Shown: in pieces, positions 1 through 64,000 of the stretch | How positions within the stretch are numbered: position 1 is the first letter of the stretch | Layout of the letters: every line of letters begins with the position of its first letter | NCBI RefSeq assembly: GCF_042453785.1 | Contig: NC_091677.1 | Coordinates: forward strand, 26,537,501 to 26,601,500 | Source of the DNA: Malus domestica | Taxonomy: Eukaryota > Streptophyta > Magnoliopsida > Rosales > Rosaceae | Length of the DNA stretch: 64,000 bases | Direction of reading: 5' to 3' | Translations under genes and position numbers: made by a program | Notes under the pieces: model-generated | Databases searched by the model: none | Told to the model about the DNA's origin: nothing | What the model saw: the letters and a program-made list of their open reading frames with translations, nothing else

Positions 1-1227
1 ATTTGTTTTGTATGAGTTATCTGGGTTGTTCATGAGAAGAAATTTTTAGTTGTGATGGGAACATAAATAATACATTATGTGTTTTTATACAAATAGTGAA
101 AAGTTTTAATTTTTAAGTTATTAACTTTTTAACACACATAACTCATTATATATATATAAAGATACGTAATGTATCATCTCGTGTAACGATTACACTGAAA
201 AATCTCTTCTCGGTGAGTTGATTTACTTTTTACTTTTTATGGGGTGGTGGGAGGTGGAAATGTCAGGTATACGGCGAAAGTCAGAGGCAGAATCCAAAAT
301 ATAAATTTATTTCTCGTGAATTAGGCAGCTACAGACAGAAAGCAAGAGAGAGAAAGGAACCCACTACGAACGTGATGCAGTTGGGTAAGTTTATTTTCTA
401 TTTTCTAATACTCCGCGTTTTCACTTTTTTGGGCTCAAAGTCAATTATACTAGTTTTGGTTCCAACCACAGTAGAATATTTGCTCTTAGATTAGCAATTT
501 TTCTTCAATATTTCGGAAAGTATTTTTGTTCACCGTTAAATGATAGTAATGCTCATTACTTTACTTAAGTGAATATGAAAATGCTCACCTCCTATTATGT
601 AAAGATTTAGGAGTAAAGTTAGTTTTCATTGAAAAAAAAAAAAAAAAAAAAAACCTCAACCCAAGAAGAACTAAAAATATGAATATACCCTAAAAAGAAT
701 TATTTATTCCTAAAAAGCGGTCTGCATCACGGATGTGATTCATTTTAGTTAATCGGCGGTAGAGTAACACAAGTGTTACATTGTTTTTTTTTTTCTCGTG
801 ACAAATTCTTGAGTAGAAATTTATGTGGCAATTGGAGAATAGACAATTGTCAACCTATGTATATGTAAAGAGTTTGACGAAGACTTGAAAATTTGGAGGT
901 CGTAGAAGGAAAGGGGTGGCAAGAATGTGCTATTTACACATCTTATTTTACTTCTCATACATCATTTATTAATTTTTTTTCGTTGATTTTTTTCAATTCA
1001 TCTGATCCGACAGTCAAAAATTAAAAAAACACGTGAAAAGTAAAATATATGTGTAGATATCATATCCCGGATGGCAATTGTGGAAAGCAAATATCGAAGC
1101 AACATGAAGAATAATAAATGAGATAAGCCTCCACTTTTGATGGTCTCACACTCTTTCTTTGCTTTGTGTACGTTTTTGAAACTTCTGCCAAGCTTCCCAT
1201 AAAGTGAAGCACAAGCATAATGCGACT
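1..1227. other. Intergenic, no gene seen
   Basis: AT-rich sequence with short open frames only, none resembling a known protein. There is a run of about 22 A at roughly 631-652, which could be the tail of an old retroposon, but I see no paired target-site duplication. Confidence 0.5.
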
Positions 1228-1411
1228 TTATGATGTTCATAATTAGCAGAAAGACAAATACACTATGTCATAATTAACAACAATGATAATTGTGGTCAAT
1301 TAACGAGCCATTGGACTATTTTATGATGTTCATAATTAGCGGAAAGACAAATACACTTTGTCATAATTAACAACGATAATTGTGGTTAATTAACAAGGAA
1401 TTGGGCTAAGT
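1228..1411. repeat. Two-copy tandem repeat, 93-bp period
   Basis: A unit beginning TTATGATGTTCATAATTAGC occurs at 1228 and again, nearly identical, at 1321. Both contain the stretches AAAGACAAATACACT and GTCATAATTAAC. The second copy lacks a few bases inside. It is a simple local duplication with no coding potential. Confidence 0.85.
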
Positions 1412-1430
1412 AAATAAAAAGTTAATAATG

Positions 1431-1631
1431 TTTTTTTTTTCTTAAAATGAGTACCTGTTAGTGGCTTCATCACGGCGGTCCATCTTTTCGGAGGTCGAAA
1501 AAATTCACAAGGGCATTTCAACCTTCCTTGACAACCATTATGAGATTTACCAGCACTAAAAATTGAACTTAGAACGTACTGTATGGAATACTGGAATTCG
1601 TCCCAACCACTGAGCTATCCCGTAGTGATTG
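1431..1631 (-). mobile_element. tRNA-derived SINE with target-site duplication
   Basis: Read on the minus strand the element starts near 1631 with a tRNA-like head (GGATAGCTCAGTGG, an A-box match), has a weak B-box (AAGTTCAATTT) about 70 bases later and ends in a poly(A) tract, seen as T11 at 1431-1441 on the plus strand. AAAGTTAATAATG at 1418-1430 and AAAGTTAATAACG at 1632-1644 form a 13-bp target-site duplication with one mismatch. Head, tail and duplication together make this a retroposed SINE rather than a functional tRNA gene. Confidence 0.75.
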
Positions 1632-1644
1632 AAAGTTAATAACG

Positions 1645-2898
1645 TTGAGATAAAAGAAGAATAATTTCAACTTAAGTAAGATCGTCTGATTATTCGTAAA
1701 TCATTTGTCATATAAACATGCGATTTTTCTAGTTGTATTCTTGTTACAACTAATCTCATTTGATCATATCTGATATGAGAGTTGATCTAATCGCATTTCC
1801 CTCGTGACCAAGCAAGTGTAGTGTTTTGAATTTGAAATTGTTTTGAAGGTGATAAATGTAACGAAGGGGGCTAGCTGGCATTGAATGATGAATCATGGAG
1901 GTCAGCGAGGCATTGAAACAAGAAACGAGGAGAGACTATGCAGTCTGTCTGATGCCTCAGCCCTCTCTCAGACCCTCAGAAATAGCTTCTTCTTTTTCTT
2001 TTAAATTTTATTTTTTATTAAATTATTGGATTTTGTACCTAAATTTGTTTCTCCTCCTGGTCTCTGAGGTTTCTTGGTTGTTTGCGTGAAGTTTCCCCTT
2101 TGACATTTAGGCAAAAATAATAACGTTTGTTACAGCCTTCTCTATAATTTTCCGTTCTTTCTTTTGACTTCGTTTTGGTGTAACTGACATTAAACAAGTT
2201 CGTGTTATCCTATCGTGATTCAATAGCATATAATTTTGATAAAAATTTTACACATAATAATATATTATTGATCTAAAACGTTACGTGACTGTAAATCTAA
2301 TTCATGTGAGTCATCTGAACGATGATTTCAGTATTCTAGTTTGTTTACTTCACTCTTCTTCCTCCTCTGTACGCGGTTTGTGGATTGCCTTGTTGGGTTG
2401 GTTTTGTCTTGTGTACTTTTTGACGTTTGTAGTTTTCGTGTTTTAGTGGAAGTCTTCCCTGCCAACCTCCTAATTTGCTCAATTTCTACTCCCTCTCCGC
2501 TCTCCCACTTCTAAATTTTCTTTCCTATTTTCTACTTCAATTTCCCCTTCATATGAATGCCAAATTAACAAGCAAGAAAATAGTTGATTGATTGAGAATT
2601 TCAACGACATGGGATCGATAGTTCAGTTTGATATTTATGTTACTGTTACATACATGGAAAGTGGAAAGATAGTTTTCTAGCCAAAAAAACAAATTTGATG
2701 AATGTACCATTGTTGCAACTGTTTGGGCACGGTTTTTACACCTGAGCCAAATATTACAATATATATATATAATTATTATTAGCACTTCAAAAATTTCATT
2801 TTATAGTCTCTACAATTGTATTTTTCTTTCTAATTATAGAAAGTTTGGAGTGCCAAATGAGATTTTTGGAATGCTAATAACAATTTCCTACATATATA
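1645..2898. other. Intergenic, no gene seen
   Basis: AT-rich sequence without a convincing open frame. The 64-codon frame near 1895 has no recognisable domain and runs into low-complexity T-rich sequence. Confidence 0.4.
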
Positions 2899-3385
2899 AT
2901 ATAATATATTTAGAGGCGAGCCTTCGTGTAATGGAAAAGTTGCTTCTTTTCAAAAAAAAGAAAGTTCGAAAGAATTGAATTTTTTTTTAGATTGGATGCG
3001 ATTACTAATTTATGATCTGGTATGTACATAATGAAAACTTCATTCTCGATTCTACGAGAATTATTATAAAAATCTTTCATTTGCTTCTCTTCAATGGCAG
3101 TTTTATTTTCCCATAAGGTGTCCTAATTTTTGGCCTAATTCTTCTTCTGATGATCGATTCAACCTTTTCGGAAAATTTCCAAACGAACAATTTTAACGAA
3201 ATCTTGCAATTTCTTATTTTCCTATGTTCAAATGTATAATATAATATATTTAGAGACAAGCTTTCGTGTAATGAAAAAGTTTTTGCTTTGTGACCGAAAG
3301 GTCACCGGTTCGAATTGTGAAAACAGTTTTTTTGCAAAATAAAGATAAGACTGCATACGATAAACGTTCCTCTTAGTCCCGTAAA
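2899..3385 (+). mobile_element. Au-type SINE (3235-3385) and a partial second copy (2899-3040)
   Basis: The copy at about 3235-3385 reads like the plant Au SINE: A-box region CTTTCGTGTAATG, B-box GGTTCGAATTG at about 3308, then a segment ending in GACTGCATACGATAAACG, where Au elements carry a similar block. A partial copy lies at 2899-3040. Both are preceded by the same AT motif (AATATAATATATTTAGAG), so the duplicated block is larger than the SINE head and may reflect local duplication. The family call is from memory. Confidence 0.6.
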
Positions 3386-4207
3386 CTTGGAAAGCTTGTT
3401 GGCTTGGAGTGTGAACCAGTGAAAAGAGATTTCATTCATTGAAAAAACTGGACAAAAGATTACAAGTGATGATAAAAGGGGAACAAAAAGATGAGAGACT
3501 TTGTCCAGTATCGGAAAGCAACAAAGATATAATCCAAGGGGGCTCATTCTGCTTGGTTGCCAAACCCATTGATGTTATTAATATTTTGTTTAAAGTTAAT
3601 ATAATGGGTTGAAAATTAGGTGTTGGTTTATTATTTAATTTAGAAAACTCATAGCCTAATTATTTAATTTACACTAAAAATGATTTGATTTAACATCATG
3701 TCTCACTGATATTATCTCTAACTTAACCATCTATTACCAGTTGTAAGGTTTTTTACTCGGTATAATAGTATTGTTGAACCTGTCACATACTAACTATATA
3801 TTATTTTGTTATATGTCCAAGGTTATTCTTCAACAAAAAATACACCAAATGTTATTGTTGGTTTTTTGTCAAAAATTACCCACTGTGTCACTCAACACAA
3901 TCTATTGGTAAATTGGCACGATGCGAGAAAGATATAGGGTTGCAACACAAACAAAAGTGTTTAGGGAAAGAGATTTGGAACAAAAACACTTATGTGGACA
4001 TTGGGGCTTAAACTTACCACTAGATTGTGCTGAGTGACACTATCCATCACTCAAAATTTGTCACGTGGTAAGTTTTGAGTATAGTTTTTATCACATAATT
4101 GTATTTAAAGAGGGCTAGAAAAAGATTACATTTTCAGAGTAGGGTTAAATTTGACTGGTGCGTTTGTAAAAGGACTACTAAAGCTATATTCCTTTTCTCT
4201 TTTGGTC
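3386..4207. other. Intergenic, no gene seen
   Basis: AT-rich sequence; I found no coding frame, clear repeat or RNA gene. Confidence 0.4.
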
Positions 4208-4216
4208 TTTATAAAG

Positions 4217-4417
4217 GGAAGATGATCATGTCCGGATCTCTCCTATCAAGGGTCTAGGATCAAGTGATCCGGGACAGTTGAATTTTGATCCAACGGCTAA
4301 TTATTATTATAACTTTTAGAGGGACTTCTTATTTGTAACCGTTGGATCAAATTTCAACGGTCCGAATCACTTAATCCTGGACTTTTGATGGGAGAGAACT
4401 GGACCGGATCCTCTTCC
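4217..4417. mobile_element. Foldback MITE with 9-bp TSD (Mutator-like)
   Basis: A 201-bp element whose two halves pair for about 90 bases: the left end GGAAGATGATCATGTCCGG matches the reverse complement of the right end. It is flanked by a perfect 9-bp duplication, TTTATAAAG, at 4208-4216 and 4418-4426. Long inverted repeats with a 9-bp duplication fit a non-autonomous Mutator-like element. It has no coding capacity. Confidence 0.85.
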
Positions 4418-4559
4418 TTTATAAAGATTTATGCTTCAAATTGATAGCATTTCAGCTTTCTAAGTTCCAGATAACCTTAAAAATTGTGCTTATTCTCTTC
4501 CCTTAAGCATATATGCTACTATTTTCATTAGCTAGGTTCCCTGTTATTTCTTATTAACC

Positions 4560-5226
4560 ACAGACCGAACACTTGTCGAGTCCGTGGCCATTGGTGACTA
4601 TCAACGGTGGAGATTCGACGACGGCTGCTTTAGAGTTTGATACTCCTCAATCACCAGAGAACAATATATCTACATTATCCTTCTGCAAAGTCAAAAGGTC
4701 ACCTATCATATATATATGTCATCTGTTTGGATTCCCAGAAAGCATGGTAGATGATTGCCGGGGGAACAATTTAATCAATTGAACCATGTGTTATGCATGT
4801 AGAGGACAGTATCATTGCAGATGATGAGTGGGTTGAGAACTAATTTAACATTCGTTTGGAATATTTTTTGTGAAAATGTTTTCAGGTTTGAAAAGCACTT
4901 AAAGCGTATTTTAAAAGAAAGAGCAATTATGTGCGCTTAATATAGGCACATAAGTGGTTGCCAAAAGCACTTGGGACTAATGACTGCTTTTTATTCTGAA
5001 ATTTGTATACATACATATCACAGTACTGTATTATACCAAACAAACGAGACCTCCACTTAAGAAAACCATTGACATTATTTCTCTGCAGCCAAACTATGCA
5101 TCAGATGGATTTGAGAAAATCAAATCGCTGAAAGAGACGACTGGGAGGGACATGGAAGAACATATCAATCGACGAACCATGTATTGTCAAGAGCAGATTG
5201 TCAGGGGCAAGATATTCCTGCATTTG
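4560..5226 (+). pseudogene. Possible gene remnant, two exon-like open blocks
   Basis: After an acceptor-like AACCACAG at about 4555-4562 the frame is open for about 70 codons (contains DSTTAALEFDTPQSPEN) to a stop near 4782. A second open block follows TTTCTCTGCAG at about 5090, runs 51 codons (contains FEKIKSLKETTGRDMEEH) and stops at about 5244. The composition looks like plant coding sequence, but I recognise no family, see no start exon, and the two blocks are not joined by obvious splice sites. It could be a decayed 3' end of a gene or chance frames. Confidence 0.25.
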
Positions 5227-5375
5227 GTGCAAACAAAGAATTGATCCTCGAGTTGCGATTTATTTTGCTCCCATATGTCCTATGGAAATCTGCGCAAGGG
5301 AGAACCCATCATCCCAAAGCTAAGCAAGAAAGGAAGACAGAAAACTTTTAAGGTAAAGGAAGTGAGAAGAGTACA

Positions 5376-9006
<3,631 letters not shown>

Positions 9007-9582
9007 GTATTGTGGCGATAAAAATAATCAACAAAATTATGGAGATGACACATGGATCTTTAGGTTAAAATGACAAAATTACTCTCGAGGCATACTAGAA
9101 TTCTTAGGCACATGCAACGGACAATAACGGCTCGATCAAGAAAGAGTTAAAGGTGTTCAAAATGATATTTATTCAAATCTTTCTCATCACTCCTCATCAA
9201 ATCCTTATTCAAAAGGAAACTCCTAAAACTTCCAATTTAATTTGGGATCAATTACCATGCTAATTGTAAGATATTATTTCACATAATATCTTGCAATTAT
9301 TTTCCAATTACACCATATATGGCTGGCCATTATTCTCCAAAGAGGGTCAGCCATCCTTCTATAAATACCCATCTTATCCCACTAAAATGGAGGGTCATAT
9401 GCTACCCATAAACTCTTAAACACATTCTTTTCAGAATTCTAACTTTGGCATCGAAGATTCTTTGGCCAAAGTCCCCCACATTCATCATGTGCGCTTGAGG
9501 CTTTTGGCCTTAATCGAAGGTGTGATTATTTTACAGGTGCATTTTCATCAAAGGAAAAGACGGCGAAAAATTGCATTCACAA
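9007..9582 (+). mobile_element. LTR of a Gypsy-like retrotransposon (left boundary uncertain)
   Basis: LTR-like features are a TATA box (TATAAATA at 9360-9367), a pyrimidine-rich leader, and an end at TTGCATTCACAA followed by ATTGGTGCTTTCATTGAGAG (9583-9602), a motif I associate with the primer-binding region of plant Gypsy elements. The left boundary at 9007 (TGTATTG) is a guess; no target duplication was found because the right LTR is missing. Confidence 0.5.
9360..9367 (+). promoter_or_regulatory. TATA box of the LTR
   Basis: TATAAATA inside the putative LTR, about 220 bases before the LTR end, placed as expected for retroelement transcription start. Confidence 0.4.
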
Positions 9583-11412
9583 ATTGGTGCTTTCATTGAG
9601 AGTTTAATTCACACGCTCGAAGAAGACTCTCGCATTCAAAGTTTCTCATTTCTTGTTCATTCGTAAATTTTTCATACATTCTTATTCCTAGAATTTTTTT
9701 TAATTCTTTGAATAGACGTAGGAGAAAAATACAATGGCGGGAAATTCGAAAACCACAACGAATGAAACTTCCTACATTCAAAGATCCGGATTAAATGATG
9801 GAAGACGCGATGTAGACCCACCACGACGATTCATAAGGCTCACCGCAACAAGAGGAGTAACCTTGCCACCACGGAGCATCACCACCATGGCAACCACAGC
9901 AATTGTCGTGGCAGTGGAGAGTGGCAACAACCCAAGACTCGTAAACCCATGATGCAACGCAAGCCCAAGCCGCGCTGAGAAGAGGAAAAGCCCGCTCGCG
10001 CACCCCAATGGCTCAGCCCACACTCATGATCCGGCCCATGCCCACAATCCGACCCGCACCTGCGGTCCAACTCATTCTCATGGCTTGCCTAGCTACCCAG
10101 ACTTGTTCAACTGTCCCCGTTTCAGATTTTCAAACCGACAATTGAACCGGGGGTATTTTCACCCCATTTTCTGCAGATTTGACATATCTCAACTCAAATC
10201 TCGCGCCTGGAGTCAATTGCAATTCCACTACTCAAAGAGACGTATACCGTCCAAGCTATTCCATCTTAAATGGCGAACAACACTTGTCTGGACAAGTCAT
10301 AAAATTAACAAGCGCCCTTGCGCAGTAGACGACCTTTTGTAATTCAGCTTTTGCAACGCACCTAGATGCAGCGTGCCCCAGATGAGGTATCCCAAAGTAA
10401 GACAAGGGCAGACGATGAACATTTCCAACAGCGTCCCAGCAAGCAGCCTTTCGACCATTCACAAACCAAGCATTCTGACAGTGTACACTCTCGTCTGGGC
10501 CCCTAAGATAGCATATACTCTTGTCTTAGCACACGGAGGAGCGTACACTCCCGGTTAGGCCCACGGATGAGCATATATTCACAGTTGGGGCCACATTTCG
10601 ATAATCAACATAGACAACCTTCCAGGTGAAGTGTTCATTCGTGGCTAGGCCTGCAATGAGCATCATCCACTTCACATCGGAGTATGCAGCACATCAGACG
10701 GAGAGAAGCAGTCACTCAATCCGGCTCAAGTTCAACGGGCTGCCTGCAAGTAACCCACTCACCTACCAGGAATGTACCACATGCACTGCAACATCGACAT
10801 AAACGAGCCGAGCACAAGGAAGAACAACCTAGACCAACAGGTCACAACTGAGGGTAGCCGGAAGCTCTGCTGCCCCAGAGAGGCAATTTCAGGAAGTTGA
10901 GAGGCTTCTGACCCGCACGATTTTGTGGTTTCCAATGCAACAAAGCTACTGACAAAGTGCTCCGACAAGACATAACCAACATAAATAGGTCACCTTTCAT
11001 TGACAAGATCGAGCAAATGGAACCACCCCAAATACATTAGAGGATACAATGATTACTTTTGTTTCAACAAACGCATCAACTCAGCCTAATCACACACTGA
11101 AGGCAGACAGGTATTAGAAGGACACACTGGCCCAACCACCAAAAACCAGGGGCATGTCTTTTTTTCATCACAACTTCACGCTCAAAGTCGTGCCTACCTG
11201 CTCCACGGCCCCCGGCCACCCTTGATCTGTTACCATGGCTCCCAGCCTTGTCGATCTTGCACCACAGCTCCCAGTCGTGCCACCTTGCGGCTCCTATCTG
11301 AACCGACCAAGCCGACGTTACTTCAAACTTCAAAGCATCCAACGACGGAGCAGAATACGAGGCCTTGCTAGCAGCCTATACTAGCGAAAGACTTAGTGGT
11401 GAAGAAGCTTGC
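9583..11412 (+). pseudogene. Gutted Gypsy internal region (gag start, RNase H scrap)
   Basis: Downstream of the LTR an ATG at 9734 opens a 72-codon frame (MAGNSKTTTNETSYIQRSG) in the place where gag should begin, but it soon stops. The middle is non-coding. Near 11340 one frame reads SNDGAEYEALLAAYTSERLS, matching the RNase H block (typically NNEAEYEALIAGL) of Ty3/Gypsy polyproteins. Protease, reverse transcriptase, integrase and the right LTR are absent. This is an old internally deleted copy or a large non-autonomous derivative that kept scraps of an autonomous parent. Confidence 0.55.
10480..10599 (+). repeat. 30-bp minisatellite, four copies
   Basis: Units start at 10480, 10510, 10540 and 10570 with AGTGTACACT, AGCATATACT, AGCGTACACT and AGCATATATT. 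The later half of each unit is a G/C-rich variant of TCTGGGCCC. The array lies inside the defective Gypsy-like element. Confidence 0.8.
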
Positions 11413-12215
11413 AATCCATTCAGATTATTTGTTGAAAGGAAGTTGAAGTTTAACTTTAGAATAATACTTAGCTACTTAAAAATGAGTAAAAGTTTCTACT
11501 CAAAATTGTTCATTGTAGATATATAGAATTTCGTGTCTATGATCAGAACCGTTTATATTATAAATCACTCTACAAATATCGTCTATACTAAAAATCAATT
11601 AAAAATTAAGGTTGTTTAGTCATCGGACTATATTACGAACCATCTATTCATTTGTTACAATAAATTGACTAAACGACTTTAGTTTTAATTCATTTTTTGC
11701 ATATATGATTTTTTTTTTTTTTTTTTGTAGATATGATTTTTACAGAGTGATTCATAATATGAACGATTCTGATCACAAGTACGAAGCTCTGTTATTCGAA
11801 TACGAAATTTTTTTAGTAGGAGATTATGTTCATCTTTGAGTAGTCTAAGTATTTATTCTTAACTTTATATACAAATCGATATGACGTAAGTGATCTACAA
11901 GTCAGATGGATGCAAAGGCCGCTGTCACTGCATATTAGGAAACGCGCAGTGATGCTTATTAAAGTAGGAATAGAGCAGCTTAGCAACCTTTACCTGCATA
12001 AGATTCAGTTGCACCAATATTTGTTAGTCTTACTTGTCCCAACCATGTCTTTATTTATGAGTATGGTTTTGACAACAATGACTAATTACTTACGAATATA
12101 ATTAACTAGTACTATCCTATTTGGCGGTCATTTATGCTTCTTGGGTGTCATTATAACATATCTGATTGTTAGATGATGATAGTGCTAAGTACTTGTAGTG
12201 ATATTCTATGTTACT
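11413..12215. other. Intergenic, no gene seen
   Basis: AT-rich. The stretch around 11520-11610 reappears roughly inverted around 11690-11780 (GAATTTCG, TTTATATTATAAATCACTCT and their complements), suggesting an old foldback element with arms of about 100 bases. No coding frame is convincing. Confidence 0.4.
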
Positions 12216-12218
12216 TTA

Positions 12219-12503
12219 AGTACCGTTTGGTACGTGGGACGGGACGGGACGGAACGGGACAAGCCGTTTCGTCCCACGTTTGGTGCGCCTAAAAACTGTG
12301 GAACGGGTTGTCCTATATGACGAAATTTGGCTAATTTTTTGTTCCACCTCTTTCCCCTGGAACGACCCGTTCCACATCCGTGGAACACAAATTTATAATA
12401 TTTTATGACAAAATTTCTCCTTATCTTTTTCAATATTTACATCATCTGTTCTGTCCCGTCCCGTCCCATCCTGTTTTGTCCCGTCTGCGTACCAAACGGT
12501 ACC
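12219..12503. mobile_element. Tourist-like MITE, TTA duplication (copy 1 of family)
   Basis: A 285-bp element with terminal inverted repeats AGTACCGTTTGGTACG and CGTACCAAACGGTACC, flanked by TTA at 12216-12218 and 12504-12506. Inside are many GGGAC repeats and a region around a GGAACGACCCGTTCC-like motif. A relative lies at 47023-47312. The 3-bp TWA target duplication and terminal GGTACC fit the PIF/Harbinger (Tourist) class. The left terminal G has mutated to A. Confidence 0.85.
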
Positions 12504-12506
12504 TTA

Positions 12507-13699
12507 GTTTACGAGAAAAAGATCTAAATTTTGAGTGTAAATGAGCGAGGATACAATCTCTACAAAGCCCCAATGTACTGTAGCCACACTCCATGACAAC
12601 ATTGTTACATTGATTAAAAAAAGAGTGAAATAACTAAATGTAAAAGATGCGAAGGAAGACTTTGTCATGAAATGAAGAGATTTTTCAATATGTCCGGCAC
12701 ACAGGATGGTACGCTATATGTCATACAAGTGGAGGAAAGCTTTTTTTTTTTTTTTTTTTTAAGTGTCCCTCTTCTTGTATAATGACATATGATATATGTG
12801 CCCGTATTCTGCACACATTCTCTCCATGAAAAGAGGGCTCCAAATTATTTGTCGATTCTATACGCACACATCTATGCTAACATTGAGTTAAAGTTAGGGC
12901 TAATTAAGTCTCTAACATAATTACCATCACTAAGCAAATACTAATTAATATCACCACACAATCACACCGCCACAGATCTAAAGCGCTAACACAATAATTG
13001 TATCTCACTAAGGAAAAATGCCGATTGCAAGATACATTTTTGACTTTTGCAAAAAGGACATTTTTCACGTCAAAATCATCCAAAACCCTTGCCTGCATAA
13101 AATTTGAACGTATTTGATAACCGAATGGACAACCTTTTAAAAATTAAATAATGGCGACATACCATAAATTATGTGTCGTTATAATTGTGGTAAAAAATAT
13201 GCATCAACATGTTATCAACATATTATCGACAAAAGACGGCCGTCATTTTCGTTGAATTTCTGCGTTCTTATATCGTATACGTGAGACCAACGTCCAACGT
13301 TTCAGAGCTTGTCCACCTTTCCCTTTGGGATATTATTTTGTTAACAGAAGGTCTTAAAATGTCGAAGTGAAAACAAAAAAAAAATCTGTGATAACAGAGA
13401 ATGTTTCGGGTCATCTACTTGGGTCGTCTTATATAAAATTGGGTTTTTGAATCTTATCTGAGGCCTTTGGGCTCGGCCCAACTTGAGCCCGACCTTCATT
13501 TTAGGCCCACTTCAATAGCATCATATGCAGCATCAAACCAAACTAAACTGGAGATTCATGCCTCAACAATTTTAATAGGTGAAGCTACATACACCAGATT
13601 TATGCATTAACTTCGTGTACAAAATAATGTGGCACATTCTACATTATATAAATATATTTTCTCACATCATATGATATCAAAACACAATCTCTCGTCACT
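12507..13699. other. Intergenic, no gene seen
   Basis: AT-rich sequence with a T22 run at about 12740. No gene, RNA or transposon ends identified. Confidence 0.4.
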
Positions 13700-13859
13700 T
13701 AGTATTACGGTCTAGTGATATTCCTCTTCATTTGTAAGTGAGGGATCTTAGGTTCGATTCTCACTAAAAGTGAAATTGAACCACATTATTACTAGCTCAT
13801 TATAAGGCTAAACGCACCCATTTCCCCTTAGTATAGAGAATATTGTTTATTAAAAAAAC
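13700..13859 (+). mobile_element. tRNA-derived SINE (copy 1 of second family)
   Basis: The head TATTACGGTCTAGTGAT resembles an A-box, GGTTCGATTCTC at about 13752 is a good B-box, and the element ends TATTGTTTATTAAAAAAA. A second copy of the same family is at 22988-23149 in the same orientation. No clean target duplication was found. Confidence 0.6.
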
Positions 13860-14862
13860 ACACAAAATCGAACAACACATGCAGATTGTCAAGGTATAAC
13901 TATCAGGAAAAACTTGACGTTTAGAGTCGATAAACTATCAAGATTTTTGAAATGCGTCCGTTATCCTTTTATCCCACAGCAACTTGCCATGTTTTTTCAT
14001 CCAAGTAGTAGTCGCTCTCCTTGCTAGGTGGATTTTGTTTACAAGTAGGGTACTTTGTGTCCTCGAGTGTTGAGGGTTCAAATCCAACTAGCAAGTACGT
14101 GTGCAATGTATGGTGGCCCGTTAGGGTTAGGATAGGTTTGACGTTAAACTACAGCCAGCAAAGCCAACTGGAAAATAAATGGAAGTTAGTAAATCAATAA
14201 CCCAATCGATTCGTCAGAAACTAGGGAACTAGTACTTTTTTTTTGGGGGGGGGGGGGGGGACCAAAAGAGAGCGCAATCGTCTCTTTGAGCAGAAGTGGG
14301 TGGTGAGTCCTTTTAACTCCTAACTGAGCAAGAGTTTTTTGGTGCCCAAAACACCAAAATAACTTACATAGTACAATAATACAGTTATGTAACGTCTTGT
14401 GCTGATGAAATAAGGACATTTGAATGAAAATTTGCACAATGTCTTTATTTTATTGATACGGATACTATTAGAGTGGTGCACACATGTCATATAAGTTATT
14501 CTCTTATATGACACAGAACGCTACAAAACACGAACATATGATATTACTATTTTACTCAAATCATGGTACATGAATTTGTTGACTTTTGTGTATATTTTGT
14601 AATATCGGGATTCTTAATTTAATATGATTTCATGTAAATTAGCTCTTTCCTTGTTGATAGGATTGTAACATCTTATAAATTCCTACTTAAGATATGAATA
14701 GAGACATATAATTATTCCAAAAGAGAAGGGATCTAAATTTATCTTAGCAAAACTACAAGAAACGTTCTTTCGACCTTGTCATCTACACTTCTCAATTCTC
14801 AATTCATTTGAAATGATACACTTCATGAATTATGTTCCCGTTTCTAGTAAAAACTTTTACTC
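13860..14862. other. Intergenic, no gene seen
   Basis: Contains a T8 then about G17 homopolymer near 14236-14260, a place where sequence accuracy is doubtful. A tRNA-like B-box (GGGTTCAAATCC) occurs near 14088 but I could not define a SINE around it. No gene seen. Confidence 0.4.
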
Positions 14863-14910
14863 CTAAGAGCATCTCCAACGCTTCTCTATACCTATCCTCA
14901 CTACCTCACG

Positions 14911-17084
14911 TGACACACCTCGACCAAAAATCAAGGTGTGATGGCTGTCACGTGAGGGTGACGTAGCCATGTGCATAGTGCAGAAGCGATAAGGATAATA
15001 AATATACGAATAAATAAAAACCGAAAGCTACTAATGTACACTTATAAGCAGAAAATATTAGGAATGAGATACAAGTGTAAATACTCCTAGTCAGGGCATA
15101 GAAAGTCTAGGTGCAATCCAGTATGACAAGTACTAGTTATACAATACCAAAAGATGTCCTACTAATAATATATATTGTCAGAACCGCCGAGATCATGAAA
15201 TGCCACCAACAGCAAGTATACCTAAAACCTGGAGGGGCGCAAAACAGAAAGTGTGAGTAGGCAAAAACAAAGCTTTTTAAAACCATTTCATTTATCAAAT
15301 GCTCTAACCCCTCGCCGTAAAACATGTATAATTTTTCCCATAAATAGAATATAAACATATCTATATATATATATATCAATTCAAATCATGCTTCACATAT
15401 TCATAATCATGAGTATGCCATGCCAAGATATAAACAGAATAAGTAACTCAGGTGAAAATAAATTCATGGAAAATAACACATTAGCCGGAACCCCTGCAGA
15501 AGTCTGTACGGCTGAATTCATAGCTCATTAGTCAATTAGCCGAAGTCACTGCAAATGACCTATACAGCACTACACTGCACACAAGTCGGAACCACTGAAA
15601 ATGTATGTACGACAAGACTGGGTGTAATATAGTTATGCTCAATGCTACGCACTTATGATAGATATGCGATAAATCGCTAGTCACCTACGAGTCGGTACCA
15701 CCTATGATGGTCTGTACAACAAGACTGTGCACCTAAATTGGATCCAATGTGAGCATAGGGTGTGGGAGGTGACATTATAAACAGGCATGTACCATATCTC
15801 TGACTAAATCACAATCACCCGGGGTGCAGGTTTATAAGCTCTATGCTTCTCAAATAATCACAACCGTTATTCACATTCATAATTCATAAACTCACATGGG
15901 CTTACCTAAGCGTCCACAGCACCACAATTATATATTATGCATCATATACTAATTCATATGCTGAATATAAATTATATGCATGACATTTCAAGGCATACGT
16001 TCATTTAAGCACATTTTATGGGAAAATATCAAGTATATAAATATATACTGAAAACCAAAAGCCCACTCACTGGTATGTCGAAAGGTCGTAGCCCCCCAGT
16101 CGCCCTTGACTGCGCTCGTCCTCGGGATAAATCTCTCCTATATATGAAACAACTATAAAAACATTAATTTAAAGCACATAACCAATACTAGCTAATAACT
16201 TCTCATACATTGCTCAATAGGATGTTTGAATATACCAACGTGATTTACACAACCTCACGAACATCCCCATATTTTTAGAAAAAATTTCTGACGTCCCACG
16301 CGCTGGCAAGGGCACGGCAACACCCGCGGCCACGATCAAGGACCATAACGGAATCCCTTAACCCCGTTAGGAATATTGCGTTAAAAAGTAACAGGAACAG
16401 TTAATTATACCTGACGGCGTCAGGATATTCCGTCAACTTTGACGAAATATTCTATCTTATTCTCCGGTTAGCCTCGCTAGTCGTCGTCGCCGTCACCGTT
16501 CGTCGGAAACTGGAAAAACACGAAAATCTTCATATCTCGTCCAATTCTCAACCAAATTTCATGAAACTTGAACCAAATTGAAGCTTAGGACAAGTATAAC
16601 ACAACTATACCTACTATGGGACCTAAAATCTACGGAAATTTGTCGGAGAACCTTCGATAATCCGACCAAACTTCAAATGCTTCGATCTCGACTTCCCAAC
16701 GTCCAAATCATGCCATTTTTCTTCTCCTAGCTTCGTGAGGATGATTCAAAGCTTCCTATGCCCTTAAAAACTCCTTTAAAACCTCGATCCGTGCCTGAAA
16801 TGGAAAGCTTGGAGTTCGTTCGTACAAAGTTGACGGAAACAGAAGAAAATCGAGAGGGAGGAGAGAGAGAGTACACGGAATGAGAGAGAGTGTGTGTGTG
16901 GTCCAAAGTTGTCCACTCCAACCAACCAAAACAACAAAACAACTTAATTTCCAATTAGTTCCACATACTTAGGAAAATAACTTGGGACCTAAAACTAAGT
17001 CATGTACACACACCACTACCCACATTTAAGGGTAAAACCGTCTTTTCACACCATCGCTAAATTATCCCAAGACAGGCTGTGACA
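14911..17084 (-). mobile_element. Solo LTR, 2174 bp
   Basis: The element runs from TGACACACCTCG to GGCTGTGACA (TG...CA ends). Read on the minus strand it begins TGTCACAGCCTGTCTTGGG, a start typical of large plant Gypsy LTRs. It is flanked by TCACG (14906-14910) and TCATG (17085-17089), a 5-bp duplication with one substitution. No primer-binding site, polypurine tract or coding domain lies inside, so it is best read as a solo LTR left by recombination. At 15480-15740 it holds about four diverged repeats with a CTGCAGAAGTCTGTACGGC-like core. Confidence 0.7.
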
Positions 17085-17252
17085 TCATGTCCTTAAATTT
17101 AAAGATTTTGTGGCTTCTAATGGCCGGAACTTTAGTCCCTATAGTAGAGGGAGTGGTTGGAGACCTCACGTATTTCCTCACAGTTGAGGAGTACTCATGA
17201 ACTCTCGAATAGGACAAGCCCATGTCCATTTTGAGTTGAGTGAAGTATCAAG

Positions 17253-18083
17253 TATTAGGGAGAATGATAAGTCATCCAATATAGTTACTGTTAAATAGTT
17301 GTTAAAGATAAATGTAATTGTTTTTGTTAGTAACTGTGATTAGTTTAGGTAGTTGAGGGTACTTTTGTAATTAGCCTAAGGCAGCTAAGGCTATATATAT
17401 TGACACCTGTGTAACTGAATTATTCATTCAATACAATCAAGAAAACTTACTGTTGAAGTTTTCTGTTTCTATATGGTATCAGAGCACTGTTGCTCGTTCC
17501 TCTACCGAAGCTGAGTATCGTTCCTTAGCACATACTGCTGCAGAACTAACTTGGGTCTGCAAAATCCTCAAAGATCTTAAGTTCTCTCTACCTAAACTGC
17601 CTCATCTATGGTGTGATAATATTTCAGCAATCTCTTTGGCATCTAATCCTATTTTTCATGCTCGAACTAAGCATGTTGAGATTGATTACCACTACATCAG
17701 GGAGTTGGTTCTTGCCAAGCTTATCAAAGTCAGCTATGTTCGCAGTGATGACCAAGTGGCTGATCTTCACACCAAATCCTTGTCTAAAAGCAGATTCTCT
17801 TATTTGTGTTCCAAGCTTCCAATCGGAATCCTATCTGATTCCTCCTTTAGCTTGAGGGGGTGTATTAGGGAGAATGATAAGTCATCCAATATAGTTACTG
17901 TTAAATAGTTGTTAAAGATAAATGTAATTGTTTTTGTTAGTAACTGTGATTAGTTTAGGTAGTTGAGGGTACTTTTGTAATTAGCCTAAGGCAGCTAAGG
18001 CTATATATATTGACACCTGTGTAACTGAATTATTCATTCAATACAATCAGGAAAACTTACTGTTGAAGTTTTCTGTTTCTATA
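17253..18083 (+). mobile_element. Young internally deleted Copia retrotransposon
   Basis: Complete small element of 831 bp. The left LTR is 17253-17473 and the right LTR 17863-18083, each 221 bp, differing by one base that I can find (AATCAAGAAA against AATCAGGAAA). The target duplication TCAAG is at 17248-17252 and 18084-18088. The primer-binding site TGGTATCAGAGC (17474-17485, initiator methionine tRNA type) directly follows the left LTR, and a polypurine tract, TTGAGGGGG, precedes the right one. The 389-bp interior retains only the end of RNase H. The LTRs start TATTAGG and end TTTCTATA rather than TG...CA; the right copy is preceded by TG. Confidence 0.93.
17486..17862 (+). pseudogene. 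Copia RNase H C-terminal fragment
   Basis: The frame reads STVARSSTEAEYRSLAHTAA, then WCDNISAISLASNP, ARTKHVEIDYHYIRE and VRSDDQVADLHTKSL, the classic end of the Copia RNase H domain. The first residues are fused to the primer-binding site, so gag, protease, integrase, reverse transcriptase and the first half of RNase H are deleted. The frame is intact and runs open into the right LTR (to 17908), consistent with a recent deletion or recent insertion. Confidence 0.9.
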
Positions 18084-18806
18084 TCAAGCACATGAATGAA
18101 ACTCTTAGAATATTGTGCAGCTTTCAATGGGATGGGTCCCACAACCTTTTCTTTTGCTTAGATCAAATCTAACACTGGGCTAAATGCTATTTTTTAGGTT
18201 TTATTCCCCTCCCAAACCCAACTCAACACTTGCTAAATGTGTGGGCTAAAAGCTAAAAACCAAACAAAAGCCAAATTCCTCCTAGTATTTAGCCCAGAAA
18301 ATGGTGTGGGCACCACCAGCGGGACTTCACCAACATGGGCATGTCTTCCAGGATTTATTGAATCTAATGTCTGAGATCGAATATAATCAAATCTAACGGT
18401 AAAAAAAGATCTAACGGCCCAAATTTAAATCCAACGGCTAAAATAATTAAAAAAATAATTTAACTCAAAATTCACCCAAATTTAGTGATTTTTCAATATT
18501 TCTCGGAATTTAAATATTTTTATGTTAAAATGTTCATAAAATTAAATTATGATAGTGAAAAAAATTACTTTAAAAGAAAAAATTAGCCTATATTTATTCT
18601 TTAATAATCTCATAATAGTTGAAGCAGAAAAACTGTTTCTGGGCTAAAAATTTTAGGTTTTAACCTAAGAGTTGGAGATGGTCTTATTGATTGAGATCGA
18701 AGGTTATCGATAGTTTTTTGAAATTTTTTTGTTTTTTAAATCAACGTTTGAAAATTAACAATTATTTTAATTTTTTTAGTCCTTAAAGTTAAAGATTATA
18801 CTATAA

Positions 18807-19626
18807 GGCCTCATTTGAAACACCGTATTAGACTCCGGATAGGATTAATAGTGCGGAACAGGTGTTTGGTGCAGTTTTGAATTAATTAACCAGCCGATTA
18901 TATATCCCGGCCCACTTTTTAGTCCGGCTCACACCTGCTAAATAATACACTCCAAAAGCTAAGGATAATTTAGCAGGTTCAAAACTCAAAAGCCCAGGAA
19001 AATTTAATCGCGTTGTCTCTTCACTCTCAAATAAATTCTCCATTCTCTCCTCTATCTGAAACGAACTCCATATGCTGTTCTTGTTCTTCTTCCTCCTCTC
19101 GAATTCATCTGTTATCCTTCATTCTTCTTCGTCCTTTTTTCCGCTCCCTTTCTCTGTTTGCTCTCTATTCCCTCTCTTATGAAATTGGTTGATTTGTCTA
19201 TTTCTTACAAATTGATTTTGGTGCGGAGAATCCATTTGGGTTTTGGGAGATTAAGAAATAAGGAAATGGGTTCGGCAGAGAGAGAGTGAGATTTGATGCG
19301 CAGGGATGATGATGAAGAAAGGATAACACAACTGTGAGAGAAACATGGGTTTCTTTCCTTCCTTTTTTATGTTTTGTTTTTTAATTTTGTCGGTGCAATG
19401 AGGATTAATTCTTTTTTTTTCCTTTGGTTTTCTTCCTTTTTTCCATTTTAACATCAGTTATTCGGTGAATTTTTTTTTAGAAATTTATTGTAATCCGATA
19501 TATTATCGATGTACAAATTTATCAGGAAAAGAACCAAACGCCTGACTAATTAGTTAGTACTATCCAATGATTATTTATCTTATCCGACTGAAATAGTCAG
19601 TACAATCCAAACTGCGAAATGAGGCC
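18807..19626. mobile_element. PIF/Harbinger-like non-autonomous element, TAA duplication
   Basis: An 820-bp element with ends GGCCTCATTTGAAAC and the inverted counterpart GCGAAATGAGGCC, flanked by TAA at 18804-18806 and 19627-19629. Inner inverted similarity includes GTGTTTGGTGC on the left and CCAAACGCCTG on the right. It lacks a transposase frame. GGCC ends with a TAA duplication fit PIF/Harbinger. Confidence 0.75.
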
Positions 19627-19629
19627 TAA

Positions 19630-20089
19630 GAACCCTCACGAAGCTAAAATTCTTAAGGACAGATATATTCCTTTTACAGTTGTAAATGAGTCCTCAAATA
19701 TAATGAAGGGAACCCCTAAATCGGAACTTTCGTTGGAAATGCTCTAATTAATCTTCTGTTTCACTCACACGGCCCACACTTTGTGTGTCTTCTTTCCGAG
19801 TTGTACAGTTTCACTTAACGACGAAGCAAACAAATAAAATAGAGCGGAAGTTGATCCCCCTCCCACTACTCGTTTGTCTTTTTGTATGCTTACAAAAAGG
19901 TCACCAGCCCCTTTTGCCATACCATTGCGTATTTGCTTGCGCTTCTACTTTTGCTAATTCCACTTCTCTTCATTTGTTCTCTTTTCCATTACTACCCTAC
20001 TAGGGTTTGGTTTCATGTCAATTAATATGATTGATTACCTTCTAATTTTTTGTTTTCTTTTCACATTAATAATTTGGCATGCTTGTTAG
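19630..20089. other. Intergenic, no gene seen
   Basis: The 72-codon frame at 19785-20003 has no recognisable similarity. AATGCTCTAATTA near 19739 resembles the end of a MITE of the GAGCATCTCCAAC type, without a partner that I can place. Confidence 0.35.
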
Positions 20090-20095
20090 TTTTTG

Positions 20096-20690
20096 GAAAC
20101 TTTAACGAAAAGCTCTCAGTACTATTCACTTTATGCAAAAATCATATTTTTACACTAAAAAGTCAATCCTGGTATTATTCATTTTACCTTTTATTTTGTC
20201 CTTATCGTTAAAACTCAAAGTTTTCAAACCCTTTTCATTAGTTTTTCTTTAATTTTTTTGGTTGAAAGAAAATTTAGGAAAGAATTGGTTACTTTTACCA
20301 TTAGCATCAGAGTATACTTACAATTTCAAGTCCAAAGAAATAATGTATGGCACCTAACTGTCAGCTGCAACTATTATGAATTTATGTAGGAATTTACAAA
20401 TCGCGCACCAATAAGGAATGTTGACAGCATGACTCAAACTTAATGGGGTGACGACACACAAGGTTGAAAGAACGTTTCTTGTAATTTTAATAACATTTTT
20501 GCCTTTTTATAAAGCAAATTTTGGGTGCAACAATAGACAATGAATAATATAATTAGCCTTTTAATCTAGTAAAATATTTTTATATTAAAAAGTCAATCCT
20601 AATACTATTCACTTTACCCTTTATTTTGTTTTTATCGTTAAAACTCAAAAATTTCAAGTTATTTTCATTAATTTTCCTTAAATTAATTTA
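20096..20690 (+). repeat. Dispersed repeat, two copies
   Basis: A block containing AAAAAGTCAATCCTGGTA, then TTTACCTTTTATTTTGTCC and TATCGTTAAAACTCAAA, spans about 20096-20262 and recurs at about 20572-20690 with substitutions (AAAAAGTCAATCCTAATA). Both are in the same orientation. I remember this block as very common in apple and pear DNA, but that is memory only. Its class is unknown to me. Confidence 0.6.
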
Positions 20691-22296
20691 TAAGACTGAA
20701 ATAATTAATGCAGGTTAGTAAACAATATGAGGCCATAATGTGCTAGCTAGTATTGTATTATATATATTCGTTACCAAAATTAAAGAACAATAAGTTAGAC
20801 CTTTTCCGGTCGATACATCAACGTGTGATTAAAAGCTTTTAAATTTAAAAATGGTTTTAAAACTTGTAGTATATTTTTTGGTTACGCTACGTAGGAAGTA
20901 TGGTAATGTTAGGAAAAATAAAATTTTAAATAAAATTTGTAAATTAAATGATTTGATTGTAGATGATTGAATTATTAATTAAGTGTCGATGAACATGTTT
21001 GTTTTCTTATTAGTAACACATTATTTGGTTTTCAATTTGGTTTAAAAAATTTGGTATCCTTAACATTAATCCAATAAGTAAGATTGATGACTGTTAAGCA
21101 TTTCTTAACTTTTATGTGTATTTTTATTTTATATTTTATTTTTAACAAATGATAGCGGATTAAATTATTAATTGTAACGATAATCAGTAAAGATCGAATA
21201 TGCACAAAAAACTCACCGAATCGCTTAGCTCGCTTAGGTGGCCACCTCTTAATCCAAACCCCTAGATCGTTGGAGTGCAATGCGAGGTATTGTTTGAGAG
21301 GACCTTGGATCTCTTCCCCCCAAAATGATTTGTTTGAGGGATTCTCAATCTCTTCTATCAAAAGCTACCTGATTAAGTGATATGAATTTTTGAAATTTTA
21401 TCCAATCGTCCACCCGTTTTTTTTTTTTTGAAGCATCGTCCACCTATTTTAATCCCTTAAAAGCTATAATAATTTTTAATTTTTTGATGAAATTTCAAAA
21501 ATTCAGATCATTTGATTCAATTAATTTGGTAGAAGAGATCTGAAGATAAACTCTTTTATGGTTTGAGTGGATATGGAGGAAGACAAAATTAAAAATTAAA
21601 ACAAAAAAAAAGGGAAAATTGAGAATTATCCGATAGGATGCTCTGCACGCCATTCAACACACGCAACGTCAGGACCCCTTCAACCGCTCGAAAACAACCC
21701 ACAATATCCTCAACTTGCTCTCGGCCGGATGGGCAGTTATTCCCTGCTTCTCTCCCCACCGTAACTTAAATCACACCAGACCAGTTGCAGCATTAAAGCT
21801 TCTTAATCCAGCATATTAGCGTAATGCTCAATTAACAAAGGAATAATCCATACTCGGTTAACAAACAACGGGCTCCACTTGATTCAAATGTGCGGTGGGG
21901 ACCACACATATGGGAATTTCCCACCTACAGAATGAATGAGCCACCTACTATAAACACATGGTCATCACAGATTTTATAGCATCTAAATAATGGCTTTGCG
22001 AACCACCACGGGCTGGCCCATGGTTGGAGAGTAATTTCGTGCACCTATTTTTCACAATGCGTTTTGACTTCGGTTCTTGATACTGATGATACTGATGATA
22101 CTGATGAATCGTACGATGATGGTAAAAAAAAAGATTGAAATGTTTTTGTGAGGCTCTCTGACTTTCAAAAAGATAAACTACCGTAGCGAATCCACAAATT
22201 AACTCATTTTTTAAAGAAAAAATAAAAAAATCATAATGCCTTTGCGAGATCTACTTTTGTATTATTTTGGCATGTTTAGGTGCCCTACTGTGTATA
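20691..22296. other. Intergenic, no gene seen
   Basis: AT-rich. A 109-codon minus-strand frame at 21032-21361 looks like chance. An inverted pair flanks roughly 21230-21560 (AGAAGAGATTGAGAATCC-like sequence on one side, GGTAGAAGAGATCTGAAG on the other), possibly a decayed foldback. A short GATACTGAT triplication lies near 22080. Confidence 0.35.
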
Positions 22297-22304
22297 TACA
22301 AGTA

Positions 22305-22525
22305 GGAGGTGGATTGTCTGCCCTACAATTTCCATACTCTTCCCATCCATTCCTGTTTGTATGGTCATAGCTAAACCAAGTCAACATTTTATATTGATTG
22401 TTTTTATAAAAATAATAAAACAAAAAGTAATAGAAATATAAAATGTTGACGTGACTTAACCGTGATCACACAAAACAGGAGGGGGTGAGAATAGTATGGA
22501 ATGGGAGGGCTGACAATCCACCTCC
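22305..22525. mobile_element. MITE with 8-9 bp duplication (copy 1)
   Basis: A 221-bp element beginning GGAGGTGGATTGTCTGCCCT and ending AGGGCTGACAATCCACCTCC, flanked by ATACAAGTA and ATATAAGTA (one mismatch in 9). A second family member is at 32205-32408. The core shares ATTTTATATTGATTG-like AT-rich sequence. The duplication length points to a Mutator-like or hAT origin. Confidence 0.88.
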
Positions 22526-22987
22526 ATATAAGTAACATGTAAACTGTACCAAAAAAGTATTATATTCCTAGAAAACATTTGTAAGTTAGTTTATTTTATT
22601 TTGTTAGGAAGAAGTTACGTGTTCAAATCGTTTTATAATAGTTACTGATAAATCAATTTTAATTTGGAAAATTAGAATATAAATTAGATAAAGAATTAGT
22701 TAGTAGATTATTGATCGTTGAATTGAAAGTTTAGCTGCCGAAGTAAGATCAGTAACTATTGGTGTTGATTACAAATTGACGTATACACAAATTCACTTGA
22801 TTATTAGCTAAATTGACAGTTAGAATTTGATTGCCTAATATGATAGCGCATATCATAAAGTCAATTTGAAATAGGAAACAAAAAAAAGATTTTAACTATA
22901 CTTGAAGTAGCTCACGTAGGCAATGATGTCTGTCTCCCGATCAACCCTTTTCTTTTTTTATTTTTTTTTTATTTTTTTCATATTCAA

Positions 22988-23149
22988 TATTATGATCTAG
23001 TAGTATTCATCTTCACTTAAAAGTAAGAGATCTTAAATTCGAATTTCGTGAATGATGAATTCAATACCAAATTAGATTGTCTATTATGTGACTTAGCTGA
23101 ACTCTCTTTTCATTATAATGTAAAAATACATCAATATACTAAAAAAAAC
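22988..23149 (+). mobile_element. tRNA-derived SINE (copy 2 of second family)
   Basis: TTATGATCTAGTAGTATTC, then AAATTCGAATTTC in the B-box position and an end CAATATACTAAAAAAAA align with the copy at 13700-13859. It is more diverged from a tRNA than that copy. Confidence 0.55.
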
Positions 23150-24470
23150 TATTTTCTTTTATAGGGGTGAGAGTTGATTTCAAACACTATTTTTAATCTC
23201 TCATACACCATTTTTTATTTTTGGAAAATACATTGAATAAATCCAATTAAATCAACAGACAAAATAAAACATAAATGTGTATAAGACGAAAATAGTGTAT
23301 GTTTATCATTTTCTCATAAGAATATGTTGTCATCCCTATCACAATATGTTGTCATCCCTATCCCACTCATCAGTAAAGCAGTGATATACTCCTGGTATAA
23401 GCAGGTCATTCTTTTTTCTTCTATATATGTTTTTTTCTGAGTAAAAACCACGAAGTGTCCTCGGACCTGAAGGGGGGACTAATCTCCGCTCGAGGTTCTG
23501 CTTGCTTCTAGCCACAAAGTGCTCTTTAGCTGGTTTCGAACCCCTGCCAGAAAGACACTGGAGAATCTGCCAACTGAAGAAGTCCATCTTTTACTTAAAA
23601 TCATGCCGTTTAAATAATAATAACAACGTGATTAAGAATATTTACTTATAAAAATCATGAGTTCAAATTTTTCGTCTATAGAAGAAGTCATTCTCATGTG
23701 TACTAAAAAAGTTCATCTTTTACTCAGCATCATGCCATTTAAATAATAATAACAATGTGATTACAAAAATTTACTTATGACATCACAAGTTCAATTTTTT
23801 TGTTGCTCTTATAAAGATACAAAATATAAAATACAAAAAACGATGAGGAGCGTGATATCCATTTCATGAGGAATACGTTGAACCTTTGGATGGGATGTCA
23901 TCATATCACAAGGTTAAATCCTTATTGGGTGCATCATGAATCCTGTACTTGCAACGCAGCCCTACCTTGTTCAAAAATGTGGCAACAACAACAGCCAACA
24001 CATCACCGAAACAGAATAGCGTAATAGAAAAGTTATTCCGCGATATGGTTTAGTGGTTGTCGATGAATTTTAAATTTATATTTCACATGATATATTTTAA
24101 ATTTGATTTTTGACGTTGGTAAATTACAAAAGGAAGATTAAAGGGAACTGAAATGCTCATCTGAATCTTTCTGACCCTCAAAAAAGTGAACTAACGTGAT
24201 AAAGTCACAAACCGGTCCCATTTTTAAAAGAAAAAAAAAGTGATTCTGGCATCTATGCGTAAAAAATATGCGATCAACCTTTATTTTTGTCCATTTACCC
24301 CTTACTGCTTTATCACCCCTCTCTACCCCACGCACCTCAATCCCACCGTCCAATCAAACAACAGAGATCCCAAACAACGCTCCAGATTTCCTACACTGCA
24401 TGGTACCATACAGCCGCAACACACAGTATCACTGCCCTTATGCTCCTCCAATATTTGCTCTCTCTGCGAA
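23150..24470. other. Intergenic; short duplicated block
   Basis: ATAATAATAACAACGTGATTA (23613-23633) and its flank CATCATGCCATTTAAATAATAATAAC recur at about 23728-23765, a local duplication about 120 bases apart. The minus-strand frame 23339-23587 lies in a degenerate repeat. The last few hundred bases are probably promoter of the pyrophosphatase gene. Confidence 0.4.
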
Positions 24471-24477
24471 TATAAAA
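24471..24477 (+). promoter_or_regulatory. TATA box of the V-PPase gene
   Basis: TATAAAA lies 149 bases before the start codon, followed by a TC-rich leader, as expected for a strongly expressed plant gene. Confidence 0.5.
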
Positions 24478-24619
24478 TCCACCCGAGCCTCACGCAAAAG
24501 GCTCTCCATCTTCTTATCTCTTCACACTCCGAAGCTCTCAGCAGCTCGAAGAGGCTTTCTTTTTTGTCTTTTAAGTTCTCCGGCATACGGATACCGGCTA
24601 AGCTAGGGTTCCGGTGAGT

Positions 24620-27600
24620 ATGGCAGTTCTGCTCTCAACCCTCGCGACGGAGATTGTGATCCCCGTCGCCGCCGTCGTGGGGATCGTGTTCTCTCTCGTC
24701 CAGTGGTTCCTGGTCTCGCTCGTGAAGGTCACGCCCGAGCGCAACGCGCCGCCTTCCGGCCCCAACAGTAACAAGAACGGCTACAATGACTACCTAATTG
24801 AGGAGGAGGAAGGCTTGAATGACCAGAACGTCGTCGTTAAGTGCGCTGAGATACAGAACGCTATCTCTGAAGGTAGAGCTTGTTTTAGATCTTTTGAGCT
24901 TTTTGCTAGATCTGGTGGTTCTTTTGAATTTTTTACAGTGTTTAGATTTGTTTTTGTTACCTCCAACAGTGTTGGAGCTTTATACTGTGTTTGTTTGCTC
25001 AGAAAAGGCAGGAAATGAGAGGAAAGTTCAGAAATTTACCGCTGAGTAAAAGAAGAAATTGGACGGAAAATAATTAGTAGTTCATTCAAATTGTCACTTC
25101 AAACTTGGTTTGAGTGTCAAAATCCCCTCTAACTAAACTTATAATTTCTTGCAATTTCTCGGCAGCCAAACAATGTCTTAGGAATAAGAGAAAGACCCAA
25201 AAAACCCAGATTTAGCTTTTCTTTCTGGATAAAGATGAATGGCTTTTCATGGAATTCCAGGGTTTATCTTAGCTCAAGCTTTGAGCTTTGGATTGCATAT
25301 CCGAGTTGGGTCTTTTTTCAAGATCTACTTTTGCGTTTTGTTAAACTAATTGTTTAATTTTATTATCCAGATCTAGTTTAATACTGGGAAGAATATGCTA
25401 ATACTAATAATGCAGCTTTATCTTCTCGACCTTGTTGTTATTGTGATAAATCGCAGTTAATAATTTTGTCCTGTATCAATATTGTTTCTAGCATGTGGTA
25501 GGGCATCTTACAGTATAAAATTAAGGTTATTTTTTATTATCTTGTTTTATGGGTCGTGTGTTGTTGTTGTCGGGAGCATAATTTATCTTGTTGTCGTATA
25601 TAAATTAAAGTTTTAATTTTTTTTCCTGATTTGAATTATTGTGCTAGTGCTGTGAAATAATTGCGTCTTATACAAAGATATGTAGTGAGTTTAGTTTCTT
25701 TTTCCTGCAATTAGCAATTTAGGAGTGTAGATCTCAAACTATTGGTATTTCACATGTTAATGCAGTTGAACAAACTATGCGGTTTAAGGGCGGTATTCTG
25801 ACTATTTAAAGTGTAGATCTCAAACCAGAAATGTGTCATGGAAAGGGCTAAGTGGCACATATATGAAATTTAACAGGATATACAATTATGTCTGTTGACA
25901 TGATAATGTACAAAGATAAATCGGATTTGTGCATCGTTTTGATTAGTACCTTGAGAATAACATTGAACATGGAGCGATGAACTACTAGCTTTACTTCTCT
26001 AGTACTGATAGAGTGAGACACTGCTGGTCTTTTTGGCCCTTTAATTTATTTTATTTTGGGGGTTTTGAGTTTGGATTTATTTAGATGTTTATAATCAAAG
26101 TGTATGCTCAGACAGTGTTATGCTCATAGAAAATAAGCTATTTCTATGTATGTCTAGACCGCAAGCAGATTTTCTTAGCTTTTTATATGTATCTCCATGT
26201 TATTAATAAGCTCCATATGCATGGCTGTACAGGTTCAACATCCTTTCTTTTCACTATGTACCAGTATGTTGGGGTCTTCATGGTTGTATTTGCAATCCTG
26301 ATCTTCCTCTTCCTCGGGTCTGTGGAGGGCTTCAGCACAAAGAGCCAGCCCTGCACCTATGATGCCGCAAAGACCTGCAAGCCAGCACTTGCAACTGCAA
26401 TTTTCAGCACTGTAGCTTTTGTACTTGGTGGTATAACCTCTGTCCTGTCTGGTTTTCTTGGCATGAAAATTGCCACTTATGCCAATGCTAGGACAACATT
26501 GGAGGCCAGAAAAGGTGTTGGGAAGGCCTTTATTACTGCATTTAGGTCTGGTGCAGTTATGGGTTTCCTCCTTGCAGCAAATGGTCTTTTAGTACTTTTC
26601 ATTACTATCAATCTCTTTAAGCTGTACTATGGTGATGACTGGGAAGGACTTTTTGAGTCCATTACTGGCTATGGTCTTGGTGGATCATCTATGGCTCTCT
26701 TCGGGAGAGTCGGTGGTGGTATCTATACCAAGGCTGCTGATGTTGGGGCTGACCTGGTAGGAAAGGTTGAAAGAAACATTCCTGAAGATGACCCAAGAAA
26801 CCCAGCTGTAAGTAGTATCAATTTTTCTCATTAAGTTTTGTTATTGGGAGATTATAATGGGGTTTGGACATTCAATTTTTTTGGTTTAACTTTCAGGTGA
26901 TTGCTGACAACGTTGGTGACAATGTTGGGGATATTGCTGGTATGGGATCTGATCTCTTTGGCTCATATGCCGAATCATCTTGTGCTGCTTTGGTTGTTGC
27001 TTCCATTTCCTCATTTGGAATCAACCATGAGTTCACCCCTATGTTGTATCCTCTCCTCATCAGTTCTGTGGGCATCATTGTTTGTTTAATCACAACCCTA
27101 TTTGCCACTGATTTCTTTGAGATCAAGGCTGTCAAGGAAATTGAACCAGCTTTGAAAAAGCAGCTTATCATCTCCACTGGTCTCATGACTATTGGAATTG
27201 CAATTGTTAGCTGGATTGCTCTGCCATCATCCTTCACAATTTTCAATTTTGGAGTTCAGAAAGTTGTTAAAAACTGGTAAATTCTGCATGAATTCAGACA
27301 CGTGTTTCCTTTATTTGCGAAACGAAAAAATTAAGGTTTATTTTATTATCAGCACTTAGTCTATCAAGTTGTAATTGATTATGTTGAGTACCATGGATTA
27401 GCTGTGAATTGAGTTGGCATGTTGTTTAAGTATGTCATTGATGTAATTTGGCTTTGCAGGCAATTGTTCTTGTGTGTGGCTGTTGGTCTTTGGGCTGGAC
27501 TCATTATTGGGTTCGTCACCGAGTATTATACTAGCAACGCATACAGGTACTAAATATACTTGACAATACTGCTCCTCTTTTACTGCCTTCACTTCCTGTC

Positions 27601-29464
27601 TTGACCCATCCTTTTCTGTTGTCCACAGCCCTGTGCAAGATGTTGCTGACTCCTGCAGAACTGGTGCTGCCACCAATGTTATCTTTGGGCTTGCTCTGGG
27701 ATACAAATCAGTCATCATTCCAATTTTTGCCATTGCAGTCAGCATTTATGTTAGTTTTAGCTTTGCTGCTATGTATGGCATTGCAGTGGCTGCACTTGGG
27801 ATGCTGAGCACCATTGCTACAGGATTGGCCATTGATGCTTACGGTCCCATCAGTGACAATGCTGGAGGCATTGCTGAAATGGCTGGCATGAGCCATAGAA
27901 TCCGTGAGAGAACTGATGCTCTTGATGCTGCTGGGAATACCACTGCTGCTATTGGAAAGGTATAATTGACATACTTTCAGAATGTGCCATATCTACCTGT
28001 AGCTTGTTGTCTTATTCGCTTGTGCAAGCCATCCTTCTGTGTGAATTAGACGTCTGTTTTCTTCTGTTTGGCCTGTTTCTGAAGTTGAAAAATACACCAA
28101 TAAACATAGTATAATTTTGTTGTTTTCTTATAAAAAAGTATGCCCGTGTGTTCTAAAAGTAGACTGCAGAGTCCTACAGTTAGATTTAATACTATTTATT
28201 GCTGCTGTTATTGGAAATGCTAGGAATTCGGCAACTTGATCTACTAAGACTGCCATATTTAGTATAATGTTCTTCGCTAACTACTGCTTTGTGTCTGTTT
28301 TCCTTGGCTTGTCTTTATGAAACCTACTTTTACAGTGCTTAGCTAACTCAAAATGTCCTCCTACGAGAGTTATATTGTGCTTGGATGTTTCTATTTTTTT
28401 CCTGACTTTGCATGTGAAGAGGTCTTTCTGATTGATCAATGAATTATTTTATTGTAGGGATTTGCCATTGGATCTGCTGCTCTGGTGTCATTGGCTCTAT
28501 TTGGCGCCTTTGTCAGTCGTGCAGCAATCTCAACTGTTGATGTCTTAACCCCAAAGGTCTTTATTGGACTTATCGTGGGCGCAATGCTTCCTTACTGGTT
28601 CTCTGCCATGACAATGAAGAGTGTGGGAAGTGCTGCACTAAAAATGGTTGAGGAAGTCCGTAGGCAGTTCAATACCATTCCAGGTCTCATGGAGGGCACT
28701 GCTAAGCCTGACTATGCTACCTGCGTCAAGATCTCCACTGATGCATCCATCAAGGAGATGATTCCACCTGGTGCCCTTGTCATTCTTACACCTCTTATTG
28801 TTGGAACATTCTTTGGCGTGGAGACCCTATCCGGTGTTCTGGCTGGTTCCCTTGTTTCTGGTGTGCAGGTAATGTTGTGACCATAGGCAACTACACATAT
28901 CTGTGACTGCTGGTTTATTTATATGCAATAATCAATTTGAAATTTGGGAATGAAGTATATACTTGTGGATATTCGATATTGATCGCCAATTATTGATTTG
29001 AATATATCAGATAGCGATATCTGCTTCTAACACTGGTGGTGCATGGGACAATGCTAAGAAGTACATTGAGGTAAACATTTTGACTCTATTGTTAGGTCAG
29101 ATTCTTTAATCAACTAGCTCTTAGTTGTATTTCTCCTACGAATGTTGGAAGATGTCCCGAGTTTGAATTCTCCTCCCTGTTGATCCATCGGGTTAAGTTA
29201 TCTGTTTACTAAAATTTGAAACGAATCATGGATTAATATGGGGGTTTTGGTTTTCAGGCCGGTGCTTCAGAGCATGCAAGGACCCTTGGCCCGAAGGGTT
29301 CAGACCCACACAAGGCAGCAGTGATTGGTGACACCATTGGAGACCCGCTCAAGGACACCTCAGGGCCATCACTCAACATCCTTATTAAGCTCATGGCAGT
29401 GGAGTCCCTCGTGTTTGCTCCCTTCTTCGCCACTCATGGCGGCCTACTTTTCAAGATCTTTTGA
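24620..29464 (+). CDS. AVP1: Vacuolar H+-translocating inorganic pyrophosphatase, type I
   Basis: The enzyme splits pyrophosphate and pumps protons across the tonoplast. The eight exons are 24620-24872, 26233-26807, 26897-27276, 27460-27546, 27629-27959, 28458-28868, 29011-29070 and 29258-29464, giving 2304 bp and 767 residues, normal for plants. The catalytic pyrophosphate-binding block DNVGDNVGD is at residues 280-288, just after [14 protein letters not shown] at 534-539 has alanine where K+-independent type II enzymes have lysine, so this is the K+-dependent AVP1-like type. Many hydrophobic spans fit the 16-helix membrane fold; the protein ends [10 protein letters not shown]. The start is the ATG at 24620 ([11 protein letters not shown]); a GTG six bases upstream is not needed. 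Intron 1 is long (1360 bp). Arogenate dehydrogenase follows downstream, as I recall in Arabidopsis. Confidence 0.97.
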
Positions 29465-29904
29465 GGGAAGGAGTGTATGATGGCCATTGTATCAGGGGGA
29501 AATGGCCTTGTAATATCATTTTGTTCTATTTTTGGTCCAGAGAGCGGAGGTTTTATTAACTTTTCTTTTTCTTGTACCAGTATTCCTCTTCCCACCTTGC
29601 TTCTTAGGCAGTGTTGCAGTTAAATTGCAAACTCTGAGAATTAATGACGAAGATTTGATGTACCGAAATGAAATGTTCAACGAAAATTGGGTTCTATCTT
29701 GAACTCGAGATTTCGTTTTCCCCCGAATTTTGGTAGCACCGCCGACTTTTGGGATCATCAATTTGATTTTCTGTCATTAACACAATTTGTTGATGGCAAC
29801 TGAATGTATTGTTTGGCATTGTGTTGGACATGGATAGGTACGACTCTGACATGGATGATACTCAATATGCCCAGTGATTGATTACAAAATTTGCATGGAA
29901 GTTT
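29465..29904. other. 3' flank of V-PPase
   Basis: Contains the 3' untranslated region. No other gene seen; the frames on the minus strand here look like chance. Confidence 0.4.
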
Positions 29905-30650
29905 TCTAGCTCTCGATTTGAATGAGGCGTTCACTCTACGGATTGAAACAATCGGTATTCCCTCTCTTAAGTGAGTATTTGATTAGTTATATATATATGA
30001 ATAAGAGTAATGCTAGGTTAATCAATTGTTTAGACCAAATTTACAAATCATGTGATGTGTCACCAATAGAAAATAAACACACTAATCAACACTTAAGTAA
30101 TAATTCAATCATTAACAATCATGTCATATTTTTACAAAATATAGTTTAAATATATGGTCTCCCTAGCATTATCATATGAATAAACTATGCCTTGTGTATT
30201 CAAGTTACATTCTGAATGTGCCAGAGTTTCAATCAATGACATGAATCTCAATTGAACTCAGTTTTGAGAAAATTGCCTCGCACCTGATATCGGAATTTGA
30301 GATGAAAGATCTTGGAACACTCAACGCTATCTTGGCCTGAAGTTCAAAATTAGTAATATTATATGTACTTGCATTGTTTAGACGATATTCTAGTTCACCA
30401 GTCGAACTACACCAGAAGGTGTTGCCTACCCATTATCATCTATGCATTAGATGCAAAGGAGATCTCTAAAGAGTAAATGGAGCCTAAAGATGCAGCACTA
30501 CGCTACATGCCACCATTGAATTAGTGATAAAGACATCGTAAGTTACCTTAAAGGTATTTCAGATTTGGGCTTATTCTATCCCGATGCATCTCAAAATAGA
30601 TTACTCTCTGGTATTTGGAATGATGATTGTCTTGTTAGGTTGCTAACACG
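29905..30650 (+). pseudogene. Decayed Copia polyprotein (reverse transcriptase to RNase H)
   Basis: RRSLYGLKQS then LSEYLIS near 29925-29985 match the Copia reverse-transcriptase block LYGLKQSPRxW...LSEYL. After an inserted MITE the line continues with broken frames: MNKLCLVYS, EFEMKDLGT-like sequence at about 30295, a LDDI-like stretch near 30380, and DIVSYLKGISDLGLFYPD at about 30532. Frameshifts and stops are frequent. No LTRs could be assigned. Confidence 0.65.
30005..30173. mobile_element. Small MITE inserted in the Copia remnant
   Basis: A 169-bp element with ends GAGTAATGCTAGG and CCTAGCATTATC, flanked by a perfect 10-bp match ATATGAATAA at 29995-30004 and 30174-30183. Removing it rejoins the Copia reading (SEYLISYIYMNK then LCLVYS), so it inserted after the retroelement. 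A 9-10 bp duplication suggests a Mutator-like origin. Confidence 0.8.
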
Positions 30651-31312
30651 GGTTACTTGTCTGAAACTGTGCAGGGCATCTACTTGAGTATTTACACACT
30701 CAATGGAAGTAGTGTTGTTAAAATTATGACACATGTGATTGTATAAATTCTAATAAATTATAAATAGAAATCCTATGAGATCTAAAAGATCTTTTCTATT
30801 AGCGCAGAGCCGACCCTAAGAGTAGCCGAAGTAGGTGCCCGTTTATGGCCTCCACCTTAAAGGGGCCCCAATTTAAAAAATAAATATTTATATAAATATT
30901 ACAATTATATTCAATGAAAAAATATAAAAAAAAAAAATCATGGGCAATAATATAATTTTCCACAATTTTTTTTCTTTTTTTTTCTTTTCTCTCACCTACA
31001 TGTAACTATAGTTTCACGTTTATAAAAATTACTATTCTCTTCACTCTAGTATGTTGTAATTCATTCTTTTACTGAACGTAAAGTAACATTGTAACAATAG
31101 AAAAATGAATGGAATTTGGCGTACTGGGTAGAGACTCTTATTTCAGTTCGAATTGATTGAAAAATTAGAATATATAAACTTAATTAGTACATTTGTGTCT
31201 AAAAACGTGAGACGTATAATATTTGTATATCTTTCTTCTTTTGATATCAATCATTAAAGATATTTGATATAGAAATAGACTTTTTGTATATTTAGCAAAC
31301 TTTTTATTATAC
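30651..31312. other. Intergenic; possible hAT end
   Basis: CAGAGCCGACCCTAAGAG at about 30804 followed by GGGGCCCCAATTT resembles the terminus of a plant hAT element (CAGGGCCGGCCCTG), but no matching right end was found nearby. The rest is AT-rich without genes. Confidence 0.3.
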
Positions 31313-32060
31313 TGTTGACCCTAAAAACTACCAAGCTTACGTGGCGCGCAGACCAAGTAATTAATAAGCTAACTACGTCCTTTGGTTTGATGCGGGGCGT
31401 GCCAACTCGTCGTCCGAGTCCGGTCGAGGAGTAAAATGTGTTGATGTTGCGTTGAGGGCGCGACTGACTTCTCGATCTTGCGACTATGGCCGAGGAAGGA
31501 ACATTCTCGACCTTCGGGTTCTAGAGCCTAAAGACAAGACTGCTAGTTTTGTGAAGTTCAATATCAAATTTCAGCTTTCAATGTGCCGAATGTAGTAACT
31601 TGTAACATCTCACTTCGCCCAGAAGGCTAATGAGATGACCTCTGCCAATAAGGGCTTGAAAATCCTTCTAGACCGAGACTTTGATAGATAACCAGTTGGC
31701 CTTGACGCATTGTTGTTTATCCAAACTGAAGATGTTCGCTGGTTGCCTTCACAGTGCTGTTTATCCAAACTGAAGATATGTTGGCGAAAAAGGAAAATAA
31801 AAATCTCAAGGTAGTTGAGAGGTTTCGTGTAGAGCGAGAGTTTGTGCATGACAGTTTGTTTGTTGAATTGGAGGGGCTTTACACGTTGTTTGCAGCCTTG
31901 TATTTATAGTAGTCATATTTTCTGTTTGGCATGGCCTGGATTATTCCATAGAGTCCAACTAAAAATTAAACTCCCTCCACACGCTAACACAAGGCATCAC
32001 CACCATATTTTTTCCCTTGATAAGCCAATCCTTTTGCTAATAATTATCACAACCTAAATT
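31313..32060 (+). mobile_element. Putative LTR or LTR fragment (right end uncertain)
   Basis: Begins TGTTGACCCTAAAAACTACC, an LTR-like start, followed by GC-richer sequence, and has a TATTTATAG box near 31900. No primer-binding site, coding block or partner LTR is visible. TGTTTATCCAAACTGAAGAT occurs twice (about 31714 and 31757), a 43-bp local repeat. Could be a solo LTR. Confidence 0.4.
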
Positions 32061-32204
32061 GGTGCTAGTTAGGTAGCATATTCGAAATGCCTGATGCTAA
32101 CCACGTGCATTAGAACTCTCATTAATTTCAAACCCTCCATGCTGCTTGGCGGCCAAATCCTCCACGTGTATGTGAATTATGTATGTCGTAAGCACTTGCA
32201 ATTT

Positions 32205-32408
32205 GGAGATGGATTGTCTGCCCTGCCCTCCCCTTCCCATACCCTCCCCATGCCCTCATGTTTTGTACGGTCACGGTTAAGTCACGTCAATATTTTATAT
32301 TATTTTTTTTATAAATATAATAAGACAAAAAGCAAATGTTGAAGTGGCTTAATTATGACCACAGAAAACAAGAGGGTATGGGAAGGGGAGGGCAGACAAT
32401 CCATCTCC
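32205..32408. mobile_element. MITE with 8-9 bp duplication (copy 2)
   Basis: A 204-bp relative of the element at 22305-22525: starts GGAGATGGATTGTCTGCCCT, ends GGGCAGACAATCCATCTCC. The flanks TGCAATTT and TACAATTT give an imperfect 8-bp duplication. Both copies share GTCACGGTTAAGTCACGTCA-like sequence in the left half. Confidence 0.85.
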
Positions 32409-32416
32409 CTACAATT

Positions 32417-32860
32417 TAATTGCAATGCTAACTCTTGAAAGCCTGATCACATTCCATTAATGTCACCAAGCCTAGGCTACCTAGGCTTCCTACCTTATCA
32501 CCTTTAAACTCATCCATGCATGCATCCTGACCCTTCTTTCTTGAATACCAGCTTTGCAGCATATCCACATGTCCACACACATACCGCTTGCTTAGAAATA
32601 TAATTTGCACCTTATCTATTCCATTTAAGAATACGTCAAGATAATTCATATTAAAAAATAAATACTATGATAAAAACCATAATATTATCCTTTAATAACA
32701 AAACTATCCTCATTTTTCCATCCGACGATTGGAAGTTATGCTCATTCAACGACCTTAATTGCACTGGCCGATGATGTAAAATTGGGTCCAAACATATACA
32801 TATTAATGTACAAAGAGTTGTAGGTCAAAGAACTCTAGAGCCCTACTTCAAAAGCTAGCC
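32417..32860. other. Intergenic, no gene seen
   Basis: Lies between two MITEs. The minus-strand frame 32428-32649 resembles nothing that I know. Confidence 0.35.
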
Positions 32861-32863
32861 TAA

Positions 32864-33276
32864 GGGGGGTGTATTCAATTGAGAATGTGAGAGATTTTAA
32901 TGGATTTTTATGGAGTTTAATTGATTTGTAGAGATTCTATATAAAATTTTGATTCAATTCCCTCGAAATCTCATGGGTAGAGGTGAGATTTGTGGATGCT
33001 TAAAATACACTACGAAATCTCTCAAATTCCCTCTAATTCCTCAACTTTCTCAAATTCTTTAAAATCAATTTCTAATTGAATACACCTGGAATGTTATAAA
33101 CTTCTTTAAAATCTTAATTGAATACACCTGGATTTCTAAGGATTTTAATAAACTATCTTAAAATTTTAATTGAATACACCTAGAATTTCAGAGAATCATT
33201 TAAAATCTCAATTGAATACCCCTAGATTCATTAAAAGAATTAAAATCCTTTAAAATCCCAATTGAATACACCCTCC
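32864..33276. mobile_element. Tourist-like MITE with repeated subterminal motif
   Basis: Ends GGGGGGTGTATTCAATTG and CAATTGAATACACCCTCC with a TAA duplication at 32861-32863 and 33277-33279. The right half carries the end motif AATTGAATACACC about five times (near 33076, 33117, 33166, 33211 as TACCCC, and the terminus), separated by TTTAAAATC-type spacers. The repeated end motif may be transposase binding sites or the result of end duplication. Confidence 0.85.
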
Positions 33277-33367
33277 TAAAGCTCCCAAATTCTCAGGGCC
33301 GGCATTGTATTAGCGTTTATAAATTTTTTTTTCTTTCACTTACATGCCATCAAAGCATATCGCTAAT

Positions 33368-33420
33368 TTAAAAAAAAAAAAAATAAATAAAAAAAAAAAT
33401 AAATAAAAAAAAAAAATAAT
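33368..33420. repeat. A-rich low-complexity tract
   Basis: About 50 bases of A with regular T interruptions (AAATAAATAAA) just upstream of arogenate dehydrogenase; may lie in its promoter or leader. Confidence 0.8.
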
Positions 33421-33559
33421 AATTCACTCCTACGTCTTTCACATTTCTCACCAACTTCTCTCTCTTTCATATAATTCACAAGACTCATAAGGCATTTGCA
33501 CCGCATCTCCTCCCTCCCCCCTTCTTGCTCAAAACTCCCCGCCGCAATCAACAGCAACG

Positions 33560-34729
33560 ATGCTCCCATTCTCTTCCACACAAACCACCCCCTCACCTCC
33601 CCCTCCAAATCTCTACCCTTCTTCCCACTCAATCTCTCACTCTCTCCCCTCACCTCCTTCCACTCTCAAGCTCCCCAAAAACCACACCCACCTCCATCCC
33701 CATCGCCTCCGAATCCGAGCCATGGATGCAGCTCAGCCCTTCGACTACGAAACCCAGATCAAAACCCATTACCAAAAATCCAACGCCCTCAAAATCGCCA
33801 TTCTTGGCTTCGGAAACTTCGGTCAGTTCCTTGCCAAAGCCTTCGTCCGGCAAGGCCACACAGTCCTCGCACAATCTCGCTCCGACTACACCAAAGCAGC
33901 ACAAAGCCTCGGGGTTTTGTTCTACACCGACCCCAATGATCTCTGCGAGCAACACCCAGAAGTTGTTATCTTGTGCACTTCGATTTTGTCCTCTGAAAAG
34001 GTAATCAGATCGTTCCCATTCCAGAGGCTTAGAAGAAACACTCTTTTTGTTGATGTTCTTTCGGTCAAGGAATTTCCGAGGGATTTGTTGTTGAAGTACT
34101 TGCCTGTTGAATTTGATATTCTGTGCACCCATCCAATGTTTGGACCAGAGAGTGGGAAGAACTCGTGGGCTAATCTTCCTTTTGTGTACGATAAAGTTCG
34201 GATTGGGAATAATGGCTTTAGGCTCAATAGGTGTGAGAAATTTCTAGGCATTTTTGCTAAGGAGGGGTGTAGGATGGTTGAAATGTCGTGTGCCGAACAT
34301 GATAGGCATGCGGCAGGGTCACAATTTGTGACACACACAATGGGGAGGGTGTTGGAGAAGTTTAATTTGGAGTCTTCACCAATTAATACAAAAGGGTACG
34401 AGACATTGTTGAATTTGGTGGAGAATACATCCGGGGACAGCTTTGATTTGTATTACGGGTTGTTTATGTATAACAAGAATGCAATGGAGCAGTTGGAGAG
34501 ATTGGACAATGCGTTTGAGGCTCTTAAGCAAGAGTTGTTTGGGAATTTGCACGAGGTTTGTAGGAAGCAGTTGTTTGGGACTGCAGAAGCAGCAGAAGCT
34601 CCAAGAGAAGAGCCTGCCCAGCCCCAGAAATTGCTTATGGTTGATGCTCAAAACGGACGTGATGAGACTCCTAAGAAAGGTCACGAAAATGGTGCTCCTC
34701 TGAATTCTCCTTCTGTATTTCCGAGATAA
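33560..34729 (+). CDS. ADH2: Arogenate dehydrogenase, chloroplastic
   Basis: It oxidises and decarboxylates arogenate to tyrosine with NADP in the plastid, the last step of plant tyrosine synthesis. The gene is intronless, 389 codons. Residues 1 to about 54 are rich in S, P and T with few acids, a plausible chloroplast transit peptide; a second ATG (MDAAQPFDYE, residue 55) could start a cytosolic form. The Rossmann nucleotide loop GFGNFG is at 83-88, and the TyrA-family block CTHPMFGPESG at about 189-199 contains the conserved histidine. A later block KGYETLLNLVENTSGDSFDLYYGLF is typical of the plant enzymes. The C-terminal tail of about 45 residues is polar and low in similarity. No break is seen. 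It sits 4.1 kb after V-PPase on the same strand. Confidence 0.95.
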   Translation: MLPFSSTQTTPSPPPPNLYPSSHSISHSLPSPPSTLKLPKNHTHLHPHRLRIRAMDAAQPFDYETQIKTHYQKSNALKIAILGFGNFGQFLAKAFVRQGHTVLAQSRSDYTKAAQSLGVLFYTDPNDLCEQHPEVVILCTSILSSEKVIRSFPFQRLRRNTLFVDVLSVKEFPRDLLLKYLPVEFDILCTHPMFGPESGKNSWANLPFVYDKVRIGNNGFRLNRCEKFLGIFAKEGCRMVEMSCAEHDRHAAGSQFVTHTMGRVLEKFNLESSPINTKGYETLLNLVENTSGDSFDLYYGLFMYNKNAMEQLERLDNAFEALKQELFGNLHEVCRKQLFGTAEAAEAPREEPAQPQKLLMVDAQNGRDETPKKGHENGAPLNSPSVFPR

Positions 34730-36729
34730 TATGCTCAATGTGTGAACAAGTTGTGTTTCGTCTTTCGTCTTACTCCTTCAGTTAAGATGTATGATTTTGT
34801 GAATCGTTGACTGGATTTGATTTCCTCGGGCCAGAAGCCCTGCAGCCTTGCACAATGTGGCACATGCCTTCATGTATTTGGAGTACTTAAGACATATTTC
34901 AAATTCTTTATTAGTAGTATAATTAATTAATGGAAACATGCTTGCTCTGGTTGAAATTTCACATTCAAAGTTGATTTGCTTCTGTTTAATAGATAGTTTC
35001 TTAGTAGCATTGGGTGTTAATTAATATCTTAAACCATTTGATTTGATCTGTTTGAATGTATATTATAATAAACTATTCGAATTAGTATCCCCACAATCTT
35101 GTAGATTTTGGTGAAATTGAAAGGAGCACGAGAAATTGGTAGCATTAGAATTGTAAAACATCAGGAGTGCAACTGGTCCTCTTCATATCTTCTATTTGTT
35201 GACTGCTTATAAAATGTTGTTGCCTTTCACTGCAGATTAGGAAGGAAATGGACTAACATGCTCCAAAGTTTAAGTTTGCACTGGAAATTGGAAATAGTTT
35301 AGAATATATGAATTACAACTATATGGATATGGATAACTTAGTATCTGATATGTACAACACTTTTGTCAACATTATACTTTCTGATCGTCTTTCTCGTCTT
35401 TCTTTTCATCTTTAAAACAATCAAGTTATGGCTGGCTCTTGATAAGTTGATGTCCTCTATTTGCACTCGAATTGCTGCATGGCCTTTGATCACTTCCTAG
35501 TATATATTGGCTTCCTATGTGTTACAATCTTTCTTAAGAAGATGGGGAAAGTTATTTTTCTTGTACACACGCTTGCAGGAACAAAGCAGCTGCACTAAAG
35601 CAACAGCAACTATGTAGTGTAAACGATCACCTTGAAAGCAGCCCCAAGAATTGAGTGCCGATCTGGCTCTGTGCTTGATGAAAGGAGAGTGTTGTTGACG
35701 AGGAAGTTGGAGATAAGAAGGAACCCATTCAGTTTAAATCAGTACTAGTGAAAGTCCATGAATCAGTACTAGTCGTACTTTTTCTTGAAGAAGTGAAATA
35801 CCAGCCATATTAGCGGCTCAACGAGGAACTCCGCTGTGTAATTGTCGTTGATACGTGCAATGATTGGAACATATTGGACCCTTGTTCTTGTTTACGTCCA
35901 AAATTAAGTGACCACTGATAAAGTACAAGGTGGGCAGAGGACAAGAGAATAGTGAAAGAGTAGAGCAGGTAACAAGATCCATTCTCCGCTCAATCGAATT
36001 AGTAATCTATTCAGCTTTGTACCTGAATTATTTTGTGAAGGACATTGTATCGTGTGTTGTTAGTTGTTATGGAAGGGTTTGATTCGTATGAACTTGTACT
36101 TCGTCTAATGGTTTTTATGTTTCCAGTGTTGAAACTCTTCCTCCCTCCTCCCTGATAAGAAAGGGATTACATTATTTGGTTACTGTGGGAATTTTATGCA
36201 AAGACTATTTTGGTCGTCTGGACTTGTAATCTCACTATTTTATAGTAGTAGTATGGTACTATCCGGTGTTTTATAGGGCATGCCAAACGAGTCATTGTTT
36301 AGGAGTACTACCACATTGGGAAGCAAAGCCTTGGAACGCGATATATAAGATTTTGGGTCTCGAGAAGCAATTTCTTTTCCATTTCGTCTATCAACATACT
36401 TTGAATATAGTAGATTATCCACGCCAATCCAATTCTAGAGACCAAAGCGTCCCTCATTGTTGTAATTGGACAATTCTTAATGTCAATGACCAATATAGAA
36501 ACCATAATAATGAGCATAAGTTTTATTTGAGCTCACACTCTTTTGTGAGTTAAGCTAATTCGTCAAGGCGTGTGCTCGTCCCTTGCAACTTAAGGTCAAA
36601 TTATCTTTGGTCAGGGCGTGTGCTCGCCTTCATTATCTTCCAACCAACCGAGCCCAAACTAGAATCCACTCGATTGACCAACATTAGGAGAAATTCTTTT
36701 GTATTTCGACCAGACCACGTGTCTACATT
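34730..36729. other. 3' flank and spacer, no gene seen
   Basis: Holds the 3' untranslated region of arogenate dehydrogenase. At about 35577 CTTGCAGGAACAAAGCAGC looks like an acceptor and opens a short frame of about 20 codons, too short to name. Sequence around 36270-36540 looks like an unclassified repeat. Confidence 0.35.
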
Positions 36730-37065
36730 TACGAAACAAAAACCACCATCTACCCCACTTCTCTCTTTGTGTCTCATTCCCTCTTTACACCACACGCATA
36801 GCCCACCGCATCCTGTGACCTGACACAAGAACCTCTCCAAAATTGGGCCCATATTTTTCAGGCCATCTCACTCGCATTCGCACAGTGTCACCAATGCCGC
36901 GAAGCACCTGATCATCCAAACCAAAGAATAAGATCCAACGGTCCGTAATCTTCTTCCATATCCCATTTCATCTGCTTCAGGTTCCATCGGAAGTCCCAAA
37001 ACTCTCTCTTCCTCTCGCTGTGCTTTGCGTAGTAGCTTCCCTTTCAACTTCGGAGCTGTTCCAAA

Positions 37066-41069
<4,004 letters not shown>

Positions 41070-41463
41070 AACTATGGCATATGTTGTCTCTAATAAAGCA
41101 ACGGTTGGATGCCGTCAGGGTTCCCTTTGCTGTGAGAACTTGTCGAATTTGTTATGCTCGACCATTTTTTGTACTAAGATGGCAGTATTATCTCTGCCGG
41201 TAATGTAATTGTGTATTTTTCATCTTTCAATATGCTGTGGTGTAAGCTATACAGCTTTTTAATTGATATCCAGAACTCAAAACCACCTGAATCTTTGTTT
41301 CTTCTTTTATAATAACTGAGTTGTCTAAGGTTAAGGTCGTCGTCGGGCATTGGAAGGTATTTGGGCAAAAATTCTAGTATGTTTCGGTGTATGATGTGCA
41401 CTGGATGCATGATACATGAATACAACTTTTGAGACTTGGAACAAGATGTAGGTACTTGTACTG

Positions 41464-41657
41464 TGTGGCTGCCGAGAAATGGAAAACAAGAAATTCTGGT
41501 AATGACCCTTTCGATTTGCAAGCCTCCTATACAGAATTGTAAAGTGTTGAATTTGTAAGGTTCAGATTTTTCTTGGTAAGTTTTCTCGGCAGCCAAACAC
41601 TGCAGCCAAATCTTTTGAAGTGGGAAATTAGTGTTTATTTATTTATTGGTTTCTGGG
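41464..41657 (+). pseudogene. Duplicated 5' fragment of the calcineurin-B-like gene
   Basis: This stretch matches about 47945-48200, the leader region just upstream of the calcineurin-B-like start codon: TTCTGGTAATGACCC, CAAGCCTCCTATAC, GATTTTTCTTGG, GCCAAACACTGCAGCC and GGGAAATTAGTGTTTAT occur in both in order. Similarity stops at TTGGTTTCTGG near 41657, where the upstream flank of the second NDUFV2 copy begins. It is non-coding and marks the junction of a tandem duplication. Confidence 0.85.
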
Positions 41658-41976
41658 ACAAAATCAAGAGACAAAATCCACCCTCTAACCCACTTACACC
41701 GCGCACCCATAACCCACCACATCGCGTGACCTGAAGGAGGAACTTCTCCAACATTAGGCCCATATTTTTCAGTCCATTTAACTCGCATTCGCACAGTGTC
41801 ACTAATGCCGCGAAGCACCTGATCGTCCCAACCAAGCAACAAGATCCAACGGTCCGTAATCTTTTCCCACATCCCATCTCATCAGCTTCGGCTTCCATCG
41901 GAAGTCCCAAAACTGTCTCCTCCTCTCGCCGTGCTTTGCGTAGTAGCTCCCCTTTGAACTTCGGAGCTGTTCCAAA

Positions 41977-46041
<4,065 letters not shown>

Positions 46042-46502
46042 AACTATGGTACATGTCTCTAATAAAGCAAAGGTTGATGTTGTCAGGGTTCCCTTTGCTG
46101 TGAGAACTTGTCGAATTTGTTATGCTCGACCATTTTTGGTACTAAGATGGCAGTATTATTTCTGCCGGTGATGCAATTGTGTATGTTTTCGTCTTTAGTA
46201 TGCTGTGGTTTAAGTTATACAGCTTTTAATTGATATCCAGAACTTAAACCACCTGAATCCTTTGTTTCTTCTTTTATAATAACTGAGTTGTCAAAAACGT
46301 TAATGTCATCGTGAATTGGAAAGTATTTGGGCGGAAATTTTAGTATGTCTCGGTGTATGTCGTGCACTGGAAGCATCATACATGAATACAACTTTGAGAC
46401 TTGGAACAAGATGCAGGTATTTGTACTGTGTCATGTCAGGACTTGTACCGTGTCATGCCAAACCGCTAGTTGATGGGAAATCGTAGATGATACCAAATCA
46501 CC

Positions 46503-46694
46503 GGGAGTATTTTTGCTCACCACTATTTAGTGTGGTGTATGCTCATAATCTTATTTATCACTGTTAGATGATTTTGAACTTCGAGATTCATGTAGTGGAT
46601 AGGCACAAATCTCGAAATTCAAACTCATCTAATGGTGATAAATAAGATGGTGAGCATACACCACATTAAATGGTGGTGAGCAAAAATGCACTCA
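46503..46694. mobile_element. Foldback MITE with perfect 9-bp duplication
   Basis: A 192-bp near-palindrome: the left arm GAGTATTTTTGCTCACCAC pairs with GGTGGTGAGCAAAAATGCAC on the right over about 90 bases. It is flanked by CAAATCACC at 46494-46502 and 46695-46703. It lies after NDUFV2 copy 2 and has no counterpart after copy 1. Confidence 0.88.
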
Positions 46695-47022
46695 CAAATC
46701 ACCAAAGAGGTACAAAGCGGAATGCTAGCAACCTACTTATTTAAACCTTCTCGATTTTTCTTTTCATCATACAATGCTTTTTCATGGTTGGAATTGTCTA
46801 TTTTTTAGATCACCCTTTAAAGATTGTCATTGCAAAAAATTAACTAAATTTGAAATCACCTAGCCATCTAATAGTTATCCAATAAATTAACGAACCGTGT
46901 TACTTATTTAAACACTCAAATTTTGACAACGTTGATCAAATAGTTAAATAAAATTTTATTGGTAGATTTTTATATAGTTAATTTTTAAAGGGTGATATAA
47001 GAAGTAGATGGTTGTTCATTAA

Positions 47023-47312
47023 GGTATAGTTTGGTATGCAGACGGGACGAGACGGAATGGGACGGGACGGACGAAGAGGGAGCAAAGATGCCCTCGGATG
47101 GAAATAAGAAGGAAGAAGAAGGAGATAGAGATGATATAATTTTGTGTTCCATGGATGTAGAACGAGTCGTTCCAGGGGATGAGGCGGAACGAAAATTCAT
47201 CCAAAATTCGTCTCGTGGAATAGCGCATTCCACCCGTTTTAGGCGCACCAAACGTGGGACGGAACGTCTCGTCCCACTCATTTCCGTCTCGTCCCACATA
47301 CCAAACGGTACC
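47023..47312. mobile_element. Tourist-like MITE, TAA duplication (copy 2 of family)
   Basis: A 290-bp relative of 12219-12503 in the other orientation: ends GGTATAGTTTGGTATG and CATACCAAACGGTACC, TAA at 47020-47022 and 47313-47315. It shares the GGGACGGGACGG repeats, the GGCGCACCAAACGTGGGACG block and a GTTCCA palindromic core. Overlapping frames on both strands (around 47031-47315) are by-products of the repeats. Confidence 0.88.
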
Positions 47313-47430
47313 TAAGCAACATTACAGAATGAGAATGAGAGCCGAAAGAGTAAAAGAAGAAAGTTGCGAAGGTTGATAGCATCTCATGGGTAGAAATGTT
47401 GTATGATACATATTTTATAAGAAAATATTA

Positions 47431-47565
47431 CTTGATGCATATGTTGATTAGGTTAGGTGATAAATATAATGTATACTTGATGCATATGTTGATTAGGTTA
47501 GGTGATAAATATAATGTATACTTGATGCATATATTGATTAAGTTAGTTAATAAAGATAATGTATC
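47431..47565 (+). repeat. 45-bp tandem repeat, three copies
   Basis: Units beginning CTTGATGCATATGTTGATTA start at 47431, 47476 and 47521. The first two are nearly identical, the third has several changes. It lies in the spacer before the calcineurin-B-like gene. Confidence 0.9.
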
Positions 47566-48270
47566 TATTTTCTAAAAATTTGAGAAAAACTTACATAAAT
47601 GAGTTTACCTTCACCGTTTATATGGTATCCTATAAGGTTTTTTTTTCTTTTTTTTCATGCTACGTGCCGCTGATCCTATTTCATGTTCCTTCCTCTTCTT
47701 AGACCCTGACGAACTGTTTTGGGAATTAGCCATTCGCCAAACACAACCACATCGTCGTCGTCACTTCCCAAGACAAAAACAATGTCTGTTTTTCAAGTTT
47801 ATCGTTGCTGACAAACTATAGCTCCTCTCTTATATTTTCCCCAACATATCGTATCATCATCTTATCTGATCCTCCAACCATTCCATTTGGCTCAGATTCC
47901 AGCTACCTTTTCTCTCGTTTTCCTATTTATTCTCACTTTCTGTTTGGCTGCCTAGAAAAAGAAAACAAGGAATTCTGGTAATGACCCTTTTAATTTTCAA
48001 GCCTCCTATACTGAATCGCTGCCCTAGAAATTAATAAAATTAACTATTTTTGGCGATAAGACAAGATAAGATTTTGTCAAGTTTTGATTTTGTAAAGTTT
48101 AGATTTTTCTTGGCAAGTTTTCTCGGCTGCCAAACACTGCAGCCCAATTTTTTGAAGTGGGAAATTAGTGTTTATCTATTTATTGGTTTCTGGGTTTTGT
48201 CTTACAGGTGTAATTGCTTAATGGGTTTTTATTGTTTTGCTCAAAATTTTCAGTTTTGTAGTTAGAACCA

Positions 48271-51200
48271 ATGGGGAATGCCTCTTCCATGCTAACTCAG
48301 TACGACATTGAAGAAGTGCAAGAGCACTGCAACTTTTTATGTAAGCTTTTGTTTTGATATTTTATTTGTCTCTCTTTCATTTGTTCCCTTTTGCTATTGT
48401 TTTTATTAAGGCTAAATACTAATACTTGGTTGTCTGATTTTTATGTGAAAATTAGTTTCTCAGCAAGAAATTGTATCCTTGTATCAAAGATTTTGTCAAC
48501 TAGATAGAAATGCAAAGGGTTTTATCTCAGCTGATGAATTCCTATCGGTCCCCGAGTTTGCGATGAATCCTCTCTCTCAGGTAGTCCACTGCTACGAAGA
48601 GCTTAGTTGTTTAATCCACTCCGTCTGTTTAATTGGTAATGCATGGTATGTGTTTCGTAATTTATGGCTCTGCTTTGTTCTTTCCTTAGAGGTTGCTTAA
48701 GATGGTCGATGGGTTGAACTTTAAGGACTTTGTGGCCTTCTTGTCTGCGTTCAGCGCTAGAGCTAGTATGCAGCAAAAAAGTGAACGTAAGTGATTGGTC
48801 GTGCTAAGTTTAATAGTCATAGCAAACTGCTTCTTTTACAGTTGTGATGTTTTTGGTTTATTTTGAGTACAATTGTTCTAAATAGGTTATTGCTTGTCGT
48901 AATGAGTGGGCTAGGGACTACTCGTATTTCTGTTTACATTATTGATGTTATTGACTGTTTCAAATACTCATTTGAATACTTCGTGTGTGTATGTATATAT
49001 ATGTATATACATATATGCATCTGTGCGACATGTTCATATATTTTTCTTGCATTCTTCACAATTAGGAAAAATCTGCACTCTGAGGAACATGTTTATGTGG
49101 TGGATTAACATTGACATTGTCTCTTTTCCAGTTATTTTCAGGGTATACGACTCAGACTGTAATGGAAAGGTGTCTTTCAATGATATTTTAGAAGTGCTGC
49201 GTGATTTGTCGGGTTCATTCCTGTCTGACGAGCAAAGAGAGGTAAAATCATGGTTTTACCCACTTTTGTTTATATAGTCATAGCCTTGCACGACAAGAGT
49301 TAAATGGTTTTGATTGAATCTCACCTATTTGGTGGATATTGAGTATTATTTCAAAACAACACTTGTGACCAAAGAAGCCCTTTTATTTGCTTCTCCCCCC
49401 ATTGGTGCAGTTTGTGCAAAGCTAAGGAGGAGAGTGTAAACCACATTTTTCTCCATTGTTCTTACACGATTCAACTGTGGTGGAAATTGTTTTAGGAGGT
49501 TAGAGTTAGTTGGGTCATTCCAAAGGGTTGTTTCGAGCTTCTAAGCACCAATTTTGAGGCCCTAGGAATTGGGAGGAAAGCTAAAGCTTTGTGGGGTTGT
49601 CTGGTCTCGGCAGTTTTTCGGAACATTTGGTTGGAGCGTAACAAAAGAATTTTTGAGGATTATACTGGTGTGGGGGTAGAAGTACTTTGGGGAAGAGTAA
49701 GATTCTGGGCAGCCCTCTGGTCTTCAGTTTCAAATGATTTTAAAAATTACTCTCTTTCTCAGTTACTGTGGGATATGTTAGCAGCAGTAAAGTGATTTAG
49801 GTTTAGGTTTTGTTGATGTAGCCAGATCCTCTTGAGAGATTTTCCTGTTTTTGTTCTTGGTGGATTTCTTATCCACTTCTGTTTATTTCTCTGTTCTTTT
49901 ATAAAATGTTTGTTTCTTCTAAAAAAAAAATACTCATTTTCCGCAAATATCATCAAGTTTTGTCCTCCGATCAATACCTTAATTTGATGAAGAACCAGAA
50001 AGTACTGATCCTTGATACTGTGGCTACATAGTGATATTTGGTGTCACAGAAAATATCTAGTCTTCTTTCACAATTTCTTTGGCCAAAACTTGTGACAATT
50101 TCAGACTAGTCATTTAAGATAAAATTGGAATATTCGTCATCCATATCTGATCTATGATTAGGTATGCATGTTTAGTTACACGTGGGTCCTAGGTCTTGGT
50201 CTTGCCATCGCCTTTTTTATCGTTGTTTGTTTTCTTGACAGTTCTTGACTAGGATACATTGATAAGTTGTTTTACTTTGTTGAAATGTTGCGTAGTCAGG
50301 GACCAAATTATTAACTTTCCCTGTGCTCTATGTCTTTCACATGCAGAAAGTGTTGACTCAAGTCCTGCAAGAAGCAGGGTATACAAGGGAATCTTATTTG
50401 ACGTCAGATGACTTTGTTAAGGTATTTACATTTTGCTGTCATATTTTTTTGTGTGACAACAATTATCATAGCAAAGGGGGTAGACAATGTGTACGCTTGC
50501 TGGCTTATATCTTTCTTAGAACTTTCTTAGGCCTTTAATGATGCGAAACTTGATATGGCTGTTATTTATATAATTTTTTTCTCATTTCAAAAAATGAGAA
50601 GGACATATGATTCCTTTCTAAACAGAGAGAAATTCAGAAAACTTATCCAACTAAAAATCTTACAGCAGCTGATTTTATGTCCAAACATATTTGATAATTG
50701 AGGCTTATCTACATTAAGTTTACCTTACCTTTGCTATTTTAGAGGTCTATATGGAGCCTTTTATTTTTTTTTATTTTTTATTTTTTTTGAGAAGAAACAA
50801 TTTTATTAAAGAATAGTGAAATACACAGAAGTGGATAAGAAGTCCACCAACAAATTAGAAAGGAAAATCCCAATAGGATTTGGCTACAGCAGCCAATTCT
50901 AGACCTAGCTCACTTAACTACTACTAACAAATCCCACAGTATTTGAGATAGAGAGCAATTATTAAACTCTTTAGTAACTGAAGCCCAAAAAGATGCCCAA
51001 TATTTTACTCTCCCCCAAAGTACTTCTGCCCCCACTCCAGTATAGTCTTCAAAAATCCTTTTGTTGCGTTCCAGCCATATATTCCAAAAAATTGTCGATA
51101 CCAGGCAACCCCACAAAGCTTTGGATTTTTTCCCTTTTCCAAGTGCCTTAAAATTGGTGCTTAGTAGCTCAAAACACCCTTTAGGAATGACCCAACTTAC

Positions 51201-52847
51201 TTTAACCTCCTGAAACAGTTTCCACCACAGTTGGATCGAGTAGGAGCAATGAAGAAAGATGTGATTTACACTCTCCTCCTTAGCTTTGCATAAACTACAC
51301 CAATGTGGGGATAAACACATCAGAGGGTTTCTCCTTTGAATTTTGTCGAAAGTGTTGAGACTCCCAGTGGCCACAAGCCATACAAGTATTTTAACCTTCG
51401 GAGGAGCTTTTGATTTCCAAATCTGAGAGTAGGGTGGATAATAGTGCACAATCCCATTGTTGCTCAGTAATGAAAGATAGGATTTGCATGTGAACAAACC
51501 TGAAGCTTCTAGGTTCCACAGGTTCCACCTTTTGTTATCCATTGTTGCTCAGTAATGAAAGATAGGATAAGCTGGCCGCCTCTTCTATCTCCATCTCATT
51601 CAGATTTCTCCTAAAATCAAAGTTCCAGCTCAAGGAACTTGACGAAACTTCCACAAAGCTGGAGATGTTATGATTATCCTTCCTCGATAATAGGAATAAT
51701 CTGGGGAATTGCTCCTTCAGCGGTCCCCCTGCTAACCACCCATCCTCCCAAAACCTTCTATATGGAGCCTAAGCCAAACAACAGAAGTCAAAGTTAAACG
51801 TTTACAGATCTTGAATTGTTTGAACACCATTTAAAATGTTTCAGCATTGCATTCCTTTTAGTCTAATAACAAAAGTTGCTCTACTTAGAAAGAACAAAGG
51901 AAAGAGAAGCATACATCATTTATCCGTTATCTTAACACCCAATGACGCATACAATAGGTAGTACCCTGTGTGTCTCCATAGCTGGTAGTTTGTGCTAAAA
52001 AATCAAGTGCAGTTATTTGTGTTTTGCTTTGCTTCATGAAGTTATAGTCTCAAGGAAGTATAAAAAACTGTTGCATTAGATACACTCGGAAAGTAGGTGA
52101 CTAGCTAAGTAACTGAGGTTGTAACTTATATCAGAAATTCATATTTGGTGTACCGAACTTGTTACAGAAGCTTACATTATAAAGTTGAACATAGTGTTCA
52201 GTCTTCACGTAGCTGTGAGATGCTAAGCCGGGCTATGGTATATTGCCAATTCTCACTAATTAATGAATAATTAAAGTGCTCATATAGGTGTTCCCAGCAT
52301 TACAGCATGTAAATTTCTTCTTCTTTAGAAATTTATCTTTTGAGTAAAATTTTAATCCCAACCCAGAAGCTAGAAAAAGGAGTCATTCATTAGAATGGTG
52401 TGGAAATGCCGTCATAGAGGAGGAAGTTTAGCCAAATGCACGAGTGTGCTTTATCTTTCAAGGCGAATTTGAACTTTTGGTTTTAGATTCTGGGGTCGAG
52501 CATTTGGTTTCACAACTTCCCAGTTAAAATAAAAACCATGAAATAATCATCTGATTACCTGCCTCTACACAGAAAAAACAAACTTGCAGGTTTATAAAAG
52601 TTTGCATTTGTTTATTATACTGTTTCATTGTCCCATATTAGCCCAATTTCAAATTCCAGATGGCTTCTGAGACATTGAATATGAATAACGTGATCAATAA
52701 CTTTTACATCTGCAATACCTATCCGTGATTTTATTAACTTTTGAAAATTTCGTCAGGCGTTTAACATGTTTCATTACGGCTTTGTATCTGATGCAGGTTC
52801 TTGGTAGTTATGGTCTGAAAATGGAGGTTGAAGTGCCAATCGACTAA
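48271..52847 (+). CDS. Calcineurin-B-like EF-hand protein (At3g18430 type)
   Basis: A small calcium-binding protein related to calcineurin B; plants keep it without a classical calcineurin A partner, so its role is not settled. The six exons are 48271-48340, 48456-48580, 48690-48786, 49132-49241, 50347-50421 and 52797-52847, giving 528 bp and 175 residues. MGNASSM is a likely N-myristoylation site. EF-hand 1 (DRNAKGFISADEF) is degenerate with lysine at loop position 5; EF-hand 3 (DSDCNGKVSFNDI) keeps D, D and N at loop positions 1, 3 and 5. The end is LKMEVEVPID. A leader intron probably exists upstream (donor TTCTGGTAATG near 47980). Introns 4 and 5 (1.1 and 2.4 kb) each hold a LINE 3' end in opposite orientation. 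The family identification is from memory of the sequence. Confidence 0.9.
49375..49929 (+). mobile_element. 5'-truncated LINE in intron 4
   Basis: Contains the zinc-binding end of a plant LINE reverse-transcriptase ORF: HWCSLCKAKEESVNHIFLHC, then WLERNKRIFEDYTGVGVEVLW and a stop after DMLAAVK at about 49795, followed by a 3' untranslated region and an A10 tail near 49920. One in-frame stop (TAG near 49494) breaks the ORF. Only the last roughly 550 bases remain, typical of aborted reverse transcription. A target duplication was not found. Confidence 0.85.
50760..51756 (-). mobile_element. 5'-truncated LINE in intron 5, opposite strand
   Basis: Same family as the intron 4 copy but on the minus strand, with a clear target duplication: TCTATATGGAGCCT at 50746-50759 and 51757-51770. 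The poly(A) end appears as T-rich sequence at about 50760-50790. A 210-codon frame (51542-50910) reads to DLLVVVK, including WKSKAPPKVKILVWLVATGS and the HWCSLCKAKEESVNHIFLHC zinc motif. Part of the sequence (ATTGTTGCTCAGTAATGAAA) is repeated 85 bases apart at 51456 and 51541, interrupting the ORF's left side. Confidence 0.92.
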
Positions 52848-53013
52848 GTTAAGCTGGCCTGGTTTTTTCTTTTCCGTTCGATTTTCCCCTTGTATCAATT
52901 CAAGAAGTATGAAGTGGCGGGTAAACTACATCGACAATCCCTGCTGCACAAATTAGATGAAAGTCGACGCGGACGCCCTGTATGAATGCTTCTTATTCTC
53001 TGTTTCCAAATTC

Positions 53014-53019
53014 AATAAA
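53014..53019 (+). terminator. Probable polyadenylation signal
   Basis: AATAAA, 167 bases after the stop of the calcineurin-B-like gene; a second AATAAA-like site (ACAATAAAAT) follows at about 53050. Confidence 0.5.
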
Positions 53020-53050
53020 ACAGAGTAGGCAACCAACCTGTGTATCAAGT

Positions 53051-53953
53051 ACAATAAAATGCCAAATCTCCGTTTTTTCTTTTTCTCTTCAATTTTGTGG
53101 ATGGCTACTTCTCCAGGTCCTCTGTAAATGATTTTGTACCTTTCGTTGTTATGGTCTAGTACATTACGGATTCACTGGAGCGGGATCCCTCCAGTCGAAA
53201 TGAGAAGTTGAGGACATTGTGTCTATACATTAAGCTGTATTTAAGAAACTATGCGCGCGCGCACACACGCACACTATATACCGGAATATAGTATGTACTA
53301 TGAGTTCTGTTTGTTCTCTGTTGAAGACAAATTCCTAGGCTTTCCTTGTTGCTTACTGAATGATGATACTGGATGAAGAAAAAAGGGCGAACTACGTTTA
53401 CACCCTTCAAGTTTATTGTTTTTAAATCCGTCTCCTAAGTTATTTAACTTCTGATCCTTTGTTAAAATGATGATGTGACAATTATTGGATCCATTTAATG
53501 TTGATGTGGTACTCACACTTGCACCATGGACCAAAAAATTGTCATCTTAGAGCTTTCGTCTTTTGCTTGATCGATCATTTGTATGTCAAAATGAAAACCA
53601 TTCACATTATTTGATTTCAAAACATTTTGGTGCAAGTTCATTGTTTTGTCGTGGTTGTAGAAATAGGCGGACCGACTGTTTTTTTTTTGGAAAAAAATGA
53701 TAGCATTAGTAGGTTAAATTGTTAATTGTTAAAAGGAAGAGTGATTGATAGGGATCGAACCTACACCAGGTGTAAATTGGAACGGAGCCAAATTCGCCCA
53801 CCATACAAAGCTGACGATTTTCTTGTTTATCAGAACAGAAGGGAAGGACTTGCGTATAACTTACGCTTCGCTTGGATTTTGCTGACATTTCCTCCTCCCA
53901 ATAAGAATGGAGGCCAAATTTGCAGAAAAGGACACTATCTGCAACTGCTTTGC

Positions 53954-53960
<7 letters not shown>
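53051..53960. other. Intergenic spacer
   Basis: No gene is convincing. A GCGCGCGCACACACGCACAC microsatellite lies near 53252. Sequence at about 53385-53530 looks like a dispersed repeat of the same kind as in glycerol kinase intron 2. Confidence 0.35.

Positions 53961-53994
<34 letters not shown>
53961..53994 (+). repeat. TC microsatellite
   Basis: Seventeen TC dinucleotides, 42 bases upstream of the start codon of the next gene and probably within its leader or promoter, where TC tracts are common in plants. Confidence 0.95.
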
Positions 53995-53997
<3 letters not shown>

Positions 53998-54035
53998 ACT
54001 GCAATTCTGAAGTACGCATCCATATGCCATAACAG

Positions 54036-54972
54036 ATGATGACACTACAAACACCACCGTCTTTCTTACAAGTGAAGCAAAATCATGGAAGCAATCATAA
54101 GCCACTACCCCCCACATGTTCTTTAACCAATTCTTCTCTATCGTATGCCCTAATATTCTTGTCAAATTATAAAAATTCCAAGGAAAATCATTATACTTTC
54201 TGCAATGGAAATTGTTACACGGTGAGTTCCAAAACATTTTCATCGACGAAAGAGCTTTCGAGAATGAAGTGTGCAAGTGCAAGCACTGGTGAGGAAGGAA
54301 TTGGCGACAATTGTTCTATGTTGGTGCGCCAAAGGATAGGAAAGGAAAGAGAATTTACTCGGTGCAAGTTGAAGACTCTGTCAAGTGGTAAAAAACCATT
54401 GCAGGATTCAAGCGCTTCGGATTCTAAAAAGGCAGAGAAGAAAAAGCTGCTGCTTGGAGGTGGTTCAACAAGTAAGGCTCTCAATGTTTCCGGTAAGGGG
54501 AAGGCTGCAGTGTGCACTGGTGAAGTTGAAGAACTAAACGAGCGACTGAGAGTTCTTGAAGAAGAAACTGAAACTATGAAGCAAGAAATGTTGGAGATTG
54601 CAGAAGAGAGAAACAAGTTGATGAAGGAGATATATCAGCAGTTTCAGATGCTAGAAATTGATCCCAGATGTTTGGCAGCAATAGAACTCAAGTCTATCGA
54701 TGGAAACACAAGTATCTACTCGTCACAGGTAAATTATGCTATATCCTCAATACATATACAAGTTATTGGTTGGAACTGTAAGTTTGAAACAAAATTTCAT
54801 TCTTTCTCAGCACTCATATGCTGAAATGTTTGGCTCACTGATTTCAATGCATTTGATGGATAAACAGGATCAAAGAATGGGAGTTAGTTTGTCACATATT
54901 TTACGCCAAGATCAAAATCCATCTCTGGTCAACAGAAATCTTAGAGCTAATAATTTGGCGATGCTCATGTGA
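54036..54972 (+). CDS. Unknown protein with a short coiled coil, possibly plastid-targeted
   Basis: Two exons, 54036-54728 and 54811-54972, join in frame (TCACAG to CACTCA) and encode 284 residues. I do not recognise the family. The first 75 or so residues are rich in S, T, N and K with few acids, compatible with a transit peptide. A lysine- and serine-rich middle (GKKPLQ, KKAEKKKLLLGGG) follows. Residues about 165-205 (EELNERLRVLEEETETMKQE and onward) form heptads typical of a coiled coil. The second exon ends NNLAMLM. ATG codons at 54036 and 54039 are adjacent. It converges with the helicase gene downstream. Gene status rests on the long frame, the coding-like composition and a clean intron; it may be specific to seed plants. 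Confidence 0.7.
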
Positions 54973-55424
54973 TGCATCTATTGTAAACTAGATAGATGAT
55001 TCCATCAACATGTAATCCCAGATAGTATTTGTAAACACCATGTTCGAATCTCCTCTCTATTAATATAGACAACCATATTCTGTATTTTCTTGGCTAGAAC
55101 TTTACTGTTATATCATAATTAAACAGACAATAATCTCTATTTAAATTGTTCTAACAGCTGCATGTTAAACATTCACTCCCATTAAAGAGGCTCACAGCAA
55201 TGCAAAAACGTGTTCATAGATATTATATTATCAGAGATAAATATGTAAACATCTATAAGACTTACATGAGATGGTCTAGAAGCACTAACAAATTAAAGTT
55301 ACGGCTCACGTCTAGGGAAAGGCTCAACTACATATGCCTAAATAAACAAAAAAGAGTACAAAGGATCAAAAGTTTCACCTGTTTCAGCTTGTAAAGTGAA
55401 CAGTGAAGGAGGTATACATAAATC

Positions 55425-57702
<2,278 letters not shown>

Positions 57703-57710
57703 TCAAGTTC

Positions 57711-58025
57711 CTGCAGTCAAACAAAAATCTACAACAATTATTGAATATTAAAGACATAGGATATCCAAAACAGAAAAAACTAAAGAGACCCAAGAATCCT
57801 AATACCAAAACCTTGATGAAATAAATGCATAATTTTACACAAGCAAACACTCAATAGAAAAAAAGAAAAAATTAATCAATTTATGCAACGTTTAGCAACA
57901 AGGTTATCGATTTAAGCTAATTTTTCACAAAACTAACAAAAAAAATCCCCGATTCGATGGTAAACTAATGAAATGACGGGAACGACGGTTACATAAGCAG
58001 AAGAAGAAGGTGAGGGAAAACTTAC
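57711..58025 (-). other. 5' untranslated-region intron of the helicase gene
   Basis: On the minus strand GTGACT is followed by GTAAGTTTTCC at 58025, and the acceptor TTGACTGCAG ends at 57711, twelve bases before the start codon. A leader intron close to the ATG often raises expression in plants. Inferred from splice signals only. Confidence 0.6.
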
Positions 58026-58600
58026 AGTCACAGCAGAAGAAAGAAGAAGAACAATAGGGGGCGTGATGGCTACAGCTTCTGCAAAATCCAATGATTCGAT
58101 GGGTTTTCGTCTGTGAGTCTCGCTGTTTTATATCCCGCGGTTTTAGAGAAGGGGTCACAAATATATCTATTTAAATTATATTTTATTAATTATAGGATTG
58201 GATTTTTATTTAAGTTTTTATCATTGTACTTATTTTTTACTGACGTATTATATAATTTATAAGTATTTTTTTTATTCTTACGAATTCACTTTTATATAAT
58301 AAAATTAATTGATAATTTCATCATGCAAATCCAGTTTTTTCAGAAATTATAAAAACTAACATAGATATTTTAACTTTTTTTTAAGTCACTATTATGTCGC
58401 ATTGCGTCAAAATTTGAACCTAGAATGCATATCGTGAAATTTATACATTTTATCATGAATTTGACATTTCATTGATGATAATTTAAAAAGACTTTTGCCT
58501 TGTTTTATGTTTTTTTAGAATTTTTGCCCTTAATCTCACGTAAAAAGACCAAATGACCCTGTTGTGTTAATTGCCTGTCCCTTCTCCTTCCTTGCAAACA
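58026..58600. other. Upstream region of the helicase gene
   Basis: Contains the first leader exon (about 58026-58130) and AT-rich promoter sequence. No other gene seen. Confidence 0.35.
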
Positions 58601-58789
58601 ACTAATGCCGCCTCACAAAAAGCTTGAGAGAAACACAGAGAAGTTCACCGCCGCGAGCAGCACCGGCAGTCAGCCACCATCTCCAAGGGTTTGAGCGAAT
58701 TGGGCAACACTTGTCTCCTCTACTTGTCAAGCGCGTGATATTTTCTACTAGTAGTTTACCTACAGCCTACACCACTCCTCTCTGCTACA

Positions 58790-58900
58790 ATGGAGATCCA
58801 GAGTTCCCGCCACACTACTGCTGCTGATTTTATGCTGCTTTCTTTGCTGGTGGATGCTGCCATTCTTGCTCACCAATCTCTTCTTTTACTGATTTTTCAG
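58790..58900 (+). pseudogene. Possible first exon, orphaned by repeats
   Basis: Following a GC-richer leader-like stretch (58610-58790), an ATG at 58790 opens 37 codons (MEIQSSRHTTAADFMLLSLL) and ends at TTTTTCAG followed by GTACTCATC, a good splice donor. No second exon is found before repeat sequence begins at about 59230. It may be a broken gene start, a long noncoding RNA, or a real gene whose next exons lie beyond the repeats. Confidence 0.2.
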
Positions 58901-59229
58901 GTACTCATCACTCAATCCCTAATTATATTATTATTTTCTCTAATTTTGACTTATAGTTTGCTGATAATCTCCTCCAATTAGCTTATAATGAATTTAATTT
59001 CTTGCCGGAGCTCATTATTCATTCCCAAATGATTTTTTCTGTGATTTTGAATTTGACTTGCGTGAATTATATATACCATGAAGCTCAAAAATTGATACAA
59101 TTGATTGAACTATGAGGATTCTTTTTCTCTGGGTCGTTATCAATGATTTTATGAATACTTGTGTTAATTTGTAGTCGTCCATTAACAAGTCTTTGTGAAT
59201 TTTCTTGCGTCTACCTCTACATTTAGGTT

Positions 59230-60440
59230 TTGATTATGTTGATACACAAAATCGGAGGGTCTTGAAACAATGTAAATCCGACCGTGAATCTGCAAGAAAG
59301 TAAAGAACACAAGATGTATCGTGTTTCGTTCCAATGTTTGGGCTACGTCCACACTGATGTTGATATTGTTTCACTCTGAATTGTGAATATACAAGAAGGC
59401 TAGAGACAGTGCGCTCTTTAGCCTATTTTCTGTGTTTGCCCTCTCTGAGATATTTCTCTCTTCCTATGGCCTAAACCTTGACATCCCCTAATGAGGAGAG
59501 TGATGAGTCATTTTATAGAATAATGGTTTCTCACTTATTACATATTTGCCCCTTCATTTATTACATAATTACATATGAGGTCCTCCGAGTATTTATACAA
59601 GATCTAAATACGGAGGCTCTAAATATGGTACAAACAGTAGTCCCCCAAATCTTCAGTTAAGATAGTCTTTTGGCTGGAGACTTGAAATTCAGTTCATGTG
59701 TGAGCCGAAGTAACTAGATGTCGTCTAGAACTGATACTCGATATGAGGCGGTGCTCAATTTGAAATGATGCTCAACTAGAAGTAGCACATGTTGCGAGGC
59801 TGCTCGGCTTGTGGCTTATGTTGCATTGGTTGGCTCGACTTGTAGCGTTGAAGGTGAGGGGGTTCCTTTTATAGAATACAAGCTCGCTCCTCAATACATA
59901 AATGATGGGCTAGAGTTGATGCTCCGGCAAGACGGTTGCTCAGCAGGTTCTAATGATGGTGAGGGAGTCTCTTTTATAGAATAAGGGCTTGCTCCTCAAT
60001 ACATAAGTGATGGGTTAAAAGTGATGCTCGCGACGAGGTGGTTGCTTAGCTGGCGGCGATGCTCTCTAATGAAGGTGAGGGAGTCCCTTTTATAGAATAA
60101 TGGTTCGCTCCTCAATACATAAGTGATGAATTAAGAGTCTCTCTCTAATGAAGGTGAGGGAGTCCCTTTTATAAAATAAGGGTTCGCTCCTCAATACATA
60201 AATAGTGGGTGCTCTCTAATGAAAGTGAAGGAGTCTATTTTATAGAATAAAAGTTTGCTCCTCAGTACATAAATAATGGGCTAAGTCCCCCAAGTATTTT
60301 TCACGAGGCCCAGTTGCGGAAACCCAATATACGGTACATAGTATAGTCCCCCAAGTCTTCAGTCAATAGAGCATGTTGGCTGGATACTTCAAATTCAATC
60401 CATGTATGGGCCGAAGTGGCGGTTATTCGGAGGCGGTTTT
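59230..60440 (+). mobile_element. Unclassified repetitive element with internal direct repeats
   Basis: A block with GTGAGGGAGTCCCTTTTATA, a CGCTCCTCAATACATAA motif and an AATGATGGGCTA-type end recurs at about 59853, 59958, 60074, 60153 and 60224. A related CATTTTATAGAATAATGG stretch lies at 59509. The motif AGTCCCCCAAGTCTTCAGTC recurs (about 59641 as TCCCCCAAATCTTCAGTT and 60352). This looks like a long terminal repeat or non-autonomous retroelement, with no coding region found. Confidence 0.5.
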
Positions 60441-60449
60441 TGTATACCA

Positions 60450-60645
60450 TGCACTGAAGCTTTGTAGGTGAAGTTTTATAGGTGAGACTTTGAAAGTGAA
60501 GTTTTGAAACTGAAACCTTTGTAAATGAAGCTTTGAAGTAGGAGTTTTGTAAATGAAGTGTTTGAAGCTGTAGCTTTTATAAATGAAGCTTTCGAAGCTG
60601 GAGCTCTGTAAAAGAAGCTTTTGAAGCTGATTGACATGAGTGATA
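60450..60645 (+). repeat. Minisatellite, GAAGCTTT / TTTGTAAATGAAG motif
   Basis: Variants of TTTTGTAAATGAAGCTTTGA repeat at irregular spacing of roughly 20 to 40 bases. The open minus-strand frame across it is a by-product of the repeats. Confidence 0.7.
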
Positions 60646-60654
60646 CTCATGAAT

Positions 60655-61663
60655 GTTTATGTTGATTGACATGAATGATGTTCATGGATGTTGACATGAG
60701 TGATGCTCATGAATGTTTATGTATGATTGACATGAGTGATGCTTATGTATGATGGTGATTGTCATGAGTGATGCTCATGTATGATTTTTTGGAGGACGAG
60801 TTGTACTTTTGATCACCTGGTTGGTGATAATAACGGCAGGCTGCTGAATAATTTTGGAGTACTAGACGTACTTTTGATCACCTAGTTGGTGATAATATCG
60901 ACAGGTTGCTGAATAATTTTGGAGTACTGGACGTACTTTTGATCACATAATTGGTGATAATAGCAGCAGGTTGCCGAATAATTTTGGAGTATTGGACGTA
61001 CTTTTGATCACCTGGTTGGTGATAATAGAGGGTGAACCTTAAGTGGAGGGATGGAGGTTGGAGTTTGAAGCCATAAGGCCTGACTCTTTTTGGACATATG
61101 GGCCTTCGCCCTCCACATAACATTCCAGCCCACTATTTTGGGCTTGCCGACATTTTGCCTTTTTTTTTTTGGCATGCTGCCTTCTTTACACATCAGCATA
61201 ACTATATAATAATTATTCCAGTTTGCAGAAGACAACTTAATAAAATATTCATCAATGACAGTAGGTATGTGCTGTAAAGATAAAAGTCTTATCTTTGTGG
61301 TTGTTTTCCATGAGTGCGAATGGATGATTGAGTGTGGCAAACTTGATAGTGGTGGACTATGGCCTCCCCCATAACAAACCTCATCATTTTCTCCATTATG
61401 CTTGGTTTTCAAATATCTTTACAGCAAGGGTCGGGTTGGGATGATCATGGCGAAGACTGCGCTCTTCTTTTTATCTTCTTCCCTTTTTTCTACTTTTGCT
61501 TTTGTTTCCCACTCCATTTCCTTCAACTTTCAAAACTGCAGGGGCGGTGACACGACGACGACGTGGTGTCGTCGTCCCCGTATGATGCTCTGTATCCTCC
61601 CTTCACATCCAAATAGGGATCTGCCATATTGATCTTCGGGTGTGCGATCATTGTTGACCCTAG
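60655..61663 (+). repeat. Left arm of a 2.5-kb inverted repeat
   Basis: About 1.0 kb that recurs in reverse complement at 62065-63130. In order it holds a CATGAGTGATGCTCATG minisatellite, a 64-65 bp tandem array (TTTTGATCACCTGGTTGGTG, four units, 60790-61030), a block with GAAGGCAGCATGCC on the opposite strand, and an open stretch beginning ATGGCGAAGACTGCGC at about 61448. The arm ends with GGTGTGCGATCATTGTTGAC, exactly where the NCED fragment begins. Arms differ by small indels and substitutions. Confidence 0.93.
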
Positions 61664-62064
61664 CTAGCTGTCGAAATCGCAACGACCGACCGTTTCGAGG
61701 TCTTTGGATTTAGTGACCCGGACCTGGTACCACAAATCGTTTTCCGACATGGCTAAGAGGCGGCCGTTGTGGTAGACCAGGCCGGCGTTTGCGATGCCTG
61801 TGCCCTCGTTTTTATCGAGGAGCCTAAAGCCCCACGTGCGAAAAATAAGAGAAGGCAAGCGATGCCGGAGTGGCCGTGGAGCTCGCCGATGGCTTTGGGG
61901 AAAACTTGTTGCCCCATTTCCCTTTCTTGGACAAGCCTCTGAGTCTCGGTGAACCGGCAGGCGTAGCTAGCAGAACCGGAATCAATGCTGGCAACATGAA
62001 CCATGTCGTCGCCGTCGAAAAGGTGGTGCCCATCCACAGGCTTGTGTAATGGGTTGGCGCCATG
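61664..62064 (-). pseudogene. Captured fragment of a 9-cis-epoxycarotenoid dioxygenase (NCED) gene
   Basis: NCEDs cleave 9-cis-epoxycarotenoids to xanthoxin, the committed step of abscisic acid synthesis. On the minus strand one frame reads [19 protein letters not shown], then [20 protein letters not shown] and [20 protein letters not shown], matching NCED blocks (usually [20 protein letters not shown] and [17 protein letters not shown]). After FARGALG the frame shifts and continues [20 protein letters not shown] to VGRCDFDS. About 130 codons are covered, without the start, the later iron-ligand histidines or the C-terminus. It is bounded on both sides by the inverted-repeat arms. A frameshift and changed residues show it is not a functional enzyme. 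Confidence 0.9.
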
Positions 62065-63130
62065 GGGTCAACAATGATCGCACACCCGAAGGTCGTACGG
62101 AGTAGCAATATGGCAGATCCCTGTTTGGACGTGAATGGAGGATACAGAGCAGCATACGAGGACGACGACACCACGTCGTCGTCGTGTCACCGCCCCTGCA
62201 GTTTTGAAAGTTGCAGGAAATGAAGTGGGAAACAAAAGCAAAAGCAGAAAGCAAAAGTAGAAAAAAGGGAAGAAGATAAAAAGAAGGGCGCAGTCTTCGC
62301 CATGATCATCTCGACCCGACCATTGTTGTAAAGATATTTAAGAACCAAGCATAATGGAGAAAATGATGAGGTTTGTTATGGGGGAGGCCATAATCCACCA
62401 CTATCAAGTCTGCCACACTCAATCATCAATTCGCACTCATGAAAAACAACCACAAAGATAAGACTCTTATTTTTACAGCCCATACCCACTGTTATTGATG
62501 AATATTTTATTAAGTTGTCTTCTGCAAATTGGAACAATTATTATATAGTTATACTGATGTGTAAAGAAGGCAGCATGCCAAAAAAAAGGGCAAAATGTCG
62601 GCAAGCCGAAAATAGTGGGTTGAAATGTTATGTGGAGGGCGAATGCCCATATGCCCAAAAAGAGCTAGGCCCTATGGCTTCAAACTCCAACCTTAATCCC
62701 TCCGCTTAAGGTTCACCCTCTATTATCACCAACCAGGTGATCAAAAGTACGTATCAAAAGTACGTCCAATACTCCAAAATTATTCAGCAGTCTGCCGCTA
62801 TTATCACCAACTAGGTGATCAAAAGTATGTCTAGTATTCCAAAATTATTCAGCAGCTTGCCGTTATTATCACCAACTAGGTGATCAAAAGTACAGCCCGT
62901 CCTCCAAAAAAGCATACATGAGCATCACTCATAACAATCATACATAAACATTTATGAGCATGACTCATGTCAATCATAACATAAACATTTATGAGCATCA
63001 CTCATGACAATCACCATCATACATGAGCATCACTCATGTCAATCATACATAAACATTTATGAGTATCACTCATGTCAATCATAACATAAACATTTATAAG
63101 CATCACTCATGTCAATCATACATAAACATA
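62065..63130 (-). repeat. Right arm of the inverted repeat
   Basis: Reverse complement of 60655-61663 with small differences: the 64-65 bp unit array has three copies here (62710-62900) against four on the left, while the CATGAGTGATGCTCATG minisatellite is longer (62920-63125). The similarity stops at AACATATTTGGGG near 63130. Confidence 0.93.
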
Positions 63131-63247
63131 TTTGGGGCTACAATGGCGGGCTGAAGATTTGAGCATTTCTGATGTTACAATTTGAAAGAAAGATGCTTAT
63201 ACTTCCGTGTATGGGAGCATTTCTGGTGGGATCATGGAAGAAAAAAT

Positions 63248-63281
63248 CGATAATATCGGCGAAATATCGCCGATATTATCG
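63248..63281. repeat. Perfect palindrome, 15-bp arms
   Basis: CGATAATATCGGCGA, a 4-base loop, then its exact reverse complement. Further CGATAATATCG-type motifs follow up to 63387, so it is part of a cluster. Confidence 0.9.
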
Positions 63282-63589
63282 TTTTTTTGAAGATCCGATA
63301 TTTTTTTAACTATCCAAATGATTTTCGTCAAAATATCTAGATATTATCGATAATATCGCGATATTTTCGAAATTATCGATAATATCGTCACATAATACTA
63401 AAAAATACTTAAATATGTTGAGAAAACTCAACACATACTTCACTTGATCATAGCCCAAAGGGCGAACAAGATATGGCTTACTGAGCAGGGGAATGTGGGT
63501 TTTATAGGACAAATTGCGAGGGCAGTGAGCAAGCATGGGCGATGTGGGACTCTCCCAATAGGAGAAAATCAGAATTTCGGCCGAAAATT

Positions 63590-64000
63590 TACACCCACTT
63601 TAAACGGCCATAACTTTGTCAAAACTCAACGAAATCAAGTAAGACAAAAACGAAAGTTGTAGCCCTCGAAGAGACGAAGAGAATGGTACCTCACACGACG
63701 TCTGAATCGTCGTGGTTTGGCCGGAAAATGCCTCGAAAGTCACTGAGATCGCCGGAAACTGGGTAAGATTCAAATGAGTATAACTTTTTTAATACTCAAC
63801 GAAATTGAGTGAAACAAAAAGGAAAGTTGTACTACTCGACGAGACGAAGAGATTGATACCTTGCACGCCGGCCAACTCGCCGTGGTTTGGCCGGAAATTG
63901 CCTCGAAAGCCACTGAGGTCGCCGGAAATTGGGTAAGATTCAAATGAGTATAACTTTTTCAATACGCAACGAAATTGAGTGAAACAAAAAGGAAAGTTGT
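63590..64000 (+). repeat. 170-bp tandem array running off the window
   Basis: The block TAACTTTNNNNAATACTCAACG occurs at 63611, 63781 and 63951, exactly 170 apart, followed each time by a GGAAAGTTGT-like end and the GTGGTTTGGCCGGAAA segment. At least 2.3 units are present and the array continues past 64000. Confidence 0.92.

Follow-up and report, generated by a model that had tools for sequence, protein, structure and literature searches.

Near the right end of the window (the whole stretch of 64,000 nucleotides that was analysed) two long arms in opposite orientation flank a fragment of a 9-cis-epoxycarotenoid dioxygenase (NCED) gene, whose product serves in synthesis of the stress hormone abscisic acid. 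The features of this locus and of the retrotransposon sequence that continues to its left are listed in Table 1. An initial sequence-only reading had proposed arms of about 1 kb, and these were recovered at 60628–61660 and 62065–63129, sharing 382 inverted 15-mers. When placements of the same geometry were stepped across the window (n = 247), more than 21 inverted 15-mers were found in four of them, all four overlapping the inverted repeat itself. The inverted repeat in the window is real.

Alignment of 60628–61660 with 62065–63081 gave 1071 columns, with 86% identity when gaps were counted and an ungapped identity of approximately 93–94% in the aligned part; the tandem array of the right arm extends past 63081 to 63129. 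The K2P distance between the arms was 0.070 over 979 ungapped sites and 0.065 over the 631 sites of the non-tandem inner part. Divergence was 5–6% in the part made up of NCED and the adjoining 85 bp and 5–9% further out to 61028, and was higher only in the tandem arrays. The arms are also separated by indels of 52 bp (in the 65-bp array), 13 bp and 12 bp, and by several of 1–4 bp. An earlier worry that they were the product of misassembly was not supported, since arms that differ at 6–7% of sites and by three indels of this size are hardly likely to be an assembly duplicate.

Table 1. Features of the insertion, with positions in the window.
Feature	Position	Strand	Remarks
3' LTR of retrotransposon, 400 bp, TG..CA	59237..59636	-	U5 end toward left flank; outer 5 bp GATTA
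Polypurine-like tract TTTGGGGGACTAC (minus strand, adjoins LTR) and internal region with tandem arrays	59637..60627	-	Outside the inverted repeat
Left arm, family part: LTR-retrotransposon internal region, tandem units of roughly 35 bp and 65 bp	60628..61545	-	
85-bp stretch, in both arms only	61546..61630	-	Both of the two genome-search candidates were the two arms, with no source beyond them at E up to 10
Captured NCED fragment, 431 bp	61631..62061	-	Same sense as retrotransposon; codons 161 to ~304 of contig-10 gene
Left strand of 27-nt perfect NCED stem	61634..61660	-	61638–61660 identical to contig-10 NCED gene
Right arm: inverted copy of left arm including NCED edge 62063–62095	62063..63129	+	Terminates within 35-bp tandem array
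Right strand of 27-nt perfect NCED stem	62065..62091	+	62063–62087 identical to contig-10 gene; 62071–62093 to contig-5 gene

The captured piece, originally put at roughly 400 bp, proved to be 431 bp long. In two minus-strand frames the loop matched the Pfam family RPE65 (E = 1.2e-12 and 6.3e-8), and its best match among solved structures was 3npe_A, 9-cis-epoxycarotenoid dioxygenase 1 (E = 6.4e-30 and 3.5e-17 for the two frames). The donor, which the sequence-only reading had left to be sought in the source genome, was searched for with 61631–62063 as the query, and all six first-look candidates were scored. The search returned four NCED-like loci: C10:37338958-37339389 at 93%, C5:40401640 at 90%, and C5:32961791 and C10:31218894 at 74% each. 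Apart from these, only the window itself and, weakly, 69 bp on contig 16 were matched, so that no second genomic copy of the fragment was found among the six candidates. Two of the four loci, C10:37338958 and C5:40401640, were examined for intactness and proved to be intact genes with uninterrupted frames, encoding 603 and 607 aa, respectively.

When set against the contig-10 gene, the fragment shows a frameshift due to the loss of 1 nt, one in-frame stop and, across 402 gene bases, 29 substitutions, distributed 8/9/12 over the three codon positions. Its K2P distance to the donor is 0.075. A functional NCED gene would have an intact open frame over the carotenoid-oxygenase fold, and no such frame was found in these 431 bp. 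Judged by these changes, the NCED piece is a decaying fragment and not a gene, and its decay is without codon-position bias. With the gene as reference, C to T and G to A account for 22 of the 29 changes; the parts of the locus may therefore have evolved at different rates, and we give no absolute date.

The fragment is not confined to the space between the arms. Its ends had been said to coincide with the arm ends; instead, its last 30 bp (61631–61660) lie inside the left arm, and the gene edge is repeated in inverted orientation at 62063–62095, where 32 of 33 bases are as in the gene. By eye, the gene resemblance continues to approximately 62105, opposite a 12-bp gap in the left arm. Immediately after the fragment comes one extra base, 62062. 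The two copies of the edge form a perfect stem of 27 nt, pairing 61634–61660 with 62065–62091, and in the stem region there is uninterrupted identity with the contig-10 gene over 23 nt (left) and 25 nt (right), and with the contig-5 gene over 21 and 23 nt. The initial placement of NCED in the loop, not in the arms, therefore holds for most of the fragment, but not for the ≈30 bp found in each arm. Since both arms carry the NCED edge, the element had acquired NCED by the time the arm was doubled or in the course of that doubling, and the captured piece thus marks the order of events.

With the entire repeat as query, a genome search yielded 115 matches from the best 40 of 2649 candidates; within the left arm, 61464–61545 was partly common to many places in the genome. 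The unit had been taken to start at 60655. In pairwise comparisons with 19 fetched loci, however, homology to other copies of the family continued outward from the left arm to about 59237, the end of an LTR, while right-arm homology stopped at 63118–63129. The LTR is a 400-bp TGTT..AACA unit. When it was used as the query (59237–59636), 37 of the 40 scored matches (the best 40 of 3296 candidates, with the window itself as one of these 40) covered exactly positions 1–400. Pairs of LTRs in direct orientation were found, for example, at C11:8589865/8592791 and C13:6460265/6463507, and a second LTR end in direct orientation was present within the fetched stretch at 14 of the 19 arm loci.

Following the U5 end CATCAACA, a PBS-like motif TTTGGCGCC with 0–1 change was found on the minus strand at 15 of 15 loci, which had been chosen for having that U5 end. 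A PPT-like GGGGGACTAC adjoins the LTR of the window. Fifteen rows with a recognised start were surveyed for target site duplications (TSDs). LTR-like ends with a 5-bp TSD at both ends were found in L008 (GAACT), L022 (TAGTA) and L025 (AAAAT), and L009 was treated separately. Matches in L010, L020 and L027 occurred only at ends that are not LTR-like, and eight rows had no TSD, the far end probably lying outside the fetched stretch for many of them. L008, L022 and L025 are 3217, 3326 and 4558 bp long, respectively, with LTRs of 380–402 bp and LTR–LTR K2P distances of 0.083, 0.026 and 0.064. The arm family thus has the direct TG..CA LTRs, the TSD of 4–6 bp, and the PBS and PPT by which LTR retrotransposons are recognised. 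On these signatures, the arms derive from the interior of an abundant LTR retrotransposon, which here lies on the minus strand with its 3' LTR at the left. Variation in the internal regions is modular: in L010 and L011 the match to the arm is interrupted at ~560 and is picked up again some 560 bp later, and across this interruption the loci align with each other at 90%.

A Pfam scan of the 22 ORFs of at least 90 aa in L008, L022 and L025 found no gag or pol domain in any of them, and 20 of the 22 were without any family at 0.01. One ORF in a tandem-repeat stretch of L008 matched KIX_2 over 38 residues (29.1 bits against a cut-off of 25.6) and Pentapeptide_4 below that family's own cut-off, and one L025 ORF matched DcaP below the cut-off. 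The gag/pol coding capacity expected of an autonomous element was not found in these copies, and the arm family looks non-autonomous. TRIM elements are usually smaller than 3.2–4.6 kb and LARD elements usually larger; the arm family, as represented by its three complete copies, differs from both in falling between these sizes. It resembles them in having LTRs, a PBS-like site, a PPT and no detected gag/pol domain, TRIM and LARD being non-autonomous classes of LTR element according to the available part of PMC5659011. The same part describes families with TGTT/AACA, that is, atypical, LTR ends, which need not include the arm family. As to whether the locus represents a transposon family carrying NCED or a one-off rearrangement, the arms are part of a large family of LTR retrotransposons, but the NCED insert itself seems to be single.

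In contrast to the complete copies, with two LTRs, PBS and TSD, the insertion in the window has a single LTR. No PBS motif, second LTR or remainder of the internal region was found rightward to 67900 (the window and L065), and the bases outside the LTR, GATTA (59232–59236), had no TSD partner at the right end. TSDs had been looked for outside 60655 and 63130, the ends given by the sequence-only reading, and a scan with k = 5 and 7–11 at those coordinates found none that was convincing, matches occurring only with poor terminal inverted ends or inside tandem arrays. The 103 bp to the right of the arm (63130–63232) were found only here, with three candidates scored. A genome search with the left flank revealed no clean empty site. 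The match on contig 9 also matches 56454–56605 of the window in inverted orientation and was not used.

One of the 19 other arm loci (L009, contig 2, C2:29606000-29612800, positions 286–5660) was itself palindromic within the fetched stretch. Its arms pair 288–726 with 5660–5217 and 1267–2331 with 5289–4205, and the interval between the arms contains a PBS-like site together with a complete LTR (~3801–4198). This middle LTR is followed by 9 bp of PPT-side sequence and then directly by the inverted copy. U5-type ends are present at both outer termini, with ACTGT on both sides if the right terminus is taken 3 nt short. The outer LTRs are 91% alike and match the middle LTR over 140 and 58 bp only, making L009 a composite of two LTR variants, which lowered our confidence in the reading preferred below slightly. 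L009 suggests that cDNA of palindromic form is able to integrate, although it is one example and its terminus is imperfect.

On balance, we consider it probable that the locus is a rearranged and partly truncated insertion of a non-autonomous LTR retrotransposon on the minus strand, which would have arisen through a template switch to NCED mRNA and a turn-back of the cDNA. Reverse transcriptase would have copied the element RNA inward from the 3' LTR (59636–59237) through the internal region and the 85 bp, and would then have switched to NCED mRNA, copying about 430 nt. Inside the NCED copy the cDNA would have turned round, either by self-priming or by a jump to a sister cDNA, so that the NCED edge, the 85 bp and the internal region were re-copied in reverse to yield a hairpin-shaped molecule. 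This molecule would then have been integrated, with a right end that stops at 63129, before any LTR. Capture at the level of RNA, the turn-back step and integration in one piece are what we infer from this arrangement. The orientation of NCED in the sense of the element is expected if reverse transcriptase switched between RNAs, and the divergence of 5–6% and 5–9% along the arms is as a single duplication would give. At the turn-back junction there is only the extra base at 62062 and no clear microhomology. With no right LTR and no partner for GATTA, integration in one piece is not demonstrated, and since the donor NCED genes have uninterrupted frames, capture from RNA and capture from DNA would be indistinguishable. 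On this reading, a single locus records two errors that an LTR retrotransposon probably made in copying, the capture of a host gene piece and an inverted turn-back.

In a five-way comparison over 357 comparable columns, the arms shared one derived site and had 10 and 13 private sites, and each arm was nearer to L008 (0.047 and 0.058) than to the other arm (0.067). The arms could derive from two co-packaged family RNAs instead of one molecule. The low sharing is roughly what would be expected if the palindrome arose during a star-like burst of the family, but two co-packaged RNAs would give the same picture. In a tree of 22 family rows and 245 columns the two arms were not joined; the arms and most copies were left unresolved in it, and it was set aside as support.

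The missing right side would also fit a rearrangement at the DNA level, in which an ordinary element contained or lay beside NCED and a break of the chromosome was repaired by fold-back or template-switching synthesis, giving the inverted arm after integration. We regard this as the less likely course of events, though one to be taken seriously: the right end breaks off in the middle of a tandem array without an integration signature, and another complex palindrome begins 103 bp beyond it, so that the site may favour such events. The sense of NCED, which is that of the retrotransposon, argues against repair, as does the divergence of the arms, which is about that between family copies; L009, which has an LTR end at either side and a probable TSD, speaks for an event that preceded integration. 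An inverted copy might otherwise have been produced by self-integration, or by antisense nested insertion of one family copy around a copy bearing NCED. Autointegration of Ty1 is reportedly a precedent. Antisense self-nesting of an LTR element is known for EVD of Arabidopsis (PMC11624286, in the part available), but LTR ends would be expected at the junctions of the inverted part, and none occurs at 61631, 62062 or 63129. The NCED edge common to both arms would moreover need a copy of the same junction, and we consider this origin improbable.

In its outline the locus is reminiscent of a DNA transposon with long terminal inverted repeats, of the MULE, Pack-MULE or Foldback type, that had captured NCED between its ends. 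Pack-MULE and Foldback elements carry a gene fragment between inverted repeats, and their anatomy, with ~1-kb arms and internal tandem repeats, resembles what is found here. The window repeat, however, lacks terminal inverted repeat ends and has no 8–11-bp TSD with matching inverted ends. Homology extends ~1.4 kb past the end of the left arm to the LTR and does so on the left only, and an inverted partner was present within the fetched stretch at just one of the 19 other arm loci. A transposon of this type is extremely improbable; it was rejected because the arms are the internal region of an LTR element and the TSD is absent.

The present function of the insertion is most likely none, the sequence having the appearance of a decaying insertion. 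We consider it quite improbable that the locus is a functional hairpin, whose transcript would be diced and silence the retrotransposon family in trans, and perhaps NCED via the 27-bp stem. The arms do match a large family, exact 21-mers common with the right arm cover 583 of 1033 left-arm bases, and the stem region contains the runs identical to the contig-10 and contig-5 genes described above. On the other hand, the arms have drifted 6–7% apart, the NCED piece is without codon constraint, and the sole LTR points left, away from the palindrome. This LTR would drive transcription leftward; for RNA to be made across the hairpin, promoter activity would be required either rightward of 63130 or in the interval separating the LTR from the arm. 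It is highly improbable, in particular, that the locus acts as a natural killer locus, in which siRNAs from the ~1 kb of paired arms would silence the family in trans and the 27-bp stem would seed siRNAs of 21–23 nt matching two intact NCED genes; if true, abscisic-acid synthesis would thereby be linked to the silencing of transposons.

Hairpins formed by nested or inverted TE insertions have been proposed as silencing triggers (available part of PMC11624286). The same source cites Mu killer, an inverted duplication of the maize Mutator transposon which, like the present repeat, could be read into a hairpin RNA; unlike Mu killer, which silences its family, the window palindrome is known from sequence alone. 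If palindromic integrants such as those in the window and at L009 recur in the family, they would be a direct source of hairpin-forming loci that can be counted genome-wide. Gene pieces captured by LTR elements are exemplified by maize Bs1 (PMC13317346, in the part available), an LTR element with host coding fragments as here; Bs1, however, has pieces of three genes, whereas here one NCED fragment was seen once, in a palindrome with one LTR left. Complex insertions of Angela, Squiq and Opie have been attributed to abnormal template switching (Sabot and Schulman 2007, PMC1950507). They have been explained, as is proposed here, as products of a single event by template switching, and they have outer TSDs; L009 resembles this class. 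As described in the available part of that paper, however, they have three LTRs and two complete cores with no inverted copy, in contrast to the inverted second copy with a gene fragment at its turning point found here. No report of NCED captured by a retrotransposon, or of an inverted gene-carrying capture, was found in the literature searched, most subscription papers being outside its coverage.

Several other observations were made around the insertion. Running past the end of the window, 63233–66226 (L065 position + 62900) forms a second, less diverged palindrome that starts 103 bp to the right of the arm. Its order is A, B, inverted A (97%), inverted B (98.8%), that is, a circularly permuted inverted repeat of ~3 kb. 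To the left, a DEAD-box helicase gene (55428–57702) lies on the minus strand like the LTR, which is ~1.5 kb away and points toward it; from this arrangement, the LTR (59237–59636) could serve as an outside promoter for the gene. The segment just left of the LTR, 59074–59225, resembles in inverted orientation 56454–56605 in the helicase gene region (79%), and the contig-9 place at 77%. Further away, almost identical open frames (..DPTVRNL.P.PISSAS.SIGSPKT..) occur at 36932–37303 and 41735–42208; this is a local duplication, for which Pfam gave no match at 0.001. Finally, 50913–51548 on the minus strand encodes a zf-RVT, a reverse-transcriptase-associated zinc-binding domain, and is probably the remnant of a non-LTR retrotransposon.
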